This document shows, piece after piece, positions 1-64,000 of a stretch of 64,000 bases of DNA. The DNA is taken from assembly GCF_023051145.1 (NCBI RefSeq), contig NZ_JALKFS010000005.1:62001-126000 (forward strand), given 5' to 3'. The DNA comes from Williamsia sp. DF01-3. GTDB lineage: Bacteria; Actinomycetota; Actinomycetes; Mycobacteriales; Mycobacteriaceae. The position numbers and the translations under genes are program-made. Position 1 is the stretch's first letter. Every line of letters starts with the position of its first letter. The notes below the pieces were generated by a model that was not told where the DNA came from, did not search any database, and saw nothing but the letters and a program-made list of their open reading frames with translations.

Positions 1-872
1 GCAAGAACGCGATGAAGTCGTAATTCCCGGAGATAAGTCATGGGGGAGGGTTGATCGGAGTCGGCGAACGCCTGTTGCAACGTCCTCCCGCTGACACCCA
101 CCTCGCCTGCCAGTTCGCCAGTGGTCCACGCCCGTTCCGGTTGAGCGTGCATGAAATCGATTGCTTGCTTCGTCGCCTTCCCGCCCGCACTGCTCGCTCT
201 CCGACCCACCATTTCGTCGGCAAATGTATGTGGCTGCGTGAGAAGCAGACCCTGGATCAGAAGATGCTGCACATTTGCTACTGCAAGACGGTGACCAAAG
301 ACTCCGTCGGGCCGCACTCCGTCCTGTGCCAACACCTTGACCAGGGCCAACCAGGTGAATGCGGTTGGTGTAGATACGTTCAACAGCGATGGGAACACCA
401 GGCTCGATCGAACCGGTCGATCAAGCATCATCTCCAACTCGCGATGAAGCGTTCCAGGTCGAATCTTGAGGTAGAGCTGGCTGCAGTCCCGCGACCAGGC
501 GATGGCACCCGCCGACCCAGGAGCGAACACCGCAGCAAAACCCGGCCGCGTGATGATTGCCCCCGCACCCCCATCCCAAGTGTTCACCGCACGGCCGGCC
601 AGCACGATGTTGATGTAGTAGTCGGCGATCTCCCTTACCTCGGTTCTGACCGCGGCCCCGAAAGAGAGGCGTCCCAACGTCAGCGCCGGCAGCTCCAGCG
701 CCTGCAGGTGGGCATCGAGTACCCCCGCCCGGAGGACGGTGAGCTCAGTTGCCAGATAGATGCGCTCCATAGTCTCACGCGCCTCATCAACGTCACCGGT
801 GCGCACAGCAGACAGTCCGTCCCTTGGGCCGAAAGTGCCGGCGGCAGATGCTTTTATTTCGCGACTATCCAT
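1..872 (-). CDS. AraC-family transcriptional regulator (3' end cut by window edge)
   Basis: The minus strand reads open from an ATG at 872 to the window edge, about 290 codons without a stop. The C-terminal end carries an AraC-type helix-turn-helix: an AWTTGELAGEVGVSGRTLQQ segment followed by F.DSD..SPMTYLRELRL, which is the family's first HTH and linker. The N-terminal two thirds look like the cupin-type AraC_binding_2 sensor region. The second HTH lies beyond the edge. The gene diverges from the SipW-type surface operon starting at 1251, so it is a candidate regulator of that operon; this is inferred from position only. The family call is firm, the ligand unknown. Confidence 0.85.
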   Translation of the reverse strand, partial: MDSREIKASAAGTFGPRDGLSAVRTGDVDEARETMERIYLATELTVLRAGVLDAHLQALELPALTLGRLSFGAAVRTEVREIADYYINIVLAGRAVNTWDGGAGAIITRPGFAAVFAPGSAGAIAWSRDCSQLYLKIRPGTLHRELEMMLDRPVRSSLVFPSLLNVSTPTAFTWLALVKVLAQDGVRPDGVFGHRLAVANVQHLLIQGLLLTQPHTFADEMVGRRASSAGGKATKQAIDFMHAQPERAWTTGELAGEVGVSGRTLQQAFADSDQPSPMTYLRELRLHRVL

Positions 873-1250
873 TAAACGATAATAGTGTGGCCGCAAAACG
901 AATACAAGCAAATGCGAATATCGGTCCAATTTGATCTTGTCGGCCACACGAAATGCGCAAAATCGGAGACATATTTGCGATATTTAGGAAGCCTGGCCCG
1001 CGCTGCGACGCCTTGACCTGCCCATTTAGCGGGTGAAAAAATATCCGTAACGGAAAGCTCAAAAATGCGACATACTAGATGAGCGCTGGGTGATGTACCT
1101 GTTTCGAGGTACTTGTTTCGGGCCAGTCGGCGCTGAGGGCGAAATGAATTCGTCCGACCTCTCGAGTTTCATTTCGGGTTTTCGAGGTTGAGCCGCGTCC
1201 ATCGTTCCATCTCAGCGGGTCCAAGCGGGCCCACTACAGGAAGATTGACC
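873..1250. promoter_or_regulatory. Divergent intergenic region with repeats and a leader stem-loop
   Basis: This AT-richer 378-bp gap separates the AraC regulator from the surface-protein operon. It contains a 9-bp inverted repeat (GTGTGGCCG at 885-893, CGGCCACAC at 941-949). It also has a tandem 14-bp direct repeat (1095-1108 and 1109-1122, two mismatches) and a 9-bp inverted repeat (CGAAATGAA at 1140-1148, TTCATTTCG at 1168-1176) that could form a hairpin in the mRNA leader. A ribosome site (AGGAAG) lies just before the ATG at 1251. AraC binding here is inference. Confidence 0.5.
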
Positions 1251-1808
1251 ATGAAGAAGCAAACCAAAGCAGCAGTTGCCGCCGGCGCGGGAGCCATCCT
1301 TCTACTCGGCGGTGCCGGCAGCCTTGCCTACTGGAATGACGAGGGCACCTCTCCTGGCGGGGAGATCAGTTCCGGCCAGCTGTCGCTCGAGGACTGCACC
1401 GACGGCGGAACCTGGACCGATGTCAACAACGGCACCCCGATCGCGAGCATCACCGATTTCCGCATCGTCCCCGGCGACCAGGTTTCGTACACCTGCGAGA
1501 CCGCCGTCAACGCCACCGGAGACAACCTCACTGCAACTCTGTCCGTCGACCTCGGCGACGTCACCGGAGATACAGCGCTGGAGGCGGCGCTGAACCCGGT
1601 GGTGTCGGCAACCTCAAACGGCGTCACACTCCCGGGCGGCCCCACGGGAGTACAGATTGTTCCCACAGGAGCAGCTCAGCCCATCGTCGTCACGGTGACA
1701 ATGACATTCGACCCAGGCACCTTGGGTACGACCGCGCAGAACGAGACGATCAATCTCTCTGCCACGACGCTCACCCTGGTCCAGAACACCAATCCAGTTA
1801 CTCCCTAA
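1251..1808 (+). CDS. Exported protein with alternate (SipW-type) signal peptide
   Basis: This is a 185-residue protein. Its N-terminus is MKK, a hydrophobic stretch of about 20 residues, then a SLAYWNDEGTS junction followed by GGEISSGQLSL. That is the pattern of actinobacterial alternate-type signal peptides processed by SipW-like peptidases. The mature part is Thr/Val/Asn-rich and probably all-beta, like TasA-type fibre subunits, with two Cys early in the mature part. The ATG at 1251 is preferred over one at 1188 because it has AGGAAG upstream and puts the signal peptide at the N-terminus. It is the first gene of an operon that also encodes two signal peptidases. A fibre or surface role is inferred. 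Confidence 0.8.
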   Translation: MKKQTKAAVAAGAGAILLLGGAGSLAYWNDEGTSPGGEISSGQLSLEDCTDGGTWTDVNNGTPIASITDFRIVPGDQVSYTCETAVNATGDNLTATLSVDLGDVTGDTALEAALNPVVSATSNGVTLPGGPTGVQIVPTGAAQPIVVTVTMTFDPGTLGTTAQNETINLSATTLTLVQNTNPVTP

Positions 1809-1812
1809 TTAG

Positions 1813-2337
1813 GTGAAGAAGCTCTGGTTGGGGGCTGCGGCCGCCGTGACGATCACCGTGCTGGTTTTGCTGTCAACGCAGCAAACCAGCGCGACCTGGC
1901 GTGGCCAGGATCAGATCGGCGCCGCAACCCTCACATCAGGCGAGTTGAGGATTCTCGCCGGCGGCTCGAACACGTACCCGTGGACGGCCTTCGGCGGGAT
2001 CAACCTCAGCCCGGGCTCGGTGGTTCAACGCCCACTGACCATTTCGGTGGTGGGCAATACCAAGGTCAGCTACCGACTCCAGTCGATCTCGCCGACCACG
2101 TCCGGGGTTCCACTGACCTTCTCCGCCTGGGTCGTCGGCAGCATCGCCGGTTGCCCGACCAGTGGAAATCCGACAAACATCGTGGCCGGACCGTGGACTG
2201 CATTCCCGTCTGCTGCCCGAACTGTCCCCATCAACACCTCCGAGGTCTGGTGCTTACGGGCAACTGTCGGCAATGGGGCACCACAGAACAGCACGAGCTC
2301 CGTTACTCTCAATTTCCGAGCGGATCAACAGCTATGA
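1813..2337 (+). CDS. Exported SipW-type substrate protein
   Basis: The GTG start lies four bases after the preceding stop. The 174-residue product has a Lys-containing N-terminus, a hydrophobic core (about residues 5-22) and then TSATWRGQDQIGAATLTSGEL. The aromatic residue soon after the hydrophobic core, followed by a T.TSG.L segment, matches the SipW-dependent signal pattern of its neighbours. The rest is predicted beta-rich with conserved-looking Cys near residues 118 and 147. It overlaps the downstream peptidase gene by ATGA. It is probably a second minor or major subunit of the same surface structure; no enzymatic motif is visible. Confidence 0.75.
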   Translation: MKKLWLGAAAAVTITVLVLLSTQQTSATWRGQDQIGAATLTSGELRILAGGSNTYPWTAFGGINLSPGSVVQRPLTISVVGNTKVSYRLQSISPTTSGVPLTFSAWVVGSIAGCPTSGNPTNIVAGPWTAFPSAARTVPINTSEVWCLRATVGNGAPQNSTSSVTLNFRADQQL

Positions 2338-2933
2338 CCGATTCAGAATCCGCAGACGAGCACACCGGGCCCCTATGGTGGATACGTTCCGCACTGAGCT
2401 GGGCGTTGCTGCTGTCGATGTCGGCGGTCCTGGTGGTCACCATTGTGATCCCGGTCGCGGCCGGTGCCGACCGGTTCACAGTGCTGACGGGGTCCATGCA
2501 GCCGACGTATCCGCCGGGAACGTTGATCATCGTCAAACCCGTAGATTCCAAAGACCTTCGGCTCGGTGACGCGATCACGTACCAACTGCGGCCAGGTGAG
2601 CCCGCGGTCGTCACGCACCGCATCGTCGCCAGCTCTCAAAACGCCAGGGGTGAGCGGACATACACCACGCAGGGTGACGCAAACGACACCCCCGACACCG
2701 AACCCGTTGTGGCCGAACAGGTCAATGGAAAGGTCTGGTACAGCATTCCCTATCTCGGTTATGTCAACAACTGGCTCACCGGACAGCAGCGCGCCTGGAC
2801 CATCGGCGCACTGGTGATCGGATTGTTCTCCTACGCCCTCCTGCTGACTGTCGGCAGCGTTCGCGACGCACGACGCTCACGTCGGCAGGAGCCCGGATCA
2901 GAAGAGACGTCACATCATGTCGCACAGCTTTGA
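2334..2933 (+). CDS. Signal peptidase I, ER/SipW type
   Basis: The 199-residue membrane peptidase starts at the ATG that overlaps the previous stop. It has a transmembrane helix at about 18-42, the nucleophile motif LTGSMQPTY (Ser54) and VVTHRIV with His95. It has the box QGDAND (about 113-118), then Y.G and a second helix at about 155-174. A His in place of the usual general-base Lys is the hallmark of archaeal/ER-type enzymes such as Bacillus SipW. It would cleave the alternate signal peptides encoded on both sides. Family assignment is firm; which substrates it processes is inferred from the operon. Confidence 0.9.
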   Translation: MTDSESADEHTGPLWWIRSALSWALLLSMSAVLVVTIVIPVAAGADRFTVLTGSMQPTYPPGTLIIVKPVDSKDLRLGDAITYQLRPGEPAVVTHRIVASSQNARGERTYTTQGDANDTPDTEPVVAEQVNGKVWYSIPYLGYVNNWLTGQQRAWTIGALVIGLFSYALLLTVGSVRDARRSRRQEPGSEETSHHVAQL

Positions 2934-3555
2934 CTCGACCCGTTTCCGGGAGGCGCTCACCGGGCCACTCGGTGTCCGACTGCGAGCAATGCTGGCCATC
3001 GGCATCGTCCTGGGACTCGGCGCCGTCGGGACGATGGCATTGTGGAGCAATTCCGTGGCGGCAACGTCGGGAGACTTCAAGACCGGCGTGGTCGACCTCC
3101 GCGTCAACGCAGTCAAGGAGTACTCGTATACCGGCGCAACGGGTCTCACCATGACCAACATGCTCCCGGGCGAGAGCAGAGCGGCAACACTGCAGGTGCA
3201 AAACAGCCTTTCAACACTTCCGGTCAGCTACACGATGGCAGCAAGTACCCCGGTGGGTAGCCCTGCACTCGCCAACAATCTTCGGATGACGGTCTTCGCG
3301 AGTGCCTCACCCACCAACGGAACCGCCAACGGCCTGACCACCGGAAGCTGCACCGGCACCCAGATCGGCACAGCCGTTCTGCGGGCTGGCAACTCAGTGT
3401 CCGTCGTCACCACCGCGCAGACGCTGAGCGCGACCGCGGGCACCAATACAAGAGCGCTGTGTTTTGTTGTGGCACTCGTGCCGGCCGCTCCCCTCAGCGT
3501 CCAGAGTCAGACACTCTCGTCCATCACCGCCACGTTCACTGCGACATCAACATGA
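2917..3555 (+). CDS. Exported SipW-type substrate protein
   Basis: The ATG lies 17 bp inside the end of the signal-peptidase gene. The 212-residue protein has an unusually long N-region (about 24 residues) before a hydrophobic core (25-42) and the junction TMALWSNSVAATSGDFKTG. This is again the alternate-signal pattern, with Trp43 and an A.TSGDF motif. The mature part is Thr/Ser/Ala-rich and probably a beta-sandwich. Its final codons overlap the start of the fused peptidase gene (ATGA at 3552-3555), so translational coupling across the operon is likely. Confidence 0.78.
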   Translation: MSHSFDSTRFREALTGPLGVRLRAMLAIGIVLGLGAVGTMALWSNSVAATSGDFKTGVVDLRVNAVKEYSYTGATGLTMTNMLPGESRAATLQVQNSLSTLPVSYTMAASTPVGSPALANNLRMTVFASASPTNGTANGLTTGSCTGTQIGTAVLRAGNSVSVVTTAQTLSATAGTNTRALCFVVALVPAAPLSVQSQTLSSITATFTATST

Positions 3556-5471
3556 CGCACACAATTGCCCATCCGACCGAGCATCGAAGTCGCGCCAGGA
3601 TCCTTCGCGAGATCGCGCTGACGGCCGGTGCCGCCCTCGGCCTGCTCTGCATCATCGCGGCAGCGGCAGCCATGTTCCTCGGCATCACGCCGCTGATCGT
3701 TCGGTCCGGCTCGATGGAGCCCACCATCCCCACAGGTGCGCTGGCCATCGCAAAAGACGTGTCCGCCACCGACATCAGTGCTGGTGATGTCATCAGCGTC
3801 AACAACGCTCAGCGAATCCGAATCACTCACCGCGTGGTGTCGGTCGACTCCACCGCAGGCGACGCTGTGGCACTGACCCTGCAAGGCGACGCCAACAACG
3901 TGCCAGATGCCCTCCCCTACGTGGTCGACTCCGCCGACAGGGTGTTGTTCCACGTCAACGGCCTGGGCTACGTGGCCGCGTGGCTGGACACACCCGCCGC
4001 GAAAGTCATCGGCGGCCTGTTTGTGGTCGGCCTTCTCTGGTTGGTGGTCTTTCCCACGGGCCGTAATCGAAAAGACAGCGCCGGCAAGACGCCACGCGCC
4101 GACAAACCCAAACATGCGGCCACTGCTGCGCCGCCTCTCATCGCCCTGGGACTGGCAGCGGCCATGCTGGTCACTCTCGCAAATTCCGAAGGTACGGCTG
4201 CCGTATATAGCAGTTCCGCCACCGCGACCACCGGGTCATTCGCATCTCGAGCCGAGTTTGCCCCGCGGATCGACACATATGTTTCGGGGTTGAACTACGT
4301 CACCTGCGCCACCAGCGGCCCATCGAACCTACGCGTGGTCACTCTCAACTGGGCGCACATTGGGCAGCCCTATCAGTACCGCGTCATCTTGCGGGATCTC
4401 GATGGCAATATTTGGCGAACCGTGGACGTCACTCCCCCGGCCTCGAGTACTACAGGGTCAATAATTTCGACGACGTTCGGCGCGAGCGGGTTTCCGTATC
4501 GCGGTGGCGTTATTTGGCAGTACAACGCTGAGATTCACACCATGCTCCCCGGTGGAGCCGTCTCCTCGACCTGGCGCGGCTTCCGTGTGTATCAGGATTC
4601 GACATTGGCGTGGCGCGAGAACCTGACGTGCAGCGGGGGCGGGGAGCAGTCCGGGATCGGCACCTACGTCCCCCCTCCTGCGTCCGTCAGTTGCATTACC
4701 AACAGTGGCTCTCGGACCACGGCCACCGTGTCGTGGCCTCACCTGTCCGGTTACACCTACCGGGTGATCGTTCGGGATCCGGCGACTGGGAACGTCATCA
4801 ACGCCGTGGATGTGTCCGCACCGACTGGCACCGCCGCGGGTCAGCCGGTGAGTAGAACTGTCTCCGTATTCGAGGTCAGTGGTCTCTCCGGCACAGCTGC
4901 GAACGTCGAAGTCCGTACCCGCGTGGACAACGCACACCAGTCCACGGAATTTGTGACGCAAGGAATTACCTCAACCTCGACCGGTGTCGCCTGCGCTGTG
5001 GCCGCGCCGAGCGGCCTCCGCATGGCTCCCTCGACGACAGCGACCACGACTACAACCAGCCCCCCGCCGACAACGACCGCCGCACCCACAACCACCACCA
5101 CAACCGCCGCACCCACCACAACAACGGCCACCGCCGCACCCACCACAACAACAACGACCACCGCCGCACCCACCACGACGACGACAACCACCACAACCGC
5201 GACGGAACAACCCATCTCAGCGGCAACCACCTCGTCATCGGGCAGCTACTCAGCACAGTTGATGCAGACCGCCACCGGCCCCGCGGTGGTCATCCGAAAC
5301 GCGAGCAATGTGGAGGAATTCCGCACACCCGCAGCAGCCGATGACACCCTGCAATGGGTCACCGGTTCCGACGAACTGCGGGTCACCGGCGTATCGGGGA
5401 CGACCTCCATCAGCCGTGAAACCGGAACATGGCTCTCCTCGCCCTATCTGGAGCCCACCGGCTCCGGGTAA
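3552..5471 (+). CDS. ER-type signal peptidase fused to a SipW-type exported region with Thr-rich linker
   Basis: A 639-residue protein. Residues 1-170 form a second ER-type signal peptidase: helix about 20-44, IVRSGSMEPT with Ser54, ITHRVV with His93, QGDANN about 111-116, and a helix about 151-168. After a basic linker comes another hydrophobic segment (about 194-210) followed by EGTAAVYSSSATATTGSF, which resembles the alternate signal junctions of the neighbouring substrates. Next are two similar beta domains (about 245-360 and 375-480) that share YRVI.RD..GN......VDV.. motifs. A Thr/Pro/Ala tract (about 495-551) and a short C-terminal domain follow. The enzyme may process its own C-terminal half; this is inference. 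Confidence 0.82.
   Translation: MTHTIAHPTEHRSRARILREIALTAGAALGLLCIIAAAAAMFLGITPLIVRSGSMEPTIPTGALAIAKDVSATDISAGDVISVNNAQRIRITHRVVSVDSTAGDAVALTLQGDANNVPDALPYVVDSADRVLFHVNGLGYVAAWLDTPAAKVIGGLFVVGLLWLVVFPTGRNRKDSAGKTPRADKPKHAATAAPPLIALGLAAAMLVTLANSEGTAAVYSSSATATTGSFASRAEFAPRIDTYVSGLNYVTCATSGPSNLRVVTLNWAHIGQPYQYRVILRDLDGNIWRTVDVTPPASSTTGSIISTTFGASGFPYRGGVIWQYNAEIHTMLPGGAVSSTWRGFRVYQDSTLAWRENLTCSGGGEQSGIGTYVPPPASVSCITNSGSRTTATVSWPHLSGYTYRVIVRDPATGNVINAVDVSAPTGTAAGQPVSRTVSVFEVSGLSGTAANVEVRTRVDNAHQSTEFVTQGITSTSTGVACAVAAPSGLRMAPSTTATTTTTSPPPTTTAAPTTTTTTAAPTTTTATAAPTTTTTTTAAPTTTTTTTTTATEQPISAATTSSSGSYSAQLMQTATGPAVVIRNASNVEEFRTPAAADDTLQWVTGSDELRVTGVSGTTSISRETGTWLSSPYLEPTGSG
5034..5204 (+). repeat. Degenerate Thr/Ala/Pro-coding repeat tract
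   Basis: Low-complexity DNA, about 170 bp, encodes Thr runs separated by AAP. The element GCCGCACCCAC recurs four times with ACC/ACA/ACG-rich spacers of varying length. It lies inside the fused peptidase gene between its paired beta domains and its C-terminal domain. Such tracts act as extended stalks in surface proteins and vary in length by slippage. Confidence 0.8.
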
Positions 5472-5573
5472 CCAGCACCCGCACGCAGCGGCTCGACAGA
5501 ACGCCACGAGGCAATTCGACCTGTTCGACGGTTGATCCTGTCTCGTCGACGCCTCGGGCGGTACTGTCCGATC

Positions 5574-6323
5574 GTGGACTACACCGATGCACTCGTAGAA
5601 CAGAACCGGCTCCTCGGCGAGGCGATCCGGGATGCCGACTTCACGCAGCCCGTGCCCACTTGCCCCGAGTGGACGATCCAGCAGTTGTTCCGGCACGTCG
5701 GACGTGGAGATCGCTGGGCGGCGCAGATCGTGGGCGAAAAACGTGACAGCCCGGCCGATCCGCGTCAGGTTCCGAATGGCAAACCGCCGGAAGACATCGA
5801 CGGGGCAATCGAGTGGTTCAACGGCGGGGTGCAGACGCTCCTCGACGCAGTCGCACAGACCGGTGCCCACACCCCGGTGTGGACGTTCACCGGGCCCCAG
5901 CCGGCCGCCTGGTGGATTCGACGACGTTTGCATGAGACCACCGTGCACCGTGCGGATGCCGAACTGGCGCTTGGTGTTCGGTTCGATCTCTCTGCCGATC
6001 TCGCCGCCGACGGAATTTCCGAATGGCTGGGTCTAATGGCGGCGCGACCGGCAGACCCGGCCTCTCCGCTGAACGACGGGGCCACGCTGCACCTGCACGC
6101 TGCCGAGGCCGATCTCGGCTCAGCCGGTGAGTGGTTCATCCGCGGCGACGAAGGAGCGGTGGTGTGGGACCACCGCCACGCGAAAGCAGACACAGCCGTG
6201 CGGGGACAGGCAACGAACCTACTGCTGGCGATCAGCCGCAGGAAGACGGCGGAGGAAGCGGACATCGAGATCCTCGGCGACCGTCAGGTGTGGGACACCT
6301 GGCTCGAACGTACCCAGTTCTGA
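5574..6323 (+). CDS. Maleylpyruvate-isomerase-family mycothiol-dependent enzyme
   Basis: From the GTG at 5574 the product has 249 residues and the DinB-like four-helix fold of the mycothiol-dependent maleylpyruvate isomerase family. The signature includes PTCPEWTIQQLFRHVGRGD (His41) and RRLHETTVHRADAEL (His120, Glu121, His125), giving the three residues that bind the catalytic metal in this family. A C-terminal SCP2-like segment follows. Physiological substrates of most members are unknown. The upstream ATG-equivalent at 5532 lacks homology-like sequence, so 5574 is preferred. Confidence 0.8.
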   Translation: MDYTDALVEQNRLLGEAIRDADFTQPVPTCPEWTIQQLFRHVGRGDRWAAQIVGEKRDSPADPRQVPNGKPPEDIDGAIEWFNGGVQTLLDAVAQTGAHTPVWTFTGPQPAAWWIRRRLHETTVHRADAELALGVRFDLSADLAADGISEWLGLMAARPADPASPLNDGATLHLHAAEADLGSAGEWFIRGDEGAVVWDHRHAKADTAVRGQATNLLLAISRRKTAEEADIEILGDRQVWDTWLERTQF

Positions 6324-6348
6324 CCGGCAGTTCTGAGTCAGCCGATCA

Positions 6349-7323
6349 TCAAGGCAGTGTCCAGAACACCACGGTGACAAGGTAGAACACCACGGTCCAC
6401 AGAGCCATCACCCCGAGGATCACAGCGAACCCCCGCAAGTTCGTTTGTCTCTTGGGAGTGTTCGGTGACGGGTACAACCAGTGACCGAGGATCTTGTTGA
6501 CGTAGAACGGCATCGTGAAAAACGTCATCACGAAGCTCGACAGCAGGTTGCCGATCAAAAGCCCCAGCCACAGCGGCATTCCCAGGGGCGAAAGGGCGAG
6601 CGACAGCAGCACCACGGTCGGGTAGAGACCTACCCAGACGGCAGTGGACATCTTCGTGTCCGACGGTATCGGCGCACGGTGACCGTCTTGGTCGAACGCG
6701 AACCAGCTACCGAATGAGTTGTCGATGGTGCGCAACTCGAACTCGTTGAACTTCTTGCCCTCCTCGAGCAGGACCTGCCGCTCACGGGAGGTGAGCCACG
6801 CATCCAGGTCGGCGGCACTGTCGAAGCGGTACAACGCCGTCCACTCGTTCTGCAGGCCCTCGATGGGACGGAACAATTCGGTACCGCGAAAGCCCTTGAA
6901 CCCGGACTCGGCCTCGCGCATACGGCCCTGCCATTCGAGGAAGTCGTCGGTGTGTTCCGGCGAGACGCGGTGAGTCACCACCACGGTGACAAGCGGATCC
7001 ACCGGGGCCGCGCCACCGGTGATGACCTGTTGCGTCGCGGGGCCGTCGAAGTACTCCCGGCCCCTGTCGAGATGTTCTTGCCGTGTGGCGCTGTTGATCC
7101 AGGCCTGCACGTGAGCCACCGAGTCGAAGCGATACACCACCACCCAGTCGGGCTGCACGTCTGTCGGTTGAGCCGTCTCGGCGGCGATGAATCCCGGGTA
7201 GCGGGCGGCCGCGGCATTCATGTCGTCCTGCCAGATGGCGAATGCACGTTCGGTTCCGGGGTTGACCTTCTGACCGATGATCACCGTTGCGGCGTTGTTT
7301 GTTGTCGTTGCTTCGGCGGTCAT
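6349..7323 (-). CDS. Antibiotic-biosynthesis-monooxygenase (ABM) domain membrane protein
   Basis: The 324-residue protein contains two tandem ABM (dimeric alpha/beta barrel) domains, about residues 12-95 and 108-190. Each has the W...YRFDS...AWI/L pattern. They are followed by three or four transmembrane helices in the C-terminal third (about 220-320). ABM domains occur in small monooxygenases and heme-degrading or quinone-forming enzymes, but fused membrane versions like this have no assigned reaction. It ends 26 bp from the convergent isomerase-fold gene. The start ATG at 7323 is the natural N-terminus. Confidence 0.8.
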   Translation of the reverse strand: MTAEATTTNNAATVIIGQKVNPGTERAFAIWQDDMNAAAARYPGFIAAETAQPTDVQPDWVVVYRFDSVAHVQAWINSATRQEHLDRGREYFDGPATQQVITGGAAPVDPLVTVVVTHRVSPEHTDDFLEWQGRMREAESGFKGFRGTELFRPIEGLQNEWTALYRFDSAADLDAWLTSRERQVLLEEGKKFNEFELRTIDNSFGSWFAFDQDGHRAPIPSDTKMSTAVWVGLYPTVVLLSLALSPLGMPLWLGLLIGNLLSSFVMTFFTMPFYVNKILGHWLYPSPNTPKRQTNLRGFAVILGVMALWTVVFYLVTVVFWTLP

Positions 7324-7556
7324 CGCCGGCTCCTACTCGTCGTCACGCGGTGGAATCACGGGCAGGCCGGCTCGGGCCACACCTCGACGTGACTCGAAGC
7401 GCGTCGTCTCGACTTCCTGGCGGCGCAATCGTACGTGAGCCGACGGCGTTTCACCGGCCGTGTGGAGAAATCGCCCATCGGCACCACCTCGGTGCAACCG
7501 AAGGAGGCACCGACCGCGTGTCACGAAAACCCGCTCGCCCGAGCACCATTGACGCC

Positions 7557-7769
7557 TCAGACGCTGAAGGCGGTCGGAAATCGTCGGCGAAGTGCATCGA
7601 TCTGTCGACGGACCTCGTACAGCTCGAACCGTTTGCGCGAGTGAGTCTCCGCCGACACCTTGTTGTTGGTCAGCTCGTCCTCGATCTGTGTTGCCCACAA
7701 CTCGAGCTGGGCGGCGAAATACGTTGCCTGCGCCTCGTTCGAGTCCTGCTCCCACTGCCCGGAGGTCAT
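7557..7769 (-). CDS. Small hypothetical protein (coiled-coil-like)
   Basis: Seventy residues from an ATG at 7769, acidic in the first half and Arg-rich at the end. It is probably helical throughout (TYFAAQLELWATQIEDEL, then KRFELYEVRRQIDALRRR). I do not recognise a family. The coding strand is supported by amino-acid composition and by the poor composition of the opposite-strand frames. A longer start at 7829 would add 20 residues of unlikely sequence. The 233 bp between it and the ABM gene show no convincing gene. Confidence 0.5.
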   Translation of the reverse strand: MTSGQWEQDSNEAQATYFAAQLELWATQIEDELTNNKVSAETHSRKRFELYEVRRQIDALRRRFPTAFSV

Positions 7770-7839
7770 GGCGCAAAATTGTAGCCGCTCTATAGTTCCT
7801 GACCGACCAAGATGGGAAGCCCAGGTCACACCCGAAGAG

Positions 7840-8073
7840 TCATGCGAGGCGGCGGGTGCACACCTGACGGATCGCGGTCACCACAGATTGGTCGTGGCCA
7901 CCGGCCTGATCGGTGTCGAGCACATCGGTGAGGCGTTCGAAGTAGTCCCGCTCCCCGATGCCGAACTCCACCAGGATGTCGTCGGCCGACCCTCCGCCGT
8001 ACGGGTACCACCGCCGCGCGAAGTCGAGCATTCGCTCCACCTCGTCCGGAGGGATGTTGCTCAGAGTGGTCAT
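7840..8073 (-). CDS. DUF3263-like small protein
   Basis: Seventy-seven residues, with ARRWYPYGGGSADDILVEFG followed by ERDYFERLTDVLD. The pattern (aromatic pair, then I..EFG....YY.RL..LLD) resembles the small actinobacterial DUF3263 proteins, a short helix-turn-helix-like family. The function is unknown. It diverges from the BASS transporter 95 bp away and ends 70 bp after the start of the next small minus-strand gene. The family call rests on pattern memory, not a search. Confidence 0.55.
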   Translation of the reverse strand: MTTLSNIPPDEVERMLDFARRWYPYGGGSADDILVEFGIGERDYFERLTDVLDTDQAGGHDQSVVTAIRQVCTRRLA

Positions 8074-8168
8074 GGTCCAATTATCGATCCTGCGACCGAA
8101 TTTCGCATCCGACAGAGGACCCGGCCGGTCGCCCTGAGAAGATCGCGGGGACCAGAAAGCGAGGGGCA

Positions 8169-9143
8169 GTGCGTCATCGACTGTCGACGTTGGTCGAGGT
8201 CCTCGACCGCCGGCAGGTGATCGTCTACGTGGCGGCCATCGGTGCCGGCATCGTTCTCGGCCTCGTCGCGCCGGGCGCCGGCGAGTCGCTGGACTGGGCC
8301 ATCAACCCGGCTCTCGGCGCGCTCCTCTACGTGACGTTTCTGCAGATCCCCACCCGTGACCTCGCCCGGTCTCTGCGAGACCGCCGGTTCCTGGTCGCTG
8401 TCGGTGTACTCAACTTCGCCATCGTTCCGTTGGTGGTCGCGGCGATGTTCGTCTTCTTGCCGGACGACCAGGCAGTCCGGTTCGGGGTGCTGCTCGTGCT
8501 GCTCAGTCCCTGTATCGATTACGTGATCGTGTTCTCTGGGCTCGCAGGGGGCAGCGCACATCGGTTGCTGGCTGCGACGCCGCTGCTGCTGTTGGCCCAG
8601 ATGCTGTTGTTACCGGTCTACCTCGCCGTGTTCCTGGGCTCGGACCTCGCCCAGATCATCGCGGTAGGACCTCTCGTCGAGGCTTTTGTGATCCTCATCG
8701 TGGTGCCACTGCTGCTCGCGTGGGCCACCCAGACGCTCGCGGTGCGTTTCCTGCTCGCGCGTCGAGTTCGTTCAGGCGCAACAGCCACCATGGTGCCGCT
8801 GATGGTCATCGTGCTGCTCGTTGTTGTCGCGTCGCAGATACCGAAGGTGTCCGGCAGCCTCGGTGACGTCGTCGCGGTTGTGCCGTTCTATGTTCTCTTC
8901 CTGGTCGTGATGGCTTTTGTAGGTCGCTGGGTGGCATCGAAATTCGCGTTCGACAACCCCGGTCGCCGCGCACTGGTCTTCAGCGGCGCCACCCGCAACT
9001 CACTCGTGGTGCTCCCCCTGGCCCTCGCCCTACCGGCGGGCTACGAACTGGCAGCGGCCGTGGTGGTCACGCAGACCCTGGTCGAAGTGGTCGGCATGGT
9101 CGTCTACGTCCGGGTGATCCCGTACCTGATCCCTTCCCGTTGA
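8169..9143 (+). CDS. BASS-family (bile acid:Na+ / arsenite-type) transporter
   Basis: The 324-residue protein has about ten transmembrane helices and starts at GTG 8169. [16 protein letters not shown] near residue 50 and [17 protein letters not shown] around residue 115 match the SBF/ACR3 superfamily. In arsenite permeases the corresponding position holds a conserved Cys, and Cys is present here. Members annotated as arsenic-resistance proteins look like this, but no arsenate reductase or ArsR lies nearby. The substrate, an arsenite or organic anion, is therefore open. Confidence 0.8.
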
Positions 9144-9208
9144 CATCGCCAGCGCAATTGTCCGAAACGTTCACGAGACCGTGGCCGCCCTCACCTAGCG
9201 TGAGAAGG

Positions 9209-9643
9209 GTGCAACTCGACCAGCAGATCCACTTCCTGACCTTCGCCACCGCCGACCTCGACGCCGCACGGCAGTTCTATGTGAACGGACTCGCATGGAA
9301 ACCGCTGATGGACGTGGAGAACGAGATCATCTTCTTCCAGATCGCGCCCGGCGTTGTCCTCGGGTTCTTCGAGGCCGGTAAGTTCGCCGAAGACATCGGC
9401 GTGGCTGATGCCCCATCGATATCCGGTGCAACAGTTGCCCACAACGTCGACAGTCGGGATGCTGTCCGGGCGGTCGCCGACGCCATGGTCGCGGCCGGCG
9501 CGTCCGTGCTCAAACCGCCACAACCGGGCGCTTTCGGTGGCATCTTCCACGCACAGGTGCGTGATCCCAACGGCCTCATCTGGGAGATCGCGCACAACCC
9601 CGGCTGGCACGTCGAGGCCGACGGAACAGTGGTCCTCGCCTGA
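9209..9643 (+). CDS. VOC (glyoxalase/bleomycin-resistance) family protein
   Basis: From the GTG at 9209 (GAGAAGG upstream) the 144-residue product has the paired beta-alpha-beta-beta-beta modules of the vicinal-oxygen-chelate fold. It shows [21 protein letters not shown] at the start and [16 protein letters not shown] near the end, with His and Glu in metal-ligand positions. A 23-residue upstream extension to 9140 is possible but lacks fold residues. The substrate is unknown; it is not part of an evident pathway here. Confidence 0.78.
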
Positions 9644-9729
9644 CTCGGTCCTTCGAATGCTTTTCGGTCGGCAACAGGAGGTCGCGACGTACGGTGGGAT
9701 CAGCACGTGACCATCACCAGCGAGGATCG

Positions 9730-9879
9730 ATGACCTTTCCATTCGAAGACGAAGAGCCCATCGGTGAGACCGATGAGCTCCGCAGACAAGCCGCGGTCTA
9801 CGAGGCCGGCGAACACGGCCACGAGATCAACCGCGGTCATGCTCTGGGTGGAACCGAAGGTTCCACGGACGGGCAGTAA
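9730..9879 (+). CDS. Small acidic hypothetical protein
   Basis: Forty-nine residues from an ATG at 9730 with GAGG just upstream. The peptide is strongly acidic (EDEEPIGETDEL) and Gly/His-rich at its end (EHGHEINRGHALGGTEG). It stops five bases before the start of the GH16-like gene, which suggests co-transcription. No family is recognised. It is kept because of its ribosome site, composition and tight spacing. Confidence 0.5.
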   Translation: MTFPFEDEEPIGETDELRRQAAVYEAGEHGHEINRGHALGGTEGSTDGQ

Positions 9880-9884
9880 CTCAC

Positions 9885-10661
9885 GTGGTCACCGACATCG
9901 GCGGTCGACGCCTGACCTTCTCCGAGGAGTTCGACAACCACGAGTTGGACCCGGCCGTGTGGTCCCCGCACTACTTGCCCGCCTGGAGTTCGCGGGCGCA
10001 CACCGCGGCCACCTACAGGATCTCCGACTCCTGTCTGCATCTGTCCATCCCGCCGGAGCAGCCGCTGTGGCTGGCAGGCGAGCACTCCGCGCTGCGGGTC
10101 TCGGGTATCCAGTCGGGCAACGGATCCGGAGCAGTCGGCAGCACTCTGGGACAGCAACCGCCTTTCGACGGGGCCGTGGTGCGAGAGCACCAACCGGAGT
10201 TTCGCGGCTGGACACCGGCGGGCGGCTACCTGGAGATCCGGATGCGTGCCACCGTCTCGCCCAGATCCATGTTCGCCTGGTGGATGGTGGGTCTTGAAGA
10301 CGTTCCCGAGCGCAGCGCCGAGATCTGTGTGGCCGAGATCTTCGGTGACACCATCACCTCGTCGACCTCCGCCGCGGTGGGTACCGGTCTGCATCCGTTT
10401 CGCGATCCGTCGGTGGTCGACGATTTCACGACGACGGTGCTGCCCATCGATGTGAGCGACTTCCATGACTACGCGGTCGAGTGGACCCCCGATGCAGTCG
10501 AGTTCTACGTCGACGGCACGTTTGTACGGCGATGCATCAATCCCCCGACCTATCCCATGCAGATGATGCTGGCCGTCTTCGACTTCCCGGAGCGATCCAA
10601 CGGCGCCGACGATGATCTGGTGCCAGAAATGGTGGTCGATCATCTTCGCGGCTACGCCTGA
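9885..10661 (+). CDS. Glycoside hydrolase family 16-like protein, altered catalytic motif
   Basis: The 258-residue protein shows the GH16 beta-jelly-roll pattern: TFSEEFD near the N-terminus, GGYLEIRMRA, FAWWMVG, then a catalytic-loop sequence SAEICVAEIFGD. Later it has HDYAVEWTPDAVEFYVDG and the final strand pair. GH16 enzymes carry E-I-D-x-x-E; here both Glu (146 and 151) are present but the central Asp is Cys148. There is no signal peptide, so it appears cytoplasmic. It could be a weak or repurposed glucanase; the fold call is strong, activity uncertain. Confidence 0.78.
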   Translation: MVTDIGGRRLTFSEEFDNHELDPAVWSPHYLPAWSSRAHTAATYRISDSCLHLSIPPEQPLWLAGEHSALRVSGIQSGNGSGAVGSTLGQQPPFDGAVVREHQPEFRGWTPAGGYLEIRMRATVSPRSMFAWWMVGLEDVPERSAEICVAEIFGDTITSSTSAAVGTGLHPFRDPSVVDDFTTTVLPIDVSDFHDYAVEWTPDAVEFYVDGTFVRRCINPPTYPMQMMLAVFDFPERSNGADDDLVPEMVVDHLRGYA

Positions 10662-10669
10662 CCGGGCGG

Positions 10670-11998
10670 TCATCCGCCGAACAGCAGGTACAGACCGAGG
10701 AAGGTGTACGCAACCATCGTCAGCAACAGCGCCAACTGCCCGGTGCGCTGATGACGTGCCGGAAGAAGTCGCAACGACGCATCGTGCGCGGCTATGACTG
10801 CGGCGATGTGACCGCCGAGGACAAACCCGACCTTGAGCGTGGCCGCCACGGTCGGGTGTTGTGAGAGAACATAACCGGGGTGGGCGTCCTGGAGCCACAG
10901 CACATTCCACCCTCGGCCGAGCGGATCGCCGAGAGCCAGGAACGTCTCCTGCCCCTTCTCCACCAGGTATTGCAAATAGTGGGCCAGGACGTACCCGATC
11001 ACGATGGGGATCAGCGTATGTGCGAGTTGACCCGGAAGCGCTTGTCGCTGCGCCGAACTCACGCCACCGGTGGCGCGGGTGGCGAGCGTGAAGGTTCCGA
11101 ACACCACCGCGATGAAAACGACAAGGGCAAGGGTGTGTGCCGCCGAGGAGCCCACATCTCCGCCGCCGATCGACTCCACATAGTCCTTCCACTGGGGGAA
11201 GTCGGAGAAGCTGTCGAAAGCGGTGGAGCCGAGCAGCACCGACAGCAGAACCACCGTGCCGGGCAGAATCGGGAGCGTGGTCAGGTGGTTCATCGGGTTC
11301 CCGACGACGATCCGCCCGGTTGCCCGGTCACGGCCGAATACCGAAAGACGGGAAGCCACAACGCTGTAGACGTCAAATGGGTCGGACCTGGTGAGCCAGC
11401 GGTCTCCCCAGACGGCAGCGCCTGCGACCATCAGCACCACGTAGCAGAGCAGCCAGATCCGGATGACCGGGACCGAATCCGGCTCTGGTGAGGCGAGTTC
11501 GAGCCAGACGAAAGCGAACAACCCGATGGCTGCGGGCCAGTAACCCCATGTCGTGGGGTAGACGCGCGTGCGGTCGGATCGCGATCGGCCGACAATCCGG
11601 CTACCGAATCCATAGACGGTGCGGATCGGCGAGAGGACACGCCACACGGGGCCGACCAACACGGACAGAACAACAAGCCCCACCCAGAGAAGAACGTAAA
11701 AGCTTCCCGCGAAGGGGTTGTCGTCCGAATCCGGCCCGAAGACCCCGGCCATCATCACCCACACCGCGAACACCAGAGCCAGTACCGCCGCCACGGTGCG
11801 CGTGCCCGGAGAATCGACGAGGCGGCCAATCCACAGCGGTGCCGGCCGCCCTGGTTTGTCCGGGCCGAACCTCGGTGTACGCCATGCGAAAACCACCACC
11901 GCGAACGAGAACGTCAGGGCCCATGCCCCACCGATGAGCACAGACGTGTACGGGATGGGCAGGTCTTCGGATCCGCCCAGGCCATGCGCAACGATCAT
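10670..11998 (-). CDS. Integral membrane protein, 'fenitrothion hydrolase'-like
   Basis: The 442-residue protein has around ten to twelve predicted helices. The sequence (GLGGSEDLPIPYTSVLIGGAW at the start; FGPDSDDNPF; later AHTLIPIVIGYVLAHYLQYL) resembles actinobacterial membrane proteins annotated as fenitrothion hydrolase. Their true role is unclear. The start overlaps the stop of the upstream 77-residue gene by ATGA, and it is the last gene of a three-gene operon. His residues within helices suggest possible metal binding; this is inference. Confidence 0.7.
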   Translation of the reverse strand: MIVAHGLGGSEDLPIPYTSVLIGGAWALTFSFAVVVFAWRTPRFGPDKPGRPAPLWIGRLVDSPGTRTVAAVLALVFAVWVMMAGVFGPDSDDNPFAGSFYVLLWVGLVVLSVLVGPVWRVLSPIRTVYGFGSRIVGRSRSDRTRVYPTTWGYWPAAIGLFAFVWLELASPEPDSVPVIRIWLLCYVVLMVAGAAVWGDRWLTRSDPFDVYSVVASRLSVFGRDRATGRIVVGNPMNHLTTLPILPGTVVLLSVLLGSTAFDSFSDFPQWKDYVESIGGGDVGSSAAHTLALVVFIAVVFGTFTLATRATGGVSSAQRQALPGQLAHTLIPIVIGYVLAHYLQYLVEKGQETFLALGDPLGRGWNVLWLQDAHPGYVLSQHPTVAATLKVGFVLGGHIAAVIAAHDASLRLLPARHQRTGQLALLLTMVAYTFLGLYLLFGG

Positions 11999-12228
11999 CC
12001 CCGGGCGTCTCCGGCGTTTCCGTCGTCGCGAACGTATTCGTCGCCGTCTTGCTCGATGGAGTCGCGTTCGACGTCACCTTCGAGACCGGAGCCATCATCG
12101 TCGCCGCGCCGTCGATCCCGGACGGCGATGACCACGATGACGATCACCAGGATGAGCGCCGGGAAGAACGCCGGCGCGGCCAACAGCAGCGAGTGGCCGG
12201 CCAGATACTGTACGTTGTTGTCGCCCAT
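11995..12228 (-). CDS. Small single-pass membrane protein in overlapping operon
   Basis: Seventy-seven residues. An N-terminal segment MGDNNVQYLAGHSLLLAAP leads into one transmembrane helix (about 18-40). A cytoplasmic tail rich in Arg, then Asp/Glu, follows. The ATG overlaps the preceding stop (TGATG at 12226-12230) and its own stop overlaps the next start. It is therefore translationally locked between two large membrane proteins and probably an accessory subunit of their complex. No family recognised. Confidence 0.7.
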   Translation of the reverse strand: MGDNNVQYLAGHSLLLAAPAFFPALILVIVIVVIAVRDRRRGDDDGSGLEGDVERDSIEQDGDEYVRDDGNAGDARG

Positions 12229-14063
12229 CAGGTCTGCGGTTGCACTGTCGGTCGCGTGTCCGTACGGGCCCCGGTCTCCTGCTGCTTGTTGTTGATCCGG
12301 CCGGCACCCCACGACAACGCTGCGATCAAGATCAACGAGCACGCCAACACCACCAGGCCGGCGACCGTGAACAGCCAGCTCGGGTAGTCGAAGCTGCGCT
12401 CCCGCTGCAAGATCTTGATCTCTGGCATGAACTCACGTGTCATCGTCGATTCCGCAGCCACCTCAGGGGCGCCGATGCCCGGGTCGGCGGGCAAGAAGAT
12501 CGGCACGGCGGTCATCGTTGTGCCATCCTGCACGCGCAGAAGCGTTTTCCACGTCCCCGACACCGGCACCGGCTCGGTGGAGCGGTAGATTCCGGCACCG
12601 ACGCGTTCGAGCGGATCGATGAAGAGACCGCGGTCGTTCTCGATGCCGCCCTGCCACGAGAGGATCGACACCCATTCTGGGTCGTCACTGACCAGCCCCG
12701 GCGGGTCGATTGTCACCTCGGCCGTCACCATGCGACCGTCAGTGCTCGGCACATCGGTCAGTGTGATTGTGGCGCTGGCATTCTCAGGCACCTCGGTGCG
12801 CAACCCGTTGGCAACGGCACCACCGACGATCAGGACCGTGAGCACCACTGCCACAGCACTGAGGCGGGGACGCGGCAGCGGCTCGCCTCGCAAGATGACG
12901 GCCAACAGAGCGCCGCACACACCGGTGGCGATGCTGACCGGGATCGCCATGGCCAAGGCTTCTGCCCACATCCCGGTCGGCCATGGGTAGTGGTACACCG
13001 CATCGATCCACCACGACTCGATCCAGAGACCGAGGGTGGCCACGCCGAGTCCGGAGACAGCCCCGAACAGCACCGGTCGTCTCACCAAGGGCGTCAGGGC
13101 CAGCAGTTCGACCACCACTGCCGGGCCGAGGTACAGCGCGAAGAAGTTGATCGGTGCTCCGAGTGCGGGACCGACGATCAGTGCGACGATCCCCCTGATG
13201 GCCACCGCGAAAAGCGCTGCGGCGATGGCCGATCCGGGTCCGAGCGTCATCCGGACCGCGACCAGGGCAAACGCTGCCGCGCCGGCGATCATCATGGGCT
13301 GCAGGACAAGCCGGAACTGCTCGACGCCGAAGTCGTATTCGATCTGGAAGACCGACAGCCCGATGACAAGTCCGCCGAACGCCATACACCGGGTGAGCCA
13401 GTTGCCCCACCCGTCGGCCGGCGCGTTCTCGCCCATCGCGGCGCGACCCTCACGGTCGAGCAGCACCACTGCGATCAGCGACAACCCCGCGCCACCGATC
13501 AACATCAGGTGGGTGGGGCCCCACAGGGTGACGTCTTGGCCGAACATGCGGTGCCAGATGTCGTCGAGGGGGAAACCGACCAGGGCGTAGAAGCCGCAGC
13601 CGGCCAGCAGGATGCCACCGACGGGTGCGTACCAGGTGCGGGTGATCCGAACGGCTGCCGGACCGGGCTTGTCGTACGGCAGGAAGACGGCCAGCATTCC
13701 CGCGATGAAGAGAAGGAACAGCCCCACCAGGATGAAGTAGTGCGCCGGGTTTGCCAACGGACCCTCGTCGCGACCTTTGCCGATGTGCAGACTGACGTCC
13801 CAGATGAACCCGAACAGGGCGCAGATGATGGTGCTGGTGAACAGAAAGATGGGCAGTGCCGCCCATGGTGGTCGGTTCAGGCGGCGACCGGCCCACTCGG
13901 CCGTAGACGCGAGCCAGGTGATCTTCCGGGCGCGGTGGAGATAACCCACCCAGAGCAGGATCACCGACACCACCCCGGCGGCCGCACTCATGCCGAAGAC
14001 TTGATCCAGTGCCGCTCCGCCGCCCTCGGACGCCGCCAGCACGTTCTCACCTTGTGTCAACAT
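12228..14063 (-). CDS. Large multi-pass membrane protein with C-terminal extracytoplasmic domain
   Basis: The 611-residue protein has about twelve helices in the first 420 residues. A beta-rich loop domain (about 430-565) and a final helix (about 575-597) follow. The membrane part contains FGFIWDVSLHIGKGRDEG, NPAHYFIL, DDIWHRMFGQD and GPTHLMLIGG. These are Asp/His/Trp-rich motifs of the kind that coordinate metal or heme inside membranes. It is the first gene of an operon that continues through the 77-residue protein to the 'fenitrothion hydrolase'-like protein. The family is conserved in actinobacteria as far as I recall, with no demonstrated function. Confidence 0.7.
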   Translation of the reverse strand: MLTQGENVLAASEGGGAALDQVFGMSAAAGVVSVILLWVGYLHRARKITWLASTAEWAGRRLNRPPWAALPIFLFTSTIICALFGFIWDVSLHIGKGRDEGPLANPAHYFILVGLFLLFIAGMLAVFLPYDKPGPAAVRITRTWYAPVGGILLAGCGFYALVGFPLDDIWHRMFGQDVTLWGPTHLMLIGGAGLSLIAVVLLDREGRAAMGENAPADGWGNWLTRCMAFGGLVIGLSVFQIEYDFGVEQFRLVLQPMMIAGAAAFALVAVRMTLGPGSAIAAALFAVAIRGIVALIVGPALGAPINFFALYLGPAVVVELLALTPLVRRPVLFGAVSGLGVATLGLWIESWWIDAVYHYPWPTGMWAEALAMAIPVSIATGVCGALLAVILRGEPLPRPRLSAVAVVLTVLIVGGAVANGLRTEVPENASATITLTDVPSTDGRMVTAEVTIDPPGLVSDDPEWVSILSWQGGIENDRGLFIDPLERVGAGIYRSTEPVPVSGTWKTLLRVQDGTTMTAVPIFLPADPGIGAPEVAAESTMTREFMPEIKILQRERSFDYPSWLFTVAGLVVLACSLILIAALSWGAGRINNKQQETGARTDTRPTVQPQT

Positions 14064-14373
14064 CGACTCCCCGCCACCTCACACCGCTCTGGGCCGAATC
14101 CACCGAACTGAAGATTCTCAGCAAAAATACAGTAAACGCACGTGCACCCACAAGGGGTCTAGCCTTCCGCTGCCTGCAAAAATGCGGGAGCAATGCCGAG
14201 TTATTTCAGTGCACAGACGTACACTGAACGTTGAGGAGGCCGTCAGGCTCCGCCGTCTGTAACCATGCGTTCACCTGACTTTGTACGTTACAACGCCGGG
14301 TGTCAAGATCCATTGGGCTTCGAACTCAGACCACCAGGTCATTCAGGTGGATCGACGAACGGCCCGGACAACC
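14064..14373. promoter_or_regulatory. Intergenic region upstream of the membrane operon, with inverted repeat
   Basis: A 310-bp gap between the start of the membrane operon and the stop of the nitronate monooxygenase gene, both on the minus strand. It holds a perfect 7-bp inverted repeat (TTCAGTG at 14205-14211, CACTGAA at 14222-14228) in an AT-richer patch. No convincing gene is present: the plus-strand reading frame through it has anomalous composition. Confidence 0.4.
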
Positions 14374-15396
14374 TCAAAGGGCCGAGACGAGCCTGGCCAC
14401 GATGGATTGAGCCGTACCGGAGGTGGCATTACGAAAGTCTGTACCGGCCCAGAGGTTGGTGGCGTGCGGATCACCCGCAGCGACCGCAGCCTTCCGCAGG
14501 GGCCCGGTCAGATGGTGGATCTGCGGGTACGCGAACGGCGCGGAAGCATCGTGTTCGTGCATGAACCGGTTGTGAAGACCCCTCGCGTAGCGGCCCGAGA
14601 ACGCTCGCGTGACTCCCGTCGTCGTGAACTCGGGATCCACCAGGGCGGCGCGGTGCACGGCGTTGGTCCCCGCCTCGTCGGCGAGCAGGAACGCCGTGCC
14701 CACCTGGACCGCCCGTGCGCCGAGGGCGAGTACCCGACTTACTTCCGCAGAAGTCGTGATCCCCCCGGTCGCGACCACATCAACTCCCCGCCCGACCACA
14801 TCGGCGAGGAGCTCATCGAGGCTGCCCGGTGCGGGTTCCGCGGTGGGGTCGAAGGTCCCGCGATGCCCACCGGCGCCCGGGCCCTGCGCCACCAGCGCGT
14901 CGACTCCACGGCCGAGTGCGATGTCCGCCTCGGTCGCCGTGGTCACGGTGCCGAGCGTGAAGATGCCCGCATCGGCCAGTCGCCGGATCTCGTCGGCCGT
15001 GGCACATCCGAAGGTGAAGGACACCGCGTCGGGCTTGAGGTCGAGCAACACCTCGATCTTCTCCGCCCAGGCGTCGTCGTCGTATCGCGGCTCACCGAGC
15101 GAAGCACCGAACTTGTCTGCCAGTGGCGCGAGTTCTGCTGCGTAAGCCTCGATCTGCGCCGGATCACCAGCATTTGGTTGCGGGACAAAGAGATTGACCC
15201 CCAACGGCCCCGACGTCAGAGACCTCGCCTCCTCGATGTCCGCTGCCAGCTTCTCGCCGTTCAACAGGGCTCCCGCCAGAAAACCCATACCCCCAGCGTT
15301 TGTCACCGCAGCCGCAAGCGCCGGCGTGCTGGGCCCACCGGCCATCGGGGCGCCGATCACGGGGGCGTCCAGGTCACGAAGGTCGAAGGTGGGCAC
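14374..15396 (-). CDS. Nitronate monooxygenase (2-nitropropane dioxygenase family)
   Basis: The 340-residue TIM-barrel flavoprotein matches class I nitronate monooxygenases. It has [20 protein letters not shown] at the N-terminus, [21 protein letters not shown], the phosphate-binding [13 protein letters not shown] and [15 protein letters not shown] near the FMN site. His in GAGGHRG sits where the catalytic base is found. It oxidises nitronates such as propionate-3-nitronate in studied relatives. The start at ATG 15396 puts the first beta strand close to the N-terminus. It diverges from rnhA, 98 bp away. Confidence 0.9.
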
Positions 15397-15494
15397 GTGC
15401 TACCTCCCGGGGATCTGAGCCTGCGGTCACCGGCTCGGGTGTGCGGCAGCCGGGCTGCTGCATTCGGTCTCGACGCGACGGTAGCCTCTTCGCC

Positions 15495-15980
15495 ATGGCC
15501 GACGACATCGACATGGCGACTCCGATCGAGATCTCGACCGACGGAGCATGCCTCGGCAATCCCGGGCCGGGCGGGTGGGGCGCGGTGCTGCGGTACAAGA
15601 ACCACGAGAAACAGTTGTCGGGTGCCGATCCTGCGACCACGAACAACAAGATGGAATTGACCGGGGCCATCAAGGGACTCGAGGCGCTCAAGAAGCCATC
15701 GAAGGTCATCCTCTATACCGACAGCACCTACGTGCGCAACGGGATCATGAAGTGGGCGACCGGCTGGCAGAACAACGGCTGGCTCACCAAGGACAAGAAG
15801 CCGGTCAAGAACAGCGAGCTCTGGCGTGAACTGATCGCCCAGTGCGCTCGCCATGATGTGGAGTGGCGCTGGGTCAAGGGTCACGCCGGCGACCACTACA
15901 ACGAGATCGCCGACCAACTCGCCACCACCGCTGCTCGGGCACTGCGCGACGGCGGCCCGACGGGCCAGGTGGCCGGATGA
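15495..15980 (+). CDS. rnhA: Ribonuclease HI
   Basis: A 161-residue RNase HI starting at ATG 15495. The catalytic carboxylates are all present: [16 protein letters not shown] (Asp16), [10 protein letters not shown] (Glu54), LYTDSTYV (Asp76) and NEIADQLA (Asp140), with the loop His130 in VKGHAGD. It removes the RNA strand of RNA:DNA hybrids. The length is that of the stand-alone enzyme with a short extra C-terminal tail. Its TGA overlaps the ATG of the downstream dehydrogenase, so the two are translationally coupled. Confidence 0.95.
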
Positions 15981-16894
15981 ACGCCCCCATCCCGGTGGCT
16001 CTGCTGCCCCATTCCGATCCCCACCTCGCCGAAGCCATCGCGTCCGCCGGTGGCACCCTCGCCGACCTCGCCGAGGCGCGTGCCCTCGTGTGGATCGGCA
16101 ACGTCGACGGTTTCCCCGATCCGCTGCCCGACACCATCGAGTGGGTGCAGCTGCGGCTGGCGGGCATCGAGTCATTCCTGCGCGCGGGGTTGCTCGACGA
16201 TCGGCGGATCTGGACCAATGCGTCGGGGTTCTACGCCGAGAACGTCGCCGAGCACGCCCTCGCGCTCTTGCTGGCCGGCCTTCGCCAGATCAACGTCGCC
16301 GTCCTACGGCACTGGGATGAGAAGGCCATCGACCCGGCTGTGCGGTCGCTACACGGTTCCACGGTCGGGATCATCGGTGCCGGTGGCATCGCCCGGTCGC
16401 TGATCCCCCGGTTGAACGCCTGCGGAGCCCAGGTGATCGCGGTCAACAGATCCGGCCGGCCCGTCGAGGGCGCGTCGACGACGCTGCCCGCGAGCAGGAT
16501 CGACGAAGTCTGGGGCCTGGTCGACCACGTGGTCCTCGCGGCTCCGGCCACCGACGAGACCCGTCTTCTCATCAACGCACGCACGCTTGCCGCGCTGCCC
16601 CGACATGCCTGGTTGATCAATGTGGCGCGCGGTCCACTCGTCGACGAAGTCGCCCTCCGAGACGCATTGGTGGCCGGAGAGATCGCAGGCGCCGCCCTCG
16701 ACGTGACCGATCCGGAGCCGCCCGACGCCGACGACCCGCTGTGGGATCTGCCGAATGTGATCATCACCCCGCACGTGGCCAATCCGTCCGCGGGTCTGAC
16801 CCGCACGATGGCGCCGTGGCTCGCCGAGAATCTACGCCGCTTTGCGGCAGGCGGCGACATGCTCGCGGTGGTCCGGCCCGGTGCCGACTACTAG
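15977..16894 (+). CDS. D-2-hydroxyacid dehydrogenase family protein
   Basis: The 305-residue NAD(P)-dependent dehydrogenase has the nucleotide-binding [10 protein letters not shown], the active-site Arg in [11 protein letters not shown], and [10 protein letters not shown] carrying the catalytic His. The N-terminal lobe is short, as in the glyoxylate/hydroxypyruvate reductase-like subgroup. Likely it reduces a small 2-keto acid; the substrate cannot be told from sequence. The start at 15977 overlaps the rnhA stop codon (ATGA). Confidence 0.85.
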
Positions 16895-17075
16895 TTGCAG
16901 CGCTGGAGTGCGGCGGCGCCGACGACCGGCAGCGAAGTATGCGGCGCGCTGATGGAATCTCCCGCGCCGTAATGGTTGCGTTGTCTCACCGGCATGGCAA
17001 GGCTGAGACAGTCGGCATCTCCCGGTGTCGAGGCTGAGCCACAGCCGGATCCGCCCTTCAACAGAATCGAGAAGT

Positions 17076-17285
17076 ATGAGCGACAACGTGTATCGGGTCA
17101 CCGAGATCGTCGGTTCCTCGACGACCAGCTCTGACGACGCGATCAAGACCGCACTTTCCCGCGCCGCTGAAACCCTGAAGAACATCGACTGGTTCCAGGT
17201 GGTCGAAACCCGTGGCCATGTGGAGAACGGCGAGATCGCCCACTTCCAGGTGACTGTGAAGGTCGGTTTCAAGCTGGCCGACTGA
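17076..17285 (+). CDS. Dodecin (flavin-binding protein), copy 1
   Basis: Sixty-nine residues matching dodecin: NVYRVTEIVGSSTTSSDDAI, the DWFQVVETRGHVENG segment with the flavin-stacking Trp, and a HFQVTVKVGFKL final strand. Dodecins form hollow dodecamers that store or buffer flavins or CoA. The start at ATG 17076 has GAGAAG upstream. A second dodecin on the minus strand at 37832-38041 is about 83% identical (57 of 69 residues). Confidence 0.93.
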   Translation: MSDNVYRVTEIVGSSTTSSDDAIKTALSRAAETLKNIDWFQVVETRGHVENGEIAHFQVTVKVGFKLAD

Positions 17286-17301
17286 CCTGCGCGGACAGGT
17301 C
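17284..17301 (+). terminator. Hairpin after dodecin gene
   Basis: GACCTG (17284-17289) and CAGGTC (17296-17301) form a six-pair stem with a six-base loop right at the dodecin stop codon. There is no T tract, so termination is only suggested. Confidence 0.35.
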
Positions 17302-17412
17302 GGCGGCGCGGCGTCCGGGTACCGTTTTCTAGCGGACTCGAACGGAAAGTGCACGCCCGCCGCCGGCATCGTCGCGTGCGACCGGCCAAACGCCACCGAC
17401 CGGGAGACGCTC

Positions 17413-18528
17413 ATGACACACAGACTCGCCGCGTTGGTACTCGCGGGCGCCGTGCTCTTCGTCGGATGCAGCGCCTCTGACAACGACGGACCCGCGCAGT
17501 CGGCCGGTTCCTCTGAGTCTTCCGGGTCAGTCGATTCGAGTCAGACGTCGGCGAGTATCGCTCCTGCGGACGAACCCGCAGATGTCGTCACCGGGCTCGA
17601 CGCGCCGTGGTCGATCGTCTTCGCCGGAGATGCACCGCTCATCAGCGAACGCGACTCCGGCAACATCCTCGAAGTCGTCGGCGACCGCACCCGGGTGGTG
17701 GGCGCGGTGGCCGATGTCGCACCCGCAGGCGAGGGCGGGTTGCTCGGTCTCGCCGTGCGGGAGGAGTTCCTGTACGTCTACTTCACCAGCGACGACGGCG
17801 ACAACCGCGTCGTGCGATATCGCCTGACCGGAATAACCGGGAGTCTCGGAATCGGCCCCGTCGAACCCGTTCTTGCAGGTATACCGGGCGGACGAACCCA
17901 CAACGGCGGCCGTATCGCATTCGGTCCGGACGGCATGCTCTACATCTCCACCGGCGACGCGCAGGACCGGCCGAAAGCGCAGGACCCCGCCAGCCTCTCC
18001 GGCAAGATCCTGCGGATCACCCCGGATGGAGATGTGCCCGCTGACAATCCGACGGCCGGCAGCCCGATGTGGTCGCTCGGACATCGAAATGTTCAGGGAA
18101 TCGCCTGGGCAGACGACGGCACGATGTTCTCATCCGAGTACGGCCAGGACACCTGGGACGAGCTCAACGTCATCAGAAAGGGCGGCAACTACGGTTGGCC
18201 GCGCGTGGAGGGCAAGAGCGAACAGTTCGACAGCATCTACATCGATCCTGTTCAGCAATGGAGTCCCGACGATGCGAGTCCGAGCGGGATGACAATCGCC
18301 GGCGACACGATCTACATCGCCAATCTGCGGGGTGAACGCATCCGCGCCGTTCCGGTGGCCGCCCCCGAGACCGGGCGCGACCTCTTCGTCGGCGAATTCG
18401 GGCGGGTGCGAGATGTCACCGATGCGCGCGACGGGTCGCTCTGGTTGCTCACCAACAACACCGACGGTCGTGGGGACGCCCGAGTCGGCGACGACCGGAT
18501 AAAACGGGTGACAGTGCAGTCTGTCTGA
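17413..18528 (+). CDS. PQQ-type sugar dehydrogenase-like lipoprotein
   Basis: The 371-residue protein begins with a lipoprotein signal peptide (hydrophobic stretch then LFVGC, Cys19) and a Ser-rich linker (about 25-55). It then has a six-bladed beta-propeller of the glucose/sorbosone dehydrogenase family. Typical pieces are LDAPWSIVF, GEGGLLGLAV, GGRTHNGGRIAFGPDG with the catalytic-type His, LGHRNVQGIAW, GQDTWDELNVI and GGNYGWP. It probably oxidises a sugar or similar alcohol outside the membrane using PQQ, but the real substrate of actinobacterial members is unknown. Followed by a strong hairpin. Confidence 0.88.
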   Translation: MTHRLAALVLAGAVLFVGCSASDNDGPAQSAGSSESSGSVDSSQTSASIAPADEPADVVTGLDAPWSIVFAGDAPLISERDSGNILEVVGDRTRVVGAVADVAPAGEGGLLGLAVREEFLYVYFTSDDGDNRVVRYRLTGITGSLGIGPVEPVLAGIPGGRTHNGGRIAFGPDGMLYISTGDAQDRPKAQDPASLSGKILRITPDGDVPADNPTAGSPMWSLGHRNVQGIAWADDGTMFSSEYGQDTWDELNVIRKGGNYGWPRVEGKSEQFDSIYIDPVQQWSPDDASPSGMTIAGDTIYIANLRGERIRAVPVAAPETGRDLFVGEFGRVRDVTDARDGSLWLLTNNTDGRGDARVGDDRIKRVTVQSV

Positions 18529-18547
18529 CGCCCGAAGAAACCGCCTT

Positions 18548-18576
18548 CCGAAAGCACTGCAATGCAGCGCTTTCGG
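18548..18576 (+). terminator. Hairpin terminator after sugar-dehydrogenase gene
   Basis: A 13-bp stem (18548-18560 with 18564-18576; one G-T pair) around a three-base loop lies 20 bp after the dehydrogenase stop. No long T tail follows. Confidence 0.55.
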
Positions 18577-18704
18577 CCATGTTTGACCGTCCGCACTCGC
18601 GGTTATTCGCTATGGGTGTCTGACACAGACACGGATTTAATCACGGCGCAATCGGGCACGGCGTCCGTAGTCGCACATGTTGAGTCCTGCGGGAAGGGAG
18701 ACCG

Positions 18705-19464
18705 ATGGGCAGCTGGCAGAGTCGCGGCAATGACACCCCCGCTGGACGCGGTTCGGTCTCCACTGGTCTGGCCCCCTGTGCGAGCGGCTCGTAGATGCCG
18801 CAGGTGTCGATGGCGCCGCCCTGACACTGTTGACCACCTCCAGCCGAGTCCGCGACCTGGTGTACGCCACGGATTCGGTGGCTCAACGGTTGGACGACCT
18901 CCAGTTCACGCTGGGCGAAGGCCCCTGCTTGGATGCCTACGAGAACGATGACGCCCGCCTGCTCGCCGACCTGGACAATCACAGCGGCAGCAGGTGGCCA
19001 ACCTTCATCGGGGAGGCGATCGGACTGGGCGCACGGGCGCTGTTCGCCTTCCCGGTAGCCGCAGGCGGCACCCCCTTGCTGTGCTCGAGCTGTACCGGCG
19101 GACCGCCGGCGAGCTCAGTCCCGATCAGCACGAGGCCGCGACCACTGCAGCCGCCGCTGCCGGGTACACGGTGACCCGCAATTGGCACGATTACCTCGCC
19201 ACCCAGGGCGACTACGACGATCGGGTTGCCACGGCTGCAGCCGACATGAGTCATGCACAAGACCACACGACGGACAGGTTCTCCCGGTCAGACGTCTACC
19301 TCGCATCCGGCATGGTGGCCGCCCAACTGGCTGTGTCCGCCGATGAGGGGCTAGCCAGGTTGCGCGCGTTCTCGTTCCGCCACGATCGCCCACTCAAGGA
19401 CGTCGCCGACGATGTGGTCGCCCGACGGATGAACCTGCGCACCCTCGACCTGGAAGACCACTGA
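18705..19464 (+). pseudogene. GAF-ANTAR domain regulator, two frameshifts
   Basis: The pieces in three frames read as one GAF-ANTAR protein. An ATG at 18705 with AAGGGAG (18694-18700) opens the first frame. Restoring one base at the C5 run 18772-18776 joins it to LCERLVDAAGVDGAALTLL and LGEGPCLDAY (GAF). Restoring one base at the C5 run 19071-19075 joins that to LAVLELYRRTAGELS and the C-terminal ANTAR helices (residues ending LRTLDLEDH). ANTAR domains bind RNA hairpins to control termination. Either the gene is inactive or the two C runs are under-called by one base each. Confidence 0.78.
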
Positions 19465-19476
19465 GCACGCGCTCAG
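19461..19476. terminator. Bidirectional hairpin between convergent genes
   Basis: CTGAGC-ACGC-GCTCAG is a perfect six-pair stem with a four-base loop. It overlaps the stop of the GAF-ANTAR gene and the stop region of the convergent small gene. Confidence 0.45.
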
Positions 19477-19769
19477 GAGTTGAGTTCGATCAGGCCGACC
19501 ACCCCGAGCACTCCGCCCAGCAGCCCCGACATCGAGAGCAACATCGTCAGGTCGCTGCCTGTGATCGAGATGCGCGGAGTCTCGCGGCGCGCGTCGTTGC
19601 GGGTCGCGCGCGTGACAGAAGGCCGCGTCGGCAGGTGGCCCCCGGCAGTGGGGTCCCACAGCACCCCGGTCATCTCGCGAGGCACCGTCTGCCGCGCGTC
19701 ACGACGGACCACCACTGGCCGGACCCGGGAATGGCGACTCGGCCGCTCTAGAAAAGTCACCCTGTACAT
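19473..19769 (-). CDS. Small putative membrane protein
   Basis: Up to 98 residues from the ATG at 19769, or 66 from an inner ATG at 19673. The body is Arg/Thr-rich and the last 25 residues (TMLLSMSGLLGGVLGVVGLI) form one transmembrane helix, giving a tail-anchored layout. No family recognised. The region upstream of 19769 is AT-rich and promoter-like. Kept because of the clean hydrophobic C-terminus, with moderate doubt. Confidence 0.4.
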   Translation of the reverse strand: MYRVTFLERPSRHSRVRPVVVRRDARQTVPREMTGVLWDPTAGGHLPTRPSVTRATRNDARRETPRISITGSDLTMLLSMSGLLGGVLGVVGLIELNS

Positions 19770-19879
19770 TCTGCCGCTTATCGCAAACTTGCGTCGCCTA
19801 TCGCGGAATGTTCATCTGTTCGACTCATGAGCCTCACCCAGAGGCGGGCGTGTCGGCGCGACAGCCTCACCGACGACCG

Positions 19880-20263
19880 TCACGCCCCGATGATCGACAG
19901 CACATTCCCTGACGGATCCCGAAACCATGCGATATCCGGCCCCTGGTCGCTTCGAGATCCACGAAAGACCCCATGCTCGTCTTGGTCGAAGTCGTCGTAG
20001 CGCGCGAACTCGACCCCTCGTTCGGTCAGCGCGGTGACCGCAGCGTCGATGTCGGGGACCTCGAAGTTGAGAATGGTGAACGCAGCCGGTTCGTGGTCGG
20101 GCTTGGGATACACCAGCACGTTGGTGCTGCCGGTCAGGTGCAGGTTGAGCAACCCCATCGGACCGTCCTCGACATCGAGGCCGAGTGTCTCGGCGTAGAA
20201 ACTCCGGGCCTCCTCGATGTCCTTGACCGCGAACCCACTGAACGCGTTGTTGATGTCGAGCAT
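19880..20263 (-). CDS. VOC (glyoxalase-like) family protein
   Basis: From the ATG at 20263, which has a strong GAAGGAGG ribosome site, the product has 127 residues. It shows NNAFSGFAVKDIEEARSFY, the central LNLHLTGS strand, NFEVPDIDAAVTALTERGV and WFRDPSGNVLSIIG. This is a single-chain vicinal-oxygen-chelate fold close to the YaeR/glyoxalase type, with Glu/His candidate metal ligands. The substrate is unknown. It lies 75 bp downstream of the GGDEF gene on the same strand and could share its transcript. Confidence 0.82.
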   Translation of the reverse strand: MLDINNAFSGFAVKDIEEARSFYAETLGLDVEDGPMGLLNLHLTGSTNVLVYPKPDHEPAAFTILNFEVPDIDAAVTALTERGVEFARYDDFDQDEHGVFRGSRSDQGPDIAWFRDPSGNVLSIIGA

Positions 20264-20338
20264 GTCGATCCTCCTTCGCCGACGGTCACCGCCGATGGTC
20301 ATCGCCTTGCCAATACCGACCACCGGTGTGCCCTCAAC

Positions 20339-21475
20339 TCATCGGTCGATCCCGGCGTTCTTCGGCGGCAGATCATGTTCGACGGCGGGTGGCGCGAACG
20401 TCACCGCATCCCCGCCACCCTTCTTCGACTGGTACATCGCGGCGTCAGCCGACGGCGCGAGTGCACTCAGCAGAGCGATGGTCGGTCGAAGACGTCCGGA
20501 CTTGGTCATGCAGTGCGCCGCCACGGCAACCCCGACGCTCACCGTGATCGGGTAGGCATCATGCGGGTTGCGCAGCACGATCCGGAGCCGTTCGGCCAGG
20601 TCGACCAGCTGCTCGGGCGAGCCCGTGACAGCAACCGCGAACTCCTCGCCACCCACCCTTGCCACCAGCGCCGCCGGACCCGCCGTCGCGGAAAGTCTGG
20701 AGGCGGCGAGTTCGAGGACGGTGTCTCCCGCCTGGTGCCCGTGCTGATCGTTCACAGTCTTGAACTCGTCGATGTCCAGCATCAGCACGGCCAGCAAGGT
20801 CCGAGGACCGTCGAAGCGCAGCTGGGGGAAGTCCACTTCCAGGCCGCGACGATTGCGGAGCTGCGTCAGGTGATCGCGAAACGCATCGCTGGCGTCGTGG
20901 CCGAGGTTCAGCAGGCCGGACTGCATCATGATCGGCGCCGACAACAGAACCGACAGCAAGACGGCAAGCAGAGCGGATGCGATGAACAGATCCTGCCCGG
21001 GCGTGACCAGCACCTTGAGGTACAACGCGACCGTGGTCGACGTCGCGAACACCAGGTGCGCGGCCAGCCATCGTGGGCTGTGGAATGCGCTGATATGGGC
21101 GGCGGTCACCGCGAACAACACGCAGCCGGTCATCGCGATGAACGGGTCGGCGAACGTGAACAGCACCACCGCAACACCCACGTCGGAGTAGACCAGGAAC
21201 AGCTGCGCACCTCGTCTGGACGGCCACGGGCCCCGGAGCCAAGCCAGGCCGACGACCATGCTGCTGACCGCAGCAACCGAGACCGCACCTTGGGCAGCGA
21301 TGGTCTCGCGTGGACCGGCCGGCGACCCCAGCGACAGCAGCGCGGCCACCCCGTAGAAGAACGACCACATCCCGACGGCCTGGCGATTGATGACCAGGGA
21401 TCCGCGTGAGCGGTGGTAATTCAGCGTCCACTGGTAATCGAACGGTTGCCGCCACCACCTCCGGATGAAGTGCAT
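20339..21475 (-). CDS. Membrane diguanylate cyclase (GGDEF), copy 1
   Basis: From ATG 21475 (GGAGAG upstream) the 378-residue protein starts with MHFIRRWWRQPFDYQW. It has about six transmembrane helices (about 40-190) and a GGDEF domain (about 205-360). The domain shows LTQLRNRRGLEVD, LMLDIDEFKTVNDQHGHQAGD and the active-site box RVGGEEF. All residues for Mg-GTP binding are present, so it should make cyclic di-GMP. The N-terminal WWRQP motif, helix count and domain order match the second GGDEF protein at 56743-57822, so the two are probable paralogues. Confidence 0.9.
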   Translation of the reverse strand: MHFIRRWWRQPFDYQWTLNYHRSRGSLVINRQAVGMWSFFYGVAALLSLGSPAGPRETIAAQGAVSVAAVSSMVVGLAWLRGPWPSRRGAQLFLVYSDVGVAVVLFTFADPFIAMTGCVLFAVTAAHISAFHSPRWLAAHLVFATSTTVALYLKVLVTPGQDLFIASALLAVLLSVLLSAPIMMQSGLLNLGHDASDAFRDHLTQLRNRRGLEVDFPQLRFDGPRTLLAVLMLDIDEFKTVNDQHGHQAGDTVLELAASRLSATAGPAALVARVGGEEFAVAVTGSPEQLVDLAERLRIVLRNPHDAYPITVSVGVAVAAHCMTKSGRLRPTIALLSALAPSADAAMYQSKKGGGDAVTFAPPAVEHDLPPKNAGIDR

Positions 21476-21678
21476 GCGGTCTCTCCAAGAAGTTAGTGGG
21501 CGGTACGAACCAATAGGTGAACGGGCCGCGTAAATGTCACTCTGTCGATTCGGCATCGAAGCGCCGCGGGATTGCTCGGTGAGATGCAGGCCACATCAAA
21601 ACGGGCGGCGTCGGTTCGGGCGTCCAGCATGTGGGAACTGATGGAATGGCTGCTCGGACGGGCGTAGTTGTAGGAACC

Positions 21679-22431
21679 ATGACTGATCTCGCAAGCAAGG
21701 CAACCACTCTGCTCGAACTCCACCAGCCAGGAAATCCAGTGATCCTCCCAACGGTGTGGGATGCGTGGTCGGCGAATCTCGCCGTGTCCGCCGGTTTCAC
21801 GGCCCTGACCGTGGGCAGTCACCCGGTATCGGATTCGATCGGCAAGGCCGACAACGAGGGCATCACCTTCGACGAGTTGATCACCCGCATCAAGCAGATC
21901 ACCGAGGCTGTGGATGTACCGATCTCGGTCGACATCGAGTCCGGCTACGGCGAAGACCCCAAGCGCCTGATCGATGGCCTGCTCAGCGTCGGCGCCGTCG
22001 GTCTCAACATCGAGGACACAGTGCACAGCGAAGGTGGCCGTCTGCGTGAGGCACAGGAGCATGCCGACTTCGTCGGAGCACTGCGTGCAGCATCGGACGC
22101 CACCGACACGCACGTGGTGATCAACGCCCGCACCGACCTGTTCGTCAAACAGGTCGGCGATGAGAACGACCGCGTCGACCGCGCCATCGACCGATTGAAA
22201 CTGGCGGCCGCCGCCGGTGCCGACGTGCTCTACCCCGTCGGCTTCCACTCCGACGACGTCCACAAGCGCCTCACCGCCGAGCTTCCTCTCCCGGTCAACG
22301 CGATCGGTCACCCCGCCAACGACGACAAGGCGGCCCTGGCCGCGCTCGGCGTCGCCCGGGTCAGCTTCGGTCCGATCCTGCAGATGGTCTTGGCCGAACG
22401 CGCAGGCGAGGTACTCGCACGCTGGAAGTGA
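21679..22431 (+). CDS. Isocitrate lyase / PEP mutase family enzyme
   Basis: The 250-residue (beta/alpha)8 protein starts at ATG 21679 with TAGGA upstream. It has NPVILPTVWDAWSA, SVDIESGYGEDP (metal-binding region), VGLNIEDTVHSEGG and VINARTDLF. These fit the short PEP-mutase/isocitrate-lyase superfamily class that includes oxaloacetate decarboxylases and carboxyphosphonoenolpyruvate mutases. The K-K-C-G-H motif of true isocitrate and methylisocitrate lyases is absent, so those two activities are unlikely. It stands alone on its strand before the helicase gene. Confidence 0.82.
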   Translation: MTDLASKATTLLELHQPGNPVILPTVWDAWSANLAVSAGFTALTVGSHPVSDSIGKADNEGITFDELITRIKQITEAVDVPISVDIESGYGEDPKRLIDGLLSVGAVGLNIEDTVHSEGGRLREAQEHADFVGALRAASDATDTHVVINARTDLFVKQVGDENDRVDRAIDRLKLAAAAGADVLYPVGFHSDDVHKRLTAELPLPVNAIGHPANDDKAALAALGVARVSFGPILQMVLAERAGEVLARWK

Positions 22432-22482
22432 TCGGCGGCCCGCTCGGCGTCGCCTGTCGCACCGGCGTGCCACCATGTTGAC

Positions 22483-25371
22483 GTGGTTGCGACAGCGGCG
22501 GCGCACGCTTTGTGGCGCTCAGGGGTGGGGTTGTCGCTGTGGTTCACCGACGCAGACGGCCAACCGTGCACCGGTTACGTGCCCGACGGGCTACCGGAGC
22601 CGATCGCCACAGCAGTGTCGGGACGGTCACTGCGGCGCACCATCACCGTTGCCGGCCCCGGGCCCACCCGTCGCGACGTCTCATCGCTGACGTTGGGCCC
22701 GGCGGCCTCTTGCGACCTGCTGCGGTCGGTCAACGATGACCCTGCCGTCGGTGGCGAATTACGTTATTACCGTTTCCTTTTGGAATCCACCGAGCGTTTC
22801 GTCAGCGCCGGGGCCGTCGCTCCGGCGGTGAATCGGGTCGCCGGCGAGTGGGCAGTACGCTGGGCTCCGCTCACCACGGCGGGCTGGCGGGCGTGGCTCT
22901 CCACGGCCATCGCGTCCGCGCCACCGGTGATCCTGGAGAACGGCGATTCCACCGCCATCATGGACTTCTGCGGCGAGATGACCGACCACCTCTGCCGCAT
23001 CCGCTGCTCCGACATCGCCCCCAATTCAGTGCGGTCCAGCCTGGTCCGAGGCCTGCTGCCGGACACCGACTCACCGGAGATGTCGGCGGAACGGGCCGCG
23101 TCCGCCGCGGCTGCGTGGGCCAATTGGGCCGACGGCCTCCGGCAGGGCGAGTCCGCGCTGGTACTGCGGCTGTGCGAGCCCGAGGAAGACGACAACGACG
23201 ACTCTGACCTGGTGACCCGGTGGCGCCTGCAGGTGTGCCGGCGAACCATGGACCGCCCGGATCAACCCGTGGAGCTTCGTCGGCTGGATCCGCATCAGAT
23301 CGATGAGATCACCACCGAAGTCGCCGGAGCCGTTCGCGCTTTTCCCGACCTCAAGGCCGCCCACCACGACCACCATTCCCTGGATTTCCTGCTCTCCACC
23401 GACACGGTGCTGGCTCTGCTCGACACCGGAGTCGCCGCGTTGGCGGACGCCGGGTTCGAGGTACTGCTCCCCCGGTCCATCGCCCATGTGAGGCCGACCC
23501 TGACGCTGCGGGGCAAGCCCGAAGGTGGGCCGCGTTCTCGCGCTGTCATGGTGGGGCTCGGCGAGATCCGGGACTTCCAATGGCAATTGGCCTTGGGCGA
23601 CGACATTCTCGACGCGTCCGAACTCGAGGCACTGGCGCGCCAGAAAGGTGATCTGGTCAGGATCCGCGGCAAGTGGGTGCGCGCCGACAACGCGGCCTTG
23701 TCGAGGTCGGCAGCGTTCATCCAGACTCAGCAGGCATTAGCCGAGTCAGGTCAGCCGGCCGACATGGGTGAGCTCTTCAACCTCGTCACCGACGGAGACG
23801 ACCGGCTGCCGCTACCGGTCGGGCGGGTGGAAGGTCTGTCATGGCTCGACGACATCAAGCGCGGTGGGCAACTGGCCCCACCGCGTCTCGAGGCTCCCGC
23901 ATCGTTGCGTGCCGAACTCAGGCCCTACCAACACCGTGGGATGGAGTGGCTGAGGCATCTGAGTTCGCTCGGCATCGGCGCGGTGCTCGCCGACGACATG
24001 GGCCTGGGTAAGACCATCCAGGTACTCGCGCTGATCTGCGGCGAGAGAGCACCAGATGATGCCGGTTCGCGCACAACGCTTTTGGTGTGCCCGATGTCGG
24101 TGGTGGGTAACTGGGAACGAGAGATCACCAAGTTCGCACCCCACCTCACAGTGCTGGTCCATCACGGCCCAGGACGTCTGACCCAGGGGCACTTCGAACC
24201 AGCGGCGGCAAAGGTGGATGTTGTCATCACGACGTTTGCGATCGCTTCGCGCGACCGGGCGCTGCTGGGTGCGGTGAAGTGGGACCGCCTCGTGGTGGAC
24301 GAAGCCCAGCACATCAAGAACGTGAACACCGCCCAGTCCAAAGCGGTGCGGGCGATGTCGGCCCGGCACCGTGTCGCCCTCACGGGCACCCCGGTGGAGA
24401 ACCGGCTCGAGGATCTTCGTTCGGTCATCGACCTGGTCAACCCCGGACTGCTGGGAACCGCGTCGGTGTTCAAGAACCGCTACGCCGAACCCATTGAGCG
24501 TGAACGTGATCGGGATGCGGTACGCAGGCTGTCGGCGGTCACCTCGCCGTTCATCTTGCGGCGGGTCAAAACCGATCCCAGCGTGATCTCCGATCTACCG
24601 GAGAAGACCGAGCTGACCGTTCGGGCGAACCTCACCGTCGAGCAGGCCGGGCTCTACCGCGCCGTCATCGACGACCTGATGGATGCGCTCGGAAAGGGCG
24701 AGAGCCGACAGCCCGGTAGTGAGCGACGCCGAACAGTGTTCGCAGCCCTGACACGGCTCAAACAGATCTGCAACCATCCCGCGCACTACCTCGGCGACGG
24801 CTCCCCCATCCTTCGCCGGAACGAACACCGCTCGGGCAAGGTCGAATTGCTGGCGGACATGCTCGACAACATCGTCGCCGACGGCGAGCGGGCCCTGGTC
24901 TTCACCCAGTTCACCGCATTCGGCACCATGCTCGAACCATGGTTGTCCGACCGACTGGGCCATCCCCTGTCGTTCCTGTACGGGGGCCTCAGCCGCCCGG
25001 CGCGTGACAAACTGGTCGCCGAGTTCGGCGAGGCGGACGGGCCACCTGTGATGATCGCGTCGCTCAAGGCCGGGGGCACCGGTCTCAATCTCACCGCCGC
25101 CAATCATGTTGTGCACTTTGATCGTTGGTGGAATCCCGCTGTCGAGAACCAAGCCACCGACCGCGTGTACCGAATCGGCCAGGAGCGCCGTGTGGAGGTA
25201 CGCAAGTTCGTCTGCGTCGGAACCCTGGAGGAGCGCATCGACCAGCTCATCTCCGACAAACGTGAGCTGTCGGAGCTGACCGTGGCCACCGGCGAGAACT
25301 GGCTCGCCAACACCGGCGACGATGAGCTCTATGAGCTGATGCGTTTGCACGACGAGGCGGTGAGCGAATGA
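22483..25371 (+). CDS. SNF2-family DNA helicase/translocase
   Basis: The 962-residue protein starts at GTG 22483. Residues 1-430 form the SNF2-associated N-terminal region. The ATPase core follows: ELRPYQHRGMEWLRHL (Q-like motif), ADDMGLGKTIQVLAL (Walker A, about 504), VVDEAQHIKN (Walker B, about 605) and ALTGTPVENRLEDL. The C-terminal helicase lobe has VFTQFTAFGTML and GGTGLNLTAANHV, then FDRWWNPAVENQ..DR.YRIGQ. Such proteins move along duplex DNA and remodel protein-DNA complexes or aid repair. It overlaps the SWIM-domain gene by ATGA, which implies a two-protein machine. Confidence 0.93.
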   Translation: MVATAAAHALWRSGVGLSLWFTDADGQPCTGYVPDGLPEPIATAVSGRSLRRTITVAGPGPTRRDVSSLTLGPAASCDLLRSVNDDPAVGGELRYYRFLLESTERFVSAGAVAPAVNRVAGEWAVRWAPLTTAGWRAWLSTAIASAPPVILENGDSTAIMDFCGEMTDHLCRIRCSDIAPNSVRSSLVRGLLPDTDSPEMSAERAASAAAAWANWADGLRQGESALVLRLCEPEEDDNDDSDLVTRWRLQVCRRTMDRPDQPVELRRLDPHQIDEITTEVAGAVRAFPDLKAAHHDHHSLDFLLSTDTVLALLDTGVAALADAGFEVLLPRSIAHVRPTLTLRGKPEGGPRSRAVMVGLGEIRDFQWQLALGDDILDASELEALARQKGDLVRIRGKWVRADNAALSRSAAFIQTQQALAESGQPADMGELFNLVTDGDDRLPLPVGRVEGLSWLDDIKRGGQLAPPRLEAPASLRAELRPYQHRGMEWLRHLSSLGIGAVLADDMGLGKTIQVLALICGERAPDDAGSRTTLLVCPMSVVGNWEREITKFAPHLTVLVHHGPGRLTQGHFEPAAAKVDVVITTFAIASRDRALLGAVKWDRLVVDEAQHIKNVNTAQSKAVRAMSARHRVALTGTPVENRLEDLRSVIDLVNPGLLGTASVFKNRYAEPIERERDRDAVRRLSAVTSPFILRRVKTDPSVISDLPEKTELTVRANLTVEQAGLYRAVIDDLMDALGKGESRQPGSERRRTVFAALTRLKQICNHPAHYLGDGSPILRRNEHRSGKVELLADMLDNIVADGERALVFTQFTAFGTMLEPWLSDRLGHPLSFLYGGLSRPARDKLVAEFGEADGPPVMIASLKAGGTGLNLTAANHVVHFDRWWNPAVENQATDRVYRIGQERRVEVRKFVCVGTLEERIDQLISDKRELSELTVATGENWLANTGDDELYELMRLHDEAVSE

Positions 25372-26114
25372 GCCGCAAGAAAAAGGCACCTGAACGCGGT
25401 TACGGCCTCACGCCGTGGTCCAAGGCCTTCCTCCTGGTCGTCGAGCCGTCTGCCGAACAGCGAAAGATCGTGAAGGCGCGCAGCTACTTTCGGGACCGCA
25501 ACGTCATCGACCTGGTGATGCGGTCGAGCCGGGTCAGCGCCCTGGTCCAGGGTAGCCAGCTCGACCCCTTCGAGGTGGAGATCAACACGCTCGCGGCCGA
25601 TCCGGCGACTGTCGTCTCCATGCTGCGTCATGAAGGCAAGACGGATGATCTTGTCGCCCTGACGCGCGGCAAGCAACCGCAGTTGCTCGGTTCGCTCGTG
25701 ATCCCGACGGAGGCGTCGGATCTGCGAGTCGACTGCACGTGCCCCGACGACAGTGACCGCTGTATCCACGTGTTGTCGGTGTGTTTCGAGATCGCGGCGT
25801 CGATCGACAAGGAGCCCAGCACCCTGCTCACCGTGATGGGGGTTGAACTCGGCGTCTTGCTGGCCCACCTGCGGGACGCACCATCAGCCGATTCGGCCGA
25901 GCCTGACGAAGCCCCTGCACCACCGGTCGATATCGACTTCTACGGCGACGGGCGACAAATGCCCGGACTGCCACATCCACCGCCGATCGACGTGTTGTCC
26001 GAGTTGGACACCACTGCCCTCACGGCGGCTCTACGCCGATCGGGTTCTGCGGCGATGGATGTGGCGCAGGCAGTGGACGAGCTGGCTGACCTCTACGCCC
26101 GAATCATCCGCTGA
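25368..26114 (+). CDS. SWIM zinc-finger protein, partner of SNF2 helicase
   Basis: The 248-residue protein has RSYFRDRNVIDLVMRSSRVSA followed by a SWIM zinc finger at about residues 121-140. The motif is DCTCPDDSDRCIHVLSVCFE, with C-x-C-x(n)-C-x-H ligands. In many bacteria SWIM domains are found on the same chain as SNF2 helicases or encoded next to them, and are thought to bind DNA or partner proteins. The C-terminal part is Pro/Asp-rich with a helical end. Its ATG overlaps the helicase stop, so stoichiometric production is likely. Confidence 0.88.
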   Translation: MSRKKKAPERGYGLTPWSKAFLLVVEPSAEQRKIVKARSYFRDRNVIDLVMRSSRVSALVQGSQLDPFEVEINTLAADPATVVSMLRHEGKTDDLVALTRGKQPQLLGSLVIPTEASDLRVDCTCPDDSDRCIHVLSVCFEIAASIDKEPSTLLTVMGVELGVLLAHLRDAPSADSAEPDEAPAPPVDIDFYGDGRQMPGLPHPPPIDVLSELDTTALTAALRRSGSAAMDVAQAVDELADLYARIIR

Positions 26115-26136
26115 GCGACTCTGTGGTGGAGCTCAG
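26111..26136. terminator. Bidirectional hairpin between convergent genes
   Basis: CTGAGC (26111-26116) pairs with GCTCAG (26131-26136) across a 14-base loop. It covers the stop codons of the SWIM gene and the convergent NmrA-like gene. The stem is weak. Confidence 0.3.
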
Positions 26137-26990
26137 TTGAGAACCGACCTGATGACCTCGGAGACCGGGGTCGACTCCCGCCCGATGAGTGCTTGCAGGT
26201 CACCACTTGCCGTGTCCAGCTCGCCGCGCGAGATACCGGCGTCCGCGTCGGCAAGCATGGCGGCGACCGGACCCGGCAGGCCGGCCTGCTCCAGTGCGGC
26301 GGCGTAGTCGGCCTGCGGGAGGTCCTGGTAGGTCACTTCTGCGCCGGAGATCTCGCTGATGGCCTTGGCGAACTCGGCGTAGGTCAGGCGTTCGCCACCT
26401 CCGAGTTCGTAGGTTTTGCCGCCCTGATCGTCGAGCGTCAGAACTGCGGCTGCGGCGGCGGCGAAGTCGCCCCGGGTCGCAGCGGCGAGGCGTCCTTCGC
26501 CCGCGGCGCCGTACAGTTTCCCGGACTCGACCGCCTGAGGGATGGCTGCGGCATAGTTCTCCCAGTACCAACCGTTCCGCAGCAGCACGGTGGGCACCGA
26601 CGACTCGGCAAGGCGAGCCTCGGTGGCCTGGTGCTCAGGGGCGAGGGAGATGCTGCTCCGGTTAGCGTTCAGCAGACTGGTGTACGCGATCAGCTGGACG
26701 CCGGATTGTTCGGCCGCATCGATGACGTTGATGTGCTGAGCAACCCGTCGGCCGACCTCCGAGCCCGACACGAGGAGCAGTTTGTCCACTCCCGTCAGCG
26801 CCGCCCGTAGCGCCGCCGGATCGTCGTAGTCGGCGGATCGAACTTCGACGCCCTTGTCCTGCAGGGCCGCGGCCTTCGAGGCGTCTCGCACCACTGCCAC
26901 GATCTCGGTCGATGGCACACCTCGATCGAGAAGGATGTCGATGACAAGTGTTCCCAGTTGGCCGGTGGCACCGGTGACCGCTGTTGGCAT
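26133..26990 (-). CDS. NmrA-like NAD(P)H:quinone oxidoreductase family (QorB-like)
   Basis: From ATG 26990 (GGAGGATTTGAA upstream) the 285-residue protein has the Rossmann signature TGATGQLGTLVIDILL. Further on it shows VRSADYDDPAALRAAL, LLLVSGSEVG, YTSLLNANRSS and LLRNGWYWENY. This is the atypical short-chain dehydrogenase pattern of QorB/NmrA-like proteins, which bind NADPH and act as quinone reductases or redox sensors. A longer start at 27044 would overlap the palindromic operator. It diverges from an HxlR-family repressor, the classic arrangement for redox- or aldehyde-responsive control. Confidence 0.87.
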   Translation of the reverse strand: MPTAVTGATGQLGTLVIDILLDRGVPSTEIVAVVRDASKAAALQDKGVEVRSADYDDPAALRAALTGVDKLLLVSGSEVGRRVAQHINVIDAAEQSGVQLIAYTSLLNANRSSISLAPEHQATEARLAESSVPTVLLRNGWYWENYAAAIPQAVESGKLYGAAGEGRLAAATRGDFAAAAAAVLTLDDQGGKTYELGGGERLTYAEFAKAISEISGAEVTYQDLPQADYAAALEQAGLPGPVAAMLADADAGISRGELDTASGDLQALIGRESTPVSEVIRSVLN

Positions 26991-27040
26991 TTCAAATCCT
27001 CCGTCTCCAAGCGCCGTTCTCAGCGCTACCGTTTCAGTAT

Positions 27041-27061
27041 GCACTTACTTTAAGTAAGCGC
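27041..27061. promoter_or_regulatory. Palindromic operator of the NmrA-like/HxlR divergent pair
   Basis: CTTACTT-T-AAGTAAG at 27044-27058 is a perfect 7-bp inverted repeat around one base. Allowing one mismatch it extends to GC pairs at 27041-27042 and 27060-27061. It lies between the two divergent starts and is the probable HxlR-family binding site. Confidence 0.65.
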
Positions 27062-27108
27062 AAGCCGATGAGTAACCATCCTGGTCACAGCTGAGTTATC
27101 GTGGAGCA

Positions 27109-27486
27109 ATGGCCGACCAGGTGGACAACTCTCTCGAAGCAGACGTCTTCGCGCGCGATTGTTCATCCCGCGAGACGCTCCAGGACGTCACCGGTCGCTG
27201 GGGGTTGCTGGTTCTTGCGGCACTCGCCGAGGGCAGTTATCGATTCAACGCGCTCCGTCGGCGAGTCGACGGAGTCAGCGAACGGATGCTGTCGCAGACT
27301 CTGCAAAATCTCGAACGCGACGGCATGCTAACCCGCACGGTGCTCGAGGCCATCCCGCCCAAGGTCGAATACGAGCTGACGCCGTTGGGCCGGGAGATCG
27401 CCGAACGGCTGCACGGCCTGATCGAACTGGTGCAATCGAACATGGACGTCGTCTATGCCGCCCGCGCCGCCTACGACAACCAGTGA
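27109..27486 (+). CDS. HxlR-family transcriptional regulator
   Basis: 125 residues forming a MarR/HxlR winged helix. CSSRETLQDVTGRWGLLVLAAL is followed by YRFNALRRRVDGVSERMLSQ (recognition helix) and DGMLTRTVLEAIPPKVEYEL (wing). Family members sense reactive electrophiles, often through Cys; here Cys18 sits at the expected N-terminal position. It probably represses the divergent NmrA-like gene through the palindrome at 27044-27058. Confidence 0.9.
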   Translation: MADQVDNSLEADVFARDCSSRETLQDVTGRWGLLVLAALAEGSYRFNALRRRVDGVSERMLSQTLQNLERDGMLTRTVLEAIPPKVEYELTPLGREIAERLHGLIELVQSNMDVVYAARAAYDNQ

Positions 27487-27598
27487 CCGTCCCACCGGTC
27501 GGGAACTCCTGCGAGATTCACCGATCCCGACTCCCCGCCTGAACTGCCGGTTATCCTCGAAGCGTAGCTAACCAGTTGCGATGGGCAGTGGGAGCAGA

Positions 27599-28549
27599 AT
27601 GCAACGAGCGAAGATCGCCGGGGTGATCGCTGCTCTCGTGTTGACCCTGGGGACCGTGTTCGGGACCGGTCCGGTGGCGGCGAGGGATCCATTGCCCGTC
27701 GACTACAACTTCTTCGCCGGTATTCCCAGCGAACTCACTCGGCCCGGCGGCTCATTGCCAGGATCCAACGACTGGAACTGCAAGCCGACTCCCGAGCATC
27801 CGCGGCCCGTCGTTCTCGTGCACGGTACGGGCGGGGGTGCGCAGACCAACTGGGGCACCTATGCACCGTTGCTGGCGAACAACGGCTACTGCGTCTTCGC
27901 GTTGACCTATGGCGCCATCCCGTGGGCGCCGTGGCCGATCAGCGCGCTCGGCGGCTTTGCATCCATCGACAAGAGTGCCGCCGAATTGGCCGCCTTTGTC
28001 GACAGGGTGCGCGCATCGACCGGCGCGGCCAAGGTCGACATCGTGGGGCATTCGCAGGGCACGTTGATGCCCACCTACTGGATCAAGTTCCTGGGTGGAG
28101 CCGACAAGGTCGACAAGTACATCTCCCTGGCGCCGTTGTGGAACGGCACCAACGTTGCCGCGGCCGGTGAGATCGCAGCCTATGCCAAAGCGCTTGGGAT
28201 AGACCAGGTTCAGCAGCAGACCATCGGGGCCATCTGCGCGGCGTGCCTGCAGATGACCAAGGGTTCGGACATGCTCAAGAAGCTGCAGCGTGATGGCCTC
28301 TATGACCCCGACATCACCTACACCAACATCATGACCCGCTTCGACGAACTCGTTGTTCCGTACACGAGCGGCGAGCTGCGGGCCGAGAACGCCACGAACA
28401 TCGTTGTGCAAGATGGATGTTCACTGGACTACTCCGAGCACACCGGCATCGCAGGATCTCGCCGTGCGGCGCAGTTCGTCCTGAACGCGCTGGACCCGGC
28501 ACACCCCCAGGCAGTGGGATGCGAGTTCGTCCCACCCTTCACCGGCTGA
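27599..28549 (+). CDS. Secreted lipase/esterase (alpha/beta hydrolase)
   Basis: The 316-residue product has a Sec signal peptide (about 1-29, ending VAARD). A lipase fold follows: RPVVLVHGTGGGAQTNW (oxyanion region), VDIVGHSQGTLMPTYW (nucleophile near residue 152), an Asp in TRFDELVVPYTS and a His in DYSEHTGIAG. This is the class 2 lipase pattern common in actinobacteria. Several Cys pairs suggest disulfides in the exported enzyme. The ATG at 27599 has GGGAG upstream and is preferred to 27581. Confidence 0.87.
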   Translation: MQRAKIAGVIAALVLTLGTVFGTGPVAARDPLPVDYNFFAGIPSELTRPGGSLPGSNDWNCKPTPEHPRPVVLVHGTGGGAQTNWGTYAPLLANNGYCVFALTYGAIPWAPWPISALGGFASIDKSAAELAAFVDRVRASTGAAKVDIVGHSQGTLMPTYWIKFLGGADKVDKYISLAPLWNGTNVAAAGEIAAYAKALGIDQVQQQTIGAICAACLQMTKGSDMLKKLQRDGLYDPDITYTNIMTRFDELVVPYTSGELRAENATNIVVQDGCSLDYSEHTGIAGSRRAAQFVLNALDPAHPQAVGCEFVPPFTG

Positions 28550-28575
28550 GTCTCCGACCCCGGTCGGGTAGGACT

Positions 28576-28935
28576 TCATCGGTGGTTGACGGGCGGGATG
28601 TCGCGCCGGACCAGCCGAACCCGATCGCAGTCGACCACACCGGGGAAGAAGTAGTACCCCTGAGGTGACTCGACCAGAGAATCGGCGTCAACGCCACTCA
28701 CCTCCCACACGTCAACAGGCCCACCGGTGTTGTTCATTCGAACAAACCAGTCGCACTCGTACTCATTGGCAGCGAGGAAGCACCCTTCTTGCTCCGGCCG
28801 ATCCGAACCGGCAATTCCACGTGCGGCGCCCATGAGGCGCCAGTCCAACCCGCTTCGAGAGATGGACGCACGATTCTTTGCGGACGTGACGTGAAACCGA
28901 GCTGGGCACTGGCGCTCCGACACTTCTGATTGCAT
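28576..28935 (-). CDS. Orphan protein with possible ADP-ribosyltransferase-like fold
   Basis: 119 residues. The N-terminal half reads RFHVTSAKNRASISRSGLDW and later CFLAANEYECDWFVRMN, then VDVWEVSG and GYYFFPGVV. The H.TS..N..SI...GLD pattern, followed by FLA and a later strand pair, is reminiscent of the KptA/ART superfamily, which uses NAD. That is only pattern memory and no catalytic Glu can be assigned. Composition supports a real gene. It is convergent with the lipase gene and has no other partner. Confidence 0.5.
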   Translation of the reverse strand: MQSEVSERQCPARFHVTSAKNRASISRSGLDWRLMGAARGIAGSDRPEQEGCFLAANEYECDWFVRMNNTGGPVDVWEVSGVDADSLVESPQGYYFFPGVVDCDRVRLVRRDIPPVNHR

Positions 28936-29105
28936 CCGGCCATTGTGCTGCTCCGGGAGCCGAAAGCTAAGTCATTTTCCGACGGGCCACGCCTGATCGC
29001 GTCTGATTGCGGCCGCACCGGCGCTGCTCCCGGCGATTACTTCTGTGTTCCGGCACGGTCTCACTTCACAAGACCGACAAACCGCCACAACCCCAGGAGC
29101 GCATC

Positions 29106-29537
29106 ATGACCGCCATCGCCGACAACCCAGCCACCTCCACCCAGACCACGTCCCCCATCAGCCGGAGGTCTCAGATCGCCGGCCGAGTGGTGACCGGACT
29201 CGTCAGCATCTTGCTGCTTGTCGACGCGATCTCGCACCTGGCATTGCCGGAAGAGGTGACGAAGGCGTCGTACGAGCTCGGCTTCACCGACGGCGACATC
29301 GTTGCCATGGGCGTGGTGATGCTGGGGTGCCTTGCGTTGTACTTGTACCCGCGGACCGCGATTCTCGGTGCGGTACTTCTGACCGGTTACTTCGGCGGCG
29401 CGACCACCTCCCACATGATCGATGAAAAGTCGCTCAGTGCAAGCATTTTCCTGCCTATCGCCGTCGGCATCGCAGTGTGGGCCGGGTTGTGGCTGCGCAG
29501 CGCAACGGTTCGTTCGATCATGCCGTTGGTGCGTTGA
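29106..29537 (+). CDS. DoxX-like membrane protein
   Basis: 143 residues from ATG 29106 with AGGAG upstream. After a Thr/Ser-rich N-terminus come four transmembrane helices. They include RVVTGLVSILLLVDAISHLA, GVVMLGCLALYLYPR and TAILGAVLLTGYFGGATTSH. This matches the short DoxX-like family often found with redox genes. No catalytic motif is known for this subgroup. A strong terminator hairpin follows 24 bp after the stop. Confidence 0.82.
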   Translation: MTAIADNPATSTQTTSPISRRSQIAGRVVTGLVSILLLVDAISHLALPEEVTKASYELGFTDGDIVAMGVVMLGCLALYLYPRTAILGAVLLTGYFGGATTSHMIDEKSLSASIFLPIAVGIAVWAGLWLRSATVRSIMPLVR

Positions 29538-29560
29538 CCACAACGATGGCACCCGACACC

Positions 29561-29591
29561 TGGACCCGGCGAGATCACCTCGCCGGGTCCA
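29561..29591. terminator. Strong bidirectional hairpin
   Basis: A perfect 13-bp stem (29561-29573 with 29579-29591) and a five-base ATCAC loop lies between the convergent DoxX and citrate-synthase genes. No T tract follows on either strand. Confidence 0.65.
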
Positions 29592-29597
29592 CTGGGC

Positions 29598-30725
29598 TCA
29601 CCGGACAACCGGTGGGCCGACGTATCGGGCGCTCGGCCGAATGATCTTGCGGTCCTCGGCCTGCTCGAGAATATTGGCGCACCAGCCCACCATCCGGCTC
29701 ACCGCGAAGGTGGGTGTGAACATCTGTCGGGGCACTCCGCAACTGTCCATGACGACCCCGGCATAGAACTCGACGTTCGCGTAGAGAGGACGATCCGGAT
29801 AGGCCTCGGCCAATACCGCGACCACATCCTTCTCCACGTCGATGGCGAACTCGGCCAGCGGTCCGCCGAGTCGGGACGCGATGTCGCGCAACAGGTCCGA
29901 CCTCGGGTCGTTGGTGCGGTATACCGCGTGACCGAAACCCATGATGCGGCTACGCCCCGCCAGCTGGGCTTTGGCCCAGGCGGTCGCATCGCCGGTCTCG
30001 GCGATCTCGTCGAGCGCATCGAGTGCCCTATCCGGCGCGCCGCCGTGTAGGGGTCCGGAGAATGCGCCGAGTGCCCCACACACCGCGCTGAAGACATCGG
30101 CGCCGGTCGACGCGATCACCCGGGCGGTGAACGTCGATGCATTGAATCCGTGGTCGACGGTGGCGATCAGGTACTGCTCGATCGCTCGTGCGCGCTCCGG
30201 CTCGGGTTGCTTGCCGGTCAATCCGTACAGCCAGTTCTCTGCGGTCGAAAGGTCGTCGCGCGGTGGTAGCGGATCCTCACCCGCTCGAATCCTGTGCAAA
30301 GCGGCAAGGATGGTCGGCGTCATCGCCGTGGCGGCCAGTGAGTCGGCAATCCTTTGATCCGGACCGGCATCCCACAGCGGTACAACCGATGTGGTTGCCG
30401 CGGCCGCCGACAACACGGTGCGTAGTCGCGCGAGCATCTGCCGTTCGTTGCCGGCCAGGGCGATCGTGCGTAACAGCGAGGACAGTTCCGCTGGAATCGT
30501 GCGAAGGGCCCGGGTCGTGACGACAAACGCGTCCAGCTCGTCGGGGTCAGGAAGGCGACCGTAGACGAACAAGAACCACACTTCTTCGAACGTCTTCGTC
30601 CTGGCCAGGTCGATCGCCGAGTACTGGCGATACTGATAGAAGCCCTCGTCACCACGTACATCACCGATCGCGGTATTCGCGACCACGACGTTGCTCAACC
30701 CCGGCGGGGCGACCATCACCGACAT
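29598..30725 (-). CDS. Citrate synthase family protein (citrate synthase 2-like)
   Basis: From ATG 30725 (GGAGATTCAC upstream) the 375-residue product has the short citrate-synthase form. FSGPLHGGAPDRAL contributes the first catalytic His and IMGFGHAVYRTNDPR the second. YANVEFYAGVVMD sits where the catalytic Asp normally is, here Glu. It could condense acetyl-CoA or propionyl-CoA with oxaloacetate. The Glu for Asp change is worth noting but may be typical of this subgroup. It diverges from a citrate synthase carrying its own DNA-binding domain. Confidence 0.87.
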   Translation of the reverse strand: MSVMVAPPGLSNVVVANTAIGDVRGDEGFYQYRQYSAIDLARTKTFEEVWFLFVYGRLPDPDELDAFVVTTRALRTIPAELSSLLRTIALAGNERQMLARLRTVLSAAAATTSVVPLWDAGPDQRIADSLAATAMTPTILAALHRIRAGEDPLPPRDDLSTAENWLYGLTGKQPEPERARAIEQYLIATVDHGFNASTFTARVIASTGADVFSAVCGALGAFSGPLHGGAPDRALDALDEIAETGDATAWAKAQLAGRSRIMGFGHAVYRTNDPRSDLLRDIASRLGGPLAEFAIDVEKDVVAVLAEAYPDRPLYANVEFYAGVVMDSCGVPRQMFTPTFAVSRMVGWCANILEQAEDRKIIRPSARYVGPPVVR

Positions 30726-30788
30726 GTGAATCTCCGATCCATAAGTGTGGTTGTCTGGCAATCACATTCGACCGACAGTTGCTATGTG

Positions 30789-30807
30789 TCAATGTTGATC
30801 GAATCAA
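30789..30807. promoter_or_regulatory. Palindromic sites between the divergent citrate-synthase genes
   Basis: TTGAT-CGA-ATCAA (30795-30807) overlaps TCAA-TG-TTGA (30789-30798) in the 99-bp divergent gap. They are plausible targets for the HTH domain of the downstream citrate synthase. No direct evidence of binding exists. Confidence 0.45.
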
Positions 30808-30824
30808 TGTGAAGGGACCTCGAG

Positions 30825-32084
30825 ATGGCAGATCGATCGACCGACCACGTGGCCCATCACCGTCGGCGCCGGCCCACACCGCTGCGACACGATGGACGCG
30901 ACTACCTCACCACCGCGCAAGTCGCCCGGGTGCTCGGCGTCAAAACGCAAACCGTGTACGCCTACGTGAGTAGGGGGCTGTTGACCAGCGCTGCCGTCGA
31001 CGGGGTCCGGGGCAGCGTGTTCGCCGTCGACGAGGTGGACGCACTGACCCGGCGTTCTGCCGGCCGACCTCCGGCCGGCGTGGTCGAACGTATCCGAACC
31101 CAGATCACACTGCTCGACGATGATCACCTCTACTACCGTGGCCAGGACGCTGCCGTGCTCTCCACCTCGGTGGACTTCGAGGCAGTTGCCGCAATGCTGT
31201 GGCAGAGCGGACCAGACTGGGGTCGAAACATGCTGCCCCGCAGTGTGATCAAGCAGTTGAGGGCCCTTGGCAACCCCGCCGGTCGCCGTGTCGACATGGT
31301 CAGAATGGTCATCGACGTACTCGGATCCCGCGACAACCTCCGCCACCAACTCACCCACGATGTGGTGACCCGCAAGGCCGCCGGCATCTTCGACACGGTG
31401 GTCGATTGTCTACCTGTCGCCTCGGGTCAGGACGCGATCGGGCCATCACTCGCGGCGAGGCTGTGGCCGCGGCTCACCTCGATCCCGGCCAATCGCGGCC
31501 GTGTCCGCTTGCTGAACGCCGCGCTGGTCTTGCTGGCCGACCACGACCTGACTGCGAGCACGGTCGCGGCGAGGGTGGCCGCGAGCGCCCGCGGCAGCAT
31601 CTATTCCGTGGTCACCGCGGGACTCGGTGCGCTCGATGGGCCGTTGCACGGAGGTGCCGCCACCAGGGCGTCACGGTTCCTGGCCGATGCCCTGGAGAAC
31701 CCTTCGAGCGCATTGGCGCTGTGGTCGGGGCCAGACCAGGCCACACCCGGATTCGGCCACGTGGTGTATCGGGACCACGATCCGCGCGCCGAGGCCCTGT
31801 TCGCATTGATGGCAACCACCACCGGCGGCAACCGAAAAGTCATCCGAACCATCGAAGAGTTGCGGGGTTTGGCCGGCCAGACCGATGCCGCGTTCCTCAA
31901 TTCGGATATGGCTCTGGCCGCAATCGCGGTGCGCTTCGACATGGCGCCTGACGCAGCCGAGACGATCTTTGCGATCGCACGAATCGCAGGATGGGTTGCT
32001 CACGCCATCGAGGAGTACGAGGAGCCGAGACTGCGGTTCCGGCCGCAGGGTGTCTACGTCGGCGTGCGACCACCTACCCCGTGA
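30825..32084 (+). CDS. Citrate synthase with N-terminal MerR/excisionase-type HTH
   Basis: The 419-residue fusion has a His/Arg-rich start. A helix-turn-helix follows at about 28-54 (LTTAQVARVLGVKTQTVYAYV and a short wing GVRGSVFAVDEVDAL). A citrate-synthase domain takes up about 95-415, containing LDGPLHGGAATRA and PGFGHVVYRDHDPRA with both catalytic His. The usual NVDFY segment is replaced by NSDMALAAIAVRFD. The layout suggests a transcription factor that senses citrate-synthase ligands, or an enzyme that controls its own operon. It diverges from a plain citrate synthase over a palindrome-bearing promoter. Confidence 0.85.
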   Translation: MADRSTDHVAHHRRRRPTPLRHDGRDYLTTAQVARVLGVKTQTVYAYVSRGLLTSAAVDGVRGSVFAVDEVDALTRRSAGRPPAGVVERIRTQITLLDDDHLYYRGQDAAVLSTSVDFEAVAAMLWQSGPDWGRNMLPRSVIKQLRALGNPAGRRVDMVRMVIDVLGSRDNLRHQLTHDVVTRKAAGIFDTVVDCLPVASGQDAIGPSLAARLWPRLTSIPANRGRVRLLNAALVLLADHDLTASTVAARVAASARGSIYSVVTAGLGALDGPLHGGAATRASRFLADALENPSSALALWSGPDQATPGFGHVVYRDHDPRAEALFALMATTTGGNRKVIRTIEELRGLAGQTDAAFLNSDMALAAIAVRFDMAPDAAETIFAIARIAGWVAHAIEEYEEPRLRFRPQGVYVGVRPPTP

Positions 32085-32189
32085 GAAAAATGCGTGCCGT
32101 CGTCGCTGACGCATCGTTTCGATCTCCGCGCACCGGTTCAAACCCGGGCGCGGTGCACGAGACGGTGCGTGGGCGACCTCCTGCGGGCT

Positions 32190-32672
32190 TCAGTCCTGTG
32201 CGTCGAGGCGGGCCGCCACGTCTTCCGGAAATCCACCGGTGGCAATGGGACTCCAGCGTGACGGGGTGATCCGGATCAGCGACTTACCTTGCAGACGCAT
32301 CGCCTTGCGGTAGTCGTCCCAGTCGGGGTGCTCACCCGAGATGCTGCGGAAGTAGTCGACAAGCGCATCTTCGGCCTCCGGCATGTCGAGCACCTCGGCG
32401 GTCCCATCGATCTGAACCCAGGCACCGTTCCATTCGTCGGACACCACGCACACACTCACCGAGCTGTTGCGGCGGACATTGGCTGTCTTGGCGCGGCCGG
32501 GGTATGTCGAGATGACGATGCGGCCTTCCTCGTCGACTCCTCCGGTGACCGGTGACAACTGCGGACTGCCATCGGATCGGACCGTACTGAGCAGCATGTG
32601 GTGGCGCGGCCGGACGAAGTCCAGCAGCGCTTCGCGTTCAACGTCTGTGGTGGTCGCAACTGTTCTGGCCAT
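32190..32672 (-). CDS. PPOX-class F420-dependent family protein
   Basis: The 160-residue split-barrel protein starts at ATG 32672. MLLSTVRSDGSPQLSPVTGG, IVISTYPGRAKTANVRRNSS and VQIDGTAEVLDMPEAEDALV match the F420-binding FDOR/PPOX family of mycobacteria. These reduce or bind F420 or related flavins; the substrate is unknown. It ends near a small gap after the HTH-citrate synthase and follows the acyl-CoA synthetase by only 10 bp on the same strand, so the two may be co-transcribed. Confidence 0.83.
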   Translation of the reverse strand: MARTVATTTDVEREALLDFVRPRHHMLLSTVRSDGSPQLSPVTGGVDEEGRIVISTYPGRAKTANVRRNSSVSVCVVSDEWNGAWVQIDGTAEVLDMPEAEDALVDYFRSISGEHPDWDDYRKAMRLQGKSLIRITPSRWSPIATGGFPEDVAARLDAQD

Positions 32673-32682
32673 GGGTTGCAGT

Positions 32683-34211
32683 CTAGTCCTGCAATCCGCT
32701 GCGCAGTTCTCGCTTGAGCAGCTTCCCGCTCTGGTTCCGTGGCAGTTCCTCCACGAACACAACGCGTTTCGGCACCTTGAAAGGAGCAATCTGCTTCTTG
32801 ACATGGGCGATCAGTCCATCGGGCGACACGTCGCCCGCGTCCGGACGCAGCACCACCACCGCGGTGATGGCTTCGATCCACTTCTCATCCGGTGTACCGA
32901 TCACTGCGACCTCCGCGACACCGGGATGGGTGTACAGCGCATCTTCGACCTCGCGGGACGCGACCAGGATCCCGCCGGTGTTGATGACGTCCTTGATCCG
33001 GTCGACCACGGTGATGTAGCCCTGCGCATCGCGGGTGACCAGGTCACCGGAATGGAACCAGCCATCCCGGAAGGCCTCTTCGGTGGCCGCCGGGTTGTCC
33101 CAATAGCCCTGGCAGAGTTGCGGAGAGCGATAGAGCACCTCACCGGGGGTGCCGTCGGCAACGTCGTTGCCGTCGGTGTCCACCACTCGCGTCTCGACAA
33201 AGAACACAGGTCGGCCACACGATGCCGGCCGATCTGCGTGCTCTTCGGGTTGCAGAACCGTTGCCAGCGGGCCGATTTCGGACTGGCCGAAGCAGTTGTA
33301 GAAGGCGATGTCGGGATAGCGTTCGCGTAGCCGATTGAGCACGGTCACCGGCATGATGGAGGCACCGTACTGCGCCTTGCGCAGGGTCGAGAGATCGCGG
33401 GTCTCGAGATCGGGATGACCGGCCAGCGGAACCCACACGGTCGGCGCAAGGAACAGCGACCCGATCTTCTCGGCTTCGATGCGCCGCAGGATCTCCGGGA
33501 TGTCCGGGGTCTCCATGAGGCTGATCGTTGCTCCCACCGATAGGTACGGGAGCATGAACACGTGCATGCCCGCCGAGTGGTAGAGCGGCATGCAGATGAG
33601 CGGATTGTCCGACTCGGTGAAGGCGAGCGCCATCACCGAAGACACGTATTCGTGGACCATTGCGCCGTGGGTCATCATCGCGCCCTTGGGTTTCGACGTG
33701 GTTCCCGAGGTGTAGAGCAATTGCACGAGGCTGGTCTCGTCGACCGGGTCGTCGATGTCCGGGATTTCTCCCGAACTGCATCGCGCCAGTAGCGAATCCG
33801 TATCGTCGCGTAAAGGAATGACGTGCTCGACTCCCAGCGATTCGGCGACAGGCGTGAGGACGGGCTGAAGGGCCGGGTCCACCAGCACCGCACGACTTCC
33901 CGACTGGCCGACGAGGTATTCGAGCTCGCCACCCTTCAGCGCATAGTTGACGGGTACATGGACCAATCCGGCGCGGGCACAGGCCAAGAACCCGATGAGG
34001 TAGGCGTCGGAGTTGGTGCCGTACGCCGCGACCCGATCACCTCCGCTCAGGCCGATCGACCGGAGGTGTCCCGCGGCCCTGCTGACAGCGGCATCGAGAT
34101 CGCGATAGGACCACGAGCGATCGGCGAACCGGAGTGCGATCCGATCAGGGAATTGGCCGCGCTCCGCCGGAGGATGCCGTCGACGGTACTGGCACGAAAC
34201 ATTGTGCTCAT
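32683..34211 (-). CDS. Acyl-CoA synthetase (AMP-forming), one frameshift near the N-terminus
   Basis: The main frame gives about 490 residues of the ANL superfamily. Seen are LLYTSGTTSKPKGAMMTHG (P-loop), FYNCFGQSEIGPL, GWFHSGDLVTRDAQGY, VDRIKDVINTGG and the C-terminal catalytic Lys in PRNQSGKLLKRELR. The natural start is ATG 34211 (MSTMFRASTVDGILRRSAA), which lies in another frame. One missing base near 34151-34156 separates it from FPDRIALRFADRSWSYRDL. No start codon exists in the main frame nearby. Either the gene is broken or one base is missing in the read. It activates carboxylic acids as CoA esters. Confidence 0.82.
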
Positions 34212-34276
34212 GGGAACAAACTTTATAGGAAGTCCAAGTATCTCGACCGCATATCTGTCGTGAGAAGCTGGGCGCC

Positions 34277-35794
34277 ATGACCGTCTCATCCACTCTGATC
34301 CGCAGTGCGCGATTGGTTCCGGTCGGCCGACCAACCCCCACAGATCTCCCCGTCGACATCCGGATCGACGGCGCAACGGTGACCGAGATCGCTCCCGGGC
34401 TTCGCCCGACCGGCGCGGAGACGGTGATCGACGCCGACGGCCGCTGGGCCATCCCCGGACTCTGGGACCAGCACGCTCACCTGACCTGGTGGGCCCAAAG
34501 CCGTTCCAAACTGGACGTATCCGGCACATCAGGTCCTGGCGACGTGCTGCGTATCGTCGCCGACCACGTGGCGTCACTGCCCCACCCCTGGCGGTCCGGC
34601 GCGATCATCGGCTACGGATTCCGAACGGCCACCTGGCCCGAACAGCCAACCGCTGCCATGCTCGACACCGTCAGCGGATCCCATCCGGTCATCCTGGCCA
34701 GCGGCGACGGTCACACCGGCTGGCTGAACACCAAAGCTCTTGCACTTCTGGGGGTTCCGCTTCGCGACGGGCCACTTCTCGAGTCCGAGTGGTTCGACCT
34801 GCAACACCATGTCAGTGCCCTGACCGCCGTATCGGAGAACATCGACGACCTGCTGCGCGCGACCATCTCGGACGCAGCGAGCAAAGGTGTTGTCGGTGTC
34901 GTCGACTTCGAGATGGCTGCGGGCTACCTGGAGTGGCCGGAGCGATTTGCCCGCGGGATCGACCAGATCCGCATCCGGCCGGTCACGTACCCCGACAGAC
35001 TCGACGATGTCCTAGCGGCAGGTCTGCGAACGGGCAGCGAACTCGCCGACGGACGAGGGTTGCTGACCATGGGCCCGTTGAAGATCTTCTCGGACGGGTC
35101 ACTGAACACCCGCACCGCGTTCTGCTGCGAGCCCTATACCGACACCGAACACCACACACTCGGCCACCAGGCGTACCACCAAAAGTCCCTCGTGGAGTTG
35201 CTCACCCGTGGACACCGCGGCGGCATGGACATCGCTTTGCACGCCATCGGTGATGCTGCGGTGGATCAGGCACTGAGCGCGTTCGAGGCAACCGGCGCAC
35301 GCGGCGGCATCGAACACATGCAACTCATCCGCCACGACGACATCCGGCGGATGCGAGCTCTGGGCGTACGGGCGAGTGTCCAGCCGGCCCATCTGATCGA
35401 CGACCGGGAGGTGGCCCGGCAATGCTGGTCCGACCGCACCGACCGTTGTTTCGCCCTTCGTTCGATGCTGCGGGGCGGTGTCACACTCGCGCTCGGCTCC
35501 GATGCACCGGTTGCCCCGCTCGATCCGAGAATCGCGATGGCAGCAGCCGTCGATCGGGGCGCCGACGCGACAACCGAGCCATGGAACGCCGATGAGGCGC
35601 TCACCCCGGCGCAAGCCCTCTCGGCCAGTACTGACGGGCAGACCACGGTGGCAGTGGGCAGTCGGGGCGATGTGGTGCTGCTCGACGACAATCCGATCGC
35701 ATCAGGTACGTCGACAGAGATGGGCGCTCGTCTGCGCGCACTCGGAGTCGCCGCCACCATCGTCCGCGGCCGCCCCGTTCACCTGGCCCTGTAA
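34277..35794 (+). CDS. Amidohydrolase family protein (YtcJ-like)
   Basis: The 505-residue metal-dependent hydrolase has WDQHAHLTWW (metal His pair, about 70), SGDGHTGWLNTKAL, GPLKIFSDGSLNTRTA, DIALHAIGDAAVDQAL, IEHMQL and the late LALGSDAPVAPLDP with the catalytic Asp. This is the amidohydrolase-3/YtcJ family, whose members deacylate or hydrolyse cyclic amides of unknown identity. The start at ATG 34277 lies 65 bp from the divergent synthetase gene. Sharing a promoter with an acyl-CoA synthetase hints at a degradation step; this is inference. Confidence 0.87.
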   Translation: MTVSSTLIRSARLVPVGRPTPTDLPVDIRIDGATVTEIAPGLRPTGAETVIDADGRWAIPGLWDQHAHLTWWAQSRSKLDVSGTSGPGDVLRIVADHVASLPHPWRSGAIIGYGFRTATWPEQPTAAMLDTVSGSHPVILASGDGHTGWLNTKALALLGVPLRDGPLLESEWFDLQHHVSALTAVSENIDDLLRATISDAASKGVVGVVDFEMAAGYLEWPERFARGIDQIRIRPVTYPDRLDDVLAAGLRTGSELADGRGLLTMGPLKIFSDGSLNTRTAFCCEPYTDTEHHTLGHQAYHQKSLVELLTRGHRGGMDIALHAIGDAAVDQALSAFEATGARGGIEHMQLIRHDDIRRMRALGVRASVQPAHLIDDREVARQCWSDRTDRCFALRSMLRGGVTLALGSDAPVAPLDPRIAMAAAVDRGADATTEPWNADEALTPAQALSASTDGQTTVAVGSRGDVVLLDDNPIASGTSTEMGARLRALGVAATIVRGRPVHLAL

Positions 35795-35912
35795 CGGCGA
35801 ACGCGCCAGCACGACTTGGGGCAAACCTCTCGTTACGGTAGGTTTGCGGGCGTTCCGACCACGTCTGCCGGCCACCACACCCGACTGCCCACATCAGCTC
35901 GAAAGGACGCGC

Positions 35913-37445
35913 GTGCCCAGCACGAACTCCGTCACCCATTCTCAGAACCCGCCGGCGACGGTGCGCGCGCTCATGAGTTCACCACGCGATCTCCGGCGGG
36001 AGGTGCTGGCAGGTCTGGTGGTGGCGCTCGCGCTTATCCCCGAGGCCATCTCGTTCTCGATCATCGCCGGGGTCGACCCGCGTGTGGGGCTGTTCGCGTC
36101 GTTCACCATGGCCGTCACCATCGCCGTGGTCGGAGGCCGGCCGGCGATGATCTCCGCCGCCACCGGCGCTGTTGCGCTTGTCGTGGCGCCGATCGTCGAC
36201 GACTACGGACTCGACTACCTCATCGCCACGGTCATCCTCGCCGGCATCTTCCAGATCGCGCTCAGCGTGATCGGTATCGCCAAGTTGATGCGCTTCATCC
36301 CCCGCAGCGTGATGACCGGGTTCGTCAACGCGTTGGCCATTCTCATCTTCGGAGCCCAGCTGCCGCATCTCATCGGTGACGACATCCCTTGGCTCGTCTA
36401 TCCCCTGGTGGCAACGGGTTTGGCGATCATCGTGCTGTTGCCCCGGCTCACCACGGCCATTCCCTCGCCACTTGTGGCGATCGTGGGTTTGACGGTGGTG
36501 GTCACCGCGTTCGGCTGGGATGTCCCATCGGTGGAAGACGAAGGCGCATTGCCCGATTCGCTACCGTCCCTGTTGATCCCCGATGTGCCGTTCACGATGC
36601 ACACCCTGTCGGTCATCGCGCCTTACGCACTGGCGATGGCCCTCGTGGGACTGATGGAGTCGCTGATGACAGCCAAGCTGGTCGACGACATCACTGACAC
36701 ACACTCCGACAAGACCCGCGAAGGGTGGGGCCAAGGAGTGGCCAACGTCGTCACCGGGTTCTTCGGCGGCATGGGTGGCTGCGCGATGATCGGTCAGACA
36801 ATGATCAACGTCAAGCAATCGGGCGCCCGCACCAGACTGTCGACGTTCCTCGCGGGGTTGTTCCTGTTGATCCTTGTCGTGGTTCTCGGCGACATCGTCG
36901 GTGTCATCCCGATGGCCGCCCTGGTCGCCGTGATGATCATGGTGTCGGTCGGTACGTTCGACTGGCACAGCGTCCATCCCCGAATCCTGCGGATGATGCC
37001 GTTTCCGGAAACCCTTGTCATGCTGGTCACCGTTGTCGCAACGGTTCTCACCAGTAATCTCGCAATCGGCGTCGTTCTCGGCGTGCTCACCGCGATGGTG
37101 TTGTTCGCCCGCCGGGTCGCACATCTCACCACGGTCACGCCTGTCACCGAAACCGACCCCGAGAGTGCCGATTTCGCCGAGATGCGTCGCTACCGGGTCA
37201 CCGGACAGTTGTTTTTCGCGTCGAGCAACGACCTCGTCTACCAGTTCGACTATGCGGGCGATCCCGACAGGGTCATCATCGACCTGAGCGATGCCGACGT
37301 CTGGGATGCGTCGACGGTCGCCAGTCTCGATGCCGTACTGGGCAAGTACCGGGCGCGAGGCAAACAGGCCACGATCGTCGGGCTAGAGGGCGCGGGGCTC
37401 GCGCGCCTGGAACGGTTGTCGGGCCGACTCGGCGCATCCGGCTGA
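35913..37445 (+). CDS. SulP-family anion transporter with STAS domain
   Basis: From GTG 35913 (AAAGGA upstream) the 510-residue protein has the SulP membrane domain with about ten to fourteen helices. It includes [36 protein letters not shown] and [12 protein letters not shown]-terminal STAS domain (about 423-505) carries [20 protein letters not shown]. Bacterial SulP proteins move sulfate, bicarbonate or dicarboxylates. An upstream reading extension exists but is not credible. Its stop overlaps the ATG of the MerR gene. Confidence 0.9.
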
Positions 37446-37819
37446 TGGCCGGCGACCGCATGAAGGTGGGCGAGGTTGCCGACCGGCTCGGCCTGTCGGT
37501 CCGGACCCTTCGCCACTACGAAGACATCGATCTGGTGGCGCCGACAGCCCGCACCGAAGGCAATTTCCGGCTCTACACCGAAGACGATGTGCGACGGCTG
37601 CTGATCATCCGGCGGATGAAACCCTTGGGCTACAGCCTCGACGAGATGCGCACGTTCTTACGCGCCGTGGATGCATTGCACGGTTCCGACAATCCGGATC
37701 CCGCTGCCCGCATCGTCATCGACGAGGTGAGAGCCGACGCCCGAAACCGCTACGAACGCCTGCTCACCCACGTCGAGTACGCCACCGAGTTCATCGGCAT
37801 ACTCGACGACCTCGACTGA
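37445..37819 (+). CDS. MerR-family transcriptional regulator
   Basis: 124 residues: VGEVADRLGLSVRTLRHYED (HTH), NFRLYTEDDVRRLLIIRRMK (wing and helix) and an effector region LGYSLDEMRTFLRAVD with a helical tail. There is no Cys cluster for metal binding, so a small organic effector is more likely. The ATG overlaps the SulP stop (TGATG), suggesting joint expression and control of the transporter. Confidence 0.87.
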   Translation: MAGDRMKVGEVADRLGLSVRTLRHYEDIDLVAPTARTEGNFRLYTEDDVRRLLIIRRMKPLGYSLDEMRTFLRAVDALHGSDNPDPAARIVIDEVRADARNRYERLLTHVEYATEFIGILDDLD

Positions 37820-37831
37820 TGACGGACCTCC

Positions 37832-38041
37832 TCAGTCCTCCAGTTTGAAACCGACCTTCAGGGTGACCTGGAAGTGCGCGAGCTCTCCGTTCTCCACGTG
37901 CCCTCGGGTCTCGACCACCTCGAACCAATCCACGTTGCGCAGCGACTTGTTGGCCCGGGCTATCGCGGTCTTGATCGCATCGTCGGTACTTGTTGTCGAC
38001 GACCCGACGATCTCGGTGACGCGGTAGACGTTGTCGCTCAT
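37832..38041 (-). CDS. Dodecin (flavin-binding protein), copy 2
   Basis: Sixty-nine residues, NVYRVTEIVGSSTTSTDDAI through DWFEVVETRGHVENG to LKVGFKLED. It differs from copy 1 (17076-17285) at 12 positions. Charged changes cluster in the helix (ANKSLRN against AETLKNI) and Glu replaces Gln beside the flavin Trp. The start at ATG 38041 has GGAGATTCGC upstream. It is convergent with the MerR gene, 12 bp apart. Confidence 0.93.
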   Translation of the reverse strand: MSDNVYRVTEIVGSSTTSTDDAIKTAIARANKSLRNVDWFEVVETRGHVENGELAHFQVTLKVGFKLED

Positions 38042-38187
38042 GCGAATCTCCATTCTCGTTCTGCTCGGTGCGGACTTCTGATCTCTCGCCCAACCCACGT
38101 TAGGCGATCGCGGCGCCGCACGACATCGATCTCGACGTCGGTCGCCGTTGCCCCGTGGGATCGAACGCCTGCCGTTACCATCACGCC

Positions 38188-40371
38188 ATGGGCCTGCCCG
38201 TCCCGCGTCGACTGCGCTCACTGCCTGCGGCCGTGCGTTCGCGCGACCACGGTTTCGATGCGTTGCGGAGGGCGGTACGCACCGCGATCATCGTCCCGAT
38301 CGTGGCTGCACTCGCCGTGCATGTCGGCGGCCCCCAGACTCCGTTGTTCGCCATCTTCGGCACCATCGCGCTACTGGTGCTGGTCGACTTCCCGGGCAAC
38401 CGCACTCGACGTGCCGTCAGCTTAGCCGGTCTCGCTGTGGTGGGGTACGTATTCATCACCGTCGGAACGGTTCTGGCGACGCCTGCTTGGGTGGGCGTGA
38501 TCTCGATGCTGGTGGTCGGGGTGGTGGTGTCCTACCTGGCCATTCTCAGTTCCAGTTTCGCCGCGGGCCAGCGCGCTGCTCTCCTCGCGTTTGTCCTGCC
38601 CGTGGCAGTTCCCGATGTCGGCCCGATCTCCGACCGACTGTTGGGTTGGACTCTGGCACTGGTGTTCTGCGTCCCGGCTGCGCTATATTTCCTGCCCCCC
38701 GATCACCACGATGCGCTGCGCCGCCGGGTCCGGGAAGTCTGTGAGACTCTTGCCGAATACATCGCCATGAGCGACACCGACACCGCGTCCACCGCGCGAG
38801 TCATGGACGCGATGAGCAACCTACGTCAGGCGTACCTGGGTACCGACAGCCGACCTACGGGGCTCACGGCCGGCAGTCGAGCTCTCGCGCGCGTGGTGGA
38901 CGACCTCGAATGGCTTGCCGCTCAGACCACTCACGGCCAGACCCGGTTACCCGAAGAAGTTCGAGACCCTGCCTCGGCGGTCCTGCGTCGTTGCGTCGAG
39001 GTGCTCCGCGAAGGCAGGTCACCAGACGACGATGACCTGTACCGGCAACGACTCGTCTCCACAGCAACGGACCTGACCTCGGTATTGCGAAACCGATTCG
39101 GTCACAACGTCGAACAGATCGTGGCCGAGGCTAGCGAGCCCGAGGCGGAGGCCACTGGCGCCCGGTTGCTCACGGTTCACACCGTCGGCACAACAGTGGC
39201 TCTCGTCGGGCGGACCATCGCGTGGTCGTCTGCTGCGGATGCGCGGCCGATGATCGCCAAGGTGCTGGGCAGGCAGTTGCCACCGACCGGCGCAGCAGAT
39301 CTCGTGCTGTCCGAACTCGAGGCCACCCGAAAAGCCGCGTCACCGGTCGTCATCGCCCGGTCGGTGATTGCCCGCAACGCCATGCGCACCGGTGTGGGCC
39401 TCGCTGCCGCAGTGGCCCTCATTCAGATGGTGCCGGTGCAGCACGGGTTCTGGGTGGTGCTGGGCGCGATGTCGGTTCTGCGCAGCAGTGCCCTCACCAC
39501 GGGCTCGAAAGTCGTACGGGCAGTTGCGGGAACCACCGCGGGGTTTGTCATCGGCGGAGCCATCGTCGTCGTGTTGGGTACCAACGGCACCCTGTTGTGG
39601 ATTCTGCTTCCCTTTGCAGCTTTCGGAGCCGCCTACATTCCCAAGGTATTCTCCTTCGCCGCCGGTCAAGCCGCGTTCACGGTGCTGGTGATCACCATGT
39701 TCAACATTCTCAAGCCCAGCGGTTGGCACGTGGGCCTGATTCGCGTAGAGGATGTTGCCATCGGATGCGCAGTGGCAGTGGTGGTCTCGTTTCTCCTCTG
39801 GCCACGGGGTGTCGCAGCGACGGCACGCGCGGCCATCGACAGCGCAACCGGCCAGTACCTGCAGTACCTCGATGTTGTGGTCGGCCGGTTACTCCGGGGC
39901 ACCGAGCGCTCGGCGAGCGCCGACGTCACCAACCACCGCAACCTGAGTGTCATTGCCTATCGCACTGCCGATGACGCGGCGCGCCAATATCTTTCAGAAA
40001 GTGGTGGGCCCACGGACGAGCGAACGCCCATGCTCCGAGCTTTCGGGCAAGCCACTCGCCTCCGCGTAGTCGCCGATTCGATCGCCGACCTCCCGCTGCC
40101 GCCCGACCCGGACGGCCATCCCCGACTTCGGGCGGTGGTCAGGCGCCACACCGACAAGATCCGGGCCGGCCATGCGACGCACACCGACGTCGGAGTCGGG
40201 ATCGCCGAGGATGCCGTGTCGGCTCTGCGCGCGGACACCGCCGATCGCCCACTGGACATGGCCACTGCGCGACCACTGATCGGCACGTGTGCGTATCTCG
40301 GCGAACTCGAGCTGATGTACGGCGCTGCTGAGCCGTTCGCTGAGTCCCCGCTCGGACGGCCGAGCACCTAG
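38188..40371 (+). CDS. FUSC-family membrane protein (aromatic-acid-exporter-like)
   Basis: The 727-residue protein starts at ATG 38188. It has two membrane blocks. The first (about 25-175) contains FDALRRAVRTAIIVPIVAAL and LLVLVDFPGNRTRR. The second (about 395-540) contains RNAMRTGVGLAAAVALIQMV, FWVVLGAMSVLRSSAL and FSFAAGQAAFTVLVI. A soluble helical region follows each block. This is the FUSC/ArAE fold of exporters for aromatic acids. A further upstream start at 38155 is possible. No efflux partner is adjacent. Confidence 0.85.
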   Translation: MGLPVPRRLRSLPAAVRSRDHGFDALRRAVRTAIIVPIVAALAVHVGGPQTPLFAIFGTIALLVLVDFPGNRTRRAVSLAGLAVVGYVFITVGTVLATPAWVGVISMLVVGVVVSYLAILSSSFAAGQRAALLAFVLPVAVPDVGPISDRLLGWTLALVFCVPAALYFLPPDHHDALRRRVREVCETLAEYIAMSDTDTASTARVMDAMSNLRQAYLGTDSRPTGLTAGSRALARVVDDLEWLAAQTTHGQTRLPEEVRDPASAVLRRCVEVLREGRSPDDDDLYRQRLVSTATDLTSVLRNRFGHNVEQIVAEASEPEAEATGARLLTVHTVGTTVALVGRTIAWSSAADARPMIAKVLGRQLPPTGAADLVLSELEATRKAASPVVIARSVIARNAMRTGVGLAAAVALIQMVPVQHGFWVVLGAMSVLRSSALTTGSKVVRAVAGTTAGFVIGGAIVVVLGTNGTLLWILLPFAAFGAAYIPKVFSFAAGQAAFTVLVITMFNILKPSGWHVGLIRVEDVAIGCAVAVVVSFLLWPRGVAATARAAIDSATGQYLQYLDVVVGRLLRGTERSASADVTNHRNLSVIAYRTADDAARQYLSESGGPTDERTPMLRAFGQATRLRVVADSIADLPLPPDPDGHPRLRAVVRRHTDKIRAGHATHTDVGVGIAEDAVSALRADTADRPLDMATARPLIGTCAYLGELELMYGAAEPFAESPLGRPST

Positions 40372-40447
40372 CCGCCTGTCCCTCGAACGGTCTACTCCGA
40401 GCGGCTCACGCACGGAAAATCGGTTGCCCCGCGCCGCCTGAACCGCC

Positions 40448-40528
40448 AACACTGTCCTGGCCTGCACAAACACTGTCGAGCGATCGCTTGGCAGGATATT
40501 TGCCAATACTGTCAATTCAGACACTGTT
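40448..40528. repeat. Four ACACTGT-like repeats in an intergenic region
   Basis: The 189-bp gap after the FUSC gene holds four short direct repeats of A-C/T-ACTGT: around 40448-40456, 40468-40477, 40505-40513 and 40521-40528. The first two lie 21 bp apart and the last two 15 bp apart. They sit before a 57-residue reading frame and could be regulator sites or coincidental. Confidence 0.35.
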
Positions 40529-40560
40529 GGCGCGATGTATTCGAACGGATAGTTGCTGCC

Positions 40561-40734
40561 ATGGACATTGTGGTGATCTTGGGGCCGGCCGTGGTTGCCG
40601 GATTGATTGCGACGTATCAAAATCGCACGTCGCCGCGGGCGTCTTTCGACGCCGGATCTGGGATGAGCCGGGCACGCACCGAGCTCGAACTCGACCTGCT
40701 CGATCGAGGTAGCAAGGGGCGCAATGGCGGCTGA
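40561..40734 (+). CDS. Very small single-pass membrane protein
   Basis: An ATG at 40561 opens 57 codons. A hydrophobic N-terminus IVVILGPAVVAGLIATYQNR is followed by a hydrophilic tail (SRARTELELDLLDRGSK). It resembles a short signal-anchor peptide. No ribosome site is obvious. It fills an otherwise empty gap, and the composition looks more protein-like than its alternative frames. Kept with low confidence. Confidence 0.35.
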   Translation: MDIVVILGPAVVAGLIATYQNRTSPRASFDAGSGMSRARTELELDLLDRGSKGRNGG

Positions 40735-40845
40735 GGCGGTCTGGTGGGCCTGCGCGGTGGGCGCGACCCGCGGTGGACAAGATGCGCAAACGATCGAACA
40801 CTGATCTTGTGGTCGAGTAACGATCGATGAGCGAGAGGGCCCGGA

Positions 40846-41202
40846 ATGACAACTCCAGACATCAACCCGTCGGTGCCACCCAGCGGTTCCGGTTGCGTCG
40901 AATGCGACCAGACGGGTAGCTGGTGGTTCCATCTACGCCGGTGCGCAACGTGCGGTCACGTTGGCTGCTGCGATGATTCGCTGTCCCGGCACGCCTCACA
41001 CCATGCCGCCGACACGGGTCATGCTGTCATCCAGTCGTTCGAACCTGGTGAGGATTGGTTCTGGAACTACGCCACCAATGACTACTACCGCGGCCCCGAA
41101 CTCGCTCCGCCGCACGCGCACCCCGTCGATCAGGCGACGCCGGGTCCGAGTGATCGCGTGCCTGCCGACTGGATGAGCCGGCTGAAAAACCGGACCGACT
41201 GA
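40846..41202 (+). CDS. UBP-type zinc finger protein
   Basis: 118 residues with the ZnF-UBP pattern: GCVECDQTGSWWFHLRRC, CATCGHVGCCDDS, SRHASHHAADTGHAVIQSFE and EDWFWNYATNDYY. The Cys and His ligands are all present. In bacteria such domains stand alone and their role is unknown; they do not imply ubiquitin. A hairpin follows. The start at ATG 40846 is the first in frame. Confidence 0.88.
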   Translation: MTTPDINPSVPPSGSGCVECDQTGSWWFHLRRCATCGHVGCCDDSLSRHASHHAADTGHAVIQSFEPGEDWFWNYATNDYYRGPELAPPHAHPVDQATPGPSDRVPADWMSRLKNRTD

Positions 41203-41240
41203 CCGGGTTTGGGCTCTCGTGGCGGCCCGGAACGGTGGCG

Positions 41241-41256
41241 GCCCGATGTCTCGGGC
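41241..41256 (+). terminator. Hairpin after UBP zinc-finger gene
   Basis: GCCCGA (41241-41246) and TCGGGC (41251-41256) form a tight stem with a four-base TGTC loop, extendable by CG pairs with one bulge. It lies about 40 bp after the UBP stop. No T tail is seen. Confidence 0.5.
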
Positions 41257-41295
41257 CCGTAGCCTTCACATCACCATCGATGTGGAAGGGGCACC

Positions 41296-42177
41296 ATGGC
41301 TTCGGAGTTCGACCTCCTGACCGAGAACGCTGCCGAACTGGATATCGATCTAGATCGCATCCCCGAGGTGACCCGCATCGACACCGATGTGGACGGCAAC
41401 GTGGTCAGCAGCGTGCAGTGGACCGCCGAGTCCCCCCGCATCGTCTTCCTCCATGGTGGCGGACAGAACGCTCACACCTGGGACAGCGTGATCCTGGCGC
41501 TGGGCCTACCGGCGCTCGCCGTCGATCTGCCGGGGCACGGCCACTCCGGCTGGCGAGAAGACCACGACTACCGTCCGCAACCGAATGCCGTCGCCGTCGC
41601 TCCGGTCATCCGTGACCTCGCCCCCGACGCCGAACTGGTTGTCGGTATGTCGTTGGGCGGACTCACCACCATCGCCATCACCGCGCTCGATCCCCGCCTC
41701 ATTCGACGGGCCCTGATCGTCGACGTGAGCCCCGAATCACCGAAACGGGTAGAGCAACTGAGCGGAGCCGATCGAGGCACGGTCGCGCTGGTCAGCGGAC
41801 CCGACACGTACGACAGCCGGGACGAACTGATCGAGCTCACCGCCGCAGCCGCACCCGGACGCAGCAGGTCGTCGATTCGTCGCGGGGTCATCCACAACAC
41901 CCGCGAACTCGACGACGGCCGTGTGCAGTGGCGCTACGACAAGATGCGCGAGAGCATCGAACCCGGGCCGCTCTGGGATGCCCTGTCGGCCAGCACCATT
42001 CCTCTCACCCTGGTCCGCGGCGGTGCGTCGGCTTTTGTCACCGACACCGATGCCGCCGAGATCGTCCGTCGACGGCCGGGCTCCGAAGTGATCTCGGTAC
42101 CCGGAGCGGGGCACTCGGTGCAGAGCGACGCCCCACTGGAGTTGGCCGCGATCATCCGATCGACGCTGGGGTTGTGA
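41296..42177 (+). CDS. Alpha/beta hydrolase
   Basis: The 293-residue hydrolase has the oxyanion motif IVFLHGGGQNAHTWD, the VDLPGHGHSG loop, the nucleophile elbow LVVGMSLGGLTTIAI and the catalytic His in SVPGAGHSVQSD. Asp in TDAAEIV may be the acid. It could be an esterase or C-C hydrolase; nothing nearby fixes the substrate. The ATG is preceded by GAAGGGG. Confidence 0.87.
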   Translation: MASEFDLLTENAAELDIDLDRIPEVTRIDTDVDGNVVSSVQWTAESPRIVFLHGGGQNAHTWDSVILALGLPALAVDLPGHGHSGWREDHDYRPQPNAVAVAPVIRDLAPDAELVVGMSLGGLTTIAITALDPRLIRRALIVDVSPESPKRVEQLSGADRGTVALVSGPDTYDSRDELIELTAAAAPGRSRSSIRRGVIHNTRELDDGRVQWRYDKMRESIEPGPLWDALSASTIPLTLVRGGASAFVTDTDAAEIVRRRPGSEVISVPGAGHSVQSDAPLELAAIIRSTLGL

Positions 42178-42375
42178 TCGCAGGCGGTTTCGCTGGGTTG
42201 CGTTCGATGAACACAGCCCGAAGACTGCGGAACAGTTCGACGATCAAACCCTGAGCTGCGCGCTCGGTCGCGGGATACTCTTTGCGCACCCTGTTGTTTT
42301 CATGTGGAAGTTCGTTCGATCACCATCGAGTCAAATTGCTTGTCTGGTGCCCAGCACCGACGAAGGGAGCCACCC

Positions 42376-43941
42376 TTGACGGCCACCGTGACACCGGAAG
42401 CACCACCACGCGCGAAGGTGGTGCTGGGCACCCTGATACTCGTCGCCGGGGTGGCCAACATCAACCTGGCGGTCGCCAACGTCGCACTTCCCGACATCGG
42501 TAGAGCCTTCGACGCGGGCGCCACCGGACTGAACCTTGTCGCAGTGGGATATTCACTGGGATTGGCCGCGTCCGTGCTGTACTTCGGCGCTCTCGGCGAC
42601 CGGCACGGCCGTAAACGGATGCTCGTCTTCGGCATGATGTTGTCGATCCCGGCTTCGTTGGTGGCCGGCTTCGCACCGTCGATCGAGGTTTTGTTCGCTG
42701 CGCGTCTGGTGGGCGGAATCGCTGCCGGACTGGCCTTTCCGACCACCCTGGCGGTCATCACCGCTCTCTGGTCGGGCCCGAGTCGCACTCGCGCCATCGC
42801 CGCGTGGTCAGCGCTTGGCGGCGCGATCTCCTCACTGGGGCCGATCGTTTCAGGTGCATTGCTCGAGGTGTTCAGCTGGCACTCGGTGTTCCTCGTGACA
42901 CTGCCGCTCGCCGTCGTGGCACTGGTGGCCGCGATATTCCTCGTACCATCCGATTCCGGCGATGCATCCGAGTCGGTGGACAATCTCGGCGGCGTGCTGT
43001 CCATCGTGTTCGTGGGCGCAATGATCCTGGCCCTCAACTTCATCCCGATGTCGGGCGCCGGATCGGCGGTGGGTGTACTGGCCGCGATCTCTCTCGCCGC
43101 CGGTATCGCGTTCTTCGTGCGGCAACGTCATGCCCCCACACCGTTGTTCGATCTCTCGATTGCCAGTCGCCGCACCTTCTGGGTGGCCGCGTTCGGTGGT
43201 GTGGTCGTGTTCGGCACGCTGATGGGTGTGATGTTCATCGGCCAGCAGTATCTGCAGAACGTGCTGGAGTACTCGACGTTGGAGGCCGGCACCACCATCG
43301 TTCCCGCCGCGATCGGAATGGTGCTCTTCGCGCCGTTGTCCGCCCGGATGGTCGAGGCGCGTGGTTCACGCATCACCCTGCTGGTGGGATTCGTGTTCAT
43401 CCTCGCCGGTCTCGTTGCGGCGTTGACGATGTGGACCGAGGATGCACACTACTGGCAGATCGCGGTGGCGTACGCCTTGGTCGGAATCGGAGTCGGCTTC
43501 GCCGGCACACCGGCATCGCGGTCGCTGACCGGATCGGTGCCACGCTCGCGCGCAGGTATGGCCTCCAGCATGTCCGACCTGCAGCGCGATCTCGGCGGGG
43601 CCATCATGCAGTCCATCCTGGGTGCAATTCTGACCGCCGGATACGCACGCGACTTCACCAAGTCGATCTCGGATTCGCCCGACGCGGCCAAGGTCACCGA
43701 CGAGACGGAAGCTGCTCTGACGAAGTCGTTTTCGAGTGCCGAGGTGCTGGCCGAGCGCTATCCCGAGTACGGCAAGGAGATCATCGCCGGCGCCCGCGAT
43801 GCGTTTGTTCACGGCGACCACCTGGCCTACGCCGCGGCGATCGCCGTGGTGCTGGGCGGCGCACTGGTGGTGTTCTTCGGCTATCCGAAGGTCGATGACG
43901 AACGCCGACTCATGAAAGAGTATGCGCGCGAGGGGTCTTAG
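42376..43941 (+). CDS. MFS drug exporter (DHA2-like, 14 helices)
   Basis: From TTG 42376 (GGGAG upstream) the 521-residue protein has around fourteen helices. It shows motif A in LGDRHGRKRMLVFGM, motif C-like SSLGPIVSGALLEVF and LTGSVPRSRAGMASS. It belongs with actinobacterial DHA2 multidrug exporters. A GTG at 42304 in frame adds 24 unlikely residues. The stop overlaps the convergent zwf stop region by four bases. Confidence 0.87.
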   Translation: MTATVTPEAPPRAKVVLGTLILVAGVANINLAVANVALPDIGRAFDAGATGLNLVAVGYSLGLAASVLYFGALGDRHGRKRMLVFGMMLSIPASLVAGFAPSIEVLFAARLVGGIAAGLAFPTTLAVITALWSGPSRTRAIAAWSALGGAISSLGPIVSGALLEVFSWHSVFLVTLPLAVVALVAAIFLVPSDSGDASESVDNLGGVLSIVFVGAMILALNFIPMSGAGSAVGVLAAISLAAGIAFFVRQRHAPTPLFDLSIASRRTFWVAAFGGVVVFGTLMGVMFIGQQYLQNVLEYSTLEAGTTIVPAAIGMVLFAPLSARMVEARGSRITLLVGFVFILAGLVAALTMWTEDAHYWQIAVAYALVGIGVGFAGTPASRSLTGSVPRSRAGMASSMSDLQRDLGGAIMQSILGAILTAGYARDFTKSISDSPDAAKVTDETEAALTKSFSSAEVLAERYPEYGKEIIAGARDAFVHGDHLAYAAAIAVVLGGALVVFFGYPKVDDERRLMKEYAREGS

Positions 43942-45410
43942 CTTTCCTTCTTGTTGCGCCAGATCCTCTCGAACGGCAGACGCCAGGCGTGGGGCGCGAT
44001 GAGTTGATGAATGGCGTTGGGGCCCCACGACCCCTGGTCGTAACTGCGCACCGGCGGCGGATTCTCGAGCAACGGCGCCGATACCTCCCACAGACGCTCG
44101 ATGCCTTCAGCGGTTGTGTAGAGCGTCCGATCGCCTTTCATCGCGTCGAGAATGAGGCGCTCGTACGCTTCCAGCACCATGCCCACCTGATCGGTCTCCT
44201 GCATGGCGAACTGCAGACTCAGCTTGTCGAGTTTCATACCCGGCCCCGGTCGTTTGCCGTAGAACGACAGCGACACCTTGAACGCGTCAGCGAGATCGAA
44301 TGTGAGGTGGTCCGGACCCTGCTGTCCCACACCAGAACCCGGCGGGAACATGCTCTTGGGGGGCTCGTGGAAGGCGATGGAGATGATGCGCTGGCCTTCA
44401 CCGAGGCTCTTGCCAGTACGTAGGTAGAACGGCACACCGGCCCAACGCCAGTTGTCGATCTCGGCCTTCAGCGCCACAAACGTCTCGGTCTCGGACTCCG
44501 GCGCCACACCTGGCTCGTCGCGGTAGCCGGCGTACTGGCCGCGCACCACATTGCGTGGATCGAGCGGTCGCATGGATCGGAATACCTTGTTCTTCTCTTC
44601 GCCGATCGGTCCTGGCGCCAGGGCCGTCGGTGGTTCCATCGCGACGAACGCCAGGATCTGGAAGAGGTGCGTCACCACCATGTCCCGGAACGCGCCAGTG
44701 GACTCGTAGAAGTGCGAGCGGCCCTCCAGTGACAGCTTCTCTGGCACATCGATCTGGATGTAGTGGATGAAATTGCGGTTCCAGATCGGTTCGAACAATC
44801 CGTTGGCGAACCGGAAGGCCAAGATGTTCTGCGCCGACTCCTTGCCGAGGAAGTGGTCGATACGAAAGACCTGCTCTTCCTTGAACCACCGGTGAATGGA
44901 GGCGTTGAGAGTGACCGCACTCTCGTGGTCGGTACCGAAGGGTTTTTCCATGATGACGCGGGATCGCTTGACGAGGTCGGCCGCATGCAGCATCTCCAGC
45001 ACCGCCATCGCCGCCTTGGGCGGGACGCTGAGATAGTGCAACATGCGGGCTTCACTGCCGAGCGCATCGAGTTGCACGCGCACACCCGCCGCGAGCGCCT
45101 CCGCGCCTTCACCCTGCGGCACATAGGTCAGGTGCTCGGCGAACTCGGCGGCAGCCTCGGGGGTGAACATCCGGCTGGAGAACTCGCTGCAGGCCTTGAT
45201 CGCGACCTCGCGGAACCCCTCGGTGTCGAGGTCGTCCAGCGACGTTCCGACGATCCGCAACTCAGGTGCCAGCTTCGACAAGAACAGGTGGAACAAACCC
45301 GGCAGCAGTTTTCGCCGGGCCAGGTCACCTGTGGCGCCGAACAGTACAACGACGTGGGGGGCGAGGTCCCGCTTCTCTCTGCTGCCGCGGGCCTCGATCA
45401 GTTCGGTCAC
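43938..45410 (-). CDS. zwf: Glucose-6-phosphate 1-dehydrogenase
   Basis: 490 residues from GTG 45410. The coenzyme loop LFGATGDLARRK (about 24-34), EKPFG with the conserved Lys (156) and the active-site VFRIDHFLGKE (about 181-191) are complete. Large C-terminal domain residues such as GVPFYLRTGKSL follow. It makes 6-phosphogluconolactone and NADPH at the entry of the pentose phosphate pathway. The usual zwf-opcA-tal neighbours are absent, so this may be a second, non-cluster copy; that point is inference. Confidence 0.93.
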   Translation of the reverse strand: MTELIEARGSREKRDLAPHVVVLFGATGDLARRKLLPGLFHLFLSKLAPELRIVGTSLDDLDTEGFREVAIKACSEFSSRMFTPEAAAEFAEHLTYVPQGEGAEALAAGVRVQLDALGSEARMLHYLSVPPKAAMAVLEMLHAADLVKRSRVIMEKPFGTDHESAVTLNASIHRWFKEEQVFRIDHFLGKESAQNILAFRFANGLFEPIWNRNFIHYIQIDVPEKLSLEGRSHFYESTGAFRDMVVTHLFQILAFVAMEPPTALAPGPIGEEKNKVFRSMRPLDPRNVVRGQYAGYRDEPGVAPESETETFVALKAEIDNWRWAGVPFYLRTGKSLGEGQRIISIAFHEPPKSMFPPGSGVGQQGPDHLTFDLADAFKVSLSFYGKRPGPGMKLDKLSLQFAMQETDQVGMVLEAYERLILDAMKGDRTLYTTAEGIERLWEVSAPLLENPPPVRSYDQGSWGPNAIHQLIAPHAWRLPFERIWRNKKES

Positions 45411-45508
45411 ACCAGTGATGGTCCCACCTCAGGGGCATTTGGGCGCGTCAACTGTCAGTTGGGCCGGGGGAGCATCGAATTGAATGAACCATGCGGTCTC
45501 GGCGCGCT

Positions 45509-45946
45509 CTAGTCCTCCAGATATCCGGTATCGGGGTCGATCGAGCTGAGAAAGTCTCGAATGGAGCTGCGGTAGTGACCGAGTGTGTCGACTCGCCGCG
45601 GCGGCGGCCGATCGGTGGCCTGGTCTGCCGGAACTCCAGCGGTGCCCAGCGCACCTTCCGAGAATCCGTAGCCGGGGTTGGGGCCGTTGTCCCAGTTGTA
45701 GTCGTGCCCGCCGTCGCGTTCCGTGATGGTAAAGGTCTGACCGTCGACCGTGAGGGTGATCGGCAGTGGAGGGACGGTGTCGTCGGGGGCCGCAGGATCA
45801 ATCAGAACAGGTGGGCCGACGTTTGATGGTGTGACGACCTGCCGTACTTCGGAGGCGTTGGGAAACTCCGTGTCAGAATCGCTGGGTGTGCAGGCGGCGA
45901 GTATGCATGCGGCAACGGTGAGCGCGGCGACACCTGCTGTTCTCAT
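45509..45946 (-). CDS. Small putative lipoprotein
   Basis: 145 residues with a lipoprotein signal: hydrophobic core and LAAC, giving Cys19 as the lipidated residue. The mature part is Asp/Pro-rich (VLIDPAAPDDTVPPLP) and probably disordered, ending with a Tyr/Arg/Asp segment (VDTLGHYRSSIRDFLSS). No family recognised. It has no tight operon neighbour, though zwf lies 98 bp downstream on the same strand. Confidence 0.78.
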   Translation of the reverse strand: MRTAGVAALTVAACILAACTPSDSDTEFPNASEVRQVVTPSNVGPPVLIDPAAPDDTVPPLPITLTVDGQTFTITERDGGHDYNWDNGPNPGYGFSEGALGTAGVPADQATDRPPPRRVDTLGHYRSSIRDFLSSIDPDTGYLED

Positions 45947-46041
45947 GTGGTCCCCCTGATGACGTGGCTACGAGGAAGTATGCAGCATTGCCTCGCGGTG
46001 GCTGGGAAGGAGGGGCGCGCACAACCTATTTCACTAAACCC

Positions 46042-46061
46042 GCAGCCGCAGCCGCAGCCGC
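46042..46061. repeat. Short GCAGCC hexanucleotide repeat
   Basis: Three tandem GCAGCC units plus GC lie in the 192-bp gap upstream of the lipoprotein gene. Nothing else in that gap looks like a gene. Confidence 0.6.
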
Positions 46062-46138
46062 ATGAAGGCAATTCTTAACGACCTGGGTCTACAAATCTGC
46101 GTCCCACCGGTGACCCCAACACCCTGCATTTCAGCTAG

Positions 46139-46546
46139 TTACGACGACGATAAACTGCGGCCCACCGGGGCAGACGTAGACACACTTTGGGCACGTGATG
46201 CAACTAGGCCCACGGCGGCATAGGTCGCGGTGAGAACGATCATGAGGGTGGCAGGTCGGCGCGAACTCGGTTGTCGGAACGCCTGACTGATGCCCGCGAT
46301 GGTGTCGGAGATGTCGATGGCAAGCGATAGCTTGGCCCAGCGTGCCCGCTCGTGTGGAGTGGCGGTGAGGTAGCCGGTTCCCATTGCAACTGCTCGGGCG
46401 CCGTAGACGCGCGTCATGTATGACAGTTCGTCGCTGGGGGATACAACTCCGACGGCAGTGGCGAACGCTCGTGGCGCGACCAGAGACGTCACGCCGAGAA
46501 TGATCCGTCCGGCGGCAAGGGCTTTCATCATCGATGGCGCGTGCAT
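46139..46546 (-). CDS. DUF4267-like small membrane protein
   Basis: From ATG 46546 (AGGAGGAATC upstream) the 135-residue protein has about four hydrophobic helices. It includes RIILGVTSLVAPRAFATAVG, YMTRVYGARAVAMGTGYLTA and ATLMIVLTATYAAVGLVA. The pattern resembles short DUF4267-type membrane proteins. A second start six residues in is possible. It lies 48 bp after the USP gene on the same strand and may be its operon partner. Confidence 0.68.
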   Translation of the reverse strand: MHAPSMMKALAAGRIILGVTSLVAPRAFATAVGVVSPSDELSYMTRVYGARAVAMGTGYLTATPHERARWAKLSLAIDISDTIAGISQAFRQPSSRRPATLMIVLTATYAAVGLVASRAQSVSTSAPVGRSLSSS

Positions 46547-46593
46547 GATTCCTCCTGCTGGTTCCGGTTTTTGACGAGGCGTTGTTCGGGTTT

Positions 46594-47175
46594 TCACGCG
46601 CTCGCAGGCCTGTGCACTGCACGCCATGCCTTCGCCTGGTTGCGCATACGTGTGGTTGACACCCGCCGGCTTCGCAGATGTGTAGTTCCGTCAGTGGCGA
46701 TGAGTGCAACGTCGCTGGGTAGTCGTCGAGCCAGACGACGTACCAATCGGCTCGGACTCTGCCCGGACATACCGGCGATGATGGTCGGACTTTGATACCG
46801 CTCGGCGGTGCTGAGCAGCACGCGGACGGGATCGCCGTGGAGGTAGAGCGCGGCGAGGGGCCGCAGACCGGCTACAAGTGCCACCTCAGTACTTCGGCGC
46901 AGGACTTCATCGACAGTTGCCCGGTCGGTGAGCAGGTATGCCTCCGCCTTTAAAGCGTCGTGCAGTCGGGTCGGGCGCGGCGGTGGGGAGGGCGCTCTGA
47001 TCGCGCACACGAGAATGACGTCCGCGGGCCCACCCGCCAATCGGCTTGCTGCTGTGATTGCTCGAATCGATGCCTCTGAACCGTTGCAGCCGAGAACAAT
47101 TGGTCCGTCCTGGCGGGTTGTCGTGTGGGCCACGAACTGGCCTCGATAGAAGTGGGACAGCATCTTGTCGGCCAT
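46594..47175 (-). CDS. Universal stress protein (UspA-like)
   Basis: 193 residues from ATG 47175. The fold begins with GPIVLGCNGSEASIRAITAA and VILVCAI. It ends with SPTIIAGMSGQSPSRLVRRL, similar to the ATP-binding Gly-rich loop of USPs (usually G-x2-G-x9-G-S/T), but incomplete. An Arg-rich C-terminal tail (about 30 residues) is unusual. A longer start at 47334 lacks USP sequence. It diverges from an HxlR regulator across a palindrome-containing promoter. Confidence 0.72.
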   Translation of the reverse strand: MADKMLSHFYRGQFVAHTTTRQDGPIVLGCNGSEASIRAITAASRLAGGPADVILVCAIRAPSPPPRPTRLHDALKAEAYLLTDRATVDEVLRRSTEVALVAGLRPLAALYLHGDPVRVLLSTAERYQSPTIIAGMSGQSPSRLVRRLARRLPSDVALIATDGTTHLRSRRVSTTRMRNQAKAWRAVHRPASA

Positions 47176-47310
47176 GGCCAATCGCCTCACAGTGTCAGGG
47201 GTCCTGGGTTTGCGTGAAGCCCGAGGGGGCGCCAATGGTTGACGTTGCCTCGCGGGCCGTCGTGCTGATTCGACTCTTACATAAGATTTAGAAGTGCACA
47301 AGTAACAAAT

Positions 47311-47321
47311 TGAAGTCTTCA
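47311..47321. promoter_or_regulatory. Short palindrome in the USP/HxlR divergent promoter
   Basis: TGAAG-T-CTTCA is a perfect 11-bp palindrome in a strongly AT-rich gap (47176-47357). It lies 37 bp before the HxlR start and is a candidate autoregulatory site. Confidence 0.4.
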
Positions 47322-47357
47322 CTTTTGTAACCACTGTCCTGGGGTACGGTGGTGGCC

Positions 47358-48035
47358 ATGGCGCGACGTAGCTACGACCAGTTCTGTGGGCTTTCTCGTG
47401 CGCTCGATGTGGTCGGCGAGCGGTGGACGTTGCTGATCGTGCGCGAGCTGATGTCGGGGCCGAAGCGGTACTCCGACCTTTCGGAAGTGCTGACCGGCAT
47501 CGGCACCAGCTTGTTGGCGTCGCGGCTCAAACAACTCGAGGTCGACGGGATTGTCCGGCGGCGGTACCTGAGCCCGCCTGCCGCTTCGACCGTCTATGAA
47601 CTGACCGACCCCGGCCAAGAACTCGCTGACGCGATGGTGCCGTTGGCGTTGTGGGGGGCTCGTCATCACACCAGCGAAGATCCAAAGTCTGATGAGAGCT
47701 TTCACGCCGAGTGGTCACTGCTGTTCCTCGCGCGCATGCTCGACAAGGATTCTCTTCGAGGAGTGACTACGAGGTTCGAGTTCAACGTCGGTAACAGCGT
47801 TGCGACACTACAACTTCAAGATGGGTCTCCCAACGTTCAAGCGGGGCCGCCCGAAACGCCCGCGGACGCGGTCATTTGGACGGAGCCGCCGACAATGGCT
47901 GCCATCGCCGGCAATCGAATGACCGTGACCGAAGCCATCGAAAACGGACTCGTCAAGATCGATGGCGACCCCGACGCTTTGCAATCGCTCCTCGAGATGC
48001 TGGAGGCCAGCCTCGCGCAAAGGTCGGGTTCCTGA
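47358..48035 (+). CDS. HxlR-family regulator with C-terminal SCP2-like domain
   Basis: 225 residues from ATG 47358. The winged helix (about 10-100) has CGLSRALDVVGERWTLLIVREL, YSDLSEVLTGIGTSLLASRL and VDGIVRRRYL. The C-terminal half (about 125-220), with VIWTEPPTMAAIAGNRMTV.EA..NG...I.GD, resembles SCP2-type sterol/lipid-carrier modules seen on some actinobacterial HxlR proteins. This points to a hydrophobic effector. It diverges from a USP gene. Confidence 0.83.
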   Translation: MARRSYDQFCGLSRALDVVGERWTLLIVRELMSGPKRYSDLSEVLTGIGTSLLASRLKQLEVDGIVRRRYLSPPAASTVYELTDPGQELADAMVPLALWGARHHTSEDPKSDESFHAEWSLLFLARMLDKDSLRGVTTRFEFNVGNSVATLQLQDGSPNVQAGPPETPADAVIWTEPPTMAAIAGNRMTVTEAIENGLVKIDGDPDALQSLLEMLEASLAQRSGS

Positions 48036-48373
48036 TCGGATCCGTCAGGCGCTATCAATCGCATCGGGCGCGTAGACCCCACGCCCACGGAAGTGCGCCA
48101 CGCACCTGCCCAAACACGGGCGTGACACACCTGCGCGGGCGCCGCAACATGCAGGCTGTCGGCGACGGAACCACGTGACCTTTCGTCAGCGACACGAAAG
48201 TTATGGTGCCGCAATCCGTTACGTGAATCAACGAATGTTACGTTGCTACCGTGTGGGTACACCAAGTCCACAAGGGTGCCGCCTGACATCTTCGCCATTT
48301 CACCGTTGTTGCGTTCGCAGTGCGGCGTACAGTCCGGGTTCAGAGCGTAGTGACAGGCCAAGGGGGCGAATCC
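48036..48373. other. Intergenic region with a small hairpin
   Basis: This 338-bp gap follows the HxlR gene. A 7-bp stem (CTTTCGT at 48180-48186, ACGAAAG at 48194-48200) could be a weak terminator. Short GTTACG repeats follow. No convincing gene is present. Confidence 0.35.
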
Positions 48374-48787
48374 ATGCGTATGAATACAACTGTTCGGACA
48401 ATCGGCGTTGGGGCCGTTGCAGCCGGAGCTGCGGCATTGGTGATCGGTGTCGGCCCCGCCGCTGCCGCACCGGATACCGGATCAGCGAGTGGGGGCAGCG
48501 CTGACCTTTCTGTGACAATTTCCTCGAGCTTCGACACCTGCCATCTGACGGTCACAAACCGCGGCCCCGACACCGCCTACAACGTCATCGCTGGGCCCAG
48601 CAGCCTGGTCGCGCTGCTGGCAGGTGGGCCGCCGCGGTATCTCGGCAACATTGCCGCCGGCCAGTCACTGACCGAATACTTTGGAGGTTGCGGCTTTATC
48701 GCCGGGGCGCCCCTGACGTACTTCGCGCTGTCCACCACCGGCGACCCCGCCCCAGCGAACAACACCGTCACGTACAACATCAATTAG
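48374..48787 (+). CDS. Small secreted protein with CARDB/DUF11-like domain
   Basis: 137 residues from ATG 48374 with GGGGGCG upstream. A Sec signal peptide (about 1-32, ending PAAAAPD) is followed by a single domain of about 95 residues. Its pattern is SADLSVTISSS...CHLTVTNRGPDTAYNV and ends TTGDPAPANNTVTYNIN. This is the all-beta DUF11/CARDB fold common in surface proteins. Two Cys could form a disulfide. Function unknown. Confidence 0.72.
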   Translation: MRMNTTVRTIGVGAVAAGAAALVIGVGPAAAAPDTGSASGGSADLSVTISSSFDTCHLTVTNRGPDTAYNVIAGPSSLVALLAGGPPRYLGNIAAGQSLTEYFGGCGFIAGAPLTYFALSTTGDPAPANNTVTYNIN

Positions 48788-48838
48788 ACGCCTGGGTTCA
48801 GCAGCAGGTCGGTGTGCGGCATCTGAGACGTCTCCAGC

Positions 48839-49399
48839 TCAAGATTGGGCTTGCAACATCCGCTCGACTGCGGTGACCACCGCTTGCCGGCGAGCAGCGT
48901 CTCCATCTCCATCGTTCTCGTATTCGTCAAGTCCGGTAAGCCCTTTGGGTGACAGCTGCCAGGCTTGCGCGATGGCGTAGATGAAGACCAGGACGTCGAC
49001 GGCCGACAGTGGTTGGGCCGCATCCGTCGCGACAGCGAGCGCCTTGTTCCGATAGATATCGCTGGGCTCAGCAGTTGCTTCTGGCCGCTCGAGCTGAGCC
49101 CACATGCTCAGCCGAAGCACTTCGGGGAACCGCTGATGATGGTCGAACACGTCACCAGCCCAACCGGCAAGGTCTTCAGGACGCGGCGGGACGTTCTCGG
49201 CCATCCGACGTAGCGCCGCCGCGAGGGTCGCATCGAACAAGCCGCTTTTGCCGCCGTAGTACGCGTAGATCATCCGAACGTTGCTCTGCGCTTTGGCAGC
49301 GATCCGCTCTACCCGCCCGCCCGCAAATCCGTGCGCGGAGAACTCGTCGGTTGCCGCAGCGAGAATCCGCTCTTTGGTGGCTTCGGCGTCGCGGGCCAT
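48839..49399 (-). CDS. TetR-family transcriptional regulator
   Basis: 186 residues from ATG 49399 with a strong GGAGGGAG site. The HTH ATKERILAAATDEFSAHGFAGG..VERIAAKAQSNVRMIYAYYGGKSGLF is typical. The ligand domain is helical. It diverges from an SDR gene whose promoter bears CTTAC/GTAAG palindromes at 49447-49471, which is probably its operator. Confidence 0.9.
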   Translation of the reverse strand: MARDAEATKERILAAATDEFSAHGFAGGRVERIAAKAQSNVRMIYAYYGGKSGLFDATLAAALRRMAENVPPRPEDLAGWAGDVFDHHQRFPEVLRLSMWAQLERPEATAEPSDIYRNKALAVATDAAQPLSAVDVLVFIYAIAQAWQLSPKGLTGLDEYENDGDGDAARRQAVVTAVERMLQAQS

Positions 49400-49446
49400 G
49401 GTTCACTCCCTCCTTCGTGTTGACGGGCATTCCAACACGATCTACC

Positions 49447-49471
49447 TTACAAGTAAGTATTCATTTACTTA
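49447..49471. promoter_or_regulatory. Palindromic TetR operator candidate
   Basis: CTTAC-AA-GTAAG (49447-49458) is a perfect palindrome. It overlaps a second inverted repeat, AAGTAA (49452-49457) with TTACTT (49466-49471). It lies between the divergent TetR and SDR genes and 16 bp before the SDR start. Confidence 0.6.
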
Positions 49472-49486
49472 TCTACAGGAGATGAC

Positions 49487-50233
49487 ATGACCCGAATTGC
49501 CCTCGTGACCGGCGCCAACCGTGGACTCGGACGAGCGACCGCGCTCGCTCTGGCCAGAAACAAGATCAAGGTTGTCGCGGCCTCGCGGGGCGGTGGGAGC
49601 GAGGTCGTGGATGAAATCGCCGATTTGGGCGGCGAAGCCATCGCGGTCCACCTTGATGTTGCGGACCTCGCCTCCATCGAGGCGGCACGTGTCGCTGCGC
49701 TCGCCGGCATCGAGCGCGAGTGGAACGCCGGCACCTTCGACGTGCTGGTCAACAACGCCGGGGTGGGCCTGTTCGCGCCGCTTGGCGCCATTACGGCCGA
49801 TCACTTCGACGCCACCTTCGCCGTCAACGTCCGCGGTCCGCTCTTTGTCACCCAGGCTTTCCTGCCCCACCTATCGGAAGGGGCAAGCATCGTGAACGTA
49901 TCGAGTTCACTCAGCCGACACGTCAGCCCGGCAACCTCTGTCTACGCGGCGTCAAAGAAGGCCCTCGAAGCGCTTACCCGCAGCCTCGCTGCCGAACTCG
50001 GCCGTCGGGGCATCCGGATCAACTCGATCGCGCCCGGCCCCACCGCAACCGACTTCAACGGCGGAGCCATGCGCGACGACGAAGCGATGCGCGCGGGATT
50101 GTCCGGGCAAACCGCGCTCGGACGAGTGGGCGACCCAGCTGAAATCGCCGACGCGATCTCAGCCCTGGTGTCCCGCGAGTTCCGCTGGGTGACAGGTGAA
50201 CGCATCGAAGTATCCGGCGGCGTGTTGCTGTGA
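49487..50233 (+). CDS. Short-chain dehydrogenase/reductase
   Basis: 248 residues: cofactor motif VTGANRGLGRATALAL, NNAGVG, Ser in VNVSSSLSRHVSP, catalytic Tyr-x3-Lys in SVYAASKKALEAL, and IAPGPTATDF. The C-terminal FRWVTGERIEVSGG is standard for classical SDRs. Basic residues after the glycine motif favour NADP(H). The ATG has AGGAG upstream. It is probably induced when the divergent TetR repressor is released. Confidence 0.92.
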   Translation: MTRIALVTGANRGLGRATALALARNKIKVVAASRGGGSEVVDEIADLGGEAIAVHLDVADLASIEAARVAALAGIEREWNAGTFDVLVNNAGVGLFAPLGAITADHFDATFAVNVRGPLFVTQAFLPHLSEGASIVNVSSSLSRHVSPATSVYAASKKALEALTRSLAAELGRRGIRINSIAPGPTATDFNGGAMRDDEAMRAGLSGQTALGRVGDPAEIADAISALVSREFRWVTGERIEVSGGVLL

Positions 50234-50253
50234 CCGGACCGCGAGCCCTCTAG

Positions 50254-50278
50254 CTCGTCGATCGATTCATACGACGAG
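50254..50278. terminator. Bidirectional hairpin between convergent genes
   Basis: CTCGTCG (50254-50260) and CGACGAG (50272-50278) form a seven-pair stem with an 11-base loop. It covers the end of the convergent SnoaL-like gene and lies 21 bp after the SDR stop. Confidence 0.45.
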
Positions 50279-50689
50279 TGTGTTCTGCCGACGCCAAATC
50301 GCCCAACGGCCCTCGCGACGGACAAAGACATACAACGCGTTCATCTCCGGTGGCCTGCCGGCGCCGGCGTCCTCCGAGGTGGACCACGCGTTCTTGCGAG
50401 CGACAATGACGTCGTGGGCCAACAGCGTGACATCGGCCAATTCGTAGTAAGCAGTCGCGTCTCTCAGAAACCCTGACGCCAGGCCATCTTTCGTGGACTC
50501 CTCGATTGCCCGGCGACCTTCGAGGACCACCCCACGGGCGTTCACGACGACCGCGTCGTCGGCAAGGTGCGAGTTCATCTGAACAGGGTCGTTGTTGTTG
50601 AACCCCTCTTGAACACCGATGATGATTCTTCGGATTGCGTTGAGATCAGCGGTCTCTGGCGCGACGATGCGGTCTGATTGTTGAGTCAT
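50267..50689 (-). CDS. SnoaL-like / DUF4440 family protein
   Basis: The 140-residue NTF2-fold protein has DLNAIRRIIIGVQEGFNNNDP, LADDAVVVNARGVVLEGRRAI and NALYVFVRREGRWAIWRRQNT. This matches the SgcJ/EcaC and DUF4440 group, small proteins of unknown or hydrolase/isomerase-like activity. The start is ATG 50689. No partner gene points to a pathway. Confidence 0.82.
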   Translation of the reverse strand: MTQQSDRIVAPETADLNAIRRIIIGVQEGFNNNDPVQMNSHLADDAVVVNARGVVLEGRRAIEESTKDGLASGFLRDATAYYELADVTLLAHDVIVARKNAWSTSEDAGAGRPPEMNALYVFVRREGRWAIWRRQNTLVV

Positions 50690-50805
50690 GACACGACGCT
50701 AAGACTTCAAGTGAGCATGAAGTCAATACTGCGCACGTGCAGATGTTCCACCTACCGCGATCTACTGCTCTGTGGGCCGCATCTTGGCGGACGAAGCTCC
50801 CCCAT

Positions 50806-51399
50806 TCATTGTCTCGCGCGCAGCACGGTTGTCTCGATCGTCGCAGCCAGATGCCGTTGGGCGCTCGACGACGTCAACCGTCCCAACCGCACACCGTCAG
50901 CACTACCGACCATCAACCAGGTCAGCATCGTCAGAACCCACTCAGGGTCGACCTCTACCCTGAAATCGCCGGCCTCTTGCCCTCTGCGGATCAACTGACG
51001 CAGTCGCTCCTCGGCGTTCGAAATCTGTTCGAGCAGAGTCGATTCGACGTGTTCATCGAGAGGCTGTAGGCCCAGGAGGCCGACTACGGGCGCGAGGCGA
51101 GCCAGCCCGGACACAACTCGACGCAGGGCCGCCGAAGGTGAATCGCCCTCTGGTTCCGCGGCATTGACGACACCGACGAATGCTCGCACCGCTGCTTCGC
51201 ACAATTGGGCCACCAGCACCTCCCTCGAGGGGAATCTACGAAACAACGTCGCGCGGGAGACACCGGCCGCGGCGGCCAGTTCTTGCATGGAGGCAGCGGG
51301 GGACAAAGCAAGGTGCTGCGCGACCGCTGCCGAAACGGCGTCCTCGAAGACTTCAGATGTCCCGGGCGGTGTCACGTATTGATTGCTGGCCACAGGCAT
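50806..51399 (-). CDS. TetR-family transcriptional regulator
   Basis: 197 residues from ATG 51399. A GTG at 51408 would add three and sit directly against the operator. The HTH contains SMQELAAAAGVSRATLFRRFPSREVL. The C-terminal domain is the TetR_C type with Leu-rich helices. It diverges from the GAP-family gene. The 22-bp palindrome at 51410-51431 abuts its start, so autorepression is likely. Confidence 0.87.
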   Translation of the reverse strand: MPVASNQYVTPPGTSEVFEDAVSAAVAQHLALSPAASMQELAAAAGVSRATLFRRFPSREVLVAQLCEAAVRAFVGVVNAAEPEGDSPSAALRRVVSGLARLAPVVGLLGLQPLDEHVESTLLEQISNAEERLRQLIRRGQEAGDFRVEVDPEWVLTMLTWLMVGSADGVRLGRLTSSSAQRHLAATIETTVLRARQ

Positions 51400-51409
51400 A
51401 TCGTACACG

Positions 51410-51431
51410 TATGAGACGTGTGAGTCTCATA
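51410..51431. promoter_or_regulatory. 22-bp palindromic TetR operator candidate
   Basis: TATGAGAC (51410-51417) and GTCTCATA (51424-51431) are perfect 8-bp arms with a six-base spacer. The site fills most of the gap between the divergent TetR and GAP-family starts. CTCATATGAG overlaps as a second palindrome. Confidence 0.72.
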
Positions 51432-51448
51432 TGAGATACGGTTGCCTC

Positions 51449-52117
51449 ATGTTCACCGCGGAATTGCTCGGGACGATCGCGGGACTCGCTGCGGCAGACT
51501 CCCTCAACCCGGCCACCATTGCCGGCGTGACCTTGATTCTTCTTGCCCCGATACGCCGGCCTGGCGTCACTGCCGCGGCTTACGTCGCCGGCGCCTACGC
51601 AGTCGTGTTGACCGTTGGCGCCGGACTGTACGTCGGCTCCGATGCGCTCGGTGGTGTAATCGAATCGAGCGCCACCTGGATTCGCAGGGCCGCCTTGCTT
51701 CTCGCGGCCGGAATTCTGCTGGTCAGTGCGATCCGGCGGCTTCGTCCGCGAGTACGTGCCGCAGTGATCCTGCCGTCGTGGTTTGGTCCGTGGACTGCGG
51801 CACCTTTGGGTATCGCCGCGACGGGTGCAGATCTTCCCAACGCGTTTCCCTACCTGATCGCGATCGAGAGATTGAGCGCCGCCGATGTGCCGATCGGTGC
51901 AGGTATCGGGGTCCTAAGCCTCTACGCGCTTGTCTATTGCACGCCCTGCCTGGCCCTGCTCGCCATGGGCTTGCTCTGGCGCGAGCGAATCACCGTTCGG
52001 TTGCAACGCGTTTATGAACGGCTCGGCGGTGAGCGACCTCAACCGCGCTCCATTCCGATCGCCGCCGGCCTCGCGCTCCTCTCAGCCGCAGTCGCCGGTG
52101 TTGCTTTCATTCTTTAA
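51449..52117 (+). CDS. GAP-family (Sap-like) membrane protein
   Basis: 222 residues from ATG 51449 with six hydrophobic helices. GLAAADSLNPATIAGVTLIL at the N-terminus, VLTVGAGLYVGSDALG, and YLIAIERLSAADVPIGAGIG are the pattern of the GAP/Sap family, implicated in exporting glycolipids in mycobacteria. The dominant divergent neighbour is a TetR repressor, so it looks like an inducible exporter accessory protein. Confidence 0.8.
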   Translation: MFTAELLGTIAGLAAADSLNPATIAGVTLILLAPIRRPGVTAAAYVAGAYAVVLTVGAGLYVGSDALGGVIESSATWIRRAALLLAAGILLVSAIRRLRPRVRAAVILPSWFGPWTAAPLGIAATGADLPNAFPYLIAIERLSAADVPIGAGIGVLSLYALVYCTPCLALLAMGLLWRERITVRLQRVYERLGGERPQPRSIPIAAGLALLSAAVAGVAFIL

Positions 52118-52222
52118 TCCATCCGGTCCAATGCTCACGGCCCGGTCGGCCGCGCGGCTTAACTGGCCGCAACACAGCGGATTTTTGTCCACGACCGGTT
52201 CGATCGCTGCCCGCAGACCTCG

Positions 52223-52786
52223 CTACTCCCCTGACACGTCGGCAGCTTCGACCTCCACAACCGCACCTGCCACTGCGGTCAGAGAGGCAAACACCTTCGC
52301 GTAGCGAGCAACAGCTTCGGCGATGAACTCGTCGAGTCGGGGCAGGTCGTCGATCACGAAGTACAGCCCGCGGCCCGGCACCACCGCACCCAGTTCGGCG
52401 AGCAGCGGCAACAGTGTGGTCTGGGGAGCGAGCGAATGCGTGAGATCGCCGCCGGTGAAGACCGGGATCGCGACCACACCCTGCAGTCCGTCGGTTCCGT
52501 AGCGGTCGAGGAACGCTTTGAGTAGACCCGTATAGGACGCCTTGTAAGTGGGCGTCGCAAAGATCACCAGGTCACTGTCGGCGACAACGGTGGTCACCGC
52601 CTTCAGTCGCTCTGACGACCACTCGAACAACTCCGATGCGTAGTCGGCGAGTTCGATCACCTCGAGGTCGTAGCTGCCCGGAGTCAGCAGCGCCGGCACC
52701 AGCGCCTCCGCCACAGTGCGGGTCCGCGACTGCGGTTTGGGGTTTCCGACGACTACAGAGACTTTCACGTGACTCACTCCAGACAT
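52223..52786 (-). CDS. NAD(P)H-dependent FMN reductase
   Basis: The 187-residue flavodoxin-like protein has VSVVVGNPKPQSRTRTVAEA (phosphate loop), DSDLVIFATPTYKASYTGLLKAFLDRYG (flavin site) and GLQGVVAIPVFTGGDLTHSL. This is the SsuE/MsuE-type FMN_red family, which supplies reduced flavin to monooxygenases. No monooxygenase is adjacent. The start could be ATG 52786 or an inner GTG at 52768. It diverges from nat, 240 bp away. Confidence 0.85.
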   Translation of the reverse strand: MSGVSHVKVSVVVGNPKPQSRTRTVAEALVPALLTPGSYDLEVIELADYASELFEWSSERLKAVTTVVADSDLVIFATPTYKASYTGLLKAFLDRYGTDGLQGVVAIPVFTGGDLTHSLAPQTTLLPLLAELGAVVPGRGLYFVIDDLPRLDEFIAEAVARYAKVFASLTAVAGAVVEVEAADVSGE

Positions 52787-52988
52787 GACGGCGCCGGTCG
52801 GGATCGACCGCCGGTGACCTTACGACACGAACGGCCCGTTGCCACGGGTTTGTCTCAGCAAGAGTTTTGTTCTGGCGCGTCGAGCGAGAACCGTTGCTCC
52901 CTCACATCTGCCGTGTACGAGAACACCGAGGGAGTATTGCCCTCGGAAGGCCGCTATCCGACAGTTTTCAGTGGAAGATCGAGACCCC

Positions 52989-53011
52989 TTGACTTCACCC
53001 GTACTTGAAGT
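52989..53011 (+). promoter_or_regulatory. MerR-type operator overlapping a -35 box upstream of nat
   Basis: The motif is TTGACTTCA-cccgtact-TGAAGT. A TTGAC -35-like hexamer at 52990-52995 overlaps the left arm of an inverted repeat (ACTTCA 52992-52997, TGAAGT 53006-53011; spacer 8). A long-spacer promoter with the dyad between its elements is the usual MerR-family layout. No MerR gene is adjacent; the nearest in the window is at 37445. Confidence 0.5.
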
Positions 53012-53026
53012 TGGACCATTCTTGCC

Positions 53027-53884
53027 ATGAGCACACTTCCGGCACCCACGGTCACGGACTCATCCGGCCTCGACATCGACGCCTACTTTCGGCGCATCCA
53101 TCACACCGGGCCGTCGACACCGACGATCGAAACACTGCACGCGCTGGTTGCAGCGCACACCCGGACCATCCCGTTCGAGAACATCGATCCCCTACTCGGC
53201 GTGCCCGTCGCCGACCTCAGCGCCGCGGCGTTGACCGACAAGCTGGTCCACCGGGGGCGCGGGGGATACTGCTATGAACACAACGGCATGATGCGATACG
53301 CACTGTCGGAGTTGGGCTTTGAGGTTGACGCATTGACCGGGCGCGTGGTGTGGATGCAGGCCGACGACCACCTACCGGCGCGGACTCACCAGGTCTGCGC
53401 AGTCACCATTCCCGGTGTCGCCGACAGGTACCTCGTCGACGTCGGCTTCGGGGGCCAGACGTTGTCATCACCCATCCAGATGGTCACCGACGAAGTGCAG
53501 TCGACTCGTCACGAGCCCTACCGGATCCGACGCCGCGATCAGGAGTTGGTGCTCGAAGCGCTGATCCGCGACGAATGGCAGCCGCTGTACCGGTTCACCG
53601 AGGATCCGCAGCCGCAGATCGATCTGGAAGTGGGAAGCTGGTACGTCTCAACACATCCGGAGTCGATATTCGTGGTCGGATTGAGTGCGGCCAGGGTCAC
53701 CGACGACGCGCGCTGGAATCTACGCGGCCGCAACTTGGCGGTACACGGACGCGATGGCTTGTCGACCCGTACCCGGCTCGGGTCGGCCGATGAGGTGATC
53801 GAGGTGCTGCAACGCGACTTCGGTATCAACCTCGACGGCGTGAACGGCCTCCGAGACCGGGTCGAGGAGGTTCTGGACACCTAG
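53027..53884 (+). CDS. nat: Arylamine N-acetyltransferase
   Basis: 285 residues with the cysteine-protease-like triad. Cys82 is in GRGGYCYEHN, His121 in PARTHQVC and Asp138 in LVDVGFGG. The family acetylates arylamines and, in mycobacteria, affects cholesterol-catabolism intermediates and cell-wall lipids. There is no hsaA-D operon beside it here, so that role is not supported locally. The start is ATG 53027. Its stop abuts the convergent nucleoside phosphorylase gene with no gap. Confidence 0.93.
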   Translation: MSTLPAPTVTDSSGLDIDAYFRRIHHTGPSTPTIETLHALVAAHTRTIPFENIDPLLGVPVADLSAAALTDKLVHRGRGGYCYEHNGMMRYALSELGFEVDALTGRVVWMQADDHLPARTHQVCAVTIPGVADRYLVDVGFGGQTLSSPIQMVTDEVQSTRHEPYRIRRRDQELVLEALIRDEWQPLYRFTEDPQPQIDLEVGSWYVSTHPESIFVVGLSAARVTDDARWNLRGRNLAVHGRDGLSTRTRLGSADEVIEVLQRDFGINLDGVNGLRDRVEEVLDT

Positions 53885-54658
53885 TCACAAGTCAAGGGCC
53901 ACAGCGGTATCGAGCGCTACCTCGATACTGCGCATCCAACCGTCCTTGAGTGCGGAGTCCTTCTTGTCATACACACTCACGCCCTCGAGAAGATTGCTCG
54001 AGCAGGCGCAGACCATCCCAGCACGCAGACCGCGCAGTTTCGCCACCACGAACAGCGCGGAGCTCTCCATCTCTACGTTGAGAATCCCCATCGCGGTCAG
54101 TTGCGCTATCCACTCGGGACCTTCGGCGTAGAAGGCGTCGTCGGTGGCGTTGATACCCGAATAGACGCCGAATCCGCCGCGCTGCTGACTCATTGACTCG
54201 GCGGTTCGACGCAGTTCGGCTGCGATCCCGATATCGGGGACCGCGGGAAACCCCGGGTTCACGTACGCGGCAGTGGTTCCGTCATTGCGGAGCGATCCTT
54301 CGCTCACAAGAAGATCACCCGGCTCGATACCCGACTGCAGAGCGGCCGAGCTGCCCACCCGGATCATGGATGTGACGCCCACGCGGGCCAGTTCTTCCAC
54401 CGCAATCGCCGTGGAAGGACAACCCATTCCGGTGGAGGTCGCGGTGATCATCTTCCCGCGATACATGCCCGTCATGGTCCGATGTTCGCGGTTGTGTGCG
54501 ACCTCGGTGACGTCGGTGAGGAACTCCGCCACAAACGGCACCCGAAATGGATCCCCTGGCAGCAGCGCCACGCTTCCGACCTCGCCGGGCGCTATCCCGA
54601 TGTGGTACTGCCGGGCACCGCGTCCCGCGGCAGCCTTGTCCACGATTTGCTCTGACAC
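53885..54658 (-). CDS. Nucleoside phosphorylase (PNP/UDP family)
   Basis: 257 residues: QYHIGIAPGEVGSVALLPGDP, EVAHNREHRTMTGMYRGKMI and STGMGCPSTAIAVEEL (phosphate site). ILNVEMESSALFVVAKLRG is the base/ribose-binding motif. It belongs to the hexameric purine/uridine phosphorylase type. NVEMESSALF is compatible with uridine phosphorylase, but purine use cannot be excluded. It ends directly against nat and diverges from the kinase gene. Confidence 0.88.
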   Translation of the reverse strand: MSEQIVDKAAAGRGARQYHIGIAPGEVGSVALLPGDPFRVPFVAEFLTDVTEVAHNREHRTMTGMYRGKMITATSTGMGCPSTAIAVEELARVGVTSMIRVGSSAALQSGIEPGDLLVSEGSLRNDGTTAAYVNPGFPAVPDIGIAAELRRTAESMSQQRGGFGVYSGINATDDAFYAEGPEWIAQLTAMGILNVEMESSALFVVAKLRGLRAGMVCACSSNLLEGVSVYDKKDSALKDGWMRSIEVALDTAVALDL

Positions 54659-54801
54659 TGTCTTCCATCCCGTCCTCAGGAGCGTTCACGCTCCCACAGG
54701 GCAAGGGGCCTCGCCACTCGAAGCGGGTCTCGACAGCTCGGCCGGCAGATGAAACCACTAGCGATCGCGAAACCCGAAACAAAGGGCGCTAGCGTAAGGG
54801 G

Positions 54802-55749
54802 ATGCCCGCCCCCGAAACGCTCACCGGCCGCTATGAACTGCGCGGTCTGCTCGGCCACGGCGGCATGGGTGACGTGTACGACGGGTGGGATCTGCGACTC
54901 GGACGTCCGGTCGCGGTGAAAGTGCTGCGCTCGGATCTGGCCGCAGCCGCCGATATCCGGCTGCGATTCGAGAGCGAAGCCCGTACCGCTGCCACCATCA
55001 ATCATCCCAATGTGGTGGCCGTGTACGACAGCGGCGAGGACGGTGGACGCCCGTTCATCGTCATGGAGCGACTACCGGGACGCACCCTGGCCGACGAGAT
55101 CGCCGAGGCTCCCGTGGGCCCGGACCGGGTCCGGGTGGTGCTCGCCGACGTCCTGGCCGCCCTCGGCGCCGCGCACGCAGCCGGAATCCTGCACCGCGAC
55201 ATCAAACCGGGGAATGTGCTGTTCAGTACAGCGGGCGCTGTGAAGGTCACCGACTTCGGCATCGCAAAAACGGCTGAGTCGAACCAGACCGCGACCGGTG
55301 AAGTGCTGGGAACAGTGGCCTATCTGAGTCCTGATCGGATCGAGGGCAAACCGGCCGGTGTCACCGACGATCTGTACGCGGTCGGCGTCATGGGCTACGA
55401 GATGGTTGCCGGGTTCCGTCCGTTCGCCGGGGACAACATCTTGTCGGTGGCGCGGGCCATCTTGCAGCACGACGCGACTCCGCTTCGCGCGCTGTCGCCT
55501 TCTGCCGATCCGATGCTCGTCGGGACGATCGAACGAGCGATGGCACCTGACCCCGTTGCACGTTTCCCCGATGCCGAGAGCATGCGGCGAGCACTGCTGG
55601 TTCAACCAGTGCATCCCCCGCTGCGCCCCCGGTGCCCGCGGGCGTTCCGCTGGCGACCCGGGCGTTCACCTCGCCCATCCCGCCGTCCGCTGCCTACGCA
55701 GCACAACCAGTACCCGCGTCGCGGTCGCGGCGTCGGCCGCTGGTGGTAG
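54802..55749 (+). CDS. Ser/Thr protein kinase, catalytic part (C-terminus displaced by frameshift)
   Basis: A Hanks-type kinase domain fills residues 1-265. GHGGMGDVYDG is the Gly loop and VAVKV holds Lys40. HRDIKPGN is the catalytic loop, DFGIAK the metal site, and LGTVAYLSPDRI with the APE-equivalent follows. After RRALLVQPVHPP the frame shifts into an Arg/Pro-rich tail that looks non-coding. One missing C in 55615-55619 or 55626-55630 would join it to a frame with a Pro-rich linker, a transmembrane helix and a charged exterior tail (55632-56069). As written the kinase lacks a membrane anchor. Confidence 0.87.
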   Translation: MPAPETLTGRYELRGLLGHGGMGDVYDGWDLRLGRPVAVKVLRSDLAAAADIRLRFESEARTAATINHPNVVAVYDSGEDGGRPFIVMERLPGRTLADEIAEAPVGPDRVRVVLADVLAALGAAHAAGILHRDIKPGNVLFSTAGAVKVTDFGIAKTAESNQTATGEVLGTVAYLSPDRIEGKPAGVTDDLYAVGVMGYEMVAGFRPFAGDNILSVARAILQHDATPLRALSPSADPMLVGTIERAMAPDPVARFPDAESMRRALLVQPVHPPLRPRCPRAFRWRPGRSPRPSRRPLPTQHNQYPRRGRGVGRWW

Positions 55750-56069
55750 CAGCGATCGTCGCTGCCGCGATTTTCGCGGTGGTGGCCGGGATTCTGGCGG
55801 TGTCACTCGGGTCCGATTCGTCCGATGCCCCGGCGACCACACCAAGCACCACCAACACCTCCACCTCGGGCGTCCCGCCGCTCGCGCCGGCACCGGCGAC
55901 CACGGCGACGGTGCCCACCACCACGACCACCGCAGCCGCACCTGCACCGAGAGAGCCGGCTCCCCCTGTCGTCGAGGTGCCCACCGACACCGGAAACGAA
56001 AAGCAGAAAGAGAAAGAGAAGAAACCGGGCAACGGGAACGGCAACGGCGAGAAGAAGAACGACAACTGA
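55632..56069 (+). pseudogene. Displaced transmembrane/extracellular tail of the Ser/Thr kinase
   Basis: This frame has no own ribosome site. It reads VPAGVPLATRAFTSPIP, then RSRRRPLVVAAIVAAAIFAV (transmembrane helix) and a Thr/Pro/Ala tract (SDAPATTPSTTNTSTSG). It ends in a Lys/Glu then Asn/Gly-rich tail (EKQKEKEKKPGNGNGN). It is the expected juxtamembrane and sensor-like part of the upstream kinase, one base out of frame. Confidence 0.75.
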
Positions 56070-56160
56070 GCGCGCCCCACGCAGCCAGGCCTCTGCGCTC
56101 ATCCGCCGGTGCCAGCTCATTCGCGGTATAACCCAACTACCCAAATGGAGAGAGGCCGCC

Positions 56161-56514
56161 ATGTCGCTGGAAGTACTCGGTATCAGTTTCGATGCGCAAA
56201 ACGCCGCGGCCCTAGCCGGCTTCTGGTCGCGCGTACTCGAACGCGACCTGGGCGACGACGCCACGGAGGAGTTCGCCTCGATCGCGCCGAGCAAAGGCGA
56301 TTCGGGCCCCCTGCTCATGTTTCACAAGGTCCCCGAAGGAAAGACGGTCAAGAATCGGGTCCACTTCGACCTGAAGGCGGATGACGTGCACGCCGAGACC
56401 CGCCGTCTGATCGCGCTCGGTGCGCGTGAACTGCGCTCATTCGGCCAGAACAACAATCAGTGGGTCAGCTTTGCCGATCCCGAGGGCAACGAATTCGACC
56501 TCGTTCCCGCCTGA
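56161..56514 (+). CDS. VOC (glyoxalase-like) family protein
   Basis: 117 residues from ATG 56161 with GAGAGG upstream. LEVLGISFDAQNAAALAGFW, KNRVHFDLKADDVHAETRRL and SFADPEGNEFDLVPA are typical of small actinobacterial VOC proteins (Glyoxalase_6-like). The substrate is unknown. It is the third VOC protein in this window and is not similar enough by eye to the others to be a recent duplicate. Confidence 0.85.
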   Translation: MSLEVLGISFDAQNAAALAGFWSRVLERDLGDDATEEFASIAPSKGDSGPLLMFHKVPEGKTVKNRVHFDLKADDVHAETRRLIALGARELRSFGQNNNQWVSFADPEGNEFDLVPA

Positions 56515-56742
56515 TCGCGCCTCACAGGTCAATAGCCGTCTACAGCAGTCCACGCCCGTCTTGCGGCGCAGGACCGGTTCAGTGTCTTTGACACGCGAGG
56601 ACGGCGTCGCTTTCGGGACACCGGTGCCGATGTGCTGTCCGGCTGGCTGGGTTCCCTGAAGGCCGCATCTATCCCGGCGTGCACGGGTAGCATCAACGCT
56701 GAAGTCGGCCATCCGAACCGTCCTGCTACGGGGGGTTGTCAA

Positions 56743-57822
56743 GTGCGCCAACTCCTCCTGTGGTGGCGGCAGCCAGACCACTTTGACTGGCTCTCTGACT
56801 ATTTGGCCGCCCGCAGCCTGACGTCGGCGACCAGATACGTCCTTGCGGCGATCTTGTCGATGCTGGCGATGGCGACATTCTTGATGATGTTGAGCCCCTC
56901 GGGTCCACAGAACACGTCCCAGACAGTCGTGTCCATCGCCGTCATAGTCGGTCTATCCGCAATCGCCGCCGGTTACGCATGGCGTTGGCCGAACCGCAGA
57001 CAGTCGCAACTCGCTTCCGTCGCAGGAACCCTTTTCATCGCGGCGGCCTGCCTGGCTGACTCCGATCCGCGTGCAGGCATGCTCGGATGCACGGCGTTCA
57101 TCGGTCTTGCGGGCTATATCGGCTTCTTCCACTGTGCTCGCTACCTGTCGCTCACGCTGATCATCTCGCTGGTGACCGCCATCATCTGTGCTGTCCGCAT
57201 CGCGGTCGCCGGCGATCCGGCCATGGCGCTGTCGAAGCTATTGGTGATGGGCGGCGGCATCCTTGCGGTGCCATTCTGCGGTCAGGTAGTCGTTCACTGG
57301 CTGTCCGTTGACGCGCTGAGGTCGTCCACCGATGCTCTGACCGGACTGCGCAACCGTCGCGGTTTCCACCGTGCCGCGTCCGATCTCATCATTAACGCTG
57401 CCGGCGACCCCGAGAGAAGTATCACCGTCGTGATGATCGACCTCGACGCCTTCAAGGCGGTCAACGACGCCTACGGCCACGCCGTCGGTGACATGACCCT
57501 CATCGCCGTCGCCGACAGCTTGCGTAGGGCCAGTCCCGAGGACGCGGTCGTGGGCCGAATCGGCGGCGAGGAGTTCCTGGTAGCCGAGATCACGCCGGGC
57601 GGCAAAGCTGACGACACCGCCGAACGCCTCCGCGCAGCCATCGCCACGATGTCGTGGAATGTGACAGCCAGCCTCGGCGTCACGAGTATCAGCCTTGTCG
57701 AGGTCACCGGTGACACCCGTGAACTCATCAGCGGTCTGGTCGCCGCAGCTGACGCCGCGATGTACAAGGCAAAACGCGCCGGGGGCAACCAGATCAGTCA
57801 CGCCGACGCACCGATTCACTGA
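56743..57822 (+). CDS. Membrane diguanylate cyclase (GGDEF), copy 2
   Basis: From GTG 56743 (a G6 run upstream) the 359-residue protein opens with RQLLLWWRQPDHFDWLSDYL. It has about six transmembrane helices (about 30-175) and a GGDEF domain (about 185-350). The domain contains LTGLRNRRGFHRA, VMIDLDAFKAVNDAYGHAVGD and RIGGEEF. It has the same layout and the same WWRQP N-terminus as copy 1 at 20339-21475. Activity residues are intact, so it should make cyclic di-GMP. Confidence 0.9.
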   Translation: MRQLLLWWRQPDHFDWLSDYLAARSLTSATRYVLAAILSMLAMATFLMMLSPSGPQNTSQTVVSIAVIVGLSAIAAGYAWRWPNRRQSQLASVAGTLFIAAACLADSDPRAGMLGCTAFIGLAGYIGFFHCARYLSLTLIISLVTAIICAVRIAVAGDPAMALSKLLVMGGGILAVPFCGQVVVHWLSVDALRSSTDALTGLRNRRGFHRAASDLIINAAGDPERSITVVMIDLDAFKAVNDAYGHAVGDMTLIAVADSLRRASPEDAVVGRIGGEEFLVAEITPGGKADDTAERLRAAIATMSWNVTASLGVTSISLVEVTGDTRELISGLVAAADAAMYKAKRAGGNQISHADAPIH

Positions 57823-57885
57823 CAACCTGGATACCCGTGCCGGCCTCTCGCCAGGGGCTGAACTCGCTCATCACTTGCCCTTCGG

Positions 57886-58083
57886 TCAGCGTGTGCTGAT
57901 GTCCCCGCAAGCGACCATGTCACCGACCTCGACCTCCCAGAACTCCCGTTGACGAATCCTGGCCACCGACTCCTCGGACGGGGCCCTGTTGTGGGCCAAC
58001 GCGCTGGCCGCGTCCACCCCTGCCGCGAACTCTTTGACAGCTCGCCAAAATCGTTGCACCACAGTCACGTTCTGTTTGTCCAT
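57886..58083 (-). CDS. Small hypothetical protein
   Basis: 65 residues from ATG 58083: NVTVVQRFWRAVKEFAAGVD, then SEESVARIRQREFWEVEVGD. It is mixed helix and strand and resembles nothing I can name. It diverges from the AraC/GlxA regulator, 70 bp away. A longer start at 58125 would run into the regulator's palindrome. Confidence 0.5.
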   Translation of the reverse strand: MDKQNVTVVQRFWRAVKEFAAGVDAASALAHNRAPSEESVARIRQREFWEVEVGDMVACGDISTR

Positions 58084-58119
58084 GTACCAAGGGTCGCGGA
58101 CAGGGCCGATAACGAAAAG

Positions 58120-58154
58120 TGGCACTGACGCCGATCTTCGTTAAGATAGTGCCA
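58120..58154. promoter_or_regulatory. Inverted repeat at the AraC/GlxA start
   Basis: TGGCACT (58120-58126) and AGTGCCA (58148-58154) are perfect 7-bp arms, 28 bp centre to centre. The right arm covers the ATG of the regulator, which suggests autorepression. Confidence 0.5.
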
Positions 58155-59152
58155 TGTCTTCGCAGCGATCCCGTCCGGGGTCAGCACGCACGGTGGCCAT
58201 CCTTGCCTACGACGGGATGACCGCTTTCGAAATGGGCATCGCCGCCGAGATATTCGGCCTCGCCGAGCTGTCCGAAGCATTCTGGCCGGGCATGGTGCGG
58301 CCCTGGTACTCGGTGCAACTGTGCACGGAAACGGCCGATCCGGTGAGAGTTGTCGGCGGGGCGACCCTGAAGGCGGCCTTCGGACTCGATGAGCTGGCTG
58401 CCGCACACACGGTCATCATCCCCAGCATCCGCGACATACATGCCCCCATCTCCCCCGATGTCATCTCCGCGGTCAGACACGCCGCGGGGCGTGGGGCACG
58501 TCTGGTCTCCATCTGTTCGGGTGCCTTCGTGCTGGCCGCGGCCGGGGTGTTGGACGGGCGACGGGCGACCACCCACTGGCGATATGCAGAGCAGCTCCAG
58601 CAGCGGCATCCGGACATCGAGGTGGATCGCCTACCCCTCTACATCGACGAGGGCGATGTACTCACCAGTGCCGGTTGCTCGGCCGGGCTCGATCTGTGTC
58701 TGCACATCGTGCGCAACGACCACGGCCCGTCCGTGGCGAACGAGGTGGCGCGAAGCCTGGTGATAGCGCCGCATCGTTCCGGCGGCCAGGCCCAGTTCAT
58801 CGAGAATCCCCTTCCCGCCGTCGAGGAGGACACCTCCATCACCGACAGCATGGCCTGGGCGCTCGCACACATCGACCGTCCGCTGAGCCTGGACGACCTT
58901 GCAGCCCAGTCGAAGATGTCGAGGCGCAGCTATCTGCGCCAGTTCACCAAGACCACCGGCACCACACCCATAAAGTGGTTGATCGCTCGCCGGATCGATG
59001 TGAGCCTGGAACTGCTGGAGACATCATCCGAACCGGTGGAACGCGTTGCGGCGCTGGTGGGATTCGCATCTGTTGTGACATTTCGACATCACTTCACCCG
59101 GTTGATGAACACCACGCCAAGCCAGTACCGGGCGACCTTCCGCGCCGGGTGA
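58154..59152 (+). CDS. GlxA-family (DJ-1/PfpI-AraC) transcriptional regulator
   Basis: 332 residues. An N-terminal DJ-1/PfpI domain (about 10-195) has VAILAYDGMTAFEMGIAAEI, RLVSICSGAFVLAAAGVLDG (Cys elbow) and ATTHWRYAEQL. A C-terminal AraC domain (about 225-325) has LSLDDLAAQSKMSRRSYLRQF and ERVAALVGFASVVTFRHHF. GlxA-type proteins sense small molecules through the DJ-1-like domain. The effector and targets are unknown; the palindrome at its start suggests self-control. Confidence 0.92.
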   Translation: MSSQRSRPGSARTVAILAYDGMTAFEMGIAAEIFGLAELSEAFWPGMVRPWYSVQLCTETADPVRVVGGATLKAAFGLDELAAAHTVIIPSIRDIHAPISPDVISAVRHAAGRGARLVSICSGAFVLAAAGVLDGRRATTHWRYAEQLQQRHPDIEVDRLPLYIDEGDVLTSAGCSAGLDLCLHIVRNDHGPSVANEVARSLVIAPHRSGGQAQFIENPLPAVEEDTSITDSMAWALAHIDRPLSLDDLAAQSKMSRRSYLRQFTKTTGTTPIKWLIARRIDVSLELLETSSEPVERVAALVGFASVVTFRHHFTRLMNTTPSQYRATFRAG

Positions 59153-59167
59153 CCATCGCAGCCACCC

Positions 59168-60259
59168 TCAGGTGCGCGCCGCGACATGCTCGACAACCGC
59201 CAGAGCGCCGCACCGCTCGAATACCTCGCGTTGCTGCATCGCACCGTTCCCATTGCGGAACAGACTGTTCAGCGCATCCTCGACTGCCACACGCTCATCC
59301 AGGGCGTCGAGCGCGGGACCGATGTAGGCGAGCATCCTGTCCACGGCGGTGCGCGTCGAGACCATCCTCCCCGAGAGCAGGTCCGGACACTCACCGGTCA
59401 GGCCGTCGCGTGCTGCCCGCCATTTTGCCAGGCGAACGTCGTCCGAACTGATCGCACTCCCGGCCGCGGTGGGGCCTTCGGCAAGCGCCGTCATCACCAG
59501 CGCTCGCACCAGGGTGGCGTAGAGCACCGTCTCACCCACCGTGGCGGGAACGTCGCCTACGCGGACCTCGATGGTCGGAAAGTTGCTGGACGGCCGCACA
59601 TCCCAATAGATCATGCCTGCGTCCAGCGCAGCGCCCACCTCGAGGAGCCGAGCGATGGCGGCGTCGTACTCCTCCTCCGAGGCGAGATGAGGAGGAGCGC
59701 CCGCGCTCGGCCATCGCGACCAGAGCATGGTCCGCCAGCTGCTGTACCCACTGTCCGATGATCGGTGGATGGCCGAATTGGCGGTCAGCGCAACCAGAAC
59801 GGGTAACCACGGTCGCAACGAGTTGCTCACCTCGATTGCCCGTGCGCGGTCGGGCACCGCCACATGCACGTGGCATCCACACACGCCTTGCTCGGCAGCG
59901 ATGATGCCGAAGTTCTGCGCGATGCGCTGGTAGCGGTCGGTTTTCGATACCGGCTGACGGTCTCCGACGATCGGCGGCACACCTGCCGCGAGCACTTGTC
60001 CGCCCATCTCCCGAGCCGCGACACCGGCTTTGCCTCGACTCTCCACGAGGTGCCCCCTCAGGTCAGCCATGGAGTCGAGTATCGGCGTGGCGGTCTCGAT
60101 CTGGCACGGCGTCAATTCGAGATCCAGGTCGAGTCCCAGGGTTTTCGCGACGTGGGCAACCGCAGCGCTTTCCATGAACGGTTCACCCGTTGACTCTTCG
60201 ACGAGCAGCAACTCCTCCTCGACCCCGAAGGTCGGGACATCCATTCCTGTACTCGCCAC
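59168..60259 (-). CDS. Glutamate-cysteine ligase 2 family (YbdK-like) enzyme
   Basis: The best start is GTG 60259, which has GAGGAGG upstream; ATG 60244 is an alternative. 363 residues: FGVEEELLLVEESTGEP, LTPCQIETATPI, CGCHVHVAVPDRARA, FPTIEVRVGDVPATV and a helical C-terminus. This is the GCS2 carboxylate-amine ligase group (YbdK, EgtA relatives), which joins glutamate to an amine with ATP. No ergothioneine genes (egtBCDE) are next to it, so the product is undetermined. Confidence 0.87.
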   Translation of the reverse strand: MASTGMDVPTFGVEEELLLVEESTGEPFMESAAVAHVAKTLGLDLDLELTPCQIETATPILDSMADLRGHLVESRGKAGVAAREMGGQVLAAGVPPIVGDRQPVSKTDRYQRIAQNFGIIAAEQGVCGCHVHVAVPDRARAIEVSNSLRPWLPVLVALTANSAIHRSSDSGYSSWRTMLWSRWPSAGAPPHLASEEEYDAAIARLLEVGAALDAGMIYWDVRPSSNFPTIEVRVGDVPATVGETVLYATLVRALVMTALAEGPTAAGSAISSDDVRLAKWRAARDGLTGECPDLLSGRMVSTRTAVDRMLAYIGPALDALDERVAVEDALNSLFRNGNGAMQQREVFERCGALAVVEHVAART

Positions 60260-60434
60260 CGCGCACCTCCTCAGGCCCCTCCACCCCGACGGCGCCCGCT
60301 CACGAGACTCGACCGGCACCTCACTGAGAGGTACCTCCGCGTCAATCGCGGCAAACGGCCAGCAGGGGGTGTTTCGGGCGGCGCCGCGCCGGGTACCCGG
60401 CATCCGAAGGACTGGCGTCAACTTGGAGGACGAC

Positions 60435-60728
60435 ATGGATCAGCGCACGAAAGACGAAACTCGTAACAAACTGTCTTTGCCAGTCGGCTGGTCGGGATTT
60501 GTGGCCCTCGCGGGTGGCGCGGCCTGTGTCGCAATGGCGATCTTGACACTTGCCGGCGGCCACATGATCGCTGCCGTCATCCTTGCGGTGGGCGCAGTCG
60601 TGTTGTTCGGGTGGGCATATTTCGCATTCCGCGCAACTGACAGTCTCAAAGACAATCACGTGTCTGAGCTCAAGGCACGCCGTGACCGGGTGCGCTATCG
60701 CGCAAAGTACCCGCGAAAGAACCGCTGA
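60435..60728 (+). CDS. Small membrane protein (two helices)
   Basis: 97 residues from ATG 60435 with TTGGAGG upstream. A charged N-terminus leads to two transmembrane helices (about 20-42 and 47-68) and a basic tail (LKARRDRVRYRAKYPRKNR). No family recognised. The next gene begins 25 bp downstream on the same strand, so they form a small operon ended by the hairpin at 61084-61113. Confidence 0.72.
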   Translation: MDQRTKDETRNKLSLPVGWSGFVALAGGAACVAMAILTLAGGHMIAAVILAVGAVVLFGWAYFAFRATDSLKDNHVSELKARRDRVRYRAKYPRKNR

Positions 60729-60753
60729 CCATTCAGGGACCCGAGGCTTGTCG

Positions 60754-61056
60754 ATGACCGATGACGTCGAAAAGCGCTGGAATGACCGAACGGCCTACCG
60801 CGCTGCCGTCCTTTATGACCTTGCGGTGATCGCTGCGGCATTCGGCTGGCTGATCATCTACCTGGTGACCGACCCGGACAGTTCGGTGTGGGCGATCGGA
60901 GTGCCGGCAATCTTGCTCCTGGGCGGCTTGGGTGCGTTCATCCAGACCTACCGCGTATGGAAGCGCGGGGGCGGATGGCCCGTGTGGCAAGGAGCTGGGT
61001 GGTTCTTGTTCGTTCTGATGCTGCTGACCCTCAGCTTGCCCGTCACCGCCGATTGA
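60754..61056 (+). CDS. Small membrane protein (three helices)
   Basis: 100 residues from ATG 60754: RAAVLYDLAVIAAAFGWLII, WAIGVPAILLLGGLGAFIQT and WFLFVLMLLTLSLPVTAD. Three helices with short loops and a Gly-rich segment WKRGGGWPVWQGAGW between the second and third. No family is recognised. It is the second gene of a two-gene membrane operon. Confidence 0.7.
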   Translation: MTDDVEKRWNDRTAYRAAVLYDLAVIAAAFGWLIIYLVTDPDSSVWAIGVPAILLLGGLGAFIQTYRVWKRGGGWPVWQGAGWFLFVLMLLTLSLPVTAD

Positions 61057-61083
61057 TATTGTGCACTGACGAGTTCTCACGCA

Positions 61084-61113
61084 TGTGCCCCCGGCCAAAT
61101 GACCGGGGGCACA
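61084..61113 (+). terminator. Strong intrinsic-type hairpin after the small membrane operon
   Basis: TGTGCCCCCGG (61084-61094) pairs perfectly with CCGGGGGCACA (61103-61113) around an eight-base loop, 27 bp after the stop. No T tract follows, as usual for high-GC genomes. Confidence 0.72.
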
Positions 61114-61259
61114 AGCGTGTTGCACTATTTCGAGGTTGTCATGACATTCGCCCACCAGTCGTTCAACGGACTGGGCTCGGGCCAGATCACGGTTTCATCC
61201 AACTCCACAGCATCACCCCTCTTTCGCGGTCGACCAATTGCGATGTCAGTCAGTGGTTC

Positions 61260-61703
61260 TCAGGAGGAACTCGTCTCGATCGACTTCTGCGAGTCCGTGT
61301 GGTTGATCGAGATGCGGCGAGGCTTGGCCTTCTCGGCTACCGGAATCGTCACCGACAGCACACCGTTCTCGTAGCTCGCCGTGATGCCCGCTGCGTCGAT
61401 TCCGTCGCCCAGCGTCAGCTGGCGGCGATATGTGCCGTAAAACCGTTCACTCGACATCCACTGCACGGAATCTTCCGACCGTGCCGTCCGATGGGCGGTC
61501 AGGGTCAGCGTGCCGTTGTCCACACTGACATCCACCGAGCCGGGGTCCACGCCCGGTAGGTCGGCGGTGAGAACGTAATGGTCCTCGACCTTGTAGAGGT
61601 CCATCGGCATGAACCTCGGCGTTCGAGATGACCCCACCGCCTGGCCGGTCAACAGTCCCCGCGTCAACGTGTCCACATCACTGAAAGGATCAAACCGAAG
61701 CAC
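61260..61703 (-). CDS. Hsp20 / alpha-crystallin small heat-shock protein
   Basis: From GTG 61703 (GGAGG upstream) the 147-residue protein has the N-terminal LRFDPFSDVDTLTRGLL and a central alpha-crystallin domain. The domain shows MPMDLYKVEDHYVLTADLPG, VDVSVDNGTLTLTAHRTA and ENGVLSVTIPVAEKAKPRRI. It is an ATP-independent holdase for unfolding proteins. A CIRCE element lies upstream at 61775-61801, so it is expected to be under HrcA control and induced by heat. Confidence 0.92.
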   Translation of the reverse strand: MLRFDPFSDVDTLTRGLLTGQAVGSSRTPRFMPMDLYKVEDHYVLTADLPGVDPGSVDVSVDNGTLTLTAHRTARSEDSVQWMSSERFYGTYRRQLTLGDGIDAAGITASYENGVLSVTIPVAEKAKPRRISINHTDSQKSIETSSS

Positions 61704-61774
61704 AGCAACCCACCTCCTGCTCGACACTTCGGCCCGCCACCCTGGCGGGCAGCCAATCACTGTGCACTACTTTT

Positions 61775-61801
61775 TTAGCACTCATCACCGGGGAGTGCCA
61801 A
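61775..61801. promoter_or_regulatory. CIRCE element (HrcA operator)
   Basis: TTAGCACTC-N9-GAGTGCCAA matches the consensus TTAGCACTC-N9-GAGTGCTAA with one mismatch. It lies 71 bp upstream of the hsp20 start and about 50 bp beyond the nadE stop, oriented for hsp20. Confidence 0.88.
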
Positions 61802-61855
61802 GTACTTTTTCCGACGAGTTGTGCACTCGCACACCATCTCCCGGATCGGCGCCGA

Positions 61856-62692
61856 TCAGCCCGTCGGATCCCGCCACCACAGGTCGGTGGGGGCAACCGG
61901 AACGGTGCGCTTGTGTCTGGTCTTGACGAAGGCCTGCTCGATGGTCTTGGCCGCCTCGTCGGAGACGGCCTCTCCGGTCAGGTACGCATCGATTTCGCGG
62001 TAGGTGACGCCCAGGGCTTCCTCGTCCGGGATGGCGGGCCGGTCGTCTTCCAGATCGGCGGTAGGCACCTTGGTCCACAGACTGTCGGGTGCCCCCAGAT
62101 GTTCCAGGAGCCGCGCTCCCTGCCCCTTCGTCAATCCCGAGAGGGGAACCACGTCAGCGCCGCCATCTCCGTACTTGGTGAAGAATCCGGTCACTGCCTC
62201 GGCGGCATGGTCGGTGCCCACGACGATGAGGTTCAACTGGCCGGCCACGGCATACTGCACGATCATCCGCTCCCGAGCCTTGACGTTGCCACGGACCAGG
62301 TCCGTGAGCTCATCGATACCCAGCGCAGCGGCGGTGGCCTTTGCCGCGGCATCGGCGGTGTCCTTGATGTTCACGCTGATCGTGCGGCTCGGCTTGATGT
62401 AGTCGATAGCGGTGTCGACGTCGGCCTGGTCAGCCTGTACGCCATACGGAAGCAAGACCGCCACGAACTCGGCTGAACCTCCCGATTGGTTGATCCGGTC
62501 GACTGCCAACTGACACAGGCGGCCGGCCAGCGAACTGTCCTGCCCACCACTGATACCCAAGACGAAACCGTTTGCTCCGGCGTTCTGCGCGTAGTCGACC
62601 AGGAACTGCACCCGGTTCTCGACCTCCGCGGCGACATCGATGTCGGCGCGGACATCCAACTCGTTTCGGATTGTGTCTTTGAGGGAATACAT
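61856..62692 (-). CDS. nadE: NAD+ synthetase (ammonia-dependent type)
   Basis: 278 residues. The P-loop [10 protein letters not shown] (48-54) and [17 protein letters not shown] are seen. [38 protein letters not shown] is the NaAD site, here cited by its key residues around GTDHAAEA and TKYGDG. The C-terminal segment [11 protein letters not shown] with [10 protein letters not shown] completes the fold. It lacks the amidase domain of glutamine-dependent mycobacterial NadE, so it uses ammonia. It diverges from a CinA/PncC gene across a 19-bp palindrome, pointing to joint NAD control. Confidence 0.93.
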
Positions 62693-62741
62693 AGCTCAAC
62701 CGTAACCGGGGCAGACCACTCCCGCGAACCGAATGGCAACT

Positions 62742-62760
62742 GTTGCAATATGTTTGCAAC
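62742..62760. promoter_or_regulatory. 19-bp palindrome between nadE and pncC-like gene
   Basis: GTTGCAA-TATGT-TTGCAAC has perfect 7-bp arms. It lies 50 bp before the nadE start and 35 bp before the divergent pncC-like start. It is a candidate operator for a regulator of NAD synthesis. Confidence 0.6.
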
Positions 62761-62794
62761 GGCCATCCACCATGCTCGAGGAGAGTGAAGAAAC

Positions 62795-63301
62795 ATGATT
62801 TCCGACCCAGACGACCGCGTCCCCACCGAGGACGAGGTGCAGGAGATGTGCGAGCAACTGGCGAAGCTGGCCGGCGAGAAGGAGCTGACCATTGCCACCG
62901 CGGAATCGTTGACGGCGGGCAACCTGGCATCGCAGCTCGGGCGGGCAACAGATTCCGGCGACTGGTATTGCGGTGGCGTGATCGCCTATCGCAAGGAGGT
63001 CAAGTACTCGCTGCTGAAGGTGCCCGAGGGGCCGGTCGTCAGTGAAGAAGCGGCTCTGGCGATGGCACGGAGTACGGCAGAGCTGATGGGTGCCAACCTC
63101 GCAGTTGCGGTCACCGGAGAGGCCGGACCCGAACCGCAGGAGGACAAGGAACCCGGTACGGTCTGGTTCGGCGTCTTCGACCACGGCTCCGTGGAGGCCA
63201 CAAAGCGGGTGTTCGAAGGCGACCCGCCCGACGTTCTGGCCGCCACAGTTGCTGCGTCGGTGCGCATACTCGTCGATCGGGCGAAGTCGTCCGGCGAGTA
63301 G
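62795..63301 (+). CDS. pncC: CinA-family nicotinamide-nucleotide amidase (PncC-like)
   Basis: 168 residues comprising only the CinA C-terminal (PncC) domain. TIATAESLTAGNLASQLGRA holds the catalytic Ser-like motif at 36-42. SGDWYCGGVIAYRKEVKYSL, SEEAALAMARSTAELMGANL and AVAVTGEAGPEPQEDKEPGTV follow. PncC deamidates NMN to nicotinate mononucleotide in the pyridine-nucleotide cycle. Its place next to nadE fits that role. The start at ATG 62795 has GAGGAGAG upstream. Confidence 0.9.
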   Translation: MISDPDDRVPTEDEVQEMCEQLAKLAGEKELTIATAESLTAGNLASQLGRATDSGDWYCGGVIAYRKEVKYSLLKVPEGPVVSEEAALAMARSTAELMGANLAVAVTGEAGPEPQEDKEPGTVWFGVFDHGSVEATKRVFEGDPPDVLAATVAASVRILVDRAKSSGE

Positions 63302-63358
63302 CCGCCCGACCGGCCGTCTCCATGTTTTGGGTACGTCGGCGATGGCTATCCCAGAGCA

Positions 63359-63967
63359 ATGTCTGAACTGAGTGCCCTCGCCCTGATCTGCAGCCTCAAG
63401 CCGTCACCGGCGCCGTCGAGTACGGAGTTGCTCGCCGGACAGGTGCTCGCCCAACTCGAGACCCATGGGGTGTCGGGTTCGAAGATTCGCGTGGTGGACC
63501 ACGACGTGAAGCCCGGAGTGGAAGGCGACATGGGCGACGGCGATGAGTGGCCGGTCATCCGCGACGCGATCCGGAAAGCCGACATCCTCGTGGTGGCGAC
63601 CCCGACCTGGGTCGGTCACATGTCGAGTGTCGCCCAACGTGTCCTCGAGCGCCTGGACGCAGAACTGTCGGAAACCGACGATCAGGGGCGGCCGGCCATG
63701 GTGGGCAAGGTCGCGGTGACGGCGGTGGTCGGCAACGAAGACGGCGCACACAAGATCACAGCAGATCTCTTCCAGGGGCTGAACGACATCGGTTTCACGA
63801 TTCCGGCGCAGGGCGGAACCTATTGGAACGGTGAGGCGATGCAGGGGACGGACTACAACGACCTGGATGACACACCTGAGCCCGTGGCCACCACCACTGC
63901 CACCGTGGCGAGGAACGCGGCCCATCTGGCCGCGCAGCTGAGGTCAGCACAATACCCGCCCTACTGA
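63359..63967 (+). CDS. Flavodoxin-like NAD(P)H-dependent reductase family protein
   Basis: 202 residues: ALALICSLKPSPAPSSTELL (flavin phosphate loop), KADILVVATPTWVGHMSSVAQRVLERLD and GKVAVTAVVGNEDGAHKI. These match the flavodoxin/FMN-reductase fold (WrbA/IsiB-like). It probably binds FMN and reduces quinones or other acceptors. It lies 57 bp downstream of pncC on the same strand. The last 33 bases of the window contain nothing further. Confidence 0.85.
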   Translation: MSELSALALICSLKPSPAPSSTELLAGQVLAQLETHGVSGSKIRVVDHDVKPGVEGDMGDGDEWPVIRDAIRKADILVVATPTWVGHMSSVAQRVLERLDAELSETDDQGRPAMVGKVAVTAVVGNEDGAHKITADLFQGLNDIGFTIPAQGGTYWNGEAMQGTDYNDLDDTPEPVATTTATVARNAAHLAAQLRSAQYPPY

Positions 63968-64000
63968 CCGCCCGCCAAACGGCTTTCAAAGATCAGCGGG

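Follow-up and report, generated by a model that had tools for sequence, protein, structure and literature searches.

The best-described systems of this kind are found in Bacillus. In the tapA-sipW-tasA operon of B. subtilis a single ER-type Ser/His signal peptidase adjoins its substrates. PMC10269814 describes the ER/archaeal-type dyad as Ser-His in place of Ser-Lys, places Phe at P2' of TasA and finds an aromatic P2' residue in none of 143 verified LepB substrates. TasA filaments are donor-strand assemblies by cryo-EM, according to PMC9674648 and PMC10151520, and amyloid-like assembly is still the term used in the title of another paper (PMC10516879). The sipW-calY1-bc_1280-calY2 operon of B. 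cereus (TasA/CalY/CapP) combines several paralogous subunits with a further protein; one SipW is named there, and no peptidase fusion is mentioned, in passages of PMC10151520. SipW, TasA and Actinobacteria co-occur in two reviews (PMC7766987 and PMC5817068). Judged by title and the start of the abstract, no actinobacterial SipW/TasA system was described among the matches listed, and 'alternate signal-mediated exported protein', 'alternate-type signal peptide' and RER_14450 matched no paper, subscription papers and preprints lying outside the scope of these searches.

We compared with these systems an operon of Williamsia sp. DF01-3, contained in a 64,000-nucleotide stretch of DNA (the window), whose products probably include a surface fibre of TasA/AbpA type, exported and matured by means of two dedicated peptidases. 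ORF calls give five packed or overlapping genes, A–E, all on the plus strand. Gene A (1251–1808; 185 aa, ATG start, AGGAAG upstream) encodes a TIGR04089-family exported protein and is followed after a 4-bp gap by gene B (1813–2337; 174 aa, GTG start), a candidate substrate paralogous to D. An ATGA overlap (2334–2337) joins B to gene C (2334–2933; 199 aa), a C-type SipW-like signal peptidase, which in turn overlaps by 17 bp (2917–2933) with gene D (2917–3555; 212 aa), a small protein with a SipW-type signal. A second ATGA overlap (3552–3555) leads into gene E (3552–5471; 639 aa), in which an E-type SipW-like signal peptidase is followed by a fused and probably exported tail. The tight packing of five genes in the original prediction was re-found in every junction. 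As in B. subtilis and B. cereus, peptidase genes lie beside putative substrates. The order A-B-pepC-D-pepE/tail, however, differs from that of tapA-sipW-tasA, no TapA was recognised among the five genes, there are peptidases of two clades rather than one enzyme, and one peptidase is fused to a candidate substrate. The five-gene set is not unique in its genome, where it is complete at one other locus and a smaller version makes up a third.

Both C and E are ER/archaeal-type signal peptidases, as had been predicted. They exceed the 51.85-bit cut-off of TIGR02228 (sigpep_I_arch, ER/archaeal-type signal peptidase I), C with 99.2 and E with 62.3 bits, and contain the Ser, His and two Asp residues that are invariant in all 83 peptidase ORFs of a 42-locus family set to which they belong (Ser54, His95, Asp115 and Asp121 in C; Ser54, His93, Asp113 and Asp119 in E). 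Neither reaches the cut-off of 190 set for the Bacillus SipW equivalog NF046067 (C 82.7, E 52.2). The whole genome encodes one ordinary signal peptidase over cut-off and five of archaeal type. In the peptidase tree two clades of 42 and 41 rows are split at 100/100, a separation deep enough to rule out recent duplication of one peptidase.

Three of the proteins had been credited with alternate-type N-termini, which the profiles bear out for A and D. Protein A exceeds the cut-offs of both TIGR04089 (exp_by_SipW_III; 165 bits, cut-off 60) and TIGR04088 (cognate_SipW signal domain; 28.4 bits, cut-off 19), the latter a model that also matches in B. subtilis. D passes TIGR04088 (25.3 bits, residues 25–58) and stays below TIGR04089 (15.4 bits); B and the tail of E likewise stay below the TIGR04089 cut-off. 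B fails both models (20.6 bits with TIGR04089; no TIGR04088 match at E≤1), an outcome named beforehand as refuting the original prediction and so counting in part against it, although in the alignment its cleavage site is that of the paralogous D proteins. Cleavage is predicted after Ala26 in A (SLA|YW), at TSA|TW in B and after Ala41 in D (TMA|LW). Among 53 chosen rows of the D/B site alignment (42 D, 11 B) Ala at P1 and an aromatic residue at P2' are each found in 53/53, and among 40 chosen A rows each is found in 35/40; an aromatic P2' is a further likeness to B. subtilis. These alignments, with the fused E-type one described below, took in 41/84 D-type, 11/72 B-type, 39/101 A-type and 27/71 fused E-type rows found, plus the window, and their columns supersede a crude cleavage-motif scan (SA 90/101, SB 55/72, SD 78/84). 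A Pfam search of A, B and D gave no family at E≤1, including the TasA/camelysin family (Peptidase_M73).

Structural comparison points to a TasA/archaeal-pilus-like fold for the model of D, though with low TM-scores. Block-mean pLDDT is 80–97 from residue 61, the modelled beta-sandwich spans about residues 61–212, and Cys145 and Cys182 are invariant in the 53-row D/B alignment. Foldseek ranked the archaeal bundling pilus of Pyrobaculum calidifontis (7ueg; 8.7e-4) and the B. subtilis TasA fibre (8aur; 1.1e-3) at the top, both with probability 1.00, but their TM-scores are just 0.38–0.43 and a single match falls under E 0.001; below rank 2, chaperone-usher pilins are mixed with unrelated beta proteins. 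The best D/B profile match, AbpX (9sj2, 9rhp), is weak and non-significant (0.011), as is TasA (0.5); both agree in direction with the fold comparison but are intermixed with immunoglobulins and a DUF4352 protein (0.028). The profile of A did not match TasA, its best matches being chains of one LPXTG surface protein (0.0037). The missing TasA match of A, the low fold scores of D and the FN3-like domains of E, which suggest plain adhesion, would suit matrix or adhesion proteins, secreted or bound to the wall, which do not polymerise and for which SipW-type signals are merely a dedicated secretion route. We consider this unlikely: both top structural matches of D are fibre subunits, and paralogous subunits beside SipW recall the B. 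cereus operon (PMC10151520). Donor-strand fibres are thus the likely product, as judged from the model. The original prediction of an actinobacterial SipW/TasA counterpart is partly supported, by the peptidases, the signals of A and D and, with low TM-scores, the predicted fold of D; the gene order does not support it.

The five genes mostly occur together. Complete sets of the five classes (A, both peptidases, and either two B/D genes or B and D) occur in 40/42 loci of the family set and in 69/80 loci of a second set. The second set holds the best 80 of 241 loci, ranked by similarity to a C-type peptidase query, and shares genomes with 39 regions used to train the profiles. Each of the five ORFs differs from its counterpart at one of these loci, L085, with dN < dS; this and the joint occurrence argue that the gene set is not due to chance. 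Both peptidase clades are present together in 76/80 loci, C-type presence being built into this set by the query. Within it, D precedes the E-type peptidase in 80/81 cases and B precedes the C-type in 72/82. The units stand in inverted or convergent order in L052, L059, L061–L063 and L068. On the B/D tree, C-linked and E-linked labels need 2 changes, against a shuffled mean of about 28. Gene order and trees therefore agree and support an organisation into two substrate-peptidase units, in line with the duplicated processing originally proposed, each substrate set having a peptidase lineage of its own. Retention of all catalytic residues in both enzymes would also be expected if two peptidases merely provided dosage or redundancy and did not divide the work between them. 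That explanation is improbable, as redundancy is hard to square with deep separate clades co-present in 76/80 loci and with B and D substrates that split in parallel. The loci occur in Rhodococcus, Williamsia, Prescottella, Gordonia, Nocardia, Dietzia, Arthrobacter, Glutamicibacter and Nocardioides. If our reading is correct, TasA/archaeal-pilus-like fibres, in a two-peptidase layout, extend to these nine actinobacterial genera, and the co-inheritance of the peptidase lineages makes the question of why there are two a testable one.

E is a fusion of peptidase and tail, which excludes an ordinary peptidase; about two thirds of it is the fused, probably exported protein. An earlier description of the five genes lacked the fusion and listed E as a plain peptidase. 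The peptidase part (3552–4061; residues 1–170) comprises a helix (12–42), the catalytic domain and a second helix (148–166). A basic linker leads to an internal signal-like segment (4131–4202) with a helix at residues 194–212 and a predicted site, GTAA|VY, after Ala217. Two FN3-like beta domains follow (4299–4994; about residues 250–369 and 380–481), the most divergent stretch of E relative to L085, then a Thr/Pro/Ala-rich linker of low pLDDT (5007–5198; residues 486–549) and a compact C-terminal beta domain (5247–5444; residues 566–631) for which a Pfam search gave no match. FN3 proteins dominate the Foldseek list of E. Against the PDB, the best sequence match of the E profile is 8zvk (2.7e-10) at profile positions 353–446, which we take to be the Thr-rich linker and so ascribe to low complexity; Sec11A/C come next.

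The tail is present in 71/81 E-type ORFs of the 80-locus set and in both complete copies of this genome, which excludes a local artefact; in the family set 30/41 E-type rows are fused. Fusion as the usual state would be expected if the tail were no substrate and the protein stayed whole, its tail a permanent extracellular arm serving to hold the fibre at the membrane or to recruit subunits. The tail also has no TIGR04088 match at E≤1, and P2' of the internal site is non-aromatic in 11 of 28 chosen rows (17 aromatic; Leu in 8). A permanent arm is nonetheless rather unlikely, since P1 is Ala in 27/28 of these fused sites and the tail is a separate ORF for 9/11 unfused E-type rows in the family set and for 5/10 in the 80-locus set, and such ORFs begin with a signal-like stretch wherever the N-terminus can be made out. 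The tail as candidate substrate makes this natural fusion a clean test of how SipW-type enzymes choose substrates.

We infer substrate assignment, cleavage, polymerisation and adhesion as follows. Four precursors (A, B, D and the E tail) would enter the membrane by SipW-type signals, whose sites, with Ala at P1 and mostly aromatic P2', should suit the housekeeping peptidase poorly. Linkage and co-inheritance suggest that C serves the A-B set and E serves D, perhaps along with its own fused tail. Removal of the signal would free the N-terminal strand of B/D, which, by analogy of fold, could insert into the next subunit; such donor-strand exchange would drive polymerisation at the cell surface, and the FN3-like tail may act as a variable exposed adhesin or anchor.

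The operon as a whole has the behaviour of an exchangeable cassette: of 29 locus pairs with similar flanks, 10 have it replaced or strongly diverged (the pairs being non-independent and the 10 forming four groups), most clearly at two Williamsia sites. Such whole-operon exchange within similar flanks suggests that the surface layer of these bacteria is variable. A more tentative proposal, which we regard as rather unlikely in its entirety, is a two-peptidase fibre machine in which E holds its substrate in cis: the uncut tail would stay at the membrane as an adhesin or to nucleate the D fibre, E or its sister would free it by cutting at Ala217 and the enzyme would so time fibre initiation or release, and swapping of the operon between strains by flank recombination would provide a modular surface identity towards phages, partners or hosts.

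An AraC-family regulator (1–872, minus strand; 362 aa, extending about 215 bases past the window start) is divergent from the operon and lies within a segment that differs in W. muralis; such a regulator adjoins the operon in only 1/80 loci of the best 80 of 241 (L085). An RNA element search of positions 600–5700 gave no match at gathering score, and a promoter scan found 1 site against a shuffled mean of 1.0. Terminator-like sites number 8 against a shuffled mean of 3.0, and 7 of the 8 are on the minus strand.

Comparative evidence supports well, as a hypothesis, the original prediction that the operon at 1251-5471 is an actinobacterial counterpart of SipW/TasA systems in which processing is duplicated, perhaps with a separate peptidase for each substrate class. 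Its co-inherited pair of peptidase lineages, a peptidase naturally fused to a candidate substrate, and exchange of the whole operon appear to be new. TIGR04089 scored above cut-off in 36 of 101 genomes of the family and in only 2 of 296 sampled throughout the phylum, this genome among them; the peptidase scan extends, among the matches listed, to Arthrobacter, Glutamicibacter, Nocardioides, Pimelobacter and Microbacteriaceae.

The window's ORFs bear out the five genes and their overlaps: A (1251-1808), B (1813-2337), C (2334-2933), D (2917-3555) and E (3552-5471), all on the forward strand. C and E score above cut-off with the archaeal/ER-type signal peptidase model. The alternate-signal assignments predicted for A, B and D hold in part: A is above cut-off for both TIGR04089 and TIGR04088, D for TIGR04088, and B for neither. 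Profiles of A, B and D built from relatives cross-match, most strongly between B and D. A tandem 14-bp repeat upstream of the operon (1092-1119; GATGTACCTGTTTC / GAGGTACTTGTTTC) is possibly a regulator site, two-copy repeats being able to arise by chance.

The contig, 5.25 Mb long with the window at 62001-126000, belongs to a 5.59-Mb genome that encodes one ordinary signal peptidase above the TIGR02227 cut-off and five archaeal-type ones: a pair in the window operon, another pair in a second complete operon (about 4.589-4.593 Mb; L014, 5855-10122) and one in a third, smaller locus near 4.106 Mb. The second operon is a paralogous five-gene set in the same order, and identities of 60% (E), 70% (C) and 72% (B and D) show that the two have diverged. 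The third locus (L015, 5650-7012, reverse strand) encodes a SipW-type protein resembling D and a tailless E-type peptidase on a long branch, adjoined by a 527-aa Thr/Pro-rich ORF with no NCBIfam match.

Peptidases related to C and to E (C-type and E-type) were compared in two sets that overlap in genomes. The family set comprises 42 loci, the 3 of this genome and 39 regions covering every above-cut-off TIGR04089 match in other family genomes; the named set comprises the best 80 of 241 loci, picked by likeness to a C-type query, which builds in C-type presence. Ser, His and two Asp are conserved without exception in the 83 peptidase ORFs of the family set, which divide into two clades (42 and 41 rows; support 100/100). 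The family loci without one of each type are L015 (E-type only) and L084, whose contig stops before E; L053 has two C-type peptidases. Both types occur in 76/80 named loci, the rest (L149, L154, L158 and L159) having C-type only, with the L158 stretch stopping early at a contig end.

In the named set, D lies directly upstream of the E-type gene in 80/81 cases, the exception being L100, with E-type on the opposite strand, and B directly upstream of the C-type gene in 72/82; otherwise C-type follows A (9/82: eight Nocardioides-like records without B and one extra W. muralis copy) or a D-like gene (1/82, L154). Two label changes separate C-linked from E-linked substrates in the B/D tree, the mixed side of which holds 40 C-linked rows and one E-labelled row, taken to be B of L064, whose gene order differs. 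The D-E part precedes A-B-C in L052, L059 and L061-L063, and the two parts are convergent in L068. We read the operon as two putative substrate-peptidase units, A-B-C and D-E, that are co-inherited. The D plus E-type unit is present in tandem copies in L109, L125, L126, L131 and L143, and in 11/80 named loci (for example L091, L093, L095, L110 and L118) another A-type protein lies after the E gene or the separate tail gene.

E, predicted originally as a plain peptidase, turned out to be a fusion. The peptidase part (residues 1-170, second membrane helix 148-166) leads into a basic linker and a third hydrophobic helix (194-212), after which comes a SipW-type site at Ala217 (GTAA|VY). Beyond the site lie two FN3-like domains and, after a Thr-rich linker, a compact beta domain at the C-terminus. 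In a structure search the predicted model matched FN3 pairs, with human Sec11C at rank 26. At least 120 residues lie beyond the peptidase in 71/81 E-type ORFs of the named loci. The tail contains a hydrophobic 15-mer (mean hydropathy >1.6) in 70/70 tailed ORFs free of unread bases, with net positive charge in the preceding 25 residues in 51/70, and an AAFTDSATA-like site follows it in most, not all, as judged by eye (absent from the second copy in L125).

The ten tailless E-type ORFs of the named set comprise five with a separate tail ORF (L100, L111, L118, L124 and L156), four extra tandem copies (L109, L126, L131 and L143) and a truncated one (L160). In the family set 30/41 E-type ORFs are fused and 9 of the 11 unfused have a separate tail ORF, none being found for L083 and L015; fused and unfused states need five changes on the tree, at least two forced by strong branches. 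In L124 and L156 the end of the peptidase gene overlaps with the tail gene, which has its own signal-like start; the L100 tail also has a signal-like sequence, but lies apart from its peptidase, and the starts in L118 and L111 are ambiguous. Separation of this kind casts the tail as a predicted exported partner in its own right there. A 401-aa ORF in L133 (Nocardia higoensis record) matches both the B and the C-type peptidase profiles and may represent another type of substrate-peptidase fusion.

Cleavage sites were counted in alignments of selected rows. Ala occupies P1 in 53/53 D/B, 35/40 A and 27/28 E internal sites, and P2' is aromatic in 53/53, 35/40 and 17/28, respectively, with Leu in 8 further E sites. 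PMC10269814 describes an aromatic P2' as helping to make TasA a poor LepB substrate, and gives none among 143 verified LepB substrates. On this pattern A, B and D resemble substrates of dedicated SipW-type enzymes; the E tail fits it less strictly.

AlphaFold predicts a confident beta sandwich in D from about residue 61. The top two Foldseek matches were an archaeal bundling pilus (7ueg, E 8.7e-4) and the TasA fibre (8aur, E 1.1e-3), both at probability 1.00 although their TM-scores reach only 0.38-0.43; further down the list, chaperone-usher pilins mix with unrelated beta proteins. In agreement with these ranks, the D/B profile weakly matched AbpX (0.011) and TasA (0.5), among other weak matches; a search with the A profile gave no agreeing match of this kind. 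We regard fibre formation by the operon products as likely.

The operon also appears to be exchanged as a cassette. In W. muralis (L090), flanks 96.7% and 93.4% identical to the window's surround a different operon, the differing segment (window -230 to 5558, L090 6068-11522) spanning operon and AraC gene; the L090 operon has an extra A and C, with 73% and 72% DNA identity to the window's. At the second W. muralis locus (L164) the flanks are 90.9% and 92.5% identical and the operon is not alignable to this genome's second copy. A comparison of 82 sequences (the 80 named loci plus L014 and the window's own locus) gave 29 pairs whose flanks reach 85% identity or better on each side; the share of the operon conserved at 80% identity or above is less than 30% in 10/29 and at least 61% in 19/29. 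The 10 diverged pairs form four groups. Replacement is clear at two Williamsia sites (three pairs), where 0-25% of the operon is alignable; L110/L111 aligns over 39%, and six pairs among Rhodococcus L099-L112 align over 57-77% with identities of 73-79%, which may reflect fast divergence instead of exchange.

L085 is 91.4% identical to the window over 14.6 kb, operon included. This record (NZ_JNYV01000002.1, 1-14579, collinear with window -4681 to 9935) is labelled Kitasatospora arboriphila NRRL B-24581; mislabelling or contamination of the assembly is possible. Between L085 and the window, A and D share 96-97% identity and the E FN3 part only 64%; the dS of 0.96 against 0.085 for this part suggests that it was likewise exchanged. 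Such a pattern is what one would expect of a surface structure that is exposed and diversifying. The AraC-family gene is divergent from the operon, within the segment that differs in W. muralis, and among the named loci adjoins the operon only in L085.
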